Shown: positions 1 through 35,634 of the stretch, one piece after another | How the letters are laid out: each line of letters starts with the position of its first letter | Numbering within the stretch: the stretch's first letter is position 1 | Source: Campylobacterota bacterium | GTDB lineage: Bacteria > Campylobacterota > Campylobacteria > Campylobacterales > Sulfurimonadaceae | Direction of reading: 5' to 3' | DNA length: 35,634 bases | Assembly (NCBI GenBank): GCA_023379705.1 | Contig: JAMCPS010000083.1 | Coordinates: 1 to 35,634, forward strand | The notes under the pieces: generated by a model | Told to the model about the DNA's origin: nothing | The model's input: the letters and a program-made list of their open reading frames with translations, nothing else | Databases searched by the model: none | Translations under genes and position numbers: made by a program

Positions 1-969
1 ACGATCTTAGACAAACGGATGTATCATAAAATCATTCAGCTGTATAATGATGGCTATCAACTTGCTTTGTATGACATTACGTTAAATTCCATCCCAAAGT
101 TAAAAAAACTAAAATATCTATTTCCCTACATCACGTACCTCAAAATTAACATGAAAGATTTTTCACAGCAATACCTCATTAAACTAAAAAAGGTAATCGA
201 ACCTTATCCCATTCATGTGATCGGCACCCAGATCAACAACTATAATCTCTATGGAACCACTCTTGGGCTCAATTTTCGTTATGTTCAGGGAAATTACTTT
301 AGTGAACCCGAATCGTTTAAACATAAAACACAAGATGCCAATACTTTTACAATTATTCAACTCTACAACATGTTAATGTCTGATGCTGAGATACAGGATT
401 TGGTTCGAATGTTTGAAATACATTCTGATTTGACACTTCAACTGCTTCGTTATATCAATTCACAACATTTTAATTTGCAAAACCATGTCTCATCCATTCA
501 GCAAGTTTTAACATTGTTAGGACGAAAAGCTCTGGGAAGTTGGCTAATGCTTCTAATCTATGGAAAATCTGTCAACAATTCAAAATATCAGTCACCCCTT
601 CAATTAATGGTACAAAACAGAGCAATAGTACTGGGTAAGCTCTATAAATTAATACATCCAAACGCGAATAAAGAGGAGGAAGGGAAGGTATTTTTTGTTG
701 CAATCATGTCTTTATCCAGTGCCGTTATGTCACTGCCATTATCATTAATATTAAAAGAAATGAAACTTTCTTCTGAACTTATTGAAGCCTTACTGCATCG
801 TGAGGGACTATTGGGAGAATTACTATCATTAGCGGAAGAGATTGAGAAATTCGAAGTAGAAAAAATTCAAGCATTCATCGAAAAATATCACTTGAACCCT
901 CAGTCTGTTTTTTCACTTTTGCGAGAATCGATAACAAGCGTCAACAAATTTGAGTCTTCTATCGCATAA
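1..969 (+). CDS. EAL (degenerate)/HDOD domain signalling protein, 5'-truncated by window edge
   Basis: Frame is open to base 1 (TILDKR-MYHK...). HDOD-like segment (LTLQLLRYINSQHF...SIQQVLTLLGRKALGSWLMLLIYGKS) closely resembles the ORF at 30237-31424. Confidence 0.75.
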   Translation, partial: TILDKRMYHKIIQLYNDGYQLALYDITLNSIPKLKKLKYLFPYITYLKINMKDFSQQYLIKLKKVIEPYPIHVIGTQINNYNLYGTTLGLNFRYVQGNYFSEPESFKHKTQDANTFTIIQLYNMLMSDAEIQDLVRMFEIHSDLTLQLLRYINSQHFNLQNHVSSIQQVLTLLGRKALGSWLMLLIYGKSVNNSKYQSPLQLMVQNRAIVLGKLYKLIHPNANKEEEGKVFFVAIMSLSSAVMSLPLSLILKEMKLSSELIEALLHREGLLGELLSLAEEIEKFEVEKIQAFIEKYHLNPQSVFSLLRESITSVNKFESSIA

Positions 970-988
970 ATAACATTGGGGTTCCCCT

Positions 989-1795
989 CTATTTTTCTAG
1001 CTCAAGTGCCAATTCCGAAAACACACGAGCTTTGGCACTATTGTATCGATACACTTGTCCACTTTTTTCAAGTAACCCTATTTTTTGATTCAATTGTGTC
1101 AATGAGGTAATCAAAGAATTCCGATTTTTAACCACTTTTCCCTTTTCATCAGTACTTACTTGATTCTTCATGCCGACGTAATTTTTCATATGAATCACAT
1201 ATCCGTTTGTTGTCTCTAACGCATCTGAAATACTCTGCATAGCAGATGCCATTGTTGCAGTAGTTGAAGAAATTTCCTGCAATGAAAGTTCTAAATTTCT
1301 CGCATCAGAGAGTAGTTTTGTATCGCCATAAACGGCTAATTTTGAAATTTCTGCTGATGTAGCCGTTTTCCGATTTAGTTTTTCAAACTCATCCAAAAAA
1401 ATATTAGAACTTAATTTGTATTGGTTAAATGCATTGGCTGTTTGACCAAGATTTAGCGCAGTTTTTGAAATGAGCTTCGTTGTACTGCATACTTCACCTG
1501 CATACGGGATTGGTATAAATCGTGCAACATTACTGATTTGCGCGCTTGATTTAAATATATCAGAATATTCACTTACGGTTTTGCTTAACAAGAACATACT
1601 GATTTCAAAAGTTTTATTGTTTTGTTTCTCTTCACGTAATGCCACAGCAACTTGTTCTAAATGATTAAATGCATAGAGATTTAATCTTTCGGTATTAATA
1701 CATGACTTTTCTACTGTAGGCATTGTGGGAGAAATAGTAGTAGTACAACCCGTAAAAATAAATGCCATGAGCATAAACAGTAACAAATTCTGCAA
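989..1795 (-). CDS. Putative lipoprotein of unknown function
   Basis: Signal peptide with lipobox FTGC (MQNLLLFMLMAFIFTGCTTT); no family recognised. Confidence 0.65.
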   Translation of the reverse strand: MQNLLLFMLMAFIFTGCTTTISPTMPTVEKSCINTERLNLYAFNHLEQVAVALREEKQNNKTFEISMFLLSKTVSEYSDIFKSSAQISNVARFIPIPYAGEVCSTTKLISKTALNLGQTANAFNQYKLSSNIFLDEFEKLNRKTATSAEISKLAVYGDTKLLSDARNLELSLQEISSTTATMASAMQSISDALETTNGYVIHMKNYVGMKNQVSTDEKGKVVKNRNSLITSLTQLNQKIGLLEKSGQVYRYNSAKARVFSELALELEK

Positions 1796-1831
1796 TTCAA
1801 TTTCCTTTTTTAAAAGTATATCTATTCTAGT

Positions 1832-3433
1832 TCACAACTTTATGAGTGCATGTTTAACAAGTAGATCTGCTATTTCAAAGCTTGCATCGACAAACTCTAA
1901 TTCCGGAAGGTCTCTCATGCTTTTTCGCTCATCAGCACTGTCAATTTTGACAATTATATTAGCTTCTTTACTGTAACCAAGTACGGCTTCACTAATAAGT
2001 CGTCGGGTGTGTTCACTGCTCATGGTGATAATGATAGCTTTTGCCTCTTTCACCATCAATGACTCCAAAACAGGTAGTTTATTTAAGTGCCCGAAATAAG
2101 CCATGTATCCTAGTTTTCTGGCATGCAATACGTGCTTTAAATTATCGGAGATAATAATAAAATTTGCCCCTTTTGTCTGCAAAGAGGAGGCAACAATTTT
2201 ACCAAGAATCGCAAATCCGGCAACAATAATATGATCTTTGCGCTCTATGGGAGTGATGACGTCCGATTCGTAGTACTCTTTTTCGAAATAAGATGAAAGC
2301 TTATAAATATTTCCGATAATAAATGGGGTCAGAATCATCGATATCACACTCACAAGTATCAAAAAACTCGCCATTTCTTGCGATATAAGCTTATGCCCCC
2401 CTGCTAGGGTAAAAATAGCAAAGGAAAACTCGCCAATTTGAGCAAGTGCAAGTGCCGTTTTGGCCGAGGTGTTTTTATCGGAGTTTCTTCGTATAATGGC
2501 ATAAATTACGGCCGCTTTAAAGAGCATGGCAAAGATAAAGACAAACGTGATGATGTGTATGTTTTCAAGAAAATAGAACAGATCGATTTTAGTCCCCACA
2601 CCAAAGAAAAAGGCTCCAAGAAGCAGATCTTTATAACTGGCAATATCGGATTCCACTTTGACGTTGTAACGTGTATCCGCGATGATCATTCCTGCAATAA
2701 ACGCTCCCAGCGAATAGGTAAATCCCATGCTGTGTGCAAGAAGTGAAGCCCCGATAAGAATGGAGAATACCGAGCCTAAAAATAGCTCTTCAAGTTCTGC
2801 TTTTGCGGAGAACTGTAACAGTGCATTAACAATCTTGTCGCCTAACGTAAACATAAATACTACGACGAATACGGCTGATAGGAGAGTTTTAACAAGGACT
2901 TCACCAAGTGAGAGTGTGTCGTTGGATAAAAAAGTGATAAGGAGCAAAATAGGGATGACGGCAAGATCTTGAAAGATCAAAATTCCCATCGATTTTTGTC
3001 CATATGGAGTATGTATGTCTTTGGACTCTTTGAGATAGGTGAGCACAATGGCGGTAGATGAGAGGGAAAAAGCCAAAGAAATGATGAGGGATGTATTGAA
3101 ATTGAGCCCAAAAAGAGTATAAGAGAGAATGAAAATCACGACGACGCTGGAAATAACCTGCAATAGGCCGTTTGTAAGGAGAATCTCTTTCATCTTTTTG
3201 ATTTTGTCTAAACTCAGCTCAAGTCCGATGGTAAACATCAAAAAGACAATCCCAAATTCTCCGATCAAATCCAATGAATCATTTGAAAGTCCATTAAATC
3301 CAAAAAGAGTGCTGATAATGGTTCCTGTCGCAATATAACCGATGATATGCGATATCCCGAATCTTTTGAGGATGATGTTCAAAACTGTCGCAATTGAAAT
3401 GGTTAAAAAAATTGATAAAAGTAAGTTTTCCAT
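1832..3433 (-). CDS. CPA2-type monovalent cation:proton antiporter (KefB-like) with C-terminal TrkA-N/RCK domain
   Basis: Multi-TM exchanger sequence (GLELSLDKIKKMKE, GAFIAGMIIADTRY) followed by a Rossmann-like segment (HIIVAGFAILGKIVASSL). Confidence 0.88.
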   Translation of the reverse strand: MENLLLSIFLTISIATVLNIILKRFGISHIIGYIATGTIISTLFGFNGLSNDSLDLIGEFGIVFLMFTIGLELSLDKIKKMKEILLTNGLLQVISSVVVIFILSYTLFGLNFNTSLIISLAFSLSSTAIVLTYLKESKDIHTPYGQKSMGILIFQDLAVIPILLLITFLSNDTLSLGEVLVKTLLSAVFVVVFMFTLGDKIVNALLQFSAKAELEELFLGSVFSILIGASLLAHSMGFTYSLGAFIAGMIIADTRYNVKVESDIASYKDLLLGAFFFGVGTKIDLFYFLENIHIITFVFIFAMLFKAAVIYAIIRRNSDKNTSAKTALALAQIGEFSFAIFTLAGGHKLISQEMASFLILVSVISMILTPFIIGNIYKLSSYFEKEYYESDVITPIERKDHIIVAGFAILGKIVASSLQTKGANFIIISDNLKHVLHARKLGYMAYFGHLNKLPVLESLMVKEAKAIIITMSSEHTRRLISEAVLGYSKEANIIVKIDSADERKSMRDLPELEFVDASFEIADLLVKHALIKL

Positions 3434-3529
3434 ACGATAATTATAGTGTATTAGACCCTCTTATTGTATTTAAAATCTACACAAATACAGAAAAACTAAT
3501 AAGTTCCTTCTACTATATAAAGAGACTAA

Positions 3530-3720
3530 TTGTTCCAATGTTGTAGCACTCGAAAAATCTCTTGGTCGTAAACTAAATAGAGCAAGTTTGAAAGCTGCAA
3601 GCGAAGAACTTCTAAATGAAACTATCATCTTTATCAATCCATGAGGTTGGCTTTATGGAAAACGAGCACGAGAAATAGCTATTGATGTGGAGATGGCGTA
3701 AGATATTAAAAAGGTAAATT
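3530..3720 (+). pseudogene. Possible decayed coding remnant
   Basis: One frame reads VALEKSLGRKLNRASLKAASEELLNETIIFINP*GWLYGKRAREIAIDVEMA*, with a single in-frame stop; no intact ORF. Confidence 0.25.
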
Positions 3721-3853
3721 TAGTCCACTAATCATCTTTCAGATTTCCCATTGTTTTAAGAGCATTGATTGATATTAAAAGGCCACTTACTTTACAAAAG
3801 GTAGTATTTTTTATTTTTATATGGGTTTAAAAGCATTTAAAATAGGGGAATTT

Positions 3854-3867
3854 TTGGTGGGCTGTGC
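3854..3867. repeat. Candidate left attachment site (degenerate)
   Basis: TTGGTGGGCTGTGC against TTGGTGGAGCTGTGC at the tmRNA 3' end (one-base deletion). Confidence 0.4.
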
Positions 3868-3919
3868 TCAACTGCTTAACCCATATTTTGCGATGTTTAA
3901 AAGGTGTCTATATAAAAAA

Positions 3920-3940
3920 GGTACATTAAAAGGTACATTA
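3920..3940. repeat. Two direct GGTACATTA repeats at left edge of element
   Basis: GGTACATTA at 3920-3928 and 3932-3940, 12 bp periodicity; same motif at the right edge. Confidence 0.7.
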
Positions 3941-3950
3941 GGATTAAAGT

Positions 3951-4208
3951 CTACACAAAGTCTTTATCTTTTGTGAAGAGGCCAAAAAGGTTCTTGAATA
4001 AAAAAGCCTCAATAATAAAAACTGGGGCGATAAAAATCATCAAGACAAAACTCATAATCAAGCAAGCAATCGCGCTAAAAATGAATTCACCGAATACTCC
4101 GCTAAACAGACCTATTCCGTAGATTACGGTGGCATTAACAATAAACGTTAAATGGGTAAAAAACTCTTCGGAAGATGGGTTATTGTTCATAACAAAAGGA
4201 TAAAGCAA
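3951..4208 (-). CDS. Small membrane protein, unknown
   Basis: Multiple hydrophobic segments (IYGIGLFSGVFGEFIFSAIACLIMSFVLMIFIAPVFII); same strand as the element genes. Confidence 0.55.
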   Translation of the reverse strand: MLYPFVMNNNPSSEEFFTHLTFIVNATVIYGIGLFSGVFGEFIFSAIACLIMSFVLMIFIAPVFIIEAFLFKNLFGLFTKDKDFV

Positions 4209-4228
4209 ATGAGCTTAAAGGATGGGCG

Positions 4229-4251
4229 GACCGGATCATGATGATCCGGTC
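4229..4251. promoter_or_regulatory. 10-bp perfect inverted repeat, hairpin or operator
   Basis: GACCGGATCA-TGA-TGATCCGGTC in the gap between the 4259-4543 and 3951-4208 ORFs. Confidence 0.6.
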
Positions 4252-4258
4252 GGTGTCA

Positions 4259-4543
4259 TTATGCGGTTTTTGGGAGCATCTTTTTTAATATACCGACCTC
4301 AACTTGTGACTTTAGTTCGTACAATTCGTGTGTATCTTTCAAATAATCTCTGAAAGTGTCCAGAATATCTGTATATTTTTGAACAATGTGTTTATATCGG
4401 TCTTCCCATTCAGGGTTTTCTTTATCGTCAAATGTTACACCATCAACACACAAACATTCCGATTCAAATATATCATTATGCATAGATTCAAATACTTTTT
4501 TAATCTGCTCACTAGCCATTCGTGCTCTAAAATATTCACCCAT
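4259..4543 (-). CDS. Hypothetical protein
   Basis: 94 aa ORF with an SD-like GGAGAAAG upstream of ATG; ordered with neighbouring minus-strand genes. Confidence 0.55.
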   Translation of the reverse strand: MGEYFRARMASEQIKKVFESMHNDIFESECLCVDGVTFDDKENPEWEDRYKHIVQKYTDILDTFRDYLKDTHELYELKSQVEVGILKKMLPKTA

Positions 4544-4553
4544 TACTTTCTCC

Positions 4554-4859
4554 TTATGCAGCCATGCCGATACGCTCCAAGCGTTTCAGCATAAATTTTT
4601 CATCATCCATTAATGATAAGCTCCATGAAAGCATATCCCCGACACGATCAACATAGATAATTAGGTCTACACTCCCCGGTTGAATTACTCTTGATAGGAG
4701 GGGAAGATTTCTATCTTTCGACGATTGTCTATTGGTCATACTATCAATTTGTATAATCTCACATTCTGCAAAGGTGAGTTCCATATCTTCAAGGTCATTT
4801 ATAAAACGTTCTGATTCAAACGCCTGTTCTTTGATCGTTGCTATGCTTACTGGATCCAT
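4554..4859 (-). CDS. Hypothetical protein
   Basis: 101 aa ORF directly abutting the HTH gene (4860). Confidence 0.55.
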   Translation of the reverse strand: MDPVSIATIKEQAFESERFINDLEDMELTFAECEIIQIDSMTNRQSSKDRNLPLLSRVIQPGSVDLIIYVDRVGDMLSWSLSLMDDEKFMLKRLERIGMAA

Positions 4860-5054
4860 CTATTCCCCTTTGTAGTTTTTAACGATTTTGAGAGCATCAT
4901 CTAGCGTGATCTCCAACTCTTTTAATTTTGCCTCGCACTCAAACGATTTTTTGATCCTGGTGTAAAGCTCAGGCCGTTCCGTCTTCCATCGGCTGAATGT
5001 TACCGGGCTTATATCGATAGCGACGGCGATTTCTTTGTCTTTGATCTGTGCCAT
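4860..5054 (-). CDS. Small HTH DNA-binding protein, probable element regulator
   Basis: HTH-like IAVAIDISPVTFSRWKTERPELYTRIKKSFE; SD AAGGGG; palindromic operator-like site directly upstream. Confidence 0.6.
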   Translation of the reverse strand: MAQIKDKEIAVAIDISPVTFSRWKTERPELYTRIKKSFECEAKLKELEITLDDALKIVKNYKGE

Positions 5055-5065
5055 GTTTCCCCTTG

Positions 5066-5082
5066 GTTATCGCATTGATAAC
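5066..5082. promoter_or_regulatory. Operator-like palindrome
   Basis: GTTATC-gcatt-GATAAC, overlapping a second repeat ATAAC-gt-GTTAT (5078-5089), upstream of the HTH gene. Confidence 0.55.
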
Positions 5083-5207
5083 GTGTTATTGATATTCAGC
5101 TCAAATCTTAGCGATATTTTGCCGATATTGTCAAGAGTAAAATTATCTAATAGTTAACAAATAGTATAAAATATGCACTTTTTATACTTAAATTGTTAAT
5201 TAACTGT

Positions 5208-5352
5208 ATTGCTTAAGTTTACTTAGCAATATGATAATAATCTCTCGAAACTTAGAAAAGTTATTCACATATCGATAATTCTAGGCTGTCAATCTGTGAA
5301 TAGCGATATTTTTAAGGTTAAGTTTCCTTAATTGCTTAACAATACGATAATA
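5208..5352. repeat. Repeat-rich AT-rich intergenic region (candidate replication origin)
   Basis: Imperfect inverted repeat ATTGCTTAAG/CTTAGCAAT (5208-5230); TTAAGG/CCTTAA (5312-5331); near-identical direct repeats CAATATGATAATAA and CAATACGATAATAA. Confidence 0.4.
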
Positions 5353-5434
5353 AACTGCAAAAATAGCCCTTTTTGGTTAACATAATGTAGATTCTATTTA
5401 AAACGCACTTTGCAACCTTAAACGGCTAAAACGG

Positions 5435-5449
5435 TAATGATAGTCATTA
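5435..5449. promoter_or_regulatory. Fur-box-like palindrome
   Basis: TAATGA-TAG-TCATTA within GGTAATGATAGTCATTATA, close to the classical Fur consensus GATAATGATAATCATTATC. Confidence 0.35.
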
Positions 5450-5504
5450 TACTAATTCGGACTACCCCTATAGCTCCCCCGCTGAAATATGCTATACTTT
5501 TTTC

Positions 5505-5708
5505 ATGAACTGTGAAGCACTATTTAAACAAGCCTGGTCTATTGTCGAATGTATCCTTGGATTATTTGGCATAGTACTTCTTTCGATCATTGTTGCTTTA
5601 ATTGTCTCACTGATCGGGTTTGATAGCTCCTCGCCATATATCGGGGGCGGGTTCCTAATCTATGGAATTGCTACCGTGATCTTTAAATGTACTTCATCAA
5701 AGAAGTGA
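5505..5708 (+). CDS. Small hydrophobic (about two TM) protein
   Basis: 67 aa; extended -10 TGCTATACT ends 6 nt before the ATG; only rightward gene I can support in the element. Confidence 0.5.
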   Translation: MNCEALFKQAWSIVECILGLFGIVLLSIIVALIVSLIGFDSSSPYIGGGFLIYGIATVIFKCTSSKK

Positions 5709-6254
5709 TTTAACTCCGTAAATATTACTCACAGTTTCGGGACTCACTAATCTCCCGTGTAGCAATTCAACTACTTTTAACTCTGCTTTAGTGCTGCGGA
5801 ATTTACCGCCTGATATTTCATTGAGCAACGCTAAAAGGTCATTTGTGATCTCTATCACAGTCATATTTGCCTCATTCATGCCGGCAATATCACAGTCAAA
5901 CGTTTCCGCATCATCCTGATCCAATGCTCCTCTATCAAACATATCGGGGCGCATGATGGTGATCTGCTTCATCTCTGAAAGTAGGATGATTATTTGTTCC
6001 GGCGTTCGCTCATCCTTTGGTTTTGGTCGGTTACGTTCATTCGCTTCTCTTTGAGCATCACGGCTAGGGTCTTCCATCCCTCTGATTGCTTCTTTTGCTT
6101 CCTCGTACCTGTACCACCGTTTGGATGAATTAGGCTTAGGGTGATGAGGTATAAACCCGCCGTTTACCAATTGTATGAAATATGGAAGTTTGCCTTTGAA
6201 TACTCCGGCTTGCCTTAATTTGTTTACACACTCAGTCGCTGTGATAAGTTCCAT
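5697..6254 (-). CDS. Winged-helix/HTH protein, possibly small-terminase (Nu1)-like
   Basis: Start set at the internal ATG 6254 with SD AAGGA five nt upstream; N-terminal MELITATECVNKLRQ...FIPHHPKPNSSKRWYRYEEAKEAI looks like a wHTH; charged linker follows. Confidence 0.55.
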   Translation of the reverse strand: MELITATECVNKLRQAGVFKGKLPYFIQLVNGGFIPHHPKPNSSKRWYRYEEAKEAIRGMEDPSRDAQREANERNRPKPKDERTPEQIIILLSEMKQITIMRPDMFDRGALDQDDAETFDCDIAGMNEANMTVIEITNDLLALLNEISGGKFRSTKAELKVVELLHGRLVSPETVSNIYGVKSLL

Positions 6255-6374
6255 GAATTTCCTTTTGCATGAAATGTTTTCTAAAACTTCAGTAAACTTT
6301 GCCTTTTGGGTGATATTGTCATACACTACGTGTATGAGTGAATAACTCACAAAAGTTAAGCAAGTTCACGGGTC

Positions 6375-6437
6375 GAAAACTAGGCGTTTTCCGCGAGTCT
6401 TAAGCCCCGCACTGGGTCAAACCCTTAGGAGGACCCA
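6375..6437. other. Structured, locally GC-richer intergenic segment
   Basis: Hairpin GAAAAC-taggc-GTTTTC (6375-6391) and TGGGTC/GACCCA (6413-6437) between the recT and wHTH genes. Confidence 0.4.
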
Positions 6438-6445
6438 TAATATAT

Positions 6446-7276
6446 TTATGTGGTCTCGCTCTCTTGATCCGCTCCCTGCTTCGTCATTACCATAACGTTA
6501 AGGTCAACATCATAAGCGGGATCTGTCGTTAACTCTGCTTCAATTACCGCGCCTTCCTCAACGCTCTTACGGACATCAACGGCTTTGCCTTTCTCTGTCG
6601 CTTCGTCAATCGCTACTACGGTTTGCACACTGTCCCCAATAGGTAAACGTTTGATGTGCCGCTTTAACGCTGTCTTGATCGCCATCTCCTCGTACCAATC
6701 AAACCAAATGCTTGAAGGCTGTGCGCTTTGGTTCGGGCTTTTTTGTCTGATCTTCTCGATCTCTCCCACGCTCATGACGTTGTAAAATATTTCACCGTTT
6801 GGGGATTTGATCGCAGTAAACACCTTATCAAGGTTGCTTATCACCCACTTTGGGCTTTCGGTTTCTCTCGCGTCGTAATCGGGTTCATACTTGATGATCT
6901 CATCCCATCCGTTAAACTCGTAAGAGAATTCATCCGTACTGTAAACGGGAAACACTTTTGCCTTCCATCCTGCCCTATCCAATAGGACGTTATAGCCTCG
7001 CGCCCCGATCTGAAGCTGTGCCGCCCCTTTGTAAGGTACGATGTACACCTGCCCCAGATTCTTATCGATATTTAAATCCAGTTGCGCCGCTGCAACACAA
7101 CACCCGATAATACTCTCAGGAGTACATGCTGATAGGTTCCGATCTGAAGCAACCGCCAAAGCCGTCGCCATAAATCGATCTGATTTCCTTTTGTCCTGTA
7201 AGAGGCTTTGAAGCTGTTTTTGTACGCTTACAAGTCCGCGCTTTATTTCATCCGTTCGTGTCAATGCTGTTGCCAT
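6446..7276 (-). CDS. recT: RecT-family single-strand annealing recombinase
   Basis: Typical RecT pattern: QLQSLLQDKRKSDRFMATALAVASDRNLSACTPESIIGCCVAAAQLDLNIDKNLGQVYIVPYKGAAQLQIGARGY. Confidence 0.92.
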   Translation of the reverse strand: MATALTRTDEIKRGLVSVQKQLQSLLQDKRKSDRFMATALAVASDRNLSACTPESIIGCCVAAAQLDLNIDKNLGQVYIVPYKGAAQLQIGARGYNVLLDRAGWKAKVFPVYSTDEFSYEFNGWDEIIKYEPDYDARETESPKWVISNLDKVFTAIKSPNGEIFYNVMSVGEIEKIRQKSPNQSAQPSSIWFDWYEEMAIKTALKRHIKRLPIGDSVQTVVAIDEATEKGKAVDVRKSVEEGAVIEAELTTDPAYDVDLNVMVMTKQGADQESETT

Positions 7277-7286
7277 GTGATCCCCT

Positions 7287-8057
7287 TTATGATGCCCACT
7301 CGGGCAATGATATTTCTTTTACAATCTGAGCGCGTCCCGTTTCTAAAAAAGTGATGTACTCTTTTAAAAGCTGTTGATAATTCGCCCGGCCTTTATCGAT
7401 CGATGCCGTATCCAATTCCCTCACCCGTACCATGTACGGGGCTGATTTCTCCACGGTTACAAAAACAAACCGTTTCGCGGGTAGTCCTAAGAGTGTGAGG
7501 GTGTCGATGTACCATGCCGCTTGACGGTCATAGCGATACTCTGCTATTGATTTTGCAAAGCTGTAATCCATTCCGTCCCTGGTTGTTTTAATATCAATTA
7601 ATATTCCACTCTTTTGAATGTAATAATCCGGGCGGCACTTTCGGATAATGCCGTCTTCATCTTTAGCGAAATAACTCTGCTCCGCTTCACCGCCTTGAAG
7701 TAGTCCTCCCGCTATCATACGTACGTTTCTCGCCATCTTTATGGCTTGATCGTGTTCTGATGAGGTCAAGGCGCAACGCTCCCCTAAAGCCTCTAAAAAC
7801 GATTCATACGCTGCCTTTCCTTCTTTCGTATTCTTTGGGAGCTCGGGAGCGATTGCAAACTCTTGATCAAATGTATCCGGCTCTAAAATAAGCTTATGAA
7901 CTACCGATCCAAAATCAAACGTTTTACCGCCCAGGCTAAAGCACTCCCGGTTCTGAAAATGTAGCGGGCTTTCTGCCAATAGTGAAAAATGGCTGCTGCT
8001 GATACCATCGGCGGCGTGATATGCCGCGTTTGTCATCTCTTTGGGTGAATGTTTCAT
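7287..8057 (-). CDS. RecE-like PD-(D/E)XK exonuclease
   Basis: YHAADGISSSHFSLLAESPLHF..., FDFGSVVHKLILEP, CRPDYYIQKSGILIDIKTTRDG...YDRQAAWYIDT; adjacent to recT. Confidence 0.88.
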   Translation of the reverse strand: MKHSPKEMTNAAYHAADGISSSHFSLLAESPLHFQNRECFSLGGKTFDFGSVVHKLILEPDTFDQEFAIAPELPKNTKEGKAAYESFLEALGERCALTSSEHDQAIKMARNVRMIAGGLLQGGEAEQSYFAKDEDGIIRKCRPDYYIQKSGILIDIKTTRDGMDYSFAKSIAEYRYDRQAAWYIDTLTLLGLPAKRFVFVTVEKSAPYMVRVRELDTASIDKGRANYQQLLKEYITFLETGRAQIVKEISLPEWAS

Positions 8058-8359
8058 GATAGCCCCTCAAATTTCATGTCTTCGCGCATTTGGTCCGCGT
8101 TAATAATCGCCTCTGCCTCTTTGATATATTGATCGTATCGATCATCGAATAGGCTCTGCACTGCCTCGAATAGTGTTGTTTCTTTATCCTCAAAGCTGAT
8201 AAGATACGGTGTCAATTCGTTAATCTCTGCCTCTTTGAGATAATCCATCATCGCACTTAGGCTTCGTCTCGCTTCGTAAACGTCTATCGGGTCAATTTCC
8301 TGATCCATTGTGTTTCTTTCGTTGTAGTACTCCAACATCGTTTTATTTTCAGTGGCCAA
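8054..8359 (-). CDS. Hypothetical protein
   Basis: 101 aa acidic ORF overlapping the RecE-like start by 4 nt (ATGA coupling). Confidence 0.6.
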   Translation of the reverse strand: MATENKTMLEYYNERNTMDQEIDPIDVYEARRSLSAMMDYLKEAEINELTPYLISFEDKETTLFEAVQSLFDDRYDQYIKEAEAIINADQMREDMKFEGLS

Positions 8360-8384
8360 CTGATCTAAGCCCCCCGGTGGGAGC

Positions 8385-8663
8385 TCAAATCAATTCCGCT
8401 TCTTTTAATGCCTCTTGAACCTCATCAATACCATACGCAATAATTCCAATGCCTCCCGCTTCCTTGATCTTCTTAAGATGATGTTTTTGAAGCTCTGAAA
8501 CAATACCGCCGGGCTTTTTTACTTCAATCGCTAAAAAATGCCCCTTAAAGCAACAAAGCACGTCAGGGGTTCCCGATGTATTGGTAACAATAGTTTTTAC
8601 ACTGTATGCCCCTAATTTGATCAAATAAGCCATTATTTTTGTCTGTATGGTTTGCTCTTTCAT
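8385..8663 (-). CDS. VRR-NUC domain nuclease
   Basis: GTPDVLCCFKGHFLAIEVKKPGG catalytic pattern; small phage-type protein. Confidence 0.85.
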   Translation of the reverse strand: MKEQTIQTKIMAYLIKLGAYSVKTIVTNTSGTPDVLCCFKGHFLAIEVKKPGGIVSELQKHHLKKIKEAGGIGIIAYGIDEVQEALKEAELI

Positions 8664-9436
8664 TCTTTCCCCCCTAAAATTGTTTCTACCTGCTCCAATG
8701 ATTGAAAGCTAATCGTTGTTACGGCTCCATGATATTCGCCTTCCTTTCGCTCTCCTCGTACACTCAAAATTAATTTCCCGTCCAATGATTTCAAATCCTC
8801 AATCGTTCCGGTAATCTCTGTATCATTTACGATGATCGTCTTCATCTTTCCATAATGCTTCGATCTGATCGCACAGGTCTTGTATTCCGTCTCCCACTTC
8901 AGATAGTTTCTGATCGTTCCTTTATGGCCGCTCTCCATCTTCTCAATGATTGAAGCCTGGTATGCTTCAATGTTATTAATCTTTCTGCCTGCTGTAATCT
9001 CATAAAGGTATCTCTCTAAAAATTCAAAAGCAAAGCGTTCAGATTCTCTCTGATTACTTGTATGATCTGTTACTTGTGTGTCCTTCCCAGGTACAAGCCC
9101 TTGTACTTCTGAGGCACTACCCTTGTTTTTCTGAGGTACAAGGGTAAGACTGTATCTGCTGTACGTATGGCCGCCGTTACTTCCCTTTTGACGATGCTTA
9201 TGAATGATCTTTTTTTTCCTCAAAACTTCTAAAGTAGAAACTATTTTGTTTTTACTCAATCCTGAGAATTTAACCCATTGTGAGAGGCTGATCCCATCAC
9301 TCTTTTTTTTAAATAGCACCGTTTGTTTTAAGAGGATCATAACCATGACAAATTCATAGTGATCGATTGCCCTACATTCAAGCATTTCAAGGATCAATTT
9401 AGCGTCTTGAATGAATGTGTTATAATTGTCCTGCAT
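8660..9436 (-). CDS. Replication-type winged-helix protein (phage O/DnaD-like N-terminus)
   Basis: SLSQWVKFSGLSKNKIVSTLEVLRKKKIIHKHRQKGSNGGHTYSRYSL wHTH pattern; 4-nt overlap with the VRR-NUC gene. Confidence 0.55.
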   Translation of the reverse strand: MQDNYNTFIQDAKLILEMLECRAIDHYEFVMVMILLKQTVLFKKKSDGISLSQWVKFSGLSKNKIVSTLEVLRKKKIIHKHRQKGSNGGHTYSRYSLTLVPQKNKGSASEVQGLVPGKDTQVTDHTSNQRESERFAFEFLERYLYEITAGRKINNIEAYQASIIEKMESGHKGTIRNYLKWETEYKTCAIRSKHYGKMKTIIVNDTEITGTIEDLKSLDGKLILSVRGERKEGEYHGAVTTISFQSLEQVETILGGKE

Positions 9437-9465
9437 AATTTACTTAGCCCCTTATGCCTCGGGGG

Positions 9466-10644
9466 TTAACCCAAAAACATCCTCGCTGTAAAATCCTTAT
9501 GCTTTTGCCCCACTGCCTCAAATACTGCCTCGCTAACTGATCCACGGCTCATGATAATATGTACATTAATCGGCGTTGTCCGTTTCTTCGATGCTTGGCG
9601 TGCGTTGCGCTGCTGAAATCGTGCGGTACTGTAATCCATAGAGGCGATTATTAAATGCTCAATATGGCTCAATTCTACCCCCTCGGCGTGTGCGTGAGAG
9701 CTGAGGATCAAAGCGTTTTTAAACTCGGCTTCAAAGATTCTCCGCTGTCCTACCCATCGGGTCATAATTGCCACGTCCGGTGTATCGCCCCAGTGAGCTT
9801 TGATATAATCCATGATTTCGCGGTTTCCCTGGTCGATATAACCATCACCGATTTTTAGTGATCCGCACTCAATCTGATAAAGCCCGTTTACCACTTTGAG
9901 CGGCGTATCTGCGAAAAACTCCCCTAATACTCGGTGTCGTAAGAGGTAACGCATCCGGTCTTTTGTTTCCTCGTTTAATTCAACGTAATGCGGGACCATT
10001 ACCGGTTTATAATCAAACCCCGGTAAATCGTCGCGGGTGAGCTGAATAATATATGGCAGCACCTCATCCATCACCTTACGCGTAGCGTTTGAGTAATCAT
10101 TTACAACTATGCCTCTAAAGTTGTTCTGTCTAATATGAACATAACCGGCTTTCGCCCACTTGTAAAAGCTTTGATGCCTACTGAATGGATGTCCTGAGCA
10201 TAACCATAGCGGGTGAAACCATTGTGCCGGTGATTCGGGCGCGGGTGTTGCTGATATGAGTATCTTTGGTACGTCTCCCCATCGATCTTTTATGATCTGA
10301 GCTTTCGCCGGAGTTTTTGGAAATGAGCTGATAGCATAGTGGAATTCATCGGTTACGATGAGGTCGTAATCACCCTCATATTTGTGGATTGCTTCATAAT
10401 TCACTACGTCGTAATGCTTCACGGCTTCATAGAGCTTTAAATCGCCTTTGATCCCATCAATCGCCGCCTTTTTTGTGATCCACAAAGCCCGTTTAACGTC
10501 GGATAACTGTTCAACTGCATCGATAACACTTAATGTTTTCCCGCATCGCTCCGGAGCTTGTAGGATTGCAAAGCTGTGATCTGTAATCGATTGTTTGATA
10601 CGTGCCGATATCTTCCCTTGATGTGGGTAAAGCTCAACGGCCAT
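9466..10644 (-). CDS. SNF2/DEAD-like helicase of phage type
   Basis: LYPHQ, Walker-A-like APERCGKTLS, DEFHY motif, SATPAPES, QRNARQASKKRTTP. Start placed at ATG 10644, one nt after the AlpA-like stop. Confidence 0.75.
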   Translation of the reverse strand: MAVELYPHQGKISARIKQSITDHSFAILQAPERCGKTLSVIDAVEQLSDVKRALWITKKAAIDGIKGDLKLYEAVKHYDVVNYEAIHKYEGDYDLIVTDEFHYAISSFPKTPAKAQIIKDRWGDVPKILISATPAPESPAQWFHPLWLCSGHPFSRHQSFYKWAKAGYVHIRQNNFRGIVVNDYSNATRKVMDEVLPYIIQLTRDDLPGFDYKPVMVPHYVELNEETKDRMRYLLRHRVLGEFFADTPLKVVNGLYQIECGSLKIGDGYIDQGNREIMDYIKAHWGDTPDVAIMTRWVGQRRIFEAEFKNALILSSHAHAEGVELSHIEHLIIASMDYSTARFQQRNARQASKKRTTPINVHIIMSRGSVSEAVFEAVGQKHKDFTARMFLG

Positions 10645-10645
10645 G

Positions 10646-10819
10646 TTACGCCGCCGTAATTGCACGGGCGATAAACGCGTCTAATTCAGATTTTGCCCAA
10701 ACGGTTACCCGCTCGCTGAGTTTGATTGATTTAATTTTCCCTTGCTTAGTAAATAGCCAAAGCGTTGATCGTCCAATGCCCAAATATTGAGCGGCTGCTT
10801 TATCTCTAAGATGTTCCAT
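10646..10819 (-). CDS. AlpA-like HTH regulator/excisionase
   Basis: 57 aa, below the ORF-track cutoff: MEHLRDKAAAQYLGIGRSTLWLFTKQGKIKSIKLSERVTVWAKSELDAFIARAITAA; SD AAGGGG upstream. Confidence 0.82.
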   Translation of the reverse strand: MEHLRDKAAAQYLGIGRSTLWLFTKQGKIKSIKLSERVTVWAKSELDAFIARAITAA

Positions 10820-10919
10820 GATAGTTCCCCTTGATGTACTGCTTAAGATTGTTATATGGCAGTATATGGGGTTAGAGGGGATTGTAGTTAGTAGATTTTA
10901 AAAGTCAAATTTACTAATT

Positions 10920-11807
10920 TTATGCAGAAATTCCGGTCAAGAGTTCTTTATAACGTAGGTTATCGATGTAATCAATCATCATTTTTCGGCATAACCGTAT
11001 CGTGCTATCACTGAGATAATCGGCAGCGTCTTTGCCTTTGTATTTTCTCCACGTGCTGCCGTTGTTTCGGTGGTATTCATTTAGCTCGATTATGATCCCG
11101 GCAATAATTTCAAGGTCTGATTTAACCTCATCGTGCAATTTCCAATAGTCATAAATGAATAGCGCATCTGCCCAGTCTAAAGCTGACACCCCATTCTTTC
11201 TTTCAAAATTGCTTTCGTCAAATATTCCAACGATTGCCTCAAGTGGAGCTTTTACAACATCATGATAATCATCATACTGGTCTTTTATTCTCATGATATA
11301 TGCAACAAGCTCCCGCTTTGGTAGGGCAAGATTCAAATTACATATATCAACTGTTTTATCCATTTTTGGAGGAGCTCTTAGGATTGGTCTTGAGAATTTT
11401 TGAATGATACACGGCTTTGAAAAACCATCAAGCTCATCCTCAATATTAAGCCCATGTGACAATTTCACATTTTCAACCTCATTTTCAACCACAAAACCTT
11501 GATATATAATTCCGGGTTTATTGAACATTAATCTTCTGCTGACTTCTTTTTGAATTTCAACAAAACTCTTCAATTCATGCATCTTAAAAAAATGATATTG
11601 CAAATGCATATTTGGCAAGTCAATAGCTACTAGCTGATATTCTTCAAGCATAAAAGGATCATTAATATTTTTTATTCTATATTTGATTATATTAACAACC
11701 TCATCATTCCTAATTGCCATTTCATAAGCTATGCAACTCGTAAACTCATATTCCTCAAACGTCTCTACGTCGAGATACTGCTTTAAATCTCTGGTGAGCT
11801 CAATCAT
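10920..11807 (-). CDS. Hypothetical protein coupled to integrase
   Basis: 295 aa; start overlaps the integrase stop by 4 nt; no domain recognised. Confidence 0.65.
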   Translation of the reverse strand: MIELTRDLKQYLDVETFEEYEFTSCIAYEMAIRNDEVVNIIKYRIKNINDPFMLEEYQLVAIDLPNMHLQYHFFKMHELKSFVEIQKEVSRRLMFNKPGIIYQGFVVENEVENVKLSHGLNIEDELDGFSKPCIIQKFSRPILRAPPKMDKTVDICNLNLALPKRELVAYIMRIKDQYDDYHDVVKAPLEAIVGIFDESNFERKNGVSALDWADALFIYDYWKLHDEVKSDLEIIAGIIIELNEYHRNNGSTWRKYKGKDAADYLSDSTIRLCRKMMIDYIDNLRYKELLTGISA

Positions 11808-13102
11808 TGCTTTGCCACTTTCACCTCATCGAGATAATCCGCCCACCATTGCAATAATTCCCGCATCTGTTCGGTGTAATCGGCTTTGTGGGTGTAGGCT
11901 CTCACTACCTTGTTTCCCTCTTGATGATCGAGTACCGATTCCATTGTCTCAAAGGTTGCCCCGTGCTCTTTGTGGTGTGTTCGTGCCAAACTTGCAAAAG
12001 TACCCCTAAAACTGTGCAAAGTTTGTTTACGTCCGTTTACCTCATCATTGAAACCCATCCGCCCTAGTGCCCTACTTCCACTCTCTTTGTTTATGTGGTT
12101 TTTTATACTCCTTGAACCATGAAATACCCACTTGCCCCACCCCGTGATCTCTTTAATTTCTTTTAGAATTGCTATTGCTTGATGTGGAAGCGGTAATACA
12201 AAATCGGGTAGGTTTTTATTTTTGACTTTCATCTCTGATCGGGGTATCGTGAGAATCGCTTTCTCAAAATCGACTTGCTCCCATTTCAACTTACAAAGGT
12301 TATCTGCGCGTAATGGCAGCAAGGTGACAAAGCGTAAAAGATTACGGACGATTACGCCCCCGTCACCTTTATACACGTCAATAGCTCTTAACAGTTCACC
12401 TAATATTTTTGCATCGGTGATTTTTGGTAAATTTGTTTTTTCTCCCTTTGGTACGTTGCTTTTATCTATTTTATGGGTTATGTTTATATCGAGATAGTCG
12501 TGACTCACTGCATACGTCCACAAACGGTTACAATCCGTAAATAGCCTGCTTGCCGTTTCGGGTGTAGCTTCTCCCTTTTTGGTGATGATCTTCAAGAGTT
12601 CCCCGTGGGTGATTTCGCTTATCTGTTTTGATGAGGTGATAATATGGTTTTCGTCATACGTACAAAAAGAGGGAAATATGTCGCGCTCAAAAGCTCTCTT
12701 TCGCTTTGTAGCTGTTACTTCGGCACTCTTAAGGGTAGATAGCCATTCGTAGGTGATGAGGTGAAATTGAGTGGTTAATGTGGTTTGTGCTTCCATCTCT
12801 TTTTCTTGGATGATAGCTTTGATCTCTTTTTTCTCTTTGATCGGGTCGATACCGTTGATAACTTTGCTTTTGAGTTCGTCTCGCTTGGCTCTTGCTTTTG
12901 CAAGGGTTACGGCGGGGTAAGTTCCGCCCGTGGTCTTTTTAGCTTTGCCATCAATCGTGTAGCGTATCTCCCAAACTTTCCGCCCGTCGGGTTTGATATT
13001 GAGCTGTAATCCGTTCCCGTCGGATATAGTGTACTCTTTGTCTTTTGGCTTAGCGTTCTTGATTTCGGTATCGGTGAGCGGGGTTATTTTCTTATTCGCC
13101 AT
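11804..13102 (-). CDS. int: P4-type tyrosine integrase (DUF4102-type N-terminus)
   Basis: LTDTEIKNAKPKDKEYTISDGNGLQLNIKPDGRKVWEIRYTIDGKAKKTTGGTYPAVTLAKAR; C-terminal LHSFRGTFASLA...VLDHQEGNKVVRAYTH. Confidence 0.95.
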   Translation of the reverse strand: MANKKITPLTDTEIKNAKPKDKEYTISDGNGLQLNIKPDGRKVWEIRYTIDGKAKKTTGGTYPAVTLAKARAKRDELKSKVINGIDPIKEKKEIKAIIQEKEMEAQTTLTTQFHLITYEWLSTLKSAEVTATKRKRAFERDIFPSFCTYDENHIITSSKQISEITHGELLKIITKKGEATPETASRLFTDCNRLWTYAVSHDYLDINITHKIDKSNVPKGEKTNLPKITDAKILGELLRAIDVYKGDGGVIVRNLLRFVTLLPLRADNLCKLKWEQVDFEKAILTIPRSEMKVKNKNLPDFVLPLPHQAIAILKEIKEITGWGKWVFHGSRSIKNHINKESGSRALGRMGFNDEVNGRKQTLHSFRGTFASLARTHHKEHGATFETMESVLDHQEGNKVVRAYTHKADYTEQMRELLQWWADYLDEVKVAKQ

Positions 13103-13104
13103 TA

Positions 13105-13180
13105 TGTACCTCTGAAATATGTACCTTTTTTAGGTATCTGATGAGGTACATTATAAGAAGGTACGTTTAAAGGTACATTA
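13105..13180. repeat. GGTACATTA repeats at the right edge/integrase promoter region
   Basis: GGTACATTA at 13145-13153 and 13172-13180, variant GGTACGTTT at 13160-13168, inverted TGTACC at 13105-13110 and 13120-13125. Confidence 0.7.
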
Positions 13181-13302
13181 AAAACTTAGATTGTATTAAA
13201 TGGAATAAGTGCGTACTAGATGCTAAATAGTGGTAAAAGTGCCTATTTAAGGGGTTTTTGTTGGTTGATTTAGAGTGTATTAGAGGGGATTGAATTGTAC
13301 TT

Positions 13303-13674
13303 TGGTGGAGCTGTGCGGAATCGAACCGCAGTCCGAAAACGGGGCACCAGAGGCGTCTACATGCTTAGAGACGTTGTTTGAATTTCAGACGACTATCGCA
13401 CAACGTGCAAAGCTACATCGCCCAATTCTCTAAATTCGTTCCTGTTCGAGACATTCCAAGAATATAGCTACCGCGGGGGTTATACTCCAATTCCATTCGG
13501 TGATAGCATAGAATGGCAGAGCAGTCCTAAATTAAATTAAAACTTACGCTACAGCGTAAGCAGGACGGTAATTAGTATTGTTTGCGTTTAAGCAAGTGTG
13601 AGCCGTATAACGGAGGTGCTCAGTCCGGCATGCAACCTAAAGCATCCCGCTCCCGTCGAAGCCATGTCAGCCCC
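13303..13674 (-). ncRNA. ssrA: tmRNA
   Basis: 5' GGGGCTGACATGGCTTCGAC; 3' GGTTCGATTCCGCACAGCTCCACCA; tag frame GCAAACAATACTAATTACCGTCCTGCTTACGCTGTAGCGTAA (ANNTNYRPAYAVA*) at 13544-13585. Confidence 0.97.
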
Positions 13675-13704
13675 AAAAGAAGAGAATACGTAATTATAGC
13701 AGAA

Positions 13705-14445
13705 TTAGCTGTTTATGATTGATTTAATATTGCGGGTTATTTCGCAGCACTTTGCGATTTTTTGCGTGTGGTTGAGGGTGTCGTCCAATAGGACGTTGAC
13801 GATCGATGAACCAACGATGACACCATCTGCGCCCTGCACTTTTTCACGGGCTGTTTGCTCGTTTACTCCAAATCCGACATAAACAGGTGTCTGAGAATGG
13901 CGTTTAATCATGGCAAGTACAGCCCCTAAATCCTCAGCCTTACCGCTTCCCGTAATTCCCGCATAGGCTACGAGGTAGATAAACTTGCGCGCATTGGCCG
14001 TAATGGTCGCTATTCGCTCTTCACTGTCTGTTGGAGCGACAAAAGAGATGTTTGCAAGAGAGCGACTTTCAAAAAGATCGTGATACGCAAGTGCTTCTTC
14101 GTATGGAACGTCGGGAATTATCAGACCATTGACTCCGATCTGTTTTGCACGGTCGAGTAATTTTTCCATTCCATACTGATAAAACGGATTAAAATAACCC
14201 ATCCATAAAGTATCAATAGAAGGGGCAACGGCCTCTGAAATCGTCAATATATCGGCAAAGCGAAAGCCGTTTGCCAAAGACCTCTCATTGGCCTCTTCGA
14301 TGACGGGACCATCGGCTACGGGATCGGAAAAAGGAACCCCGAGTTCAAGTGTATCAACCCCGTTTTGGCCCAATGCCAAAGCCAAATCAATCGTAAATTC
14401 TGTGTCGGGATATCCCGCAGTTATGTAAGCTACTAAGTGTTTCAC
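13705..14445 (-). CDS. trpA: Tryptophan synthase alpha chain
   Basis: LELGVPFSDPVADGPVIEEANERSLANG, IIPDVPYEEA, YLVAYAGITGSG, VYVGFGV. Confidence 0.95.
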   Translation of the reverse strand: MKHLVAYITAGYPDTEFTIDLALALGQNGVDTLELGVPFSDPVADGPVIEEANERSLANGFRFADILTISEAVAPSIDTLWMGYFNPFYQYGMEKLLDRAKQIGVNGLIIPDVPYEEALAYHDLFESRSLANISFVAPTDSEERIATITANARKFIYLVAYAGITGSGKAEDLGAVLAMIKRHSQTPVYVGFGVNEQTAREKVQGADGVIVGSSIVNVLLDDTLNHTQKIAKCCEITRNIKSIINS

Positions 14446-14846
14446 GCTTTCTCCATATCAGGTAATATTAATAGTGAAAAATGAATTTTTGAAAGTTCAT
14501 TGTCCATTTTGAAATCTTCTTGCCACTGCGTAAACATATCTGAAACATTGATGAGCCATGTGATGGTCTCTTCATTGACGACTTGATCACATATTCTCAG
14601 CTGTTCAAGCGCATCTTCGACCAATGTCGCAAGACGTACCATAGGAGCTATCTGTAAATATCCCGAAGCGGATTTGATGTTGTGAAAAATACGAAATAGC
14701 TCTTCGATACTGCGATGATAGCGATCAGTATTTCCCAAATCAACAATCAACGGCTCCATAATCTCAATCATCATTGAATAATGATCGAGAAATTCATCAA
14801 TGATTTCAAAATCAAAATTATTTTCAAGATCGTTGCGAATGCCCAT
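14442..14846 (-). CDS. Hpt-domain-like phosphotransfer protein
   Basis: IEELFRIFHNIKSASGYLQIAPMVRLATLVEDALEQLR matches the Hpt HxxKS pattern; 4-nt overlap with trpA. Confidence 0.7.
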   Translation of the reverse strand: MGIRNDLENNFDFEIIDEFLDHYSMMIEIMEPLIVDLGNTDRYHRSIEELFRIFHNIKSASGYLQIAPMVRLATLVEDALEQLRICDQVVNEETITWLINVSDMFTQWQEDFKMDNELSKIHFSLLILPDMEKA

Positions 14847-14982
14847 ATCTGCTGAACTCCTAATATGTGGAAATTATACCTCTGTTTTCTTTAATATCAA
14901 CATTCAAAATGCCTACAAAAGCGCAGGCCATAAAAGTTTTCGCTAAACTATCTATCTCAATTATGTTCACATTAGGCTAATT

Positions 14983-15771
14983 ATGAAAAAACTATCAATA
15001 AGCAGCATTGCAAAACGTAAAAACGGCGATCCATTGGTCATGATTACAGCGTATGACGCGTTATTTGCCAGATTGTTCGAAGAGAGTGCCGACATCTTGC
15101 TTGTCGGGGACAGTCTCACTATGAGTTTTGGCGGCAATACAGATACCCTCAGTGCTACGATGGATCAGATGATTTACCATACTGCCGCTGTTTGCAAAGG
15201 TGCACCCAATACGTTTGTCATTTGCGATATGCCCTTTGGCACGTACATCGATGAGAAAACCGCGTTTGCCAATGCCCTGCGTGTTTATCAAGAGACTCCT
15301 GCCGATGCCGTCAAAATCGAAGGGGGAGCCGATAAGGCCTATCTCGTAAAATATCTGACACAAAACGGTATTGCCGTATGCGGACACATCGGACTGCTTC
15401 CGCAAAGCGTTCGTGCCGAGGGCGGCTACAAAGTCAAAGGCAAATCCGAAGAGGAAGCACTATCCCTCATAGAAGATGCACGCTCAATCGAAAATGCAGG
15501 TGCCTTTATCATCGTTATCGAAGGGGTAAAGGCGGATGTTGCTGCACGTGTCGCACAAAGCGTTAGTGTACCCGTCATAGGGATCGGTGCCGGTAACGGT
15601 GTGGATGGCCAAGTTTTGGTTTTTTCCGATATGCTGGGTCTGTACGAACCGTTTGTCCCTAAATTTGTCAAACAATACATAAATGGTGCAAAAACGGTCA
15701 AAGAAGCGGTAAAAAAATACAGCTCTGAAGTTCAAAATCGCTCATTTCCTGATGAAAATCATGTTTACTAA
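14983..15771 (+). CDS. panB: 3-methyl-2-oxobutanoate hydroxymethyltransferase
   Basis: MITAYDALFARLFEESADILLVGDSLTMSFGG; GHIGLLPQSVRAEGGYKVKG; IGIGAGNGVDGQVLVFSDMLGL. Confidence 0.96.
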   Translation: MKKLSISSIAKRKNGDPLVMITAYDALFARLFEESADILLVGDSLTMSFGGNTDTLSATMDQMIYHTAAVCKGAPNTFVICDMPFGTYIDEKTAFANALRVYQETPADAVKIEGGADKAYLVKYLTQNGIAVCGHIGLLPQSVRAEGGYKVKGKSEEEALSLIEDARSIENAGAFIIVIEGVKADVAARVAQSVSVPVIGIGAGNGVDGQVLVFSDMLGLYEPFVPKFVKQYINGAKTVKEAVKKYSSEVQNRSFPDENHVY

Positions 15772-15783
15772 GAGGTTAGTCTA

Positions 15784-16791
15784 GTGGAACGAATCGTAGA
15801 AATCGAAAAGTTCACTGCCGAAGACGCAACCGAACTCTCCTTGCGTCCTAGCGCATGGCAAGATTACGTCGGACAAGAGCAGATCAAAAGAAATCTGGGT
15901 GTCTTCATCGAAGCCAGCAGTAAACGTAACGAAGCGCTTGATCACGTTCTTTTTTACGGACCACCTGGTTTGGGAAAAACCACCCTCGCCCTCATCATCG
16001 CCAATGAGATGGGAAGTAATATCAAAGTCACCGCTGCCCCGATGATCGAAAAAAGCGGCGACCTCGCGGCATTGCTGACCAATCTCGAAGAGGGAGATAT
16101 TCTTTTCATAGATGAAATTCATCGCCTCTCTCCTGCGGTTGAAGAGATCCTCTACCCCTCTATGGAAGATTTCAGGCTCGACATCATCATAGGTTCAGGC
16201 CCTGCGGCACAAACGGTCAAGATTGATCTTCCCCGTTTTACCCTCATCGGAGCCACGACACGTGCAGGGATGCTCTCCAATCCGTTACGTGACCGATTCG
16301 GTATGAATTTTCGCCTCCAATTTTACACCCCTGAAGAACTTTCAACGATTGTCGTCCAAGCCTCGATAAAACTGGGAAAAACGATCGATGACAAAGCGGC
16401 TATGGAAATTGCCAAACGTTCCCGTGGAACTCCGCGTATTGCCCTGCGCCTGCTCAAGCGGGTACGTGATTTTGCAGAAGTGGCCAATGAAAGCAGTATT
16501 TTGTTTGAGCGCTCCCAATACGCACTCGATCAATTGGGAATCAATGCACATGGATTTGATGAAATGGACATACGGTTACTCAAACTGCTCATGGATGCCA
16601 AAGGGCGTGCTATGGGATTAAGCACCATAGCCGCAGCACTGAGCGAAGATGAGGGGACGATTGAGGATGTCCTCGAACCCTATCTTCTCGCCAATGGCTA
16701 TCTAGAGCGTACCTCACGCGGACGTTTGGCTACCCCAAAGACGTATGAATTGCTTAAATTCGGCAATCCGCCGTTGTCCCTGATTGATTAA
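15784..16791 (+). CDS. ruvB: Holliday junction branch migration helicase RuvB (GTG start)
   Basis: [70 protein letters not shown]. Confidence 0.97.
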
Positions 16792-16873
16792 TACCGTTAA
16801 CATAGCATTATTCTAATATTTTAAAAAATAGATTATCATGTCAGTACTCAAATATTAACACACGGAGATCACC

Positions 16874-17242
16874 ATGAAAAAAATTCTTGCATTAGCACTA
16901 GCTCTTAGCGCTACGGTATTATTGGCTTGCCCTATGAAAGGCGGCATGATGAACGGAGGCTGTCAAGGCGGTATGGGACAAAAATGTCAATGTGACACTT
17001 CTAAACTTCCTCCGCGTCTTGAAGCTTTGGGTCTAAACGATGGACAAAAAGCACAAGTTCAAAAGATTCGTGAAGAAGGAAAAGCATTTCACAATCAACA
17101 GCACGAGAAAATGATGGCGGTGCTCACTCCTGAACAAGTAAAAAAATTCGAGTCTACAACCCCTGCAGCATGCCCTAAAAAAGAGATGAAAATGAAAATA
17201 CCGGCAGCTGGCATGGGATGCAAAAACTGCGATAAAAAATAA
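16874..17242 (+). CDS. Exported Cys/Met-rich small protein, Spy/CpxP-like core
   Basis: Signal sequence with possible lipobox LLAC; clusters CPMKGGMMNGGCQGGMGQKCQC and CKNCDKK; LTPEQVKKFE segment. Confidence 0.65.
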   Translation: MKKILALALALSATVLLACPMKGGMMNGGCQGGMGQKCQCDTSKLPPRLEALGLNDGQKAQVQKIREEGKAFHNQQHEKMMAVLTPEQVKKFESTTPAACPKKEMKMKIPAAGMGCKNCDKK

Positions 17243-17245
17243 TAT

Positions 17246-17908
17246 ATGACTAAAATCCTCCTCATCGAAGACGATCTGGAAATTTCCGATTTACTCGGAC
17301 AATATCTGGAACGTTTTGGTATGGAGGTCATCGCTTACGCCCATCCGCAATCTGCTCTTAATTCCCTCTCAATAGAATCCTATGATCTAGTACTGTTAGA
17401 CTTGACTTTACCAGATATTGATGGCTTAGAAGTTTGCCGCATGTTACGAGAACGCAGTGATATCCCCATCATTATCTCCTCGGCTCGCAGTGATTTGGGA
17501 GACAAAGTAATAGCCCTTGAGCTGGGTGCCGATGACTACCTTCCAAAACCCTATGAACCGCGGGAGTTGGTTGCCCGAATTCAAAGTCTTCTTAGACGTA
17601 TCAGCGGTAAAACGATACAAGCAAGCAGTGAAATGTTTAGGGTTGATGAAACAGGTATTTACAAAGAGGGACAGCTTTTACCTTTGACACGTGCAGAATT
17701 TGAAGTTCTCGCACTGTTGATTAAGCATCGTCATCAAGTCGTTTCTCGTGATTTTATCGCTAACAATGCCATTTCCCTCCAATGGGAAAGCTCAGAACGC
17801 AGTATCGACGTTTTGATAAGTCGTATCCGTCAAAAGATTGAACCCAATCCAAAACACCCTACCCTCATACGCTCCGTACGCGGAATGGGATATCAGTTCA
17901 CGCTATGA
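17246..17908 (+). CDS. OmpR-family response regulator
   Basis: Receiver (LLIEDDLEISDLL, LVLLDLTLPDIDGLE) and C-terminal winged helix (SIDVLISRIRQKIE...LIRSVRGMGYQF). Confidence 0.92.
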   Translation: MTKILLIEDDLEISDLLGQYLERFGMEVIAYAHPQSALNSLSIESYDLVLLDLTLPDIDGLEVCRMLRERSDIPIIISSARSDLGDKVIALELGADDYLPKPYEPRELVARIQSLLRRISGKTIQASSEMFRVDETGIYKEGQLLPLTRAEFEVLALLIKHRHQVVSRDFIANNAISLQWESSERSIDVLISRIRQKIEPNPKHPTLIRSVRGMGYQFTL

Positions 17909-19110
17909 TAGCCCCTCACCATTCTGTTTTTTTTAAACTTCACTCTTTTTTTATTATTGCATCCATTGTTTTGATCCTCTTATTGACTTCTGCGTATCAG
18001 GAACAAGAGACACAGCGTCAGCGTGTTTTGGTTCATCGTTCAATAGAACTTTCCAATGCGCTTGAACAGATACAACCACACACCTGCGCCACACAAAATC
18101 GCAAACTTCACATATTGGGATTCGAGTCTATTAACGGCATCAATGCCCAAGCCAAACGCCTCATGCTTCCCTCTTTTTTAGAAGAGAAACTCCGTCTCAA
18201 TAATATCAAGGTATCGATCTATCGTGACACTAAAGGGGTTGTTTATGCTCTTGGGAGAGAACATTGTACGATGTTTTATCGTGACACGGCCGAGGGGCAG
18301 ACTTACTATTTCGTATGGTTTTTATTTTTTGCCCTTATGGGCGGTTTGATCAGCATCTATTTGCTCCTGTGGCGCAATCTCTTGCCACTAAAACGGCTCT
18401 ATGAACAAATCAAACGCTATGGTGAAGGGGAAGCAATTCCCTACACGCCAAGCCGTGGAAAAGATGAAATTGCCCTTATTTCCAATGCCTTTCACAATGC
18501 ATTGGAAAAACAAAATAAACTCAAATCCTCACGGGAACTTTTCTTGCGCAATATCATGCATGAGCTCAAAACCCCGATCATGAAGGGAAAATTCATCGTC
18601 GAGCTCGAAGAGCCCAGTTCCAATACGACTTTGTTGGGAAAACTGTTTTCACGAATGGAACATCTCATTTTCCAGATGGCTCAAATCGAAAAAATGCATG
18701 CTTTTCATTTACAACGCACACTCACTCCTCTCAATGCCATGATTGCCACTGCAATGGAGCGTTTACTCATCGATTCGCAAAGTCTTCAATGGGAAAAATG
18801 CGATCAGCTTATCATGGTTGATGAGGAGCTCTTTACAAGTGCTTTGCAAAATCTCATCGATAATGCCGTACGCCATGCAACTGCTTTGCCCGTAACGATT
18901 CATTGTGATAAAGAAAAAATATGTATTCAAAACAGCGGAGAACCATTAAAACGTCCTGTTCAAGAAGCATTGCAGGCGTTTGTAACGGAAAAAAGTGAAG
19001 GTGGATTAGGATTGGGGCTGTACATTGCCCAATCGGTGTGTGAACTGCATGATTTTGAACTAAATTATACCTATGAAGAGGGAATTCACACCTTTTGTAT
19101 ACGTTTTTGA
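17905..19110 (+). CDS. Sensor histidine kinase (ArsS-like)
   Basis: HAMP-like region; MHELKTPIMKGKFIVELEE phosphoacceptor motif; NLIDNAVRHA; GGLGLGLYIAQ; 4-nt overlap with the regulator. Confidence 0.87.
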   Translation: MIAPHHSVFFKLHSFFIIASIVLILLLTSAYQEQETQRQRVLVHRSIELSNALEQIQPHTCATQNRKLHILGFESINGINAQAKRLMLPSFLEEKLRLNNIKVSIYRDTKGVVYALGREHCTMFYRDTAEGQTYYFVWFLFFALMGGLISIYLLLWRNLLPLKRLYEQIKRYGEGEAIPYTPSRGKDEIALISNAFHNALEKQNKLKSSRELFLRNIMHELKTPIMKGKFIVELEEPSSNTTLLGKLFSRMEHLIFQMAQIEKMHAFHLQRTLTPLNAMIATAMERLLIDSQSLQWEKCDQLIMVDEELFTSALQNLIDNAVRHATALPVTIHCDKEKICIQNSGEPLKRPVQEALQAFVTEKSEGGLGLGLYIAQSVCELHDFELNYTYEEGIHTFCIRF

Positions 19111-19904
19111 AGAATCATCCAAATACCCAAAGACACTGCAGCCATCGCCAAGCTTAATGCCATTCCAAGTGTCATCCATTCCCCAACAATATAGCCAATC
19201 TGCGCATCGGGTGCACGATAAAACTCAACCCCTGCCCGTCCAATGCCATATAAAAATCCATAAAGAAGTATCAACTCACCTTCGAATGTTTTACGAGCTC
19301 TGTACGCATAGATAATAACAAAGACGACAATACCCTCAATAAATGCTTCATAGAGCTGTGAAGGGTGGCGCAACGTATCATAAACATAGATTCCCCAAGG
19401 CACATCGGTGGCACGTCCGATAAGCTCTTGATTGAGAAAGTTCCCGATACGGCCAAACACATACCCCAAAGGAACCGAAACCGCCACTAAATCCATCAAC
19501 AGACCAAACGGTATCCCGTGTTTACGGTGATACAAATAAGAACCTAATAAAAAGCCAAGTATCGCACCGTGAAAACTCATCCCTCTAATTCCGACAAAAT
19601 GTCCATCCATAAAAGGGTTAAAAATCTGCCAAGGTTGGGTCAAATAATACATCGTATGGGTATCATAAAAGAGGATATAGCCTAATCTGGCACCTAAAAT
19701 CACCCCTATCTCAGCATAAATAAAATAATCATCCAATTGCTCTTTGGTGATTGCAATGGCATCTTTTTTGACAATCCATTTGGCAATCATAAGGGCTGAT
19801 AGAAGTGCCAAAACATACATCAGTCCATACCAATGAATAGGAATAGGCCCTAAGTTAAAAGCAACAGGATTAAAATGTTCGTAGATATGGTTCCAAAATT
19901 CCAT
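19086..19904 (-). CDS. lgt: Prolipoprotein diacylglyceryl transferase
   Basis: PIHWYGLMYVLALL; GARLGYILFYD; GMSFHGAILGF; GRIGNFLNQELIGR; RHPSQLYEAFIEG. Confidence 0.96.
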   Translation of the reverse strand: MEFWNHIYEHFNPVAFNLGPIPIHWYGLMYVLALLSALMIAKWIVKKDAIAITKEQLDDYFIYAEIGVILGARLGYILFYDTHTMYYLTQPWQIFNPFMDGHFVGIRGMSFHGAILGFLLGSYLYHRKHGIPFGLLMDLVAVSVPLGYVFGRIGNFLNQELIGRATDVPWGIYVYDTLRHPSQLYEAFIEGIVVFVIIYAYRARKTFEGELILLYGFLYGIGRAGVEFYRAPDAQIGYIVGEWMTLGMALSLAMAAVSLGIWMILQKRIQKV

Positions 19905-20390
19905 TTATTTCCTTTGATGATGACCACTAATAGACGTGACCACCTCGAGATTGTCATCCAAACGGTATGCTTGTCCAAATCCCATAACAGCACTTCCGCT
20001 TTGTGCCCTTAGGGCAAACAGATGAAAATCGCCCATTTTTGCCAAATTATCTACAAGTTCGGCATCAAAACGATTTTTTAAAAGCTTAATACCCGCATCA
20101 AAGTCGCTCGTATCACGTACTGCTTCTTTCACCGAGGCTTCAATGGTTATGCGTTTACGCGCATACGGCTGTATACAGATATTCTCATCTTCTGCAAACA
20201 ACAAAGAGAGATGATCGGTAGAGAGTAAATTTTTACCGTGCTGTGCCACGGTACTGATCAAAATATAAAAAGTATTCCCCTCCCGCGCGAAAGGAGCGGT
20301 CGATGCATACGCTTTTTGTTCAGGTGTCAATGAGGCAATCATACAGGTTTTAAAACCTGCTAAAAAATCTGTTACTTCCGCATTCGTCAT
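19905..20390 (-). CDS. HugZ/pyridoxamine-phosphate-oxidase-like flavin/heme protein
   Basis: Split-barrel pattern with MIASLTPEQKAYASTAPFAREGNTFYILIST and FHLFALRAQSGSAVMGFGQAYRL. Confidence 0.65.
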   Translation of the reverse strand: MTNAEVTDFLAGFKTCMIASLTPEQKAYASTAPFAREGNTFYILISTVAQHGKNLLSTDHLSLLFAEDENICIQPYARKRITIEASVKEAVRDTSDFDAGIKLLKNRFDAELVDNLAKMGDFHLFALRAQSGSAVMGFGQAYRLDDNLEVVTSISGHHQRK

Positions 20391-21673
20391 TTTGATTTCA
20401 ACGCTTCGGCCATCAGCTCTATAGGATTTTTAAAGACCACATCCACATTGGCTTCGAACATCGAGTTATTGATCTGCATACGGCAGGCACTGCACTCTGC
20501 GGTCACGATTTGAGCCCCTGTGTTTCGGATCATGGCCGCTTTTGGACGTCCTGCTGCTTGTGCCAAATGAAACTTCTCCGTTTGCATCGTCACTCCGCCG
20601 AATCCACAGCAGGCGTTTGGATCACTCATCTCTGTGATGGTGTAGTTTTGTGCAACCAAACGACGTGGTTCTTGATAAATACCCTGCATTTTACGGGCAT
20701 GACACGGATCATGATAAGTAACAACCAAATCACTTTTCCCTTTGGATGCAAGAATTTCTTTGATATTGGTATTTTTTTCTAACCATTCAGTTGCCATAAA
20801 TACTTTTTCTTTAATCTTTTTCGCACGTTCCAGCCACTGTGGCTGATCGTGGAAAAAATGTTCATAATCAATTTTGATCATTGCACTGCACGTAGCTTCA
20901 GGGATGATAATCGCCTCAACGTCTGCGGCAAAACTCTCAAAATATTCGATGTTCTTTTTTGCATTATGATCAACCGTGGCAAAGTCACCCGTAAAATAGG
21001 CAGGCGCCCCGCAGCAGAGCTGTTTTTTAGGGATAAATACATCAATTTCAAGTTCTTCGAGTATCTCTACTAGACCTTTACCTATCTCCGTATAATTGTA
21101 GTTTGCCAGACATCCGATGAATACTGCAACGCGTTGTTTTCCGCCGTTTGAAATATTCTCCGGGTAACTGTTTAGAAATGATGTTTTACCCATCGATGGC
21201 AAAAGACGGTCTTTTTTGATGATTGGGAGGCTAAAGCGAGGCTCCATCGATTGGGTTTGTGCTTTGATCTTGAACCCGCACGTTTGAAATACGTATCCCA
21301 GTTTAAAAAGGATATCCATCGTAGTACGGTGTCGTAAAAGGTAGAAAAACAGACGTTTAAACCATGCTATTCCAAATTTATCCGCTAAGTCGGCACGGAC
21401 TTGTTCAATGATCATGTCCGTAGGAAGTGCTTTTGGACAAACATCCACACAGTTTGTACATAAAAAACAGCTCTCAAATATATCTTTGGCATTGAAATCG
21501 AGTTCCAATTCTCCACGCTGATAGGCACCTAAAAGATCGATAAATCCGCGAGGAGAGGTTACTTCATCGGCATTAACATTGTGTATTGTACATACAGGGA
21601 TACATTTCCCGCACTTGATACATGCATCCGAGGTCTCAGTATAGTTGAAAATTTCATGAGGTTGTGCTGACAT
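20387..21673 (-). CDS. (Fe-S)-binding protein of GlcF/LldE type
   Basis: Two 4Fe-4S motifs (CIKCGKCIPVC, CFLCTNCVDVCP) and CCG domains (QLCCGAPAYF, NACCGFGG). Confidence 0.87.
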   Translation of the reverse strand: MSAQPHEIFNYTETSDACIKCGKCIPVCTIHNVNADEVTSPRGFIDLLGAYQRGELELDFNAKDIFESCFLCTNCVDVCPKALPTDMIIEQVRADLADKFGIAWFKRLFFYLLRHRTTMDILFKLGYVFQTCGFKIKAQTQSMEPRFSLPIIKKDRLLPSMGKTSFLNSYPENISNGGKQRVAVFIGCLANYNYTEIGKGLVEILEELEIDVFIPKKQLCCGAPAYFTGDFATVDHNAKKNIEYFESFAADVEAIIIPEATCSAMIKIDYEHFFHDQPQWLERAKKIKEKVFMATEWLEKNTNIKEILASKGKSDLVVTYHDPCHARKMQGIYQEPRRLVAQNYTITEMSDPNACCGFGGVTMQTEKFHLAQAAGRPKAAMIRNTGAQIVTAECSACRMQINNSMFEANVDVVFKNPIELMAEALKSK

Positions 21674-21675
21674 GG

Positions 21676-23043
21676 TTACACCGTCTTACTAAAAGTTTTA
21701 TCGCTCTTGGCGTGTACATGCATATAAGCATCAAACGCCATCGCAATATTTCGGATCAATAATGTTCCCGTAGGAGAACACTCTATACTAGCTGGGGTTA
21801 TCGTAACGAGCTCATCATTCACAAATGGTTTCAAAGCTTCCAAAGCATCGGCAAAATAGGTTGCAAACTTCACCTCAAACAAGGATTCGAAACGCCCAAT
21901 ATCGAGTTTAAAATTGCTCATAAGTTCCATAATGACATACTGACGAATGCGGTCATCTTCATTTAAAGCAACACCACGTTCAAAGGGAAGTTTTCCCGCA
22001 TCAATGGCTGATTCATACGCTTCCATCTCTTTAAAATTTTGCGCATAATAATCAGTTCCCTCACCTATCGAGGTCAAACCAACACCGACAAGATCTGCAC
22101 CGCCTTTGGTCGTATAACCTTGAAAATTACGGTGCAACTCTCCTTTTTCGATAGCCAAAAAGAGTTCATCCTGCGGCTTTGCAAAATGATCCATCCCGAT
22201 CATCTTATAGCCACATGATTCCATATAATCGATGGTATAGCGCATAATCGAAAGTTTTTCTGCAGGAGTCGGTAACGTTGTCTCATCGATTTTACGCATC
22301 GTCTTTTTGAGCCATGGGACATGCGCATAGTTAAACACGGCAAAACGGTCAGGGTCCAAGGACACAGAGAGTTCTAACGTCTTTTTGAACGTTTCCAAAC
22401 TCTGATACGGCAAGCCGTAGATCAGATCAACGTTAACACTCGTCATATTGTATTTTCGGGCTAAATCCATTGCCGCTTTGGTAATTTCATAGGGCTGGAC
22501 CCGGTGAACAGCGACTTGAACTCTTTCATCAAAATCCTGAATACCAAAACTTACCCGATTAAATCCGGCATCACTCATCACCTTCATCTGTGCTTCATCA
22601 ATGTGCCGTGGATCAATCTCACAGCTGATCTCAGCATCACTGACGAAGTTTTTAAAATGGCTTTTGATCGCCGTAATGATACGATTCAACTGATGTGCAT
22701 CAAAAAATGTAGGGGTGCCTCCGCCAAAATGTAACTGAATAACAGGGCGAGAGGTGTCAATGTGCTGACTCAATATTTCCATTTCACGTAACAAATAATC
22801 GATGTAGCGCTCTTTTTTATCCTCTTTTGAGGTAAAGACGACATTACAGCCGCAAAAGTAACAGGCGTTTTTACAAAAAGGGAGATGAAAATAAAGTGAC
22901 AAAGAGCTCTTTGGACTTTGAGCATGCAATTTGGCTAAATACGCCTCATACCCGAAGGCATCGTTAAACTCTAATGCCGTTGGATAACTCGTGTAGCGTG
23001 GGCCAGGTTTGGAATATTGGGTAAATTTATCAAAATCAAACAT
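21676..23043 (-). CDS. hemN: Oxygen-independent coproporphyrinogen III oxidase
   Basis: PGPRYTSYPTALEF; YFHLPFCKNACYFCGCNVV radical SAM motif; QLHFGGGTPTF; SFGIQDFDERVQVAVHRVQP. Confidence 0.95.
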   Translation of the reverse strand: MFDFDKFTQYSKPGPRYTSYPTALEFNDAFGYEAYLAKLHAQSPKSSLSLYFHLPFCKNACYFCGCNVVFTSKEDKKERYIDYLLREMEILSQHIDTSRPVIQLHFGGGTPTFFDAHQLNRIITAIKSHFKNFVSDAEISCEIDPRHIDEAQMKVMSDAGFNRVSFGIQDFDERVQVAVHRVQPYEITKAAMDLARKYNMTSVNVDLIYGLPYQSLETFKKTLELSVSLDPDRFAVFNYAHVPWLKKTMRKIDETTLPTPAEKLSIMRYTIDYMESCGYKMIGMDHFAKPQDELFLAIEKGELHRNFQGYTTKGGADLVGVGLTSIGEGTDYYAQNFKEMEAYESAIDAGKLPFERGVALNEDDRIRQYVIMELMSNFKLDIGRFESLFEVKFATYFADALEALKPFVNDELVTITPASIECSPTGTLLIRNIAMAFDAYMHVHAKSDKTFSKTV

Positions 23044-23155
23044 GTTCGTCCTAATGCAAAGTGCCTAGTTTAGTTATGCGATTATACCGCTTTGGCTTGA
23101 ATATCGCCTAAATATGCTAGAATAATCAAAATCTAAAGTTCCAATAAGAGATGCC

Positions 23156-23905
23156 ATGTCCTCTACAAAAGTTTTGATTATCGAAGATGATGATGTTACC
23201 GCCCTCAATCTTAAAATGTCGCTGGAAAAACAAGGCTATGAAGTCATTGCTTTAGCAGATAACAGTGTAAGTTCTCTCAATAAAATAAAAGTCTATAATC
23301 CAGATATTGTCCTCATTGATATAGCATTGGAAAGCAATGATGACGGTATAGAAATTGCCCGTTTTATTCGTGATAAAATGCCCCGCCCTTTCATTTTTCT
23401 AACTGCACACAGTGATTCTTCAATGCTGATTAAGGCAAAACAAACGGAACCGTATGGTTACATTGTCAAGCCGTTTGACCCCATTAATCTCCACACCACA
23501 ATCCAAATGGCATTGCATAGATTTAAAGAAGAACAAAAAAGAATTTCTAATTTCAATGATATGAAAGTAACACAAGCTCATCTTGAAAAGCTCCTCTATG
23601 CCAAAAAACTTTCTGATCAACCTATTATCGAGTTTGGTGACGGATATCATCATGACATATCCATGGGTGAAACTTTTTATAATAATGAAAAAATAAAACT
23701 GACAAAAAAAGAAAATGCTTTTATCACATTGATGGTGGCACAATTGGGGAGTGTTGTCGATTTCGAACAGGCAACTAACTACGTATGGGACGAAGGTGGA
23801 GCAACAGACAACAGTGTACGAACGCTTGTTTGGCGTCTACGAAATAAACTTCCCACAGATGTGATTAAAAATGCATCCGGTATAGGATATTATCTCGAAG
23901 AATAG
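23156..23905 (+). CDS. Response regulator with C-terminal winged helix
   Basis: Receiver (VLIIEDDDVTALNL, IVLIDIALESNDDG) and C-terminal LTKKENAFITLMVAQLGSVVDFEQ...RTLVWRLRNKLP. Confidence 0.85.
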   Translation: MSSTKVLIIEDDDVTALNLKMSLEKQGYEVIALADNSVSSLNKIKVYNPDIVLIDIALESNDDGIEIARFIRDKMPRPFIFLTAHSDSSMLIKAKQTEPYGYIVKPFDPINLHTTIQMALHRFKEEQKRISNFNDMKVTQAHLEKLLYAKKLSDQPIIEFGDGYHHDISMGETFYNNEKIKLTKKENAFITLMVAQLGSVVDFEQATNYVWDEGGATDNSVRTLVWRLRNKLPTDVIKNASGIGYYLEE

Positions 23906-25809
23906 AGCTTCTCATATGCCTCTTCGAATTCAATGTATGCCTCTTTAAAATCAAATAAAGTCTCTTCTTCTCTCGCTGATTTTTCTATTACTGCCGCCAG
24001 CTTTGAAAACTCTTCATAGCGAAAATTTGCACTGGAACCCTTGATTGAATGAGCGATCTTCGCTATTGATTTATAATCAAGATTCACAATCACTTCTTTC
24101 AATTCAGGAAGGATATTTTTCATTTTTGTGTGAAATAAATCCAGCAATTGACGTATTTGCTCATCGTCTAACATAAGCGCTTGTTTTAATCGTTCAATTT
24201 CTGCTGTGCTCTTTACTTCTTTTTTTTCGCTCTCTTCCGTAAATTTGTACTTTGTAAAATAACGTTCAAAAAGTTCTTCCATCTCTTTTAATACAATCGG
24301 TTTTCCCAAAAATGCATCGTAACCATGTTCAAAAGCCCTCTCTCTTGAACCTTTTAATACATTGGCCGTCAATGAAACAATGGGTGTATGGATGCGATGA
24401 TGCTCTTTTTCAAATGCCATAATTTTTTCTGTTGCATCATAGCCGTTCATAATCGGCATCTGCTCATCCATCAAGATAAGATCATAGTTATTTTTCATAG
24501 CGGCATCACACGCGTCTACCCCATTGGATACAATCGTCACTGAAAATCCGTAACGTTCCAAAACCATCCGAATCAGTTCTTTATTGGGTTCATTGTCTTC
24601 TGCTACCAATATTTTTCCGTCATAGCAATTTGAACATTTTTTGGCTACTTTTGGCTCACACAATTCCTGTGAGGAGACTTCAACGGGAAGGGTAACAACA
24701 AATAAGCTTCCCCAGCCAATATTTGATTCAAGAGTAATTTCTCCCCCCATTTGCATCGCCAATTGTTTGCAAATGGAAAGTCCAAGACCACTGCCCCCTA
24801 CTCCCAGTTTCGTCCCCTCTTGAGCCTGATAAAAAGGGTTGAAAATACGTTCATGGTCTTCTTTGGCAATTCCCGAACCAAAATCTCGAACATTCATAAT
24901 AAGCTTTGAGTCAACCACGTCAACATTCACATCAATCGAACGTTTAGGCTGGCTAAATTTAATGGCATTGCTCAAAAGATTTCCAAGTATTTGTTGAATT
25001 CGAAAAGAATCGGCAAATATACAGTGCGGGATCGCTTCATTAATCGTGTAGTTGATGGTGATGGCTTTTACACTTGCACTGGGGACAAAAAGTTCCAATG
25101 TATTGGATATTTGTTCATGAATATTAAATACCTGCGGATCAATCGCAAATTCGCCACTTCGCAGTTTGCTAAAATCGAGTATATCATTAATGATATGGAG
25201 TAGATTTTCACCGCTTTGAGCAATAATATCAAGATATTTTTGATGAACAGACCCTAAGTCTTCCCCCTTAAGCAACGAAACAAATCCTAAAATTGCATTG
25301 AGCGGGGTGCGAATTTCATGGGACATATTGGAGAGAAAATATTCTTTTGCCTTACCTGCTTCGATTGCTTCTTGCTCTTTTTGATAAATCGTATCGGTGT
25401 AAAGTTCAAGCACACCTGCAAAATTCCGATCAAAAAGATAGCTTATTGTTTCGAAAATAACCTGTGTATTTATCCCAATTGTGTACGTTGCCTTGATCAC
25501 ACTGCGCTTCAAATTCGTACAAAGGATAAAAAGCTCGTCTGAACGGATCTCCTTGTTCTTTAAATACTCAATAAGCTCTGCCATTACCGGACATTTCCCA
25601 AGTTCTACCTCTCCGGATACAACGCCGATAAAATAGTCAAAAACGTAAGTGGCATAATGACTGTAAAAAAACTCCCTATCAATGTCATGACGCTGCAAGA
25701 TTACCGAGCACTGCTCTTCATTGATCCACTGATTCAAGATCTCATTTTTAGTCGCTATCAATAATCCCTTAGCCTGCTGTAGTGCTGATAAGTTGGGTAT
25801 GTTCATCAC
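23890..25809 (-). CDS. Hybrid sensor histidine kinase (HisKA-HATPase-REC-Hpt)
   Basis: NMSHEIRTPLNAILGF; GSGLGLSICKQLA; KILVAEDNEPNKEL; LILMDEQMPIMNGYDAT; IAKIAHSIKGSSANFR. Confidence 0.93.
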   Translation of the reverse strand: MMNIPNLSALQQAKGLLIATKNEILNQWINEEQCSVILQRHDIDREFFYSHYATYVFDYFIGVVSGEVELGKCPVMAELIEYLKNKEIRSDELFILCTNLKRSVIKATYTIGINTQVIFETISYLFDRNFAGVLELYTDTIYQKEQEAIEAGKAKEYFLSNMSHEIRTPLNAILGFVSLLKGEDLGSVHQKYLDIIAQSGENLLHIINDILDFSKLRSGEFAIDPQVFNIHEQISNTLELFVPSASVKAITINYTINEAIPHCIFADSFRIQQILGNLLSNAIKFSQPKRSIDVNVDVVDSKLIMNVRDFGSGIAKEDHERIFNPFYQAQEGTKLGVGGSGLGLSICKQLAMQMGGEITLESNIGWGSLFVVTLPVEVSSQELCEPKVAKKCSNCYDGKILVAEDNEPNKELIRMVLERYGFSVTIVSNGVDACDAAMKNNYDLILMDEQMPIMNGYDATEKIMAFEKEHHRIHTPIVSLTANVLKGSRERAFEHGYDAFLGKPIVLKEMEELFERYFTKYKFTEESEKKEVKSTAEIERLKQALMLDDEQIRQLLDLFHTKMKNILPELKEVIVNLDYKSIAKIAHSIKGSSANFRYEEFSKLAAVIEKSAREEETLFDFKEAYIEFEEAYEKLYSSR

Positions 25810-25815
25810 GGTATC

Positions 25816-25983
25816 TTAATGACTTTTGCTCACTACGATAAGCATCTTAATATTAAGTACTATAAAACGAATAAACTGCCAAATCTTACAGGTACGCAGA
25901 TACCGCGCCATCTTTCCAGGAATCATAGAATTATTGAATTGGTCATTTTTAGAAAAATTGAACTCTTCAGGTTTTATCGCCAT
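25816..25983 (-). CDS. Small protein downstream of the SQR-like gene
   Basis: 55 aa, below track cutoff: MAIKPEEFNFSKNDQFNNSMIPGKMARYLRTCKIWQFIRFIVLNIKMLIVVSKSH; SD AAAAGGAAA upstream; same strand as 26017-27486. Confidence 0.55.
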   Translation of the reverse strand: MAIKPEEFNFSKNDQFNNSMIPGKMARYLRTCKIWQFIRFIVLNIKMLIVVSKSH

Positions 25984-26016
25984 TTTTTTTCCTTTTTTAC
26001 TATTTTTATAAAATTC

Positions 26017-27486
26017 TCACTCAGGAATAACTTTCCAAAATGGTTTGAGTTTCGCTTTGTATATAAACATATAGTGAAGAATATGTTTAATCCAATGACC
26101 GGCTAAACCGATCTCACCAAATGTATAGTCCGTATCACGTCCCGTTCCAGGATATTTCTCAAAATCTTGCACAACAGGATAAACCGTCATAGCCGCCGCC
26201 GTTCCATCCAGCCAACCTTTTCCGGCCGATGCAACACATGCCGCACCCATATGGGCCATCGATGCTTCGTGCAAGTGGGCATCTGAACCTTTGGTGATCA
26301 AATCACACACGCTGCGAGCAACCGCTTTACCGATAATACCGCTTGGCATTCCTGTACGTGGAGGTGTCGGATTGATCACCGTACCATTAGGCGATTTAGC
26401 AGGTTTGGAGATGATATGTGGAGGGGCGAACGCAATTCCAGCGGCAAAAAGATTTTTATAGGTTGGATTTTGATACGTTTTAGGCCAATCAGATGCTTTC
26501 CACTCGCTGTACGGTTTGACTGTATAATCGGCATCGACTTTCATAAATCCGTTTGGAGCGAACACCGTATCGGTAATATCCGCACCTGCTTTGTCATAAG
26601 CCTTCAAACCTACCCCTGCAAACGGTGGTATCAACATTGAAAAGTCAAATGTTTCTTCACCCATAGAGCCATCCAGAAGCTCATAAGAGACTTTCCCTTT
26701 TTCTACTTTGTTTACGTGTGCACCGGTAATATAATTAACACCGCGCTCTGCAAACAAAGATTCCGTAAAGATGCGGCTGCTAACAACATATCCGCCTACT
26801 TTCATATGCAATCCGCCCATCCCGAAATCACCCATAAAAGACTCATTGGATATCCATTGAATATCGGCCATATCGCGTAGACCCGCTTTGCAAATTTCAT
26901 GCTCAACATTGAAAATATATTCAAATGCGGCACCCTGACACGTACACATCCCATGTCCCGTGCCAATAAGGATCTTTTGACGCTCACCCGCTCTCATTTT
27001 TGCCATACATTTTGCAAACTCTTGCGCCGCATGAACCGCATGGTCTGCCGTACAGACGGAAACGGTATGCTCTCCCAGCTGGGACCCTTCTCCTAAGCCT
27101 GGCGTTGCCCCAAAATTGAGTTTTGGTCCCGTAGCGTTGATGAGATAATCATACGTAATCTCTTCGAACTGACCTTCTTTACCCTGTCCTGTGTATTCAA
27201 TGCTCACAAACGGCTTGTCACTGCTTTGACTGCCTTGCGGGTTTAAACTGACCGCTTTGGCTTGTTTGTAGGTAATACCCGCTTTCGCATAAACAGGGGC
27301 CAGATCAAAGGTAACCTCTTCTTTGGTCATCTCACCGACACCCACCCAAATATTGGAGGGGATCCAGTTCCATTTTGCATTGGGAGTAACAACGATGACC
27401 TCATGATCACGGCCAAGCCAATCCGCTGCAAAGGTTGCCGCTGTGTGCCCTGCTACTCCACCGCCTAAAACTACCAATCTAGCCAT
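26017..27486 (-). CDS. Sulfide:quinone oxidoreductase / flavocytochrome c sulfide dehydrogenase-like flavoprotein
   Basis: FAD motif RLVVLGGGVAGHTAATFAA; NWIPSNIWVGVG; YDYLINATGPKLNFG; CTCQGAAFEYIFNVE. Confidence 0.83.
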   Translation of the reverse strand: MARLVVLGGGVAGHTAATFAADWLGRDHEVIVVTPNAKWNWIPSNIWVGVGEMTKEEVTFDLAPVYAKAGITYKQAKAVSLNPQGSQSSDKPFVSIEYTGQGKEGQFEEITYDYLINATGPKLNFGATPGLGEGSQLGEHTVSVCTADHAVHAAQEFAKCMAKMRAGERQKILIGTGHGMCTCQGAAFEYIFNVEHEICKAGLRDMADIQWISNESFMGDFGMGGLHMKVGGYVVSSRIFTESLFAERGVNYITGAHVNKVEKGKVSYELLDGSMGEETFDFSMLIPPFAGVGLKAYDKAGADITDTVFAPNGFMKVDADYTVKPYSEWKASDWPKTYQNPTYKNLFAAGIAFAPPHIISKPAKSPNGTVINPTPPRTGMPSGIIGKAVARSVCDLITKGSDAHLHEASMAHMGAACVASAGKGWLDGTAAAMTVYPVVQDFEKYPGTGRDTDYTFGEIGLAGHWIKHILHYMFIYKAKLKPFWKVIPE

Positions 27487-27548
27487 CTTGTCTCCTTAGG
27501 GAAAATCGTTTATATGATCGATTATAGCCCAAACCTATCAAAAACATA

Positions 27549-30152
27549 TCAATAATTTAAAACTTTACTCACGATTTCATTGACATTATTGGAGAGATTT
27601 GGATGATTTTTAATCCTCTCCAACGCACTTCCCATTTTCCCTTTTTGAATTGGGCAAAGTTTCTCATAACTTTTGAAGGCACCTGCAAGGCCGGAAGCTA
27701 TTTGAGGGTTAAAACCATCTACTTCGATGATTTTATCAGCAACAAAATCGTATCCGTTACCGCTTATTTCATGAAATGCGACTGGATTACGTGCAAAGGA
27801 TCCGATGAGAGCGCGAACCAAATTTGGAACTTTCTTATCAAATGCTTTATCTTCTTGCAATGCAATCACCCGTTGCAACGTCCCCTCACGTCGTGAAGAT
27901 GCCAAAAGGGAAAAATATTTGTTCATCACCAATGTATTGTCATCATGACGCTCGTAAAAATGTGCAAAAGCCTCTTTTGACAAATCGGGCGCATAATTTT
28001 CAAGCAAATCGAGCATTGCTAAACGATCTGTCATACTCTGAGATTCATCATAATAGCGTTTACACAAAGATGCACACACCTCATCACCCAAACTCATCCA
28101 CAACGAAAGCAACCGATTTTTAAGTGCCCGCTTCCCCATACTCATCGCGTCGATTGAACTGTTGCCAGGTTCATAGAGTTCATGAACTTGTCTCTCAATG
28201 CTCTTTGCAAAGCGGCTTGCAAGGGTCGCTTTTAATTTTTCAAGTGCCTGATGGATGGCTTGAACATCAATAACCTCTTGAAACTGCATCATCATCGATA
28301 ATGTCGGTAACTCTAAAAGCTGTGCTTTGTACATTCTCTCTATGGTGGTATCTTCGAGAATCTTTCCATACGCATTTACATATGCGACACTGGGCTCCTC
28401 TCCATCCATCATCGATTGCAGCGTTACTATGGCAAACTGCTGTGCCGCTTCATAACGGACAAATCCATCCGTATCGTAGGCCATCAAGAATGAGTAGTCG
28501 ATTTCACTGCACTCTATGCGTACGGGAGCACTAAAGTTACGGTTAAGTGATAGTTTCGGTGCTTCGCTGATATTTTCAAACACCAGATCGTTAACCTGCT
28601 TATCTATCCATACCACTCCATCACGCAAAATCATAGCATTGTCACTTTTAAGTTCATACTCACGACCCTTGGAATCCAAAAGTCCAATTCCAAAGGGCAT
28701 GGCATAAGGAAGCTGTTCTTGATTATGAACATTTTTGGGAACTTTTTGGGTGATACTAAGCGTAAGCGTCTGGGCTTTAGGGTCATAGTTGCTCGAGATA
28801 CAGAGTGTCGGCGTGCGCTCTTGGCAATACCACCGCTTGAACTGCGTCAAATCGATGGAGCTTTCTTGCTGCATTGCCCATAAGAATTCCTCTGTTCCTA
28901 CGGCTTGACCGTCAAAGTTTTCAAAATAACGATCCGTAGCACGGCGAAATCCCTCTACCCCTAAAAGCGTATGAAGCATCCGTATCACTTCAGCACCCTT
29001 CTCATAGACCGTGGCAGTGTAAAAGTTATTGATCTCAATGTACGAGGCCGGTTTAATCGGATGAGCCGTGGGACCCGCATCCTCAACATACTGACGTTCG
29101 CGCAGTGAGCGTACATCATCCAAACGCTGGATGAGCTGTGAGTTCATGTCCGCACTGAAACATTGATCTCTAAATACCGTCAGACCCTCTTTGAGCGTGA
29201 GTTCAAACCAGTTGCGGCACGTAATGCGGTTTCCCGTCCAGTTATGAAAATACTCATGAGCAATCACGCTCTCTATTCCCATAAAGTCCCCATCGGTTGC
29301 ACTGTGCTCATCGGCAAGAACATAGTGGGAGTTAAAAATATTCAGCCCCTTGTTCTCCATAGCCCCCATGTTAAAACTGTCAACCGCGACGATGTTATAG
29401 ACCTCCAAATCGTACTCACGCCCATATACCTCTTCATCCCACGTCATCGACTTTTTTAAGGACCTCATCGCGTGGTGGCACTTGTTCTCATTGCCCTTGT
29501 CACAATAGATCGCTAATGCCACCTCTTTGCCGCTCATCGTGACAAAGGTATCGTGAATGCTCCCCAAATCTCCTGCTACAAGAGCAAAGAGATAAGCAGG
29601 TTTAGGGATGGGATCTTCCCATACAGCGATGTGTTTGCCGTTTTCAAGTGTTGCCGTTCCGCGCAAATTTCCGTTGCTTAGTATTATGGGGCAATCTTTT
29701 GCAGAAGCGATAATCTTCGTTGTAAAACGCGTCATCACATCAGGACGATCTAGAAAATAGGTAATACGGCGAAACCCCTCAGGCTCGTTTTGAGTACACC
29801 AGATACCTCCTGAACGATACAATCCCTCCAATGCGGTATTTTCATCAGGATAGATACGGGTGATGACGCGTATACGCGCTTCTTCCATATCCATAGGGAT
29901 AATCAGGCCATCTTCTTGGAGTGTGTACATGCTCTCATCGTACAAAGCATCATTGACCCATAACAGTTCTAAATCCAACATCTCACCATCCAAGCGTATC
30001 TCTTTTGCCTGAGGATTTTGACGTCTGATTTCCATGATGTTATCCACACGCGTAGAACTGTTTTCAACAATAAATTCGAGCTGGCATGTCGTTATTGTAT
30101 AGTCGCTACGCTGGTAATCATTAAAAAATATCGTTTGAAGGGTACTCATCAT
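27549..30152 (-). CDS. pepN: Aminopeptidase N (M1 family)
   Basis: GAMENKGLNIFN; VIAHEYFHNWTGNRITCRNWFELTLKEGLTVFRDQ; TVYEKGAEVIRMLHTLLG. Confidence 0.96.
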   Translation of the reverse strand: MMSTLQTIFFNDYQRSDYTITTCQLEFIVENSSTRVDNIMEIRRQNPQAKEIRLDGEMLDLELLWVNDALYDESMYTLQEDGLIIPMDMEEARIRVITRIYPDENTALEGLYRSGGIWCTQNEPEGFRRITYFLDRPDVMTRFTTKIIASAKDCPIILSNGNLRGTATLENGKHIAVWEDPIPKPAYLFALVAGDLGSIHDTFVTMSGKEVALAIYCDKGNENKCHHAMRSLKKSMTWDEEVYGREYDLEVYNIVAVDSFNMGAMENKGLNIFNSHYVLADEHSATDGDFMGIESVIAHEYFHNWTGNRITCRNWFELTLKEGLTVFRDQCFSADMNSQLIQRLDDVRSLRERQYVEDAGPTAHPIKPASYIEINNFYTATVYEKGAEVIRMLHTLLGVEGFRRATDRYFENFDGQAVGTEEFLWAMQQESSIDLTQFKRWYCQERTPTLCISSNYDPKAQTLTLSITQKVPKNVHNQEQLPYAMPFGIGLLDSKGREYELKSDNAMILRDGVVWIDKQVNDLVFENISEAPKLSLNRNFSAPVRIECSEIDYSFLMAYDTDGFVRYEAAQQFAIVTLQSMMDGEEPSVAYVNAYGKILEDTTIERMYKAQLLELPTLSMMMQFQEVIDVQAIHQALEKLKATLASRFAKSIERQVHELYEPGNSSIDAMSMGKRALKNRLLSLWMSLGDEVCASLCKRYYDESQSMTDRLAMLDLLENYAPDLSKEAFAHFYERHDDNTLVMNKYFSLLASSRREGTLQRVIALQEDKAFDKKVPNLVRALIGSFARNPVAFHEISGNGYDFVADKIIEVDGFNPQIASGLAGAFKSYEKLCPIQKGKMGSALERIKNHPNLSNNVNEIVSKVLNY

Positions 30153-30236
30153 AAACCTTAATTAGTCTTTTTGTAATAATAACGAAAATACGCTACACTT
30201 CACGCATTCAATTAATATTACAAAAAAGTTACACTT

Positions 30237-31424
30237 ATGAAAAACAGCCTCACTCTTGCCCGCCAGCCGATTATGAAACGCCAAGATGAGATTTTAGGGT
30301 ATGAATTTTTTTATCGAGATCACGAGGGTAAATGCAGTATTGATGACCCTCGTCATGCAACAAGTTCAGTATTGGTCAACTTACTCAATCAAATCGGTAT
30401 TGCTTCAAGCTTTGGAGATTCTCTTGCCTTTATCAATACCGATGGACCGTTATTGCTCACGGATATTATCCGTACCCTTCCAAAAAAAAAGATTATTTTT
30501 GAACTGACTTCTTCCATGCGACATACGGCACAAATACATGAATCCATACGCTATTATCACTCACTTGGATACCGATTTGCACTGGACAATGCCTCTTTCC
30601 ATCCAGACTATTTGGAAGCATTTGGTCCACTGTTTGCGTATATGGAATTTGCCAAATTTGATGCTACCCAAACTGACAATGACCAGTTTCGCTATTTACC
30701 AAACCCTTTTGGAAAAATGACCCTAATTGCGTATAAAATAGAATTCTATGAAATGTTAGACGCATATGAACAATTTGGGTTTCACTATTTTCAAGGCTTT
30801 TATTTCGCAAAATCGCATTTAATTGTCCAAAACCGTATTGATCCAAAATATGCGGATGTTCTCTCGCTTTTTTCTCTTCTGCAAACCGAAACCTCCGTTG
30901 AGGACATTTACAATGCCTTTTTACGTGAAAGTGCTCTATCTTTGCAACTCATACAGTTCCTAACTTCAACACATCCTGAGTATATATACGGTGCCACATC
31001 CATTAAAGAGATGATAGAACGAATGGGTAAAAACACTCTCTCACAATGGTTGCTGCTCATTATTTATTCAAAATCGGGAACGATGTCTATGGACGAAGCT
31101 AATCAATGTTCTGCCTTTGCCCAAGCGCGTGTCGTATTAATGCTCAGATTACTTCACTTAGCCTCTCCCAATCCATCTTCCAAACTCATTGAAGATGCAC
31201 GACTTATTGCTCTACTCTCTTTATTAGAGGAGATCATGAATATCCCATTGGAAAACACCTTACGTGAGATTAACCCTTCAAGCAATGTCAAAGACGCACT
31301 TGTTAACACGTCAGGCTTACTGGGACGAATCTATGCTGCGGTACTCAAACTCGAAATTGGTGATGCAGTTACTGCCGCGTTGCTATTAAAAACCTACGGA
31401 GTGCATCAAGATCAATTGGTATGA
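30237..31424 (+). CDS. EAL (degenerate)/HDOD domain protein (YuxH-like)
   Basis: LARQPIMKRQDEILGYEFFYRDHEG N-terminus lacking the E-A-L signature; HDOD-like SLQLIQFLTSTHPEYIYGATSIKEMIERMGKNTLSQWLLLIIYSKS. Confidence 0.85.
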   Translation: MKNSLTLARQPIMKRQDEILGYEFFYRDHEGKCSIDDPRHATSSVLVNLLNQIGIASSFGDSLAFINTDGPLLLTDIIRTLPKKKIIFELTSSMRHTAQIHESIRYYHSLGYRFALDNASFHPDYLEAFGPLFAYMEFAKFDATQTDNDQFRYLPNPFGKMTLIAYKIEFYEMLDAYEQFGFHYFQGFYFAKSHLIVQNRIDPKYADVLSLFSLLQTETSVEDIYNAFLRESALSLQLIQFLTSTHPEYIYGATSIKEMIERMGKNTLSQWLLLIIYSKSGTMSMDEANQCSAFAQARVVLMLRLLHLASPNPSSKLIEDARLIALLSLLEEIMNIPLENTLREINPSSNVKDALVNTSGLLGRIYAAVLKLEIGDAVTAALLLKTYGVHQDQLV

Positions 31425-31472
31425 TATTTGCTTTTAATTAAATATTCCAGAGTGATTATTTAAAGGAGCAGT

Positions 31473-31559
31473 ATGTTTTTAACCGCTTATACTACTTGTT
31501 GTCATGTTTTACAAAATGCAGAATATCGTTTCCAAAACTTAGCCAATAAGATTTTTTAG
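31473..31559 (+). CDS. Possible 28-aa microprotein
   Basis: AAAGGAGCAGT-ATG; translation MFLTAYTTCCHVLQNAEYRFQNLANKIF. Confidence 0.4.
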   Translation: MFLTAYTTCCHVLQNAEYRFQNLANKIF

Positions 31560-31605
31560 TTCACTTTGACTATACTGCTTTCATCTAAAACGTGAAAGTA
31601 TTTTT

Positions 31606-32268
31606 GTGGACTCATATCAAAACTTAGCCTTGCTAGAAAATTTATACCGATTGAAATCTTTGGGCTATAAATACGTAGACCCTATTAGCCCTAATGTTCC
31701 AAGCGTAGCAACAATACTGCCCTCTTCTTTTTCACAACTTAATCAAACCATTTCCCAGTGTCATTTATGCGATCTTTCCAAATCAAGACGTCAAAGTATG
31801 AGTGGCTACGGTAGCTACAGCGCCTCAATCATGTTTGTTGATGCCTTTGTGTCAGCAGCCGAAGATGAGGGAAATGATTATTACGCAGGACGCTCAGGGA
31901 CAATGCTGCGAGATATGATCGAAAAAGTGCTTGAACTGTCCATTGATGAGGTCTATATGACCCATGCCGTAAAGTGCAAGCCTTTTGGATTTCAAATACC
32001 TTCTACTAGTGAATGTAATAGCTGCTATCCTTATCTTTCTCGACAAATTGAGATGATTACGCCCACTATCATTGTAGCACTTGGACAGGAAGCTTATTCT
32101 ATTTTAGGCAATGGTGCCGATGATTTTGATACTTTACGCGGGCAGTTGATCCCGTATGGAAACACCCTCTTAATTCCTATATATCATCCTACTTTTTTAC
32201 TTCGCAATCCATCCTATAAAAAAGAAGCTATGCGCGATTTGCAAACCATTAAAGGTGCCTTAAAATGA
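31606..32268 (+). CDS. Family-4-type uracil-DNA glycosylase (GTG start)
   Basis: CHLCDLSKSRRQSMSGYG; YYAGRSGTMLRDMIEKVL; VYMTHAVKCKP; IIVALGQEAYSILG; IPIYHPTFLLRNP. Confidence 0.9.
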   Translation: MDSYQNLALLENLYRLKSLGYKYVDPISPNVPSVATILPSSFSQLNQTISQCHLCDLSKSRRQSMSGYGSYSASIMFVDAFVSAAEDEGNDYYAGRSGTMLRDMIEKVLELSIDEVYMTHAVKCKPFGFQIPSTSECNSCYPYLSRQIEMITPTIIVALGQEAYSILGNGADDFDTLRGQLIPYGNTLLIPIYHPTFLLRNPSYKKEAMRDLQTIKGALK

Positions 32269-33275
32269 AATTCTTTATTCTTATAGCTTCGTTGTTTGTC
32301 CTAACCGTGTTTGGCGTTGAACAAAACAGTTTATCTCCTAAAATAAAAATCGCATTGCTTTCATCACCTTCTATTATTGGAAAATACAGTCAATCAAGCT
32401 ATAACGTTGCATTAGCAACCTTATTAGCATCAGACGATGATTTTGAACTAATAAAATACGACATACCCAATGAATCATATGAAACAATATCAATTACGAT
32501 TGAAAAGATTGTTAACGAAGGAAATGTCGCTATATTAGCCCCTCTGACACTTCAAGGCGCTCAAAATGTTTTAAATGTTCCAACCGCTATTACGATATTT
32601 ATTCCAACGGTACACAAACGTGACATCGGCCCTGCACGTGACAACATTATCTTCGGTGCTATCGACTATGAAGCACAATTAAAGGCATTAGTCCCCTATA
32701 TGGCAAACTCATTAGCAATATTTTATGGTGAATCTTTAGTAGGTTCTATCTTAAATAAAACGACTCAATCCATAGCATCTGAGTCCAATAAAAAAATCAA
32801 TAGTTTTTCAAGCTATTCCGTAGACGCTAAAGGGGCTAATATTGTAAAACATTTAGCCAGACCAGCGGCATTTAGCAAAAAAAGTGTTATCACCCACCTT
32901 CCTATTGTCAAAACTTCGATGCTTTTATCTCACATGACATTTACGGGTGTTCACGAAAAAAATATCCTATCAACCCAAATCAATTATGACCCTGAACTGC
33001 TTTTATTAACACAATTTCCTGATCGTAAAAATATGATTATTGCCAACTCTATCATTGAACAAGTACCCTCTATCTACGAAACAAATGCCCTTATGTATAA
33101 TGACCTCACCTTTGATTGGATCAACTATACCACCAGCGTTGGGGCTGATTATCTTATTTCATATCTGTATGGCCATGAACGCTCATATTCTATGCCCATT
33201 ATCAACAATCAAATTATTTATCCTGTTGAACTGCTACGTCCAAAAGAATCAGGATTTGAACCCTATAATCGATAA
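32265..33275 (+). CDS. Exported periplasmic-binding-like protein (LpoA/penicillin-binding protein activator-like)
   Basis: Signal peptide; KIKIALLSSPSIIGKYSQSSYNVALATLLASDDDFELIKYDI type-1 periplasmic-binding-like start; overlaps the UDG gene by 4 nt. Confidence 0.55.
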   Translation: MKFFILIASLFVLTVFGVEQNSLSPKIKIALLSSPSIIGKYSQSSYNVALATLLASDDDFELIKYDIPNESYETISITIEKIVNEGNVAILAPLTLQGAQNVLNVPTAITIFIPTVHKRDIGPARDNIIFGAIDYEAQLKALVPYMANSLAIFYGESLVGSILNKTTQSIASESNKKINSFSSYSVDAKGANIVKHLARPAAFSKKSVITHLPIVKTSMLLSHMTFTGVHEKNILSTQINYDPELLLLTQFPDRKNMIIANSIIEQVPSIYETNALMYNDLTFDWINYTTSVGADYLISYLYGHERSYSMPIINNQIIYPVELLRPKESGFEPYNR

Positions 33276-33342
33276 TAAATTTTACTTTTCCTTTAAGAAT
33301 AAGCGTGTTAAAGTGTTCGTAAAAATGTAAAAGGATTTTATT

Positions 33343-33852
33343 ATGGCAAAGCGTGGCATATCAATACTCAAAGACATAGAAGCAAATACCGTTATTAATT
33401 TACTCAACCGTGCTTATTGTGATGAATGGTTGGCTTATTACCAATATTTTATTGAAGCAAAAGTAATCAAAGGACTCATGAAGGACGCCGTCATCTCTGA
33501 GTTAAACCTCCATGCTGCCGATGAACTTCGACATGCAACCATGATCAGCGGTCGGATTATCCAACTGGGAGGAACTCCTATTTTACACCCTGGAGAGTGG
33601 CTTACGCATTCAAATTGCGGTTATGATGCCCCTACTAATCCTGATGTTCGGGCTGTATTAGACCAAGCCATTGCAGGAGAACAGTGTGCAATTAGTACCT
33701 ACTCCAGTATTTTGGACATAATCCGAGACAAAGATATTGTTACTTATGACCTGGTGTCTCAAATTTTATCAGATGAAGTAGAACATGAGGAAGATTTACA
33801 GTCGCTTTTTGACGATCTCAAAGAATTTATAGAGCAATTCAAACAGGCATAA
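33343..33852 (+). CDS. Ferritin-like (bacterioferritin/DPSL-type) protein
   Basis: LLNRAYCDEWLAYYQYFIEAKVIKG, LHAADELRHATMISGRIIQLGGTP, AGEQCAISTYSSI, DEVEHEEDLQSL. Confidence 0.85.
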   Translation: MAKRGISILKDIEANTVINLLNRAYCDEWLAYYQYFIEAKVIKGLMKDAVISELNLHAADELRHATMISGRIIQLGGTPILHPGEWLTHSNCGYDAPTNPDVRAVLDQAIAGEQCAISTYSSILDIIRDKDIVTYDLVSQILSDEVEHEEDLQSLFDDLKEFIEQFKQA

Positions 33853-33855
33853 AAA

Positions 33856-33885
33856 ATATAGCCGAGACTCGAACCTCTGCTATAT
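33856..33885 (-). terminator. Rho-independent-like terminator for the minus-strand ybgC gene
   Basis: ATATAGC...GCTATAT perfect 7-bp stem, followed on the minus strand by a T-run (TTTTTA); lies between convergent genes. Confidence 0.45.
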
Positions 33886-34251
33886 CGAGGATAGAAACTC
33901 TTTTTCTGAGCTTGGTATTTTTGACATATTGCCATCAAAGTCTATATAAACGAGTACAATAGTCATCTCAAAAAGCTTTTCTTCTCCTCTAAAAACTTGC
34001 TGAAGCAGGCTAAAAGAGGCGTTTTTCAATTCGATCAATGTCGTTTTTACCTCCAAAATATCTGCGAACTTTGCACTTTTTAGATAATCGGCATCGATAT
34101 GCTTTGCAACAAAATGTCCCGCATCCAATATAGGCGAACGTCCCGCATCAAAAAAAAGTTGACTACGTGCCCTCTCACAAAAATTAAGATAATTGGAATG
34201 ATAAACTACCCCTCCGACATCAGTGTCTTCATAATATACGCGAATTTTCAT
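33880..34251 (-). CDS. ybgC: YbgC-family acyl-CoA thioesterase
   Basis: MKIRVYYEDTDVGGVVYHSNYLNFCERARSQLF hot-dog thioesterase motif. Confidence 0.93.
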   Translation of the reverse strand: MKIRVYYEDTDVGGVVYHSNYLNFCERARSQLFFDAGRSPILDAGHFVAKHIDADYLKSAKFADILEVKTTLIELKNASFSLLQQVFRGEEKLFEMTIVLVYIDFDGNMSKIPSSEKEFLSSI

Positions 34252-34446
34252 ATACTTTATTCCTATTTTTAGGGGTTTATAAAGACAATCTGCCTTTTAA
34301 GCATAGACACCTACTTTAACAAAATTGTATCTATTATCACTTATATTTGTGTACAGAACTGTAGATTTAAATTTGATAATCAGTTTTTATTGAAAGAATA
34401 TAATAGAGATGTTATAATGATCCATATCGATGTGGAGGGTTATTCT

Positions 34447-34695
34447 ATGCAAAACAAGTTTCAACCTATGTTACTGTTAACTGTAAACAACTCCATAGGA
34501 AATAAAAAGAACCATTTTACTATAGAAGCATTATGTCAACTATTTAATAAAAATAGTAACTATTCAAATGTTGAAAAATATGCGCTTGACACTATTAAAA
34601 CAGAGGCTACAGAAGAAGAAATATCATGGTTTAGTAAAGATTACCATATCCCACTTTCAACACTAAAACATGTCTTATCAGCAGATTTATATTAA
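34447..34695 (+). CDS. Small protein upstream of AbiEii-like gene (candidate antitoxin)
   Basis: ATG with SD GGAGG 8 nt upstream; 82 aa MQNKFQPMLLLTVNNS...; overlaps the next gene by 26 nt. Confidence 0.5.
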   Translation: MQNKFQPMLLLTVNNSIGNKKNHFTIEALCQLFNKNSNYSNVEKYALDTIKTEATEEEISWFSKDYHIPLSTLKHVLSADLY

Positions 34696-35383
34696 TCAAG
34701 ACAATCTCAAGTTTATACATGAGAATTATACAGAGCAGATAGAAGCTCTTGAACTATTTTTTAAAGATGCTTTTCCTTCAACTATAAATAAAAATGTGCT
34801 TAAGTTTGGTGGAGGGACAGCACTCTCTATCTACTATTTTCAACATAGACTTAGTTTTGATATTGATTTATTCTTAACAGATCAACAGTACCTCTCATAT
34901 TTTAGCCCAAAACATTGGATTGAAGATACAGATAATTTTGATGACAGACACTATATAGATACACATAATCATATAGGTGTTGTCTCTGCTAATAACATCA
35001 AAGTTGATATTTTAGTTGATTCAAGTTCGAAGAGCCTACTAATAGACACTTCAAAAGATATATTTAGTTTTGACATCAGAGTTGAGTCTATTGAAGATAT
35101 TTTAGCCAAAAAGATTGTCTTTAGAAAAAAAGATAATAAAGCTAGAGATATATTTGATATAGCGGTAGCAATTAGTAAAGATAATAATATCATAGATAAT
35201 TTACTAAGTAATGAGAAAATTACTCAAGAGGATTTAGGAATATTTTTAAATGCACTTGAAAATATAAATATGAAAAAATATCAAATTGCTATAGAACTAG
35301 TTGAACCAATAGGTGAATATATAGTTCTTGCTAATGAAGCTCCGCAATTTATTATAGAACACATACGAAGTCGTATAAACTAG
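34670..35383 (+). CDS. AbiEii/AbiGii-type nucleotidyltransferase toxin-family protein
   Basis: LKFGGGTALSIYYFQHRLSFDIDLFLTD matches the GGGTAL...HR.S.DIDLF signature; KARDIFDIAVA. Confidence 0.88.
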   Translation: MSYQQIYINQDNLKFIHENYTEQIEALELFFKDAFPSTINKNVLKFGGGTALSIYYFQHRLSFDIDLFLTDQQYLSYFSPKHWIEDTDNFDDRHYIDTHNHIGVVSANNIKVDILVDSSSKSLLIDTSKDIFSFDIRVESIEDILAKKIVFRKKDNKARDIFDIAVAISKDNNIIDNLLSNEKITQEDLGIFLNALENINMKKYQIAIELVEPIGEYIVLANEAPQFIIEHIRSRIN

Positions 35384-35424
35384 ATACAAAACGTCCCCAA
35401 ATACGGTCACTAAATTTCGCTTAA

Positions 35425-35496
35425 TTTCCTGTATATTAGGAAAATAATTGAGCAATCTAGCCTTTATTCCGAACTATTTCCGGCAATTACAGGAAA
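35425..35496. repeat. Inverted repeats in non-coding tail
   Basis: TTTCCTGTA (35425-35433) / TACAGGAAA (35488-35496); also TTTCCT (35425-35430) / AGGAAA (35438-35443). Confidence 0.5.
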
Positions 35497-35634
35497 AGAT
35501 GGGTAATCATAATAGACTCGTATCTGCATACTAAACCCCTTTCTTACGGCACTCACAAGCCGTTAAAATAAAAACGTCACCAAAATTTTTGAAACTTGCA
35601 GCTACGATTAAATCATTTTTTGTGTATTTTACAT

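Follow-up and report, generated by a model that had tools for sequence, protein, structure and literature searches.

The results of the present study indicate, with a probability of roughly 0.86, that the region at about 3853-13302 of the window (the whole stretch of 35,634 nucleotides analyzed herein) is a PICI/PICMI-type phage satellite representing a previously unnamed family in Campylobacterota. The sequence-only reading of this DNA had suggested a family of Campylobacterota satellites carrying an annealing-recombination module of their own, and this suggestion is now supported by five islands in three host families, empty integration sites and the lack of virion genes. Support is much stronger for the satellite identity than for a function of RecE/RecT in forming concatemers or for the exact role of the TerS-like protein.

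Island limits and integration site

The island spans approximately 9.4 kb in a Sulfuricurvum host, on one MAG contig (assembly contamination, 7.9%) with Sulfuricurvum genes on both flanks. The integration target is the tmRNA gene (13303..13674, minus strand; ARAGORN and Rfam RF00023), with the attL core at 13301-13316. The tmRNA 3' end, GCACAGCTCCACCAAA, recurs minus one base at 3853-3867 on the plus strand, where the remnant TTTGGTGGGCTGTGC, whose alignment to that end contains a single gap, forms attR. The score of this repeat was reached in 6 of 500 shuffles, and the repeat by itself is only suggestive; the boundary is, however, backed by an empty-type junction in the sister genome G048, in which the 63 bp directly after the tmRNA gene match the window sequence outside the island with 89% identity. 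In a second sister genome, G076, the tmRNA gene is followed after 0.56 kb by lipoprotein and HDOD genes, i.e. the genes located beyond the island in the window. The ssrA site is thus empty in sister genomes, as an earlier proposed check had sought. In addition, exact-match counting revealed three copies of the arm-type site AAAGGTACATTA in the window versus 0.18 expected, positioned inside both island ends: two in tandem inside the right end (3917..3940, plus strand) and a third inside the int end (13169-13180). Similar repeats occur at both ends of an element in G070. As the attR of the window island is one base short, excision may be imperfect.

Gene content

All proposed island genes are encoded on the minus strand, except for a small membrane-protein ORF of 67 aa (5505..5708, plus strand), taken from the ORF listing. 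Adjacent to the tmRNA gene is a tyrosine integrase with an Arm-DNA-bind_3 domain (11804..13102; PF13356, PF22022, PF00589), which has an 88% relative at ssrA in G070. According to the ORF coordinates, the integrase gene overlaps by 4 bp (ATGA) with ORF295 (10920..11807), which occupies the position of the PICMI gene iolg (PMC10803314). These genes are followed by an AlpA-type excisionase/regulator (10646..10819; PF05930 and PF12728 above cut-off) and a phage-type SF2 helicase (9466..10665; phrog_62, E=6e-31). The helicase is a hallmark gene of the satellite family to which the island belongs, showing 63-65% identity to its counterparts in three related islands (L308, L312 and L370) and 36% to that of Nitratiruptor phage NrS-1. 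The replication and recombination genes encode an O-like winged-helix replication initiator (8660..9436; PF04492 Phage_rep_O, E=1.6e-7; phrog_678), a stand-alone VRR-NUC nuclease (8385..8663; PF08774; phrog_93, E=1e-21), a RecE-like exonuclease of the DUF3799 PD-(D/E)XK type (7287..8057; PF12684, E=1.5e-27; phrog_412 exonuclease VIII, E=1e-66) and a RecT-family annealing protein (6446..7276; PF03837, E=4e-31; phrog_148). Each of these families had been named in the sequence-only reading, and the matches in Pfam and PHROGs confirm the assignments.

The part of the island distal to int contains a small conserved HTH regulator, HTH64 (4860..5054; CII-like; phrog_725, E=5.8e-5), which is 52-59% identical in L308, L312, L324, L370 and the sister element of G070. 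No significant family match was obtained for ORF101a (8054..8359) or ORF94 (4259..4543), no family match for ORF101b (4554..4859), and no Pfam, PHROG or PADLOC match for the hydrophobic ORF85 (3951..4208). Upstream of HTH64, a conserved non-coding segment (5060..5500, minus strand) is a candidate origin, comprising the box TGTGAATAAC (5260-5269) and the 21-mer GAATCTACATTATGTTAACCA (5374-5394). The 21-mer is identical in the window, L308 and L312, carries 3 mismatches in L324, G070 and G074, and is absent elsewhere in the 4.2 Mb searched with up to 3 mismatches. Consistent with the earlier claim that structural, lysis and conjugation genes are lacking, no island ORF matched any such family in Pfam or PHROGs; likewise, capsid, portal, tail, relaxase and TerL genes, primase domains, and homologues of psu, delta, sid, epsilon and alpha were not detected using these databases, and PADLOC revealed no convincing defence genes.

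Related islands in other Campylobacterota

Whole-genome searches located four further islands (L308, L312, L324 and L370) in two Campylobacterota families other than that of the window. The order int-orf-alpA-hel-repO-VRR-RecE-RecT-(TerS/HTH64) is common to all five, with int and/or part of alpA lost at contig ends in L324 and L370. Att repeats delimit the islands having both ends on the contig, namely that of the window, L308 (complete genome of Nitratifractor salsuginis; ssrA site, perfect 17-bp repeats, 8.2 kb) and L312 (tRNA-Leu site, exact 28-bp repeat, 8.9 kb). The target of L324 is also tRNA-Leu, and L370 adjoins tRNA-Met. The recurrence of the gene order sought in an earlier proposed check was observed, in L308 also at ssrA. 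However, ssrA is not a fixed site and was ruled out as a family-defining site based on the tRNA-Leu islands. Between L312 and L324, dN/dS values of 0.09-0.22 in hel, vrr, recE, recT and terS indicate purifying selection.

Several other candidates were rejected. The RecE/RecT relatives examined in Sulfuricurvum and its family do not mark further satellites and reside in ordinary prophages. More distant helicase relatives in the host family of L308 were not satellites either: L327-L329 have phage neighbourhoods, and L325 and L326 are short contigs. What the other Sulfuricurvum ssrA elements (G070, G074 and G082) have in common with the island is int, AlpA or origin-like DNA; they lack the RecE/RecT core. 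No close relatives were recovered when IMG/VR and genome contigs were searched with the helicase and RecT.

The island might alternatively be the immobile remnant of a temperate phage that has lost its late genes but still carries cos, part of terS and the early region. Campylobacterota temperate phages (NrS-1, NrS-4 and prophages L181-L184) do have RecE/RecT, helicase and VRR-NUC as standard early genes, and the cos-TerS arrangement is phage-derived. However, the same reduced layout is shared by islands from three host families that occupy several different targets, the genes are intact and under purifying selection, and the att repeats are exact in two islands. Moreover, AlpA next to an inward-pointing integrase is a satellite signature, reported in 203 of 203 fis satellite models versus 1 of 169 prophages (PMC10111431), the origin-like element of the satellites is not seen in phages, and the C-termini of the TerS-like proteins are unlike those of phages. 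We therefore regard degeneration from a phage as unlikely.

The cos site and the TerS-like protein

A cos site (6340..6438, minus strand) is located just upstream of the TerS-like gene, with the predicted cosN 12-mer GGGCTTAAGACT at 6396-6407. The site was detected using a covariance-tool model, R1, trained solely on five phage sites, and is the only match in the host assembly (E=1.5e-11). In Sulfurimonas phage SNW-1, a 12-nt cos overhang has been mapped from reads (PMC11290706); this read-mapped cosN falls inside the cos element, with spacing identical to that of the predicted cosN of the island. Applied out of sample, the model located cos sites in each of the four TerS-like satellites (E 3e-12 to 2e-6) and, at E<1e-3, in 18 of the 21 virome loci recruited with the TerS-like query, and no matches outside TerS-like satellites and phages were obtained in the 0.49 Mb searched. 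The G070 and G074 ssrA elements gave no convincing match. A blastn search of the element against phage records returned no match, but the covariance-tool model did find sites. The genome of the cultured type strain of N. salsuginis, DSM 16511, contains exactly two cos sites, one in the satellite (predicted cosN, GGGCTCGCGAAC) and one in a resident 38-kb prophage, and GCGGGGCTCGCGAACCCCGGAAAA is common to both.

In most phages and satellites the element immediately precedes terS, and it might therefore represent a shared promoter or leader instead of a packaging site. This explanation is very unlikely, as the cohesive end of SNW-1 maps inside the element. Moreover, the element precedes terS by approximately 1.2 kb in phage L313, and satellite L371 has it after VRR-NUC, with no TerS-like gene present.

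The TerS-like packaging protein (5697..6254, minus strand; 185 aa) is encoded within ORF217, with the ATG at 6254 as the most likely start; ORF217 is thus not a plain unknown. Residues ~20-113 are 48-60% identical to the small terminases encoded beside lambda-type TerL in the closest Campylobacterota phages. Using hhalign, the protein matched the phage TerS profile (99.8%, E=5e-30) over the first 81 columns only; the satellite-specific C-terminus showed no alignment with the small terminases of phages, and binding to TerL therefore lacks support. No solved structure matching the TerS-set profile was found, and an AlphaFold model of ORF217 alone was set aside (pLDDT 38). Terminase homologues among the ORFs of no known family had been named beforehand as evidence against a satellite; a small-subunit DNA-binding domain with a cos site was indeed found, and TerL and capsid genes were not. 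This combination strengthens the satellite interpretation, since Gram-negative PICIs have a small-subunit terminase and cos without TerL (PMC6092414). In L370, a Terminase_4 small subunit is encoded near the usual place, instead of the TerS-like gene.

The TerS-like protein might be a redirecting adaptor or, with equal plausibility, a decoy that interferes with the phage; we put forward both roles tentatively. The DNA-binding domain retained without the phage TerS C-terminus is decoy-like, and one could imagine an island moved by conjugative mobilisation or generalised transduction, with this protein serving anti-phage interference only by occupying phage terminase or cos. Such a scenario is very unlikely: a relaxase gene is absent (Pfam, PHROGs), a decoy protein needs no cos in cis, and L371 and L370 possess, respectively, cos without a TerS-like gene and a Terminase_4 TerS.

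Proposed mechanism and significance

Herein, we propose a model for the phage satellite, in which dependence on a helper is inferred. A lambda-type (5' cos) helper phage would induce the island through AlpA, and the island, once excised, would replicate using host DnaB/DnaG that the O-like protein brings in. Linear concatemers might then be made from island monomers by RecE/RecT together with VRR-NUC and the helicase; the chances that RecE/RecT act in this manner are about even. The helper terminase would cut the satellite cos, possibly redirected by the TerS-like protein, and helper-sized heads would be filled with approximately four island copies. A more specific version is somewhat less likely than not: RecE/RecT would synthesize concatemers independently of the helper replication mode, and a chimeric adaptor, in which a phage small-terminase DNA-binding domain is joined to a satellite-specific domain, would steer the helper terminase to the satellite cos. 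If true, own concatemers and a chimeric adaptor would constitute a packaging-hijack mode distinct from those of PICI, P4, PLE and PICMI, in which, to our knowledge, no such mode is known.

No GpA-type TerL was detected in the host assembly (99.9% complete), indicating that no resident helper of the lambda type is present there. The shared read-mapped cos site links the satellite to a helper type, and the satellite and likely helper prophage of N. salsuginis make the parasite-helper relation testable within a single strain. Neither a phage satellite in Campylobacterota nor a satellite carrying RecE/RecT was found in the literature searched, and these results raise the question of why a satellite brings its own recombination machinery, presumably for packageable concatemers.

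Comparison with known systems

The island resembles the early regions of Nitratiruptor phages, with helicase and VRR-NUC in NrS-1 and RecE and RecT in NrS-4, but these are complete phages whose proteins are only 33-49% identical to those of the island. The island differs from temperate prophages in lacking TerL, portal, capsid, tail and lysis genes, and from integrative conjugative or mobilisable elements in lacking relaxase and conjugation genes (Pfam, PHROGs). Similar to P4-like satellites (PMC8628076), it combines int, AlpA and replication genes without virion genes, whereas no homologues of the P4 genes listed above were found. Similar to the PICMI of Vibrionaceae (PMC10803314), it is a minimal satellite in which int with a 4-bp overlapping gene is followed by alpA, and capsid-remodelling genes are absent. 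However, a PICMI must have a DUF3987/DUF5906 primase and lie at fis (PMC10803314), whereas the island has no primase and its family occupies ssrA and tRNA sites, with own recombination genes, cos and a TerS-like gene; concatemer packaging has been shown for PICMI (PMC10803314) and is only proposed for the island.

Gram-negative PICIs of the EcCICFT073 type (PMC6092414) likewise have co-oriented int, AlpA and replication genes, without virion genes, in approximately 10 kb. The island is not a standard PICI because it has no primase; in place of the primase-rep gene are the O-like initiator, SF2 helicase, VRR-NUC and RecE/RecT. Its hosts are Campylobacterota, and the C-terminus of its TerS-like protein is non-phage. 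PICIs are packaged either through the helper cos, as in EcCICFT073, or by means of a TerS homologue (PMC6092414), and the island has both a cos-model match and a TerS DNA-binding domain. As in the definition of PICIs, the island has a specific attachment site and variable presence, as revealed by attL/attR and the empty sites.

Results

The window, a complete 35.6-kb contig (C83) from a Sulfuricurvum-type assembly of 2.3 Mb (genus taken from its nearest named relatives), carries a minus-strand tmRNA gene at 13303-13674, with the island to its left. The proposed island ORFs read leftward with a single exception and, in order from the tmRNA gene, encode an integrase, ORF295 (overlapping the integrase gene by ATGA), AlpA, a phage SF2 helicase, an O-like initiator, VRR-NUC, ORF101a, a RecE-like DUF3799 nuclease, RecT, ORF217, a small HTH protein (HTH64) and three small ORFs. 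The sequence-only reading had described an island without recognisable structural, lysis or conjugation genes, and this was borne out, as no ORF matched a structural, lysis or relaxase family in Pfam or PHROGs. The lone plus-strand ORF (5505-5708) encodes a small membrane protein, and the 3' ends of this ORF and of ORF217, the TerS-like gene, overlap.

The tmRNA 3' end, GCACAGCTCCACCAAA, is repeated at 3853-3867 minus one base, with a score matched by 6 of 500 shuffles and thus weak by itself, and integrase arm-type repeats (AAAGGTACATTA) are present inside both island ends. Two tmRNA sites lacked the island: in genome G048, the tmRNA gene is followed by 63 bp with an 89% match to sequence outside the window's island, and in G076 the island-flanking lipoprotein and HDOD genes lie 0.56 kb past tmRNA. 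The lipoprotein gene is 0.3-1.5 kb from tmRNA in G049, G080 and G053. The presence of close integrases at ssrA in G070 (88%) and G082 (70%) indicates that this site has been used repeatedly. Degraded-looking coding fragments were observed from attR to a Kef-type antiporter gene (3433-3853), and the antiporter is missing at this position in the relatives examined; this stretch may represent a second, older insertion.

Searching ORF217 across 399 genomes of the order revealed two kinds of match. First, related islands were observed. L308 (Nitratifractor salsuginis E9I37-1) and L312 share the order int-orf-alpA-hel-repO-VRR-RecE-RecT-HTH64-orf-ORF217, with helicases of 63% identity to that of the window. 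L308 (8.2 kb) is likewise inserted at tmRNA, with a perfect 17-bp repeat marking its ends, and L312 (8.9 kb) lies inside tRNA-Leu with a perfect 28-bp repeat. L324 and L370 are further members, in which contig ends cut off both integrases and part of the L324 alpA. The checks suggested in the sequence-only reading, for the gene order in other Campylobacterota genomes and for sister strains without the island, both gave positive results. The distal order varies, with ORF217 between RecT and HTH64 in the window and after HTH64 in L308, L312 and L324. The dN/dS between L312 and L324 was 0.09-0.22 for hel, vrr, recE, recT and terS, and these genes are therefore maintained, not debris.

Other elements were also observed. 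The ~6.8-kb sister element at ssrA in G070 (L158/L068) contains the 88% integrase, AlpA, an O-like gene, HTH64, an origin-like region and a second integrase gene, with no cos-model match. Another ssrA element (L152, G074:C2) has a 34% integrase, AlpA, a primase-like gene and a helicase-type ATPase gene with an origin-like motif downstream. In Sulfuricurvum STA_91, the element L069 combines a 79% integrase and AlpA with a replication gene of the ATPase type, and a toxin-antitoxin pair resembling RelE/ParE lies close by.

Second, ORF217 matched a gene directly upstream of the GpA-type large terminase in Campylobacterota prophages (L309-L311, L313-L315). All four of these relatives scanned in PHROGs matched the small-terminase family phrog_57, and the neighbouring genes were GpA_ATPase/GpA_nuclease in 3/3 scanned. 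The homology, which points to a common DNA-binding domain, covers the N-terminal 81 residues (hhalign 99.8%, E=5e-30), whereas satellite and phage small-terminase C-termini gave no hhalign alignment.

Sequence comparison revealed a common non-coding element upstream of the TerS-like and small-terminase genes. A sequence-only model of five phage copies (R1), searched against 30 loci (0.49 Mb), matched the five training phages, two further phages (L332 and L313) and exactly one site each in the window (E=3e-12), L308 (7e-9), L312 (2e-8) and L324 (2e-6), with no other match up to E=10. With filters off, no second site was found in the window (next best E=0.38). In whole genomes, one site each was found in G000 (the host assembly), G464 and G605, and exactly two in N. 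salsuginis, in the satellite and a prophage, which have GCGGGGCTCGCGAACCCCGGAAAA in common. The element was also present at E<1e-3 in 18 of the 21 IMG/VR loci found by a TerS-like query. The Sulfurimonas phage SNW-1 has 12-nt 5' cohesive ends at 27,921-27,932, predicted by PhageTerm from reads (PMC11290706). Because this overhang falls inside the element, and GGGTCCT is equally far from cosN in SNW-1 and the window, the element can be identified as a cos site, with the window's predicted cosN at 6396-6407. The N. salsuginis prophage (L309, G251:C1:1777000-1796900; IMG/VR L339) and the satellite in that genome have cos cores that match at 24 consecutive nt, which makes this prophage a ready-made helper candidate. 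In one phage (L313:11150-11253), the cos element lies ~1.2 kb from terS, with small ORFs between.

A second conserved non-coding region, upstream of HTH64 (5060-5500), is a candidate origin. The 21-mer GAATCTACATTATGTTAACCA is identical in the window, L308 and L312, has three mismatches in L324, G070 and G074, and was not found elsewhere in 4.2 Mb of loci at ≤3 mismatches; TGTGAATAAC boxes also recur.

The position of ORF217 between RecT and HTH64 is taken in L370 by a small subunit of the Terminase_4 type (E=5e-14), and the cos-model search found no site there. The same genome also contains the satellite L371 (L371:3926-13728, G249:C3), in which int is accompanied by AlpA-like, primase-type and AAA_25 (RepA-like) genes, the same helicase, VRR-NUC and a cos site (E=1e-5). 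This element has neither terS nor RecE/RecT, and its end lies at tRNA-Pro, of which at least 24 bp are repeated beside int. Since one element has a terminase subunit without a cos-model match and the other cos without terS, the packaging part is swapped, presumably according to helper type.

Discussion

Terminases of the GpA type require concatemers and cut them to give 5' cos ends, and RecE/RecT pairs anneal linear DNA molecules and join them. AlpA activates PICIs (PMC6092414), and PICMI excision needs AlpA (PMC10803314). Herein, with the integration site, gene content, cos site, DNA-binding domain homology and conservation read from the sequences, we propose that helper infection would lead to AlpA-controlled excision, followed by O-type replication using host machinery. 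The satellite's own RecE/RecT might then make concatemers, which the helper terminase would cut and package. The TerS-like protein could be a redirecting adaptor, or a decoy also holding back the helper. A head holding 37-38 kb, which matches the sizes of SNW-1 and of the N. salsuginis prophage contig in IMG/VR, would take approximately four copies of the 9.4-kb island.

No satellite carrying RecE/RecT was found in the literature searched, and its titles and abstracts showed no Campylobacterota satellite, although absence there is not proof. The island was not classed as a PICI, since it lacks the defining primase, or as a PICMI, which has a primase and a fis site, both lacking here, or as P4, because it has no P4 components. 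Its proposed mode of action is that of a cos-type PICI or PICMI.
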